Positions 1 to 6,707 of a stretch of 6,707 nucleotides of DNA are shown here, piece by piece (position 1 is the first letter of the stretch; every line of letters begins with the position of its first letter). Both the position numbers and the translations under genes were made by a program. Below the pieces are notes generated by a model that saw only the letters and a program-made list of their open reading frames with translations, had not been told where the DNA came from and searched no databases. Origin of the DNA: an uncultured Pyrinomonas sp. (GTDB lineage: Bacteria > Acidobacteriota > Blastocatellia > Pyrinomonadales > Pyrinomonadaceae); the NCBI GenBank assembly GCA_937135995.1, contig CAKZOF010000345.1:1-6707 (forward strand), written 5' to 3'.

Positions 1-726
1 GATCCGATGCATCCGACAGCCGCCGACTACGCGCGGGTCTTCCTGATGGCATCCGTCCCAGCGCTGGCTGCCGTCTGCGTCGCTGCTTTCGTCGTGCGCG
101 AAACGGCGGGCGCAAACGTGGGCGCGACGGCGGTTCGTCCGCAACTCTCTTTGCGCGGCTTCGACGCGAACTTTCGCCGTTTGCTGTTTATCCTCGCTCT
201 TTTCACGCTCTCGAACTCATCCGATGCTTTCTTGCTCTTGCGTGCGCAGGAAGCGGGCGTCGCCGTCGCTGCCTTGCCCGTGTTGTGGGCTGCGTTGCAC
301 GTGAGCAAAGTGACGAGTTCGCTCGTCGGCGGGAATCTGTCGGACCGCGTCGGACGCAAGCCGATGATCGTGATCGGCTGGGCGCTTTACGGAGCGGTGT
401 ATGTTGGTTTCGCGCTGGTCGAACGGGCGTGGGCGGCGTGGGCGCTCTTTCTCATCTACGGCTTCTACTTCGGTCTGACCGAAGGGGTGGAAAAAGCGCT
501 GGTCGCTGATCTGGTGCGCGCCGAGCAGCGCGGCACGGCTTACGGTCTGTACAACTTTGCGATCGGGGTCATGGTCTTTCCGGCCTCCTTGCTGATGGGC
601 GCGATGTGGAGTCTATTCGGCGCGCGCACGGCGTTTCTCGTCAGCGCTGGCGTCGGATTTTTCGCGGCCGCGCTCTTGGCCATTCTCGTGCGTTCGCCAG
701 GCGGCGAAAGTCGAGCAAGAGCATGA
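1..726 (+). CDS. MFS transporter, C-terminal half (5' end outside window)
   Basis: This is the C-terminal half of a 12-helix major facilitator superfamily secondary transporter of the inner membrane; its substrate cannot be read from the sequence. The frame is open from base 1, so the ATG at 7 is internal rather than a true start. Counting from that ATG, hydrophobic segments lie at about 13-30, 59-78, 86-107, 120-138, 143-157, 182-201 and 207-228, fitting the last helix of the first half plus helices 7-12. The MFS motif A, GGNLSDRVGRKP, sits at residues 108-119 in the loop between the second and third helices of this half, where the second copy of the motif is expected. A charged segment around GLTEGVEKALVADL (157-170) followed by RGTAYGLYN is typical of a bacterial MFS subgroup. 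The gene ends in TGA and converges on the DUF190 operon 56 bases away. The MFS call is firm; the specific subfamily is unknown. Confidence 0.9.
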   Translation, partial: DPMHPTAADYARVFLMASVPALAAVCVAAFVVRETAGANVGATAVRPQLSLRGFDANFRRLLFILALFTLSNSSDAFLLLRAQEAGVAVAALPVLWAALHVSKVTSSLVGGNLSDRVGRKPMIVIGWALYGAVYVGFALVERAWAAWALFLIYGFYFGLTEGVEKALVADLVRAEQRGTAYGLYNFAIGVMVFPASLLMGAMWSLFGARTAFLVSAGVGFFAAALLAILVRSPGGESRARA

Positions 727-782
727 ACGGCGGCCACACACACACAACGCGCTCGAGCGTGCTTCCCGTGTCTTCTCGATCT

Positions 783-1496
783 TCAATCGTTCGACTGCTT
801 TTCGGCCACGTGCGTGTACTTGATGATCTCAACGTCGGAGAGCACGACCAATCCTTCTGCGACCATCTCGTCCAGCACAGGGAGGATGGCTCGTATCTTT
901 TCTGCCGTATCGACCACCGTGATCATGATCGGCAGGTCGTGTGACAACCCGAGCCATCCCGAACGATGAACGCGCTGTGATCCGCCATAGCCCATCAGTC
1001 CGCGGTAAACGGTCGCGCCAGCGATGTCCATCATGCGCAGCTTTTTGACGATTGCTTCATAGAGCGGTTCACCTTCCCAGCGATCGTCCTCGCCGATGTA
1101 GATGCGCACCATCTTCGCGGCTCCTTCTAGCTTTTCGTGTTTCACTTCGCGCTTCTCCTTGGCTAACCCTGCGGCGTGTTTGACGACCTCGGTATCTTGA
1201 ACTTCGATCAATCCATGCTCGACCATCTCGTAGATCCAAGGGAGCAAGGCTTCGATCTTCTGGGCCGAATCGACGGCTTCGATCCTCATTGGCACATCAT
1301 CGGTGAGGCTGAAAAGGTGTGCCTCATGCAGCTTCCCGTTCGCGCCGTACCCGGCGACGGCGCGCGTCACGGTTGCTCCGGCGCACCCATGACGATGAAG
1401 GAATTTGACGATCGCTTCATAGGTTGGCTCGCCCTGGTAGTGCTGCGCAGCGTTGACGTAAACGATGAGCTTTTTAGCTGGCCCTCTTTCAAGCAT
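783..1496 (-). CDS. Tandem DUF190 (COG1993, PII-like) protein, two modules
   Basis: This 237-residue protein is made of two DUF190 modules, a family described as structurally PII-like (nitrogen-regulator fold) with no agreed biochemical role. Module 1 spans about residues 7-107 and module 2 about 127-227, joined by a charged Lys/Glu-rich linker (111-126). The modules align with an exact offset of 120 residues: GEPTYEAIV at 22-30 against GEPLYEAIV at 142-150, AGATV at 39-43 against 159-163, and GYG at 49-51 against 169-171. A usual DUF190 protein is one module of about 100-120 residues, so this is an internal duplication or fusion. The ATG overlaps the end of the upstream DUF190 gene by 8 bases (ATGCTTGA arrangement), which implies translational coupling and fixes the start. 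It is the last gene of the crcB operon, so it should be under fluoride-riboswitch control (inference). There is no signal peptide or membrane segment; it is likely cytoplasmic. Confidence 0.88.
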   Translation of the reverse strand: MLERGPAKKLIVYVNAAQHYQGEPTYEAIVKFLHRHGCAGATVTRAVAGYGANGKLHEAHLFSLTDDVPMRIEAVDSAQKIEALLPWIYEMVEHGLIEVQDTEVVKHAAGLAKEKREVKHEKLEGAAKMVRIYIGEDDRWEGEPLYEAIVKKLRMMDIAGATVYRGLMGYGGSQRVHRSGWLGLSHDLPIMITVVDTAEKIRAILPVLDEMVAEGLVVLSDVEIIKYTHVAEKQSND

Positions 1497-1893
1497 CGGT
1501 GTTTTCTCCCCCTCTTTTCAGGATCACGGTCGTCGGTTGAAGTTGCACGAGTCCATGTGGACCCAAGAGACGAGCGATGCGTTCAGCCGCCGCCCGCAGC
1601 TTCGCGCTCTCATCGATCGCTTCGATGATGATCGGCAGATTCTCCATCGTTACTTCATTCAAAGTGGAATGGATGATGCGATCAACCCCGTATCCCATCG
1701 CGCCTTTCTCCACAGTCGCGCCCATGATCTTCATTTCGCGCAACGCGTCGAGCACCAGATCGCAAAGCGAACGACGCCCGCGCCGCTCATCGCCCCCGAT
1801 GAACACGGTCATCTTCAGCGCGCTGCGCCGCTGACTCTTTGCTTCAACGGCGTTTCTTTCGATCCGTCCGCTGATCTCCTCGTGCAGATCCAT
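1489..1893 (-). CDS. Single-domain DUF190 (PII-like) protein
   Basis: This 134-residue protein carries one DUF190 module at about residues 27-127. Recognisable family positions are the opening strand MTVFIGG (28-34), GATVEKGAMGYG and the ENLPIIIEAID strand, ending in a VILKR strand. It is more divergent than the two modules of the neighbouring tandem protein: the GEPxYEAIV helix start is replaced by RRSLCDLVL. The first 26 residues form a charged extension (many Glu and Arg) not expected in a minimal family member. The upstream ATG at 1893 is preferred because GAGAGG lies about 10 bases before it, whereas the internal Met28 (base 1812) has no ribosome site. An internal start at Met28 remains possible. 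The gene follows crcB after 58 bases and overlaps the tandem DUF190 gene by 8 bases. Function is not known; placement suggests a role alongside fluoride export, as DUF190 genes are, from memory, often found near crcB. Confidence 0.82.
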   Translation of the reverse strand: MDLHEEISGRIERNAVEAKSQRRSALKMTVFIGGDERRGRRSLCDLVLDALREMKIMGATVEKGAMGYGVDRIIHSTLNEVTMENLPIIIEAIDESAKLRAAAERIARLLGPHGLVQLQPTTVILKRGGENTDA

Positions 1894-1925
1894 CGTCTCA
1901 CGCCTCTCGTTGTGATCACCCGGCG

Positions 1926-1943
1926 GTTCTCAGGCGTTCTCAG
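1926..1943. repeat. Short direct repeat between crcB and DUF190
   Basis: GTTCTCAG occurs at 1926-1933 and again at 1936-1943, a period of 10 bases, in the 58-base gap between crcB and the single DUF190 gene. On the operon strand it reads CTGAGAAC twice. It could be a helically phased protein site or a chance slippage product; nothing else supports a function. Confidence 0.4.
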
Positions 1944-1951
1944 CCGTGGTC

Positions 1952-2431
1952 CTAGTCGTCGAGTGATGCTCGGCTCGTTTCCGGCGCCTTCTCTTCAGAA
2001 GGCATCGCTCTTTCCATTTTGATGAGTTCGTTCAGCTTGGGTGCCTGCGCCATCCAGCGCGCCGCGAAGACGCCGCCCCAGACAGCCATTAAGCCGACGA
2101 CGAAACTCAGCGCAACGTAGAGCACGGCGCGAACGAAATCCTTCGCTTCGATGAGTTGTGCCGTCTCGTATTCGAAGGTCGAAAAGGTCGTGTAAGCGCC
2201 GACGAATCCGACGGCGATCAGCAACCTCAGATGCGGGTTGATCGCTAAACGCTCGGTTGCGAGCGTCAGGAAGAAGCCGATGATGAACGAACCGCTCGTG
2301 TTGATGACAAATGTCGCCGTCGGGAACGGGGCGGCGACGCGAGACAGCGCCGAACCGCTCAGGTAGTAGCGGAACACGGCTCCCAGCGCTCCACCAGCGG
2401 CCACTACCACATACTTCATCAAATCATCCAT
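1952..2431 (-). CDS. crcB: CrcB/Fluc fluoride ion channel
   Basis: This encodes a 159-residue Fluc-type fluoride channel, which lets fluoride leave the cytoplasm and works as an antiparallel dimer in known members. Four hydrophobic segments are visible at about 5-24, 38-58, 68-90 and 99-124. Family signatures are present in order: [10 protein letters not shown] (13-22), the TM2 asparagine N44 in FVINTSGSF, and [12 protein letters not shown] (75-86), in which F83 and F86 match the pore-lining 'Phe box' and the TTFS segment matches the central Na+ site region. The frame stays open for 107 more codons upstream, but that part runs through the riboswitch and is not coding. The ATG at 2431 is preceded by GGAG four bases upstream and starts just before TM1. 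A polar tail of about 33 residues (127-159, rich in Glu, Ser and Ala) extends past TM4 and is longer than in minimal homologs. It is the first gene of the operon with the two DUF190 genes. Confidence 0.95.
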
Positions 2432-2463
2432 CGAACTCCGCTCCACTTCGATTTTCCCCCTGT

Positions 2464-2504
2464 AAACGCAAAGACTCCTCTTCAAACGCAGTTGAAAAGG
2501 AGTC
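2464..2504 (-). terminator. Riboswitch expression platform: intrinsic terminator
   Basis: On the - strand RNA, GACUCCU (2504-2498) pairs with AGGAGUC (2479-2473), U2497 wobbles with G2480, and UUCAA (2496-2492) pairs with UUGAA (2485-2481). This gives an uninterrupted 13-bp stem closed by a 6-base loop. It is followed by UUUGCGUUU, an imperfect U-tract. The 5' arm is the conserved 3' end of the fluoride aptamer, so the aptamer pseudoknot and this hairpin exclude each other. That is the arrangement of a fluoride ON switch acting by transcription attenuation; the Bacillus cereus crcB riboswitch has a very similar GACUCC...GGAGUC terminator. The interrupted U-tract is the only weak point. Confidence 0.85.
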
Positions 2505-2553
2505 ATCAATCTCGGAGTTGCCGAGATGGTTAAAAGGCGAACCCCATCGCCCC
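2496..2553 (-). promoter_or_regulatory. Fluoride riboswitch aptamer (crcB motif RNA)
   Basis: The - strand RNA carries the crcB-motif signature in order. A GGCGA/UCGCC stem (2551-2547 with 2540-2536) closes the loop UGGGGU. A UUUUAACC joiner follows, then a 7-bp hairpin AUCUCGG/CCGAGAU (2527-2521 with 2515-2509) with a CAACU loop, then the conserved UGAUGACUCCU. The loop bases GGGGU (2545-2541) can pair with ACUCC (2503-2499), with one G-U wobble, which is the expected ligand-stabilised pseudoknot. The signature matches the known GGCGAUGG-GUUCGCC ... UGAUGRCUCC consensus. The aptamer lies about 65 bases upstream of crcB, the gene most often controlled by this RNA class. It binds fluoride through Mg2+ ions in characterised members. 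Confidence 0.95.
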
Positions 2554-2568
2554 AGATTGTTCGTCGCC

Positions 2569-2597
2569 ATTTTACAACGCGAAGCGGTAATTCCGAA
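2569..2597 (-). promoter_or_regulatory. Probable promoter of the fluoride operon
   Basis: On the - strand TAAAAT (2574-2569) resembles a -10 box (5 of 6), and TTCGGA (2597-2592) lies 17 bases upstream as a weak -35 (3 of 6). Transcription would start around 2561, just before the aptamer, which begins near 2553. The position relative to the riboswitch is the main support. Confidence 0.5.
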
Positions 2598-2620
2598 AGT
2601 GAATCCGGTCGCGCAGGAGT

Positions 2621-2650
2621 TTGGCTCGTTCGCCGCCGAGCGAGTATGAT
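2621..2650 (+). promoter_or_regulatory. Possible promoter of the cupin gene
   Basis: TTGGCT (2621-2626; 4 of 6 to a -35) and TATGAT (2645-2650; 5 of 6 to a -10) are separated by 18 bases. The predicted transcript would begin near 2657, leaving a leader of about 37 bases before the ATG at 2694 or almost none before the ATG at 2661. It is divergent from, and does not overlap, the fluoride operon promoter. Confidence 0.4.
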
Positions 2651-2693
2651 TGATTCTCCGATGATCACGCGACGAGGGCTTCGTGAATCCCCT

Positions 2694-2993
2694 ATGCGAG
2701 TAGAACGATGGGGCGGGACTGGGAAACCGGACGCGCGCCAGTTGCGGCGCAAGATGGAGGCGGAAGGCTACAGCGTCTTCGAGTGGAGCGATCCGCCCGG
2801 GAGGGTCTACGCTCCGCACGCGCATCCGGAAGATCAATCACACTGGGTCATCAGCGGCGCCATCGCGCTCGAAGTCAATGGCGAGGAGTACGTTTTGCGC
2901 GCTGGCGATCGTGACTATCTTCCCGCTGGAACAATCCATGCGGCGCGCGTCGTCGGCGACGAGCCGGTGGTCTATTTGATCGGCGCAAAATAA
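2694..2993 (+). CDS. Small single-domain cupin protein
   Basis: A 99-residue cupin, a small beta-barrel fold that usually holds a divalent metal; no specific reaction can be assigned. Motif 1 is seen as [15 protein letters not shown] (41-55), with H42 and H44 as likely metal ligands. The acidic ligand usually found four to five residues on is Q48 here, while E46 and H50 are nearby. Motif 2 is [14 protein letters not shown] (71-84), with H82 as the third histidine. The frame is open from 2526, but its first part runs over the complement of the riboswitch and promoter and is not believable as coding. ATG 2694 (start MRVERW) puts the domain close to the N-terminus. ATG 2661 (110 residues) is an alternative, and neither start has a well-spaced ribosome site. 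It is transcribed away from crcB, and a hairpin follows its stop. A storage, sensor or isomerase-like role is possible but unproven. Confidence 0.75.
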
Positions 2994-3008
2994 TGGGGTA
3001 GCAGTCTC

Positions 3009-3036
3009 CGCCCGCGATTCAGCTCCGTAGCGGGCG
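3009..3036. other. Hairpin after the cupin gene
   Basis: CGCCCGC (3009-3015) and GCGGGCG (3030-3036) form a perfect 7-bp GC stem with a 14-base loop, starting 15 bases after the cupin stop. No T-run follows on the + strand, so it is not a canonical intrinsic terminator; it may still mark the transcript end. The rest of the 122-base gap to the polymerase gene shows no convincing promoter. Confidence 0.35.
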
Positions 3037-3115
3037 AAGATCTCTTCTCCGGTCGAGCGCGCTGGATCCAAACGGATATCGACCGTGGTTCCCGTGAGCG
3101 GGGCACGAGGTGGCG

Positions 3116-4885
3116 ATGACGGGTGAATACAGACTCATCACGAACGAAGAAGAGTTGCGATGCGCGGTCGAGCGGTTGCAAACGCACGGGGCGATCGGTT
3201 TCGACACCGAAACGACCGACCTCGATCCGTACCGCGGTCGCTTGCGTCTGGTACAACTCGCCACGCCCGAGGAGACCTACGTCATCGATCTCGCCAAGTT
3301 CACGGACAGGCCACGCGAGCACGCCGGCCTCGATCCGTTGCGGCGTTTGCTTGCGGCTGACCGCCCGGTCAAGATCGCGCACAACGCGAAGTTCGACCTC
3401 AAATGGACGCGCCACCATCTCGGCGTCGACATCGGCATGGTCTTCGATACCCTGCTCGCCAGTCAGTTGCTCTCCGCCGGGCTGGACGAAAGGCACAATC
3501 TCGATGCCGTGATGACGCGCTACCTCGGCGAGAGCGTGGACAAAACAGAGCGGGGAAGCGACTGGAGCGGCGAACTGAGCGAAGCGCAGTTGAGCTACGC
3601 GGCGCGCGACGTGGCGTTGCTCGTCCGCTTGCGCGAGGTGATGGTCGAAAGGTTGAAGGTCGAAGGGTTGGTCCAGTGCGCGCGGCTCGAATTCGAGTGC
3701 GTGCCAGCGACGGCGGCGCTAGAGTTGGCGGGGTTCTACCTTGATCGCGAGCGCTGGTGCGAACAGATGGCTGCCGTGGAACGCCAACGAGCCGCGATCG
3801 CCGCCGAATTGCAGGAGATGCTCGCCGAAGGTGCGGCCCAAGGGATGCTCTTTGCCGGCGCGCGAACGGAGATCAATCTGGATTCGCACGCGCAGTTGAC
3901 CGAAGCGCTGCGCCGGTTGGGGGTGCCTGTGCCGGATTCGACGCGCAACTGGCGGTTGCAGCCGTTGGCAGCGAAGTATCCGGTGGTCGCCAAACTGCTC
4001 GAATACCGCACGGTGCAGAAAGCGATGACCAGCTTCGGGCAGAACTTCCTCGACGCCATCAACCCCGCGACCGGGCGCATTCACGCGAACTTCCATCAAA
4101 TCGGTGCGCCCACCGGGCGGTATGCTTGCGTCGATCCCAACATTCAGCAGATCCCGCACGCGCTGGAGTACCGACGCTGCTTCCGCGCCCCCCAAGGGAG
4201 AAAGCTCATCACGTGCGATTTCTCGCAGATCGAACTACGCATTCTCGCCGAATACTCCAAGGATCAGAACTTCATCGAAGCTTTTCTCTCGGGAACAGAT
4301 TTCCACCGGACCACGGCGGCGCAGGTCTTTCGTCTCGCACCTGATGAGGTGACGTCTGAACAACGCTCGTTCGCCAAGCGACTGAACTTCGGCGTCGTCT
4401 ATGGCATCGGTACGTCGCGCTTCGCTCTGATGACCGGACTATCGGAAAAGGAAGCGGAAGAAGTGATGCGACGTTATTTTGCGACCTATCCGGCGCTCGA
4501 GGCGTGGCTCAAAGAGGCCGGGCGGCGCGCCGTGCGCGAGCGCGAAACACGGACTATGTCCGGACGAAAAGCGCGCTTCGCGTTCGATCCGGAAGATAAA
4601 AAGGCTACGTCGCTCGTCGAGCGCAACGGCAAGAACACGCCGATTCAAGGGACGAGCGCTGATATCCTCAAACGCGCGCTTCACTTGCTCCATGAGGAGT
4701 TGCGCGGGACGTCGGCTGAGATCGTCAACATCGTGCACGACGAAGTTGTGGTCGAAGCGGATGCCGACCAAGCCGAAGAAGTGGCCGCCAAGGTAGAGCG
4801 TGCGATGCAAGCTGCGGGCGAAGAGTACGTCAAGGTTGTCCCAGTAGTGGTCGAGTCGCGCATCTCGGATGAGTGGTTGAAGTAG
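3116..4885 (+). CDS. Family A DNA polymerase with 3'-5' exonuclease, lacking 5' nuclease
   Basis: This 589-residue enzyme resembles the Klenow fragment of DNA polymerase I: DNA-templated synthesis with proofreading. The proofreading domain (about 1-190) keeps its metal-binding residues: Exo I FDTETTDLD with D30 and E32, Exo II NAKFD with D94, and Exo III YAARD with Y161 and D165. The polymerase domain (about 240-589) has TGRYACVDPNIQQIP, motif A DFSQIELRI with D368, the O-helix R417, K421, F425, Y429 spaced by four (F425 is the position that disfavours dideoxynucleotides in E. coli Pol I), NTPIQGTSADILKRA, and motif C VHDEVVVE with D542. No 5'-3' exonuclease/FEN domain precedes it; the bases upstream are intergenic. 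ATG 3116 is chosen because GAGG lies five bases before it; a GTG at 3110 overlaps that site and would add two residues. Stand-alone enzymes of this layout are known in Aquificales and some phages. It may be the main Pol I or a second repair copy. All catalytic residues look intact. Confidence 0.95.
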   Translation: MTGEYRLITNEEELRCAVERLQTHGAIGFDTETTDLDPYRGRLRLVQLATPEETYVIDLAKFTDRPREHAGLDPLRRLLAADRPVKIAHNAKFDLKWTRHHLGVDIGMVFDTLLASQLLSAGLDERHNLDAVMTRYLGESVDKTERGSDWSGELSEAQLSYAARDVALLVRLREVMVERLKVEGLVQCARLEFECVPATAALELAGFYLDRERWCEQMAAVERQRAAIAAELQEMLAEGAAQGMLFAGARTEINLDSHAQLTEALRRLGVPVPDSTRNWRLQPLAAKYPVVAKLLEYRTVQKAMTSFGQNFLDAINPATGRIHANFHQIGAPTGRYACVDPNIQQIPHALEYRRCFRAPQGRKLITCDFSQIELRILAEYSKDQNFIEAFLSGTDFHRTTAAQVFRLAPDEVTSEQRSFAKRLNFGVVYGIGTSRFALMTGLSEKEAEEVMRRYFATYPALEAWLKEAGRRAVRERETRTMSGRKARFAFDPEDKKATSLVERNGKNTPIQGTSADILKRALHLLHEELRGTSAEIVNIVHDEVVVEADADQAEEVAAKVERAMQAAGEEYVKVVPVVVESRISDEWLK

Positions 4886-4986
4886 GATGGCGCGAAGAGC
4901 AAAGGGGCAATCGAGCGGCTCTCACTTCATCCAGCGTGGTCTTTGAAGCGCGGCGGTCCAGCAAGACCTGTCAGGCACAAAACGCT

Positions 4987-5015
4987 GTGAAAAAAGAGGC
5001 CGCATCGGATACAAT
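4987..5015 (+). promoter_or_regulatory. Probable promoter of the DUF1232 gene
   Basis: GTGAAA (4987-4992; 4 of 6 to the -35 consensus) and TACAAT (5010-5015; 5 of 6 to the -10) are spaced by 17 bases. A start near 5022 would leave about 26 bases of leader containing GAGGTGG before the ATG at 5048. This suggests the gene is not simply read through from the polymerase gene 162 bases upstream. Confidence 0.55.
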
Positions 5016-5047
5016 TCGCGTTGGATCCTTCAGCGAGGTGGCAGGCG

Positions 5048-5503
5048 ATGCGAAAGGGAGAAGCGAAACGACGGCTCAAAGAGTTGCTTCTGTTCTTCCC
5101 GAATCTGGTGCGACTCTCAGGCGAGTTGATGGCGGACCGGCGCGTGCCGAAGACGGAACGGGCGTTGCTGGCTGCCGCTTTTCTATACGCGATCACGCCG
5201 CTCGACTTTCTGCCCGACTTCATTCCTTTCCTCGGACAGGTGGACGACGCCTACTTGATCGCTTTGACGGTGTTGCGTCTGTTGAACAAAACGGACGAGC
5301 GCGTGATTCGTGAACATTGGCACGGCGGCGGCGACGTCGTGCCGCTGGTGCGTGCGTTGGCGAAGGCGGCGCCCGTGGTCTTGCCCGATAAGGTGACGCG
5401 CGTGCTTTCCGAAAGCATCGCGCCCGGAGCGGCTTTGGGCAAAAAGCTGTGGCGCAAGATCAAACCGGCGGCGCTTGCGAAACAGGGCGCGCACGTCTCG
5501 TGA
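5048..5503 (+). CDS. DUF1232 (YkvA-type) small membrane-associated protein
   Basis: A 151-residue protein with a DUF1232 domain at about residues 38-76. The hallmark is AITPLDFLPDFIPFLGQVDD (48-67), matching the family pattern of S/T-P-x-D-x-x-P-D followed by P...G...DD, inside a hydrophobic stretch that may lie on or in the membrane (about 39-79). The basic N-terminus (RKGEAKRRLK) and the basic C-terminus (KKLWRKIKP) flank it. The family has no settled function; some members are studied as membrane proteins of stress or envelope context. ATG 5048 is chosen over the upstream TTG (5021) because GAGGTGG precedes it and the predicted promoter start would fall at the TTG. The C-terminal 70 residues beyond the domain are not recognised. 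It stands between the polymerase and the convergent mpl gene. Confidence 0.85.
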   Translation: MRKGEAKRRLKELLLFFPNLVRLSGELMADRRVPKTERALLAAAFLYAITPLDFLPDFIPFLGQVDDAYLIALTVLRLLNKTDERVIREHWHGGGDVVPLVRALAKAAPVVLPDKVTRVLSESIAPGAALGKKLWRKIKPAALAKQGAHVS

Positions 5504-5560
5504 ACATTTGAGCTTCTCGGCGACTGGGCGGTTCCGAGGACGCGATGCGAGGCGCTGCCG

Positions 5561-5582
5561 CGCGAGGTTGAAGGTCCTCGCG
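5561..5582. other. Hairpin between convergent genes
   Basis: CGCGAGG (5561-5567) and CCTCGCG (5576-5582) make a perfect 7-bp stem with an 8-base loop in the 106-base gap between the ends of DUF1232 (+) and mpl (-). Its site fits a shared transcription end, but neither strand has a U-tract after it, so a Rho-independent terminator is not proven. Confidence 0.4.
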
Positions 5583-5609
5583 TCGCAACAAGACAGCACG
5601 GCTGGGCAT

Positions 5610-6707
5610 CTATTCGGTGCCACCGCGCAAGGCGGCCAAGAGCCGTTCATGGATGCCGCCGAAACCGCCGTTCGACATGATGGCGACGACATCACCCTCT
5701 TTCAGTTCCGTCAATAAGTGACGGATGATCTCGTCCACGCCTTGAATGCAGAAGGCGGGCGTGCCGTGCTCGCGGAGTCGGCGGACCAAGGCTTCGGTGT
5801 CGAGCGGTTGACCGAATTGCGCAACCTTGTTTGCGTCGAAGACGCTCGCGATGACGACGTAATCGGCTTCGGCGAAAGCCTGCTCGTACTCTCGTTGAAA
5901 GACCGCCAGCCGCGATGACCATGAACGCGGTTCAAAGACCGCGAACAGCCTTCGTGGGCCGAATTTGGCGCGCAAGGCAGCCAAGGTTTCGCGCACAGCG
6001 GTCGGATGATGCGCAAAATCATCGATCACGGTGACGCCGCGCTCGGTGCCGCGCACTTGCATGCGGCGCGCGACGCTGCGGAAAGTCCTGAGCCCTTTGG
6101 CGATCGCTTCCGTGGTCAGTCCCCATGCTTGCGCGGCGACGATGACCGCTAAGCAGTTGCGCACGTTGAACGTGCCGACGAGCGGCGTCGTGAATTCAGC
6201 CCACTCGCGCCCGTCGCGAAAGACGCGAAACGTCGTCCCCGCTTCACTCGTCCGAATGTCGCGCGCTTGCCAGCGCGCATCAGCGCCGGTGCCGAAAGTC
6301 TCGAGCTGCGTGAAGAGTTTGTCGCCGAAGCTATGGACCACATCGCGCACGTGTGGGCTGTCCCAACCGGCGATCAAGCGCCCGTTGCCGGGAACGAGGT
6401 TCATCAAACGACGAAACTCGAGCTTGATCGCGTCGAGATTCGGGTAGATGTCGGCATGGTCATATTCGATGTTGCCGACGATGGCCATTTCGGGCAGATA
6501 GTGCATGAACTTCGGCTTCTTGTCGAAAAAGGCCGTGTCGTATTCGTCGCCTTCGATGACGAAGTAGCGACTGTCGGTGACGCGGAAGCTCGCGCCGAAG
6601 TTCTGCGCGATGCCGCCGATCAAAAAACTCGGATCGAGTCCGCCGCATTCCATCACCCACGCAGCAAGACTGGTGGTCGTCGTTTTGCCGTGCGTCCCGG
6701 CGACCAC
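5610..6707 (-). CDS. mpl: Murein tripeptide ligase Mpl (5' end outside window)
   Basis: UDP-N-acetylmuramate:L-alanyl-gamma-D-glutamyl-meso-diaminopimelate ligase. It joins recovered murein tripeptide to UDP-MurNAc using ATP in the cytoplasm, returning wall material to peptidoglycan synthesis. The visible 365 codons begin at the ATP P-loop AGTHGKTTT (3-11, K8), so about 105-110 N-terminal residues holding the UDP-binding domain are beyond base 6707; the leading GTG is internal. The central domain shows EGDEYDTAFFDKKPKFMHY (52-70) and NIEYDHADIYP (79-89), which mark Mpl rather than MurC, then GTFNVRNCLA (178-187), where Phe stands at the His of the common G-x-HN motif. The C-terminal domain has DDFAHHPTAV (229-238), FEPRSWSSR (258-266) and the Mpl-type ending MSNGGFGGIHERLL (344-357). 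The gene ends with TAG and converges on DUF1232. It implies a meso-diaminopimelate-type wall. MurC is the main alternative and fits the central motifs less well. Confidence 0.93.
   Translation of the reverse strand: MVAGTHGKTTTTSLAAWVMECGGLDPSFLIGGIAQNFGASFRVTDSRYFVIEGDEYDTAFFDKKPKFMHYLPEMAIVGNIEYDHADIYPNLDAIKLEFRRLMNLVPGNGRLIAGWDSPHVRDVVHSFGDKLFTQLETFGTGADARWQARDIRTSEAGTTFRVFRDGREWAEFTTPLVGTFNVRNCLAVIVAAQAWGLTTEAIAKGLRTFRSVARRMQVRGTERGVTVIDDFAHHPTAVRETLAALRAKFGPRRLFAVFEPRSWSSRLAVFQREYEQAFAEADYVVIASVFDANKVAQFGQPLDTEALVRRLREHGTPAFCIQGVDEIIRHLLTELKEGDVVAIMSNGGFGGIHERLLAALRGGTE

What the first reader, a model, noticed from the sequence alone, without database searches (positions are those of the whole stretch)
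2464..2553. Complete fluoride riboswitch with mutually exclusive pseudoknot and terminator upstream of crcB
The - strand shows the full crcB-motif aptamer. Its ACUCC segment (2503-2499) can pair either with the loop GGGGU (2545-2541) or in a 13-bp terminator stem (2504-2492 with 2485-2473). It is the expected fluoride ON switch in transcription-attenuation form. The open frames on both strands that cross it are artefacts, so annotation software would probably over-extend both crcB and the cupin gene. A slightly unusual point is the G-U wobble in the pseudoknot, where the well-studied B. cereus switch has GGAGU.
Basis: partly seen in the sequence, partly recalled or inferred. Interest (0 to 1): 0.7.

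Follow-up and report, generated by a model that had tools for sequence, protein, structure and literature searches.

The report
Fluoride riboswitch before a crcB operon
The stretch of DNA in front of a bacterium's crcB gene matches the known fluoride riboswitch family, and its RNA is predicted to let the likely fluoride exporter be made mainly when fluoride is present; it is an ordinary member of that family with one extra weak base pair.

Summary
Rfam's fluoride riboswitch model (RF01734) hits window 2560-2490 (-) with 42.5 bits (cut-off 34, E 2.1e-9). The strand that closes the pseudoknot (2504-2499) is also the base of a 13-bp hairpin (2504-2492/2485-2473). crcB begins at ATG 2431, followed by two genes with three DUF190 (PII-like) domains. 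The terminator stem is kept in the 10 orthologous leaders compared (window plus 9).

(1) The pseudoknot has 6 pairs (2545-2540/2504-2499), not 5. (2) The wobble contrast is wrong as stated: B. cereus has a wobble at position 1 that matters for switching (PMC11077080). The window has that one plus G-U at position 4. The same double-wobble pseudoknot is in 19 of 172 Acidobacteriota sites examined. (3) The public protein identical to crcB is 159 aa, so it was not over-extended.

Weak point: the U-tract (UUUGCGUUUA) is broken and the terminator score low though positive, so termination may be leaky. No fluoride response was tested. Verdict: an ordinary new member of a known kind; the least explained part is the downstream tandem-DUF190 gene.

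The parts
2569..2574 (-). TAAAAT, -10-like hexamer 17 nt before P1 (predicted promoter element)
   Evidence: Same kind of hexamer (TANRAT) 14-18 nt before P1 in 7 of 10 orthologous leaders; no shuffled control and no clear -35; the sigma-70 scan did not list it; predicted only
2490..2560 (-). Fluoride riboswitch aptamer, RF01734
   Evidence: 42.5 bits, gathering 34, E 2.1e-9
2536..2551 (-). P1 stem GGCG (2551-2548) / CGCC (2539-2536) with its loop
   Evidence: Rfam alignment; invariant in 10 of 10 leaders
2540..2545 (-). Pseudoknot 5' strand GGGGUU
   Evidence: Pairs with 2504-2499; position-4 G-U in 3 of 10 leaders, A-U in 7
2509..2527 (-). P3 stem 2527-2521 / 2515-2509 with its loop
   Evidence: 7 of 7 pairs have a change on both sides across 10 leaders; 88.2% of cells paired
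2499..2504 (-). Pseudoknot 3' strand GACUCC, shared with the terminator base
2473..2504 (-). Terminator hairpin, 13 bp, 6-nt loop
   Evidence: 99.1% of 110 cells paired over the 11 stem pairs counted in 10 leaders
2463..2472 (-). Weak, interrupted U-tract UUUGCGUUUA
2436..2446 (-). Shine-Dalgarno-like GUGGAGCGGAG before crcB
   Evidence: Read by eye from the sequence
1952..2431 (-). crcB, 159 aa, fluoride exporter (CrcB/Fluc family)
   Evidence: PF02537 103.8 bits, TIGR00494 108.2 bits, cut-off 80.45; start supported
1489..1893 (-). DUF190 protein, 134 aa (PII-like)
   Evidence: PF02641 67.4 bits
783..1496 (-). Tandem DUF190 protein, 237 aa, two domains; overlaps the previous gene by 8 nt
   Evidence: PF02641 236.7 bits, 2 stretches; model matches 2DCL, 1O51 and CPII

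Best explanation
The minus strand at 2560-2463 carries a match to the fluoride riboswitch family (RF01734) in front of crcB, and the strand that would close its pseudoknot is also the base of a 13-bp hairpin, so RNA polymerase would likely stop there without fluoride and read on into crcB and the DUF190 genes with it. Inferred step by step: during transcription P1, P3 and the 6-bp pseudoknot form; fluoride with Mg2+ would lock the pseudoknot through the A-U linchpin (by homology A2506-U2498); without fluoride the arm 2485-2473 would invade, turn the two pseudoknot wobbles (positions 1 and 4) into Watson-Crick pairs of the hairpin, and RNA polymerase would likely release at UUUGCGUUUA. Shown: the sequence, the covariance hit, the shared strand, the conserved stem and the gene order. 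Not shown: fluoride binding, termination, induction.
For: Rfam hit above cut-off. The strand 2504-2499 pairs completely in both structures. 10 of 10 orthologous leaders (window plus 9) keep the pseudoknot (100% of cells) and the terminator base (99.1% of 110 cells; covariation score 0.354 against 0.197 +/- 0.030 in shuffles, 0 of 500 as high; slid controls at most 0.160). All 10 give a positive terminator score, 0.6 to 41.2 (formula recalled from d'Aubenton Carafa, from no call). The stem length is rare in shuffles (4/1000) and the score was not reached (0/300). crcB lies directly downstream, with 41 nt between stem and start codon. Strand exchange of the six pseudoknot nucleotides into the terminator base is the published mechanism for B. 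cereus and T. petrophila (PMC11077080, sections 19 and 21 read in full; PMC13273304, passages only). Predicted energies: pseudoknot duplex -5.8 kcal/mol against -6.7 for the GGAGUU form; hairpin -17.5.
Against: The U-tract is interrupted (UUUGCGUUUA) and the score is 5.8; only 3 of the 30 positive sites score lower. Terminator pairs with a change on both sides: 2, no more than shuffles give (490 of 500 reach it). The pseudoknot has no pair with changes on both sides. Only 30 of 172 sites examined have a positive terminator score (hairpins up to 75 nt), so many relatives in the phylum likely use another platform. 2 of the 10 acidobacterial crcB relatives (L024, L025) have no riboswitch in the 260 nt upstream. 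The folding program does not model pseudoknots, so searches do not weigh the two states. No experiment.
Confidence: 0.86

Rival explanations
1. The riboswitch acts mainly on translation: without fluoride GACUCC 2504-2499 pairs with the ribosome-binding region GGAGUU 2439-2434 and hides it.
For: The region 2439-2434 is complementary to the pseudoknot strand (6 pairs, one wobble; by eye), and the U-tract is weak. A crude rule (anti-pseudoknot core followed by ATG or GTG 3-12 nt later) is met in 114 of 172 sites, 95 of them without a positive terminator score, and by the window too (no background rate computed).
Against: A local 13-bp hairpin (-17.5 kcal/mol) competes for the same strand and is the one in the predicted folds; the ribosome-binding region lies 33 nt beyond the hairpin; the hairpin base is kept in the 10 leaders compared, while any GGAG Shine-Dalgarno would be complementary by nature.
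Confidence: 0.1
2. The aptamer is intact but the switch is degenerate: the weakened pseudoknot and broken U-tract make it nearly always on or always off.
For: The double wobble lowers the predicted pseudoknot energy by 0.9 kcal/mol; the U-tract is short. In PMC11077080 a stronger position-4 pair raised baseline expression in cells (B. cereus I4), and T. petrophila with a weaker position 4 (D4) stayed near 20% read-through with or without fluoride.
Against: The same pseudoknot is in 19 of 172 sites from 7 genera; P3 shows paired changes and the terminator base stays 99.1% paired. In T. petrophila the double mutant W1D4 (wobble at position 1, A-U for G-C at position 4) switched, though A-U is not G-U.
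Confidence: 0.08
3. The match is fortuitous and crcB is not fluoride-regulated.
For: No experiment has been done here.
Against: Score above the curated cut-off, comparative support, shuffles.
Confidence: 0.02

Closest known systems
Bacillus cereus crcB fluoride riboswitch (transcriptional)
   Same: 6-bp pseudoknot with U-G wobble at position 1, pseudoknot strand shared with the terminator base (PMC11077080), crcB downstream
   Different: Position 4 is G-U here, A-U in B. cereus; the U-tract is interrupted here, while B. cereus has a long run of U (recalled)
crcB leader of Pyrinomonas methylaliphatogenes K22 (L016/L017)
   Same: Same genus; same riboswitch, terminator position, crcB (73% identity) and DUF190 / tandem-DUF190 genes
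Other double-wobble Acidobacteriota fluoride switches (L048, L049 with terminators; 16 without)
   Same: Identical pseudoknot GGGGUU/GACUCC
   Different: 16 of the 19 (window included in the 19) lack a positive terminator score
CPII and TM0021/PH1503, PII-like proteins (5D4N, 1O51, 2DCL)
   Same: Fold of the DUF190 domain
   Different: Here one single and one tandem copy follow crcB behind a fluoride riboswitch

Membership tests
Fluoride riboswitch RF01734 | Covariance-model score above the curated cut-off | tested here: met
   42.5 against 34 bits, full model length
Fluoride riboswitch RF01734 | P1, P3 and long-range pseudoknot | tested here: met
   All pairs can form in the window; P3 covaries, P1 invariant, pseudoknot varies on one side only in 10 leaders
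Fluoride riboswitch RF01734 | Linchpin A-U and conserved U next to it (B. cereus A40, U41, U48) | tested here: met
   A2506, U2505, U2498 by position (numbering from passages of PMC11077080 and PMC8752731)
Fluoride riboswitch RF01734 | Upstream of a fluoride-related gene | tested here: met
   crcB at 2431-1952
Fluoride riboswitch RF01734 | Binds fluoride with Mg2+ | not testable with these tools
   Needs in-line probing
Transcription-terminating (ON) riboswitch platform | Hairpin that shares the pseudoknot strand | tested here: met
Transcription-terminating (ON) riboswitch platform | U-tract after the hairpin | tested here: inconclusive
   UUUGCGUUUA; score 5.8, above zero, but only 3 of 30 positive sites lower
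Transcription-terminating (ON) riboswitch platform | Fluoride-dependent read-through | not testable with these tools
   Needs a transcription assay

The most novel reading that the evidence does not exclude
The switch controls a fluoride-inducible PII-like module as well as the exporter: the single and the tandem DUF190 proteins, three PII-like domains from one operon, assemble into one pseudo-trimeric ring that senses an adenine nucleotide and gates or scaffolds CrcB, and the double-wobble pseudoknot is tuned to the weak terminator so that the whole operon switches at low fluoride.
Probability: 0.12. Interest if true: 0.65.

Novelty: new member of a known kind. Interest (0 to 1): 0.27.

Why it matters
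As a riboswitch it is ordinary: it adds a Pyrinomonadaceae example with a natural second wobble at pseudoknot position 4, a position whose change behaved differently from the others in the 2024 mutagenesis (PMC11077080). The 10 orthologous leaders, three with G-U and seven with A-U at position 4, are a small natural test of whether pseudoknot and terminator strength are tuned to each other. The more open question is downstream: a crcB, DUF190, tandem-DUF190 gene order behind a fluoride switch, kept in several relatives, suggests that a PII-like protein serves fluoride export; searches of the held open-access library gave no relevant title on this (listings only).

Tried and rejected
Pseudoknot and terminator co-tuning: among sites with a positive terminator score, the three with G-U at position 4 have weaker tails than the 23 with A-U (score p = 0.024, U-tract p = 0.010, Mann-Whitney). 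It was looked for after the fact, n is 3, all three are from one family, and the wider comparison (positive terminators in 3 of 19 GGGGUU sites against 13 of 41 GGAGUU sites, Fisher p = 0.23) does not support it. Kept as a lead only.

'The G-U wobble is unusual': rejected (19 of 172 sites examined).

'Annotation software over-extends crcB': rejected for the identical public protein (159 aa); 2 of 10 aligned relatives start 4-8 residues early, which does not reach the riboswitch.

K22's riboswitch-linked antiporter-like frame (L014) in the window's genome: no match, but that genome is a draft in 821 contigs and the call had no positive control.

Tandem DUF190 model: mean pLDDT 62 from an alignment of 30 similar sequences, so only the domain fold is used, not the arrangement of the two domains.

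Left out: L013, L015, L051, L052 and the other rows below the Rfam cut-off, L032 (over the cut-off, at a contig edge), and matches that one search found but did not list. 11 of the 172 show a mismatch at one or two pseudoknot positions when read at fixed offsets; they stay in the denominator. Many sites come from a few genera, so the 172 are not independent.

Papers: PMC11077080 abstract, outline, passages and sections 19 and 21; PMC13273304 and PMC8752731 passages only; the other papers in the listings were not opened, among them a review that holds the words DUF190 and CrcB.

Full report
What was checked. The Rfam fluoride model matches 2560-2490 on the minus strand over its full length with 42.5 bits (cut-off 34). 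It is the only match at E <= 0.001 in the genome that holds the window, and the search for the CRCB family found one place there. The genome is placed in the same genus as G001, whose contig of 338,581 bases has the length of the Pyrinomonas methylaliphatogenes K22 contig found by name, so the host is most likely a Pyrinomonas species (inference).

Anatomy. On the minus strand: a TAAAAT hexamer at 2574-2569 (predicted -10), P1 2551-2548/2539-2536, pseudoknot 2545-2540/2504-2499, P3 2527-2521/2515-2509, hairpin 2504-2492/2485-2473 with loop 2491-2486, tail UUUGCGUUUA 2472-2463, Shine-Dalgarno-like region 2446-2436, crcB from ATG 2431.

The wobble. PMC11077080 (abstract, sections 19 and 21 and passages read) reports that B. 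cereus has a wobble at position 1, U17-G42, and that changing it to a G-C pair gave 75% read-through without and 94% with fluoride in vitro. The window has this wobble too. Its difference from B. cereus is at position 4, G-U for A-U. In the hairpin both positions become Watson-Crick (G-C and U-A). The double-wobble pseudoknot GGGGUU/GACUCC occurs in 19 of 172 Acidobacteriota sites examined and G-U at position 4 in 29 of 172, so it is a common natural variant. The predicted cost is 0.9 kcal/mol.

Comparative test. Ten leaders of close crcB orthologues (window and nine relatives) were aligned; L004, a 61% identical crcB from another family of the class, with no terminator hairpin found, was not aligned. 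P3 has changes on both sides at 7 of 7 pairs, with 88.2% of cells paired; the pseudoknot is 100% paired with only one-sided changes, so it gives no covariation of its own. The terminator base is 99.1% paired over the 11 pairs counted, with covariation score 0.354 against 0.197 in shuffles; the count of pairs with changes on both sides, 2, is no better than shuffles. All ten have a positive terminator score; the scoring formula is recalled, not taken from a call.

Weak point. The tail is two short U runs split by GCG. The score, 5.8, is the second lowest of the ten; only L049, also double-wobble, is lower at 0.6. Termination could be partial. In a sample of 396 genomes of the phylum, 122 have a match over the cut-off; of the 172 sites examined 30 had a positive terminator score, so within that set a terminator is the minority arrangement, while the ten leaders of this orthologous group all have one.

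Gene starts. One search returned 12 loci, 10 of them acidobacterial (L017-L026). In 9 of these 10 the match begins at the residue encoded at 2431, with ATG, GTG or TTG there; the tenth (L022) aligns only from residue 21. The public protein identical to the window's is 159 aa. Of 10 public proteins aligned, 8 start at the same place and 2 (P0003, P0011) start 8 and 4 residues earlier. The cupin's closest public relative is 99 aa, in keeping with a start at 2694 (candidates of 0.55-1.75 times the query length only).

Operon. crcB is followed by a 134-aa DUF190 protein and a 237-aa tandem DUF190 protein. The same order is in 5 of the 10 acidobacterial relatives (L017, L018, L019, L022, L023); in L020 and L025 no DUF190 relative was found in the 4 kb downstream, and in L021, L024 and L026 the held stretch ends within about 1.1 kb. 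More distant family members have crcB with one DUF190 in the stretch held (for example L029, L036, L042). The predicted model of the tandem protein (mean pLDDT 62) matches DUF190 structures 2DCL and 1O51 and the nucleotide-bound PII-like protein CPII. Searches for DUF190 with fluoride riboswitch, CrcB or fluoride, and for crcB with riboswitch and PII-like, gave 0, 1, 3 and 0 papers, none relevant by title; none was opened.

Conclusion. A fluoride riboswitch of the known transcriptional ON type, very likely functional, with a common pseudoknot variant and a weak-looking terminator tail. New member of a known kind.

Noticed in passing
window 783-1893 (-): Three DUF190 (PII-like) domains in two adjacent genes, one single and one tandem, right after crcB; the tandem protein is 69-88% identical to the 29 public relatives aligned (of 120 listed).
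   Followed up: partly
L033, L034, L035, L036, L037, L038, L040, L041, L044, L050 (genus g9 of the same family): The strand that opposes the pseudoknot strand appears to lie inside the crcB coding sequence (codons 2-5), so that a hairpin would enclose the ribosome-binding region and start codon. The predicted hairpin is clear in L033, L034, L036, L037 and L038; in the other five it is shorter and read by eye from the alignment. Some have a run of U inside the gene right after it.
   Followed up: partly
L029, L030, between the aptamer and crcB: A stretch of roughly 75-80 nt with a long inverted repeat lies between the pseudoknot strand and the GGAGUC strand before crcB.
   Followed up: no
L007, L014, L016 (G001 contig C7, 141.7-153.2 kb): Three fluoride riboswitches within 12 kb: before crcB, before a 400-aa frame that looks by eye like a membrane antiporter, and before a further long frame of unknown function.
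   Followed up: partly
L010 (G021:C43), about 1660-1740: The crcB frame after a riboswitch match stops after about 25 codons, read by eye; no longer crcB match was found in the stretch held.
   Followed up: no
L024, L025: Close crcB orthologues with no fluoride riboswitch visible in the 260 nt upstream; by eye the upstream stretch looks like the end of another gene.
   Followed up: no
window 3110-4885 (+): 591-aa protein with a 3'-5' exonuclease and a family A DNA polymerase domain; NCBIfam bifunctional exonuclease/polymerase model just under its cut-off, 620.9 against 640 bits.
   Followed up: no
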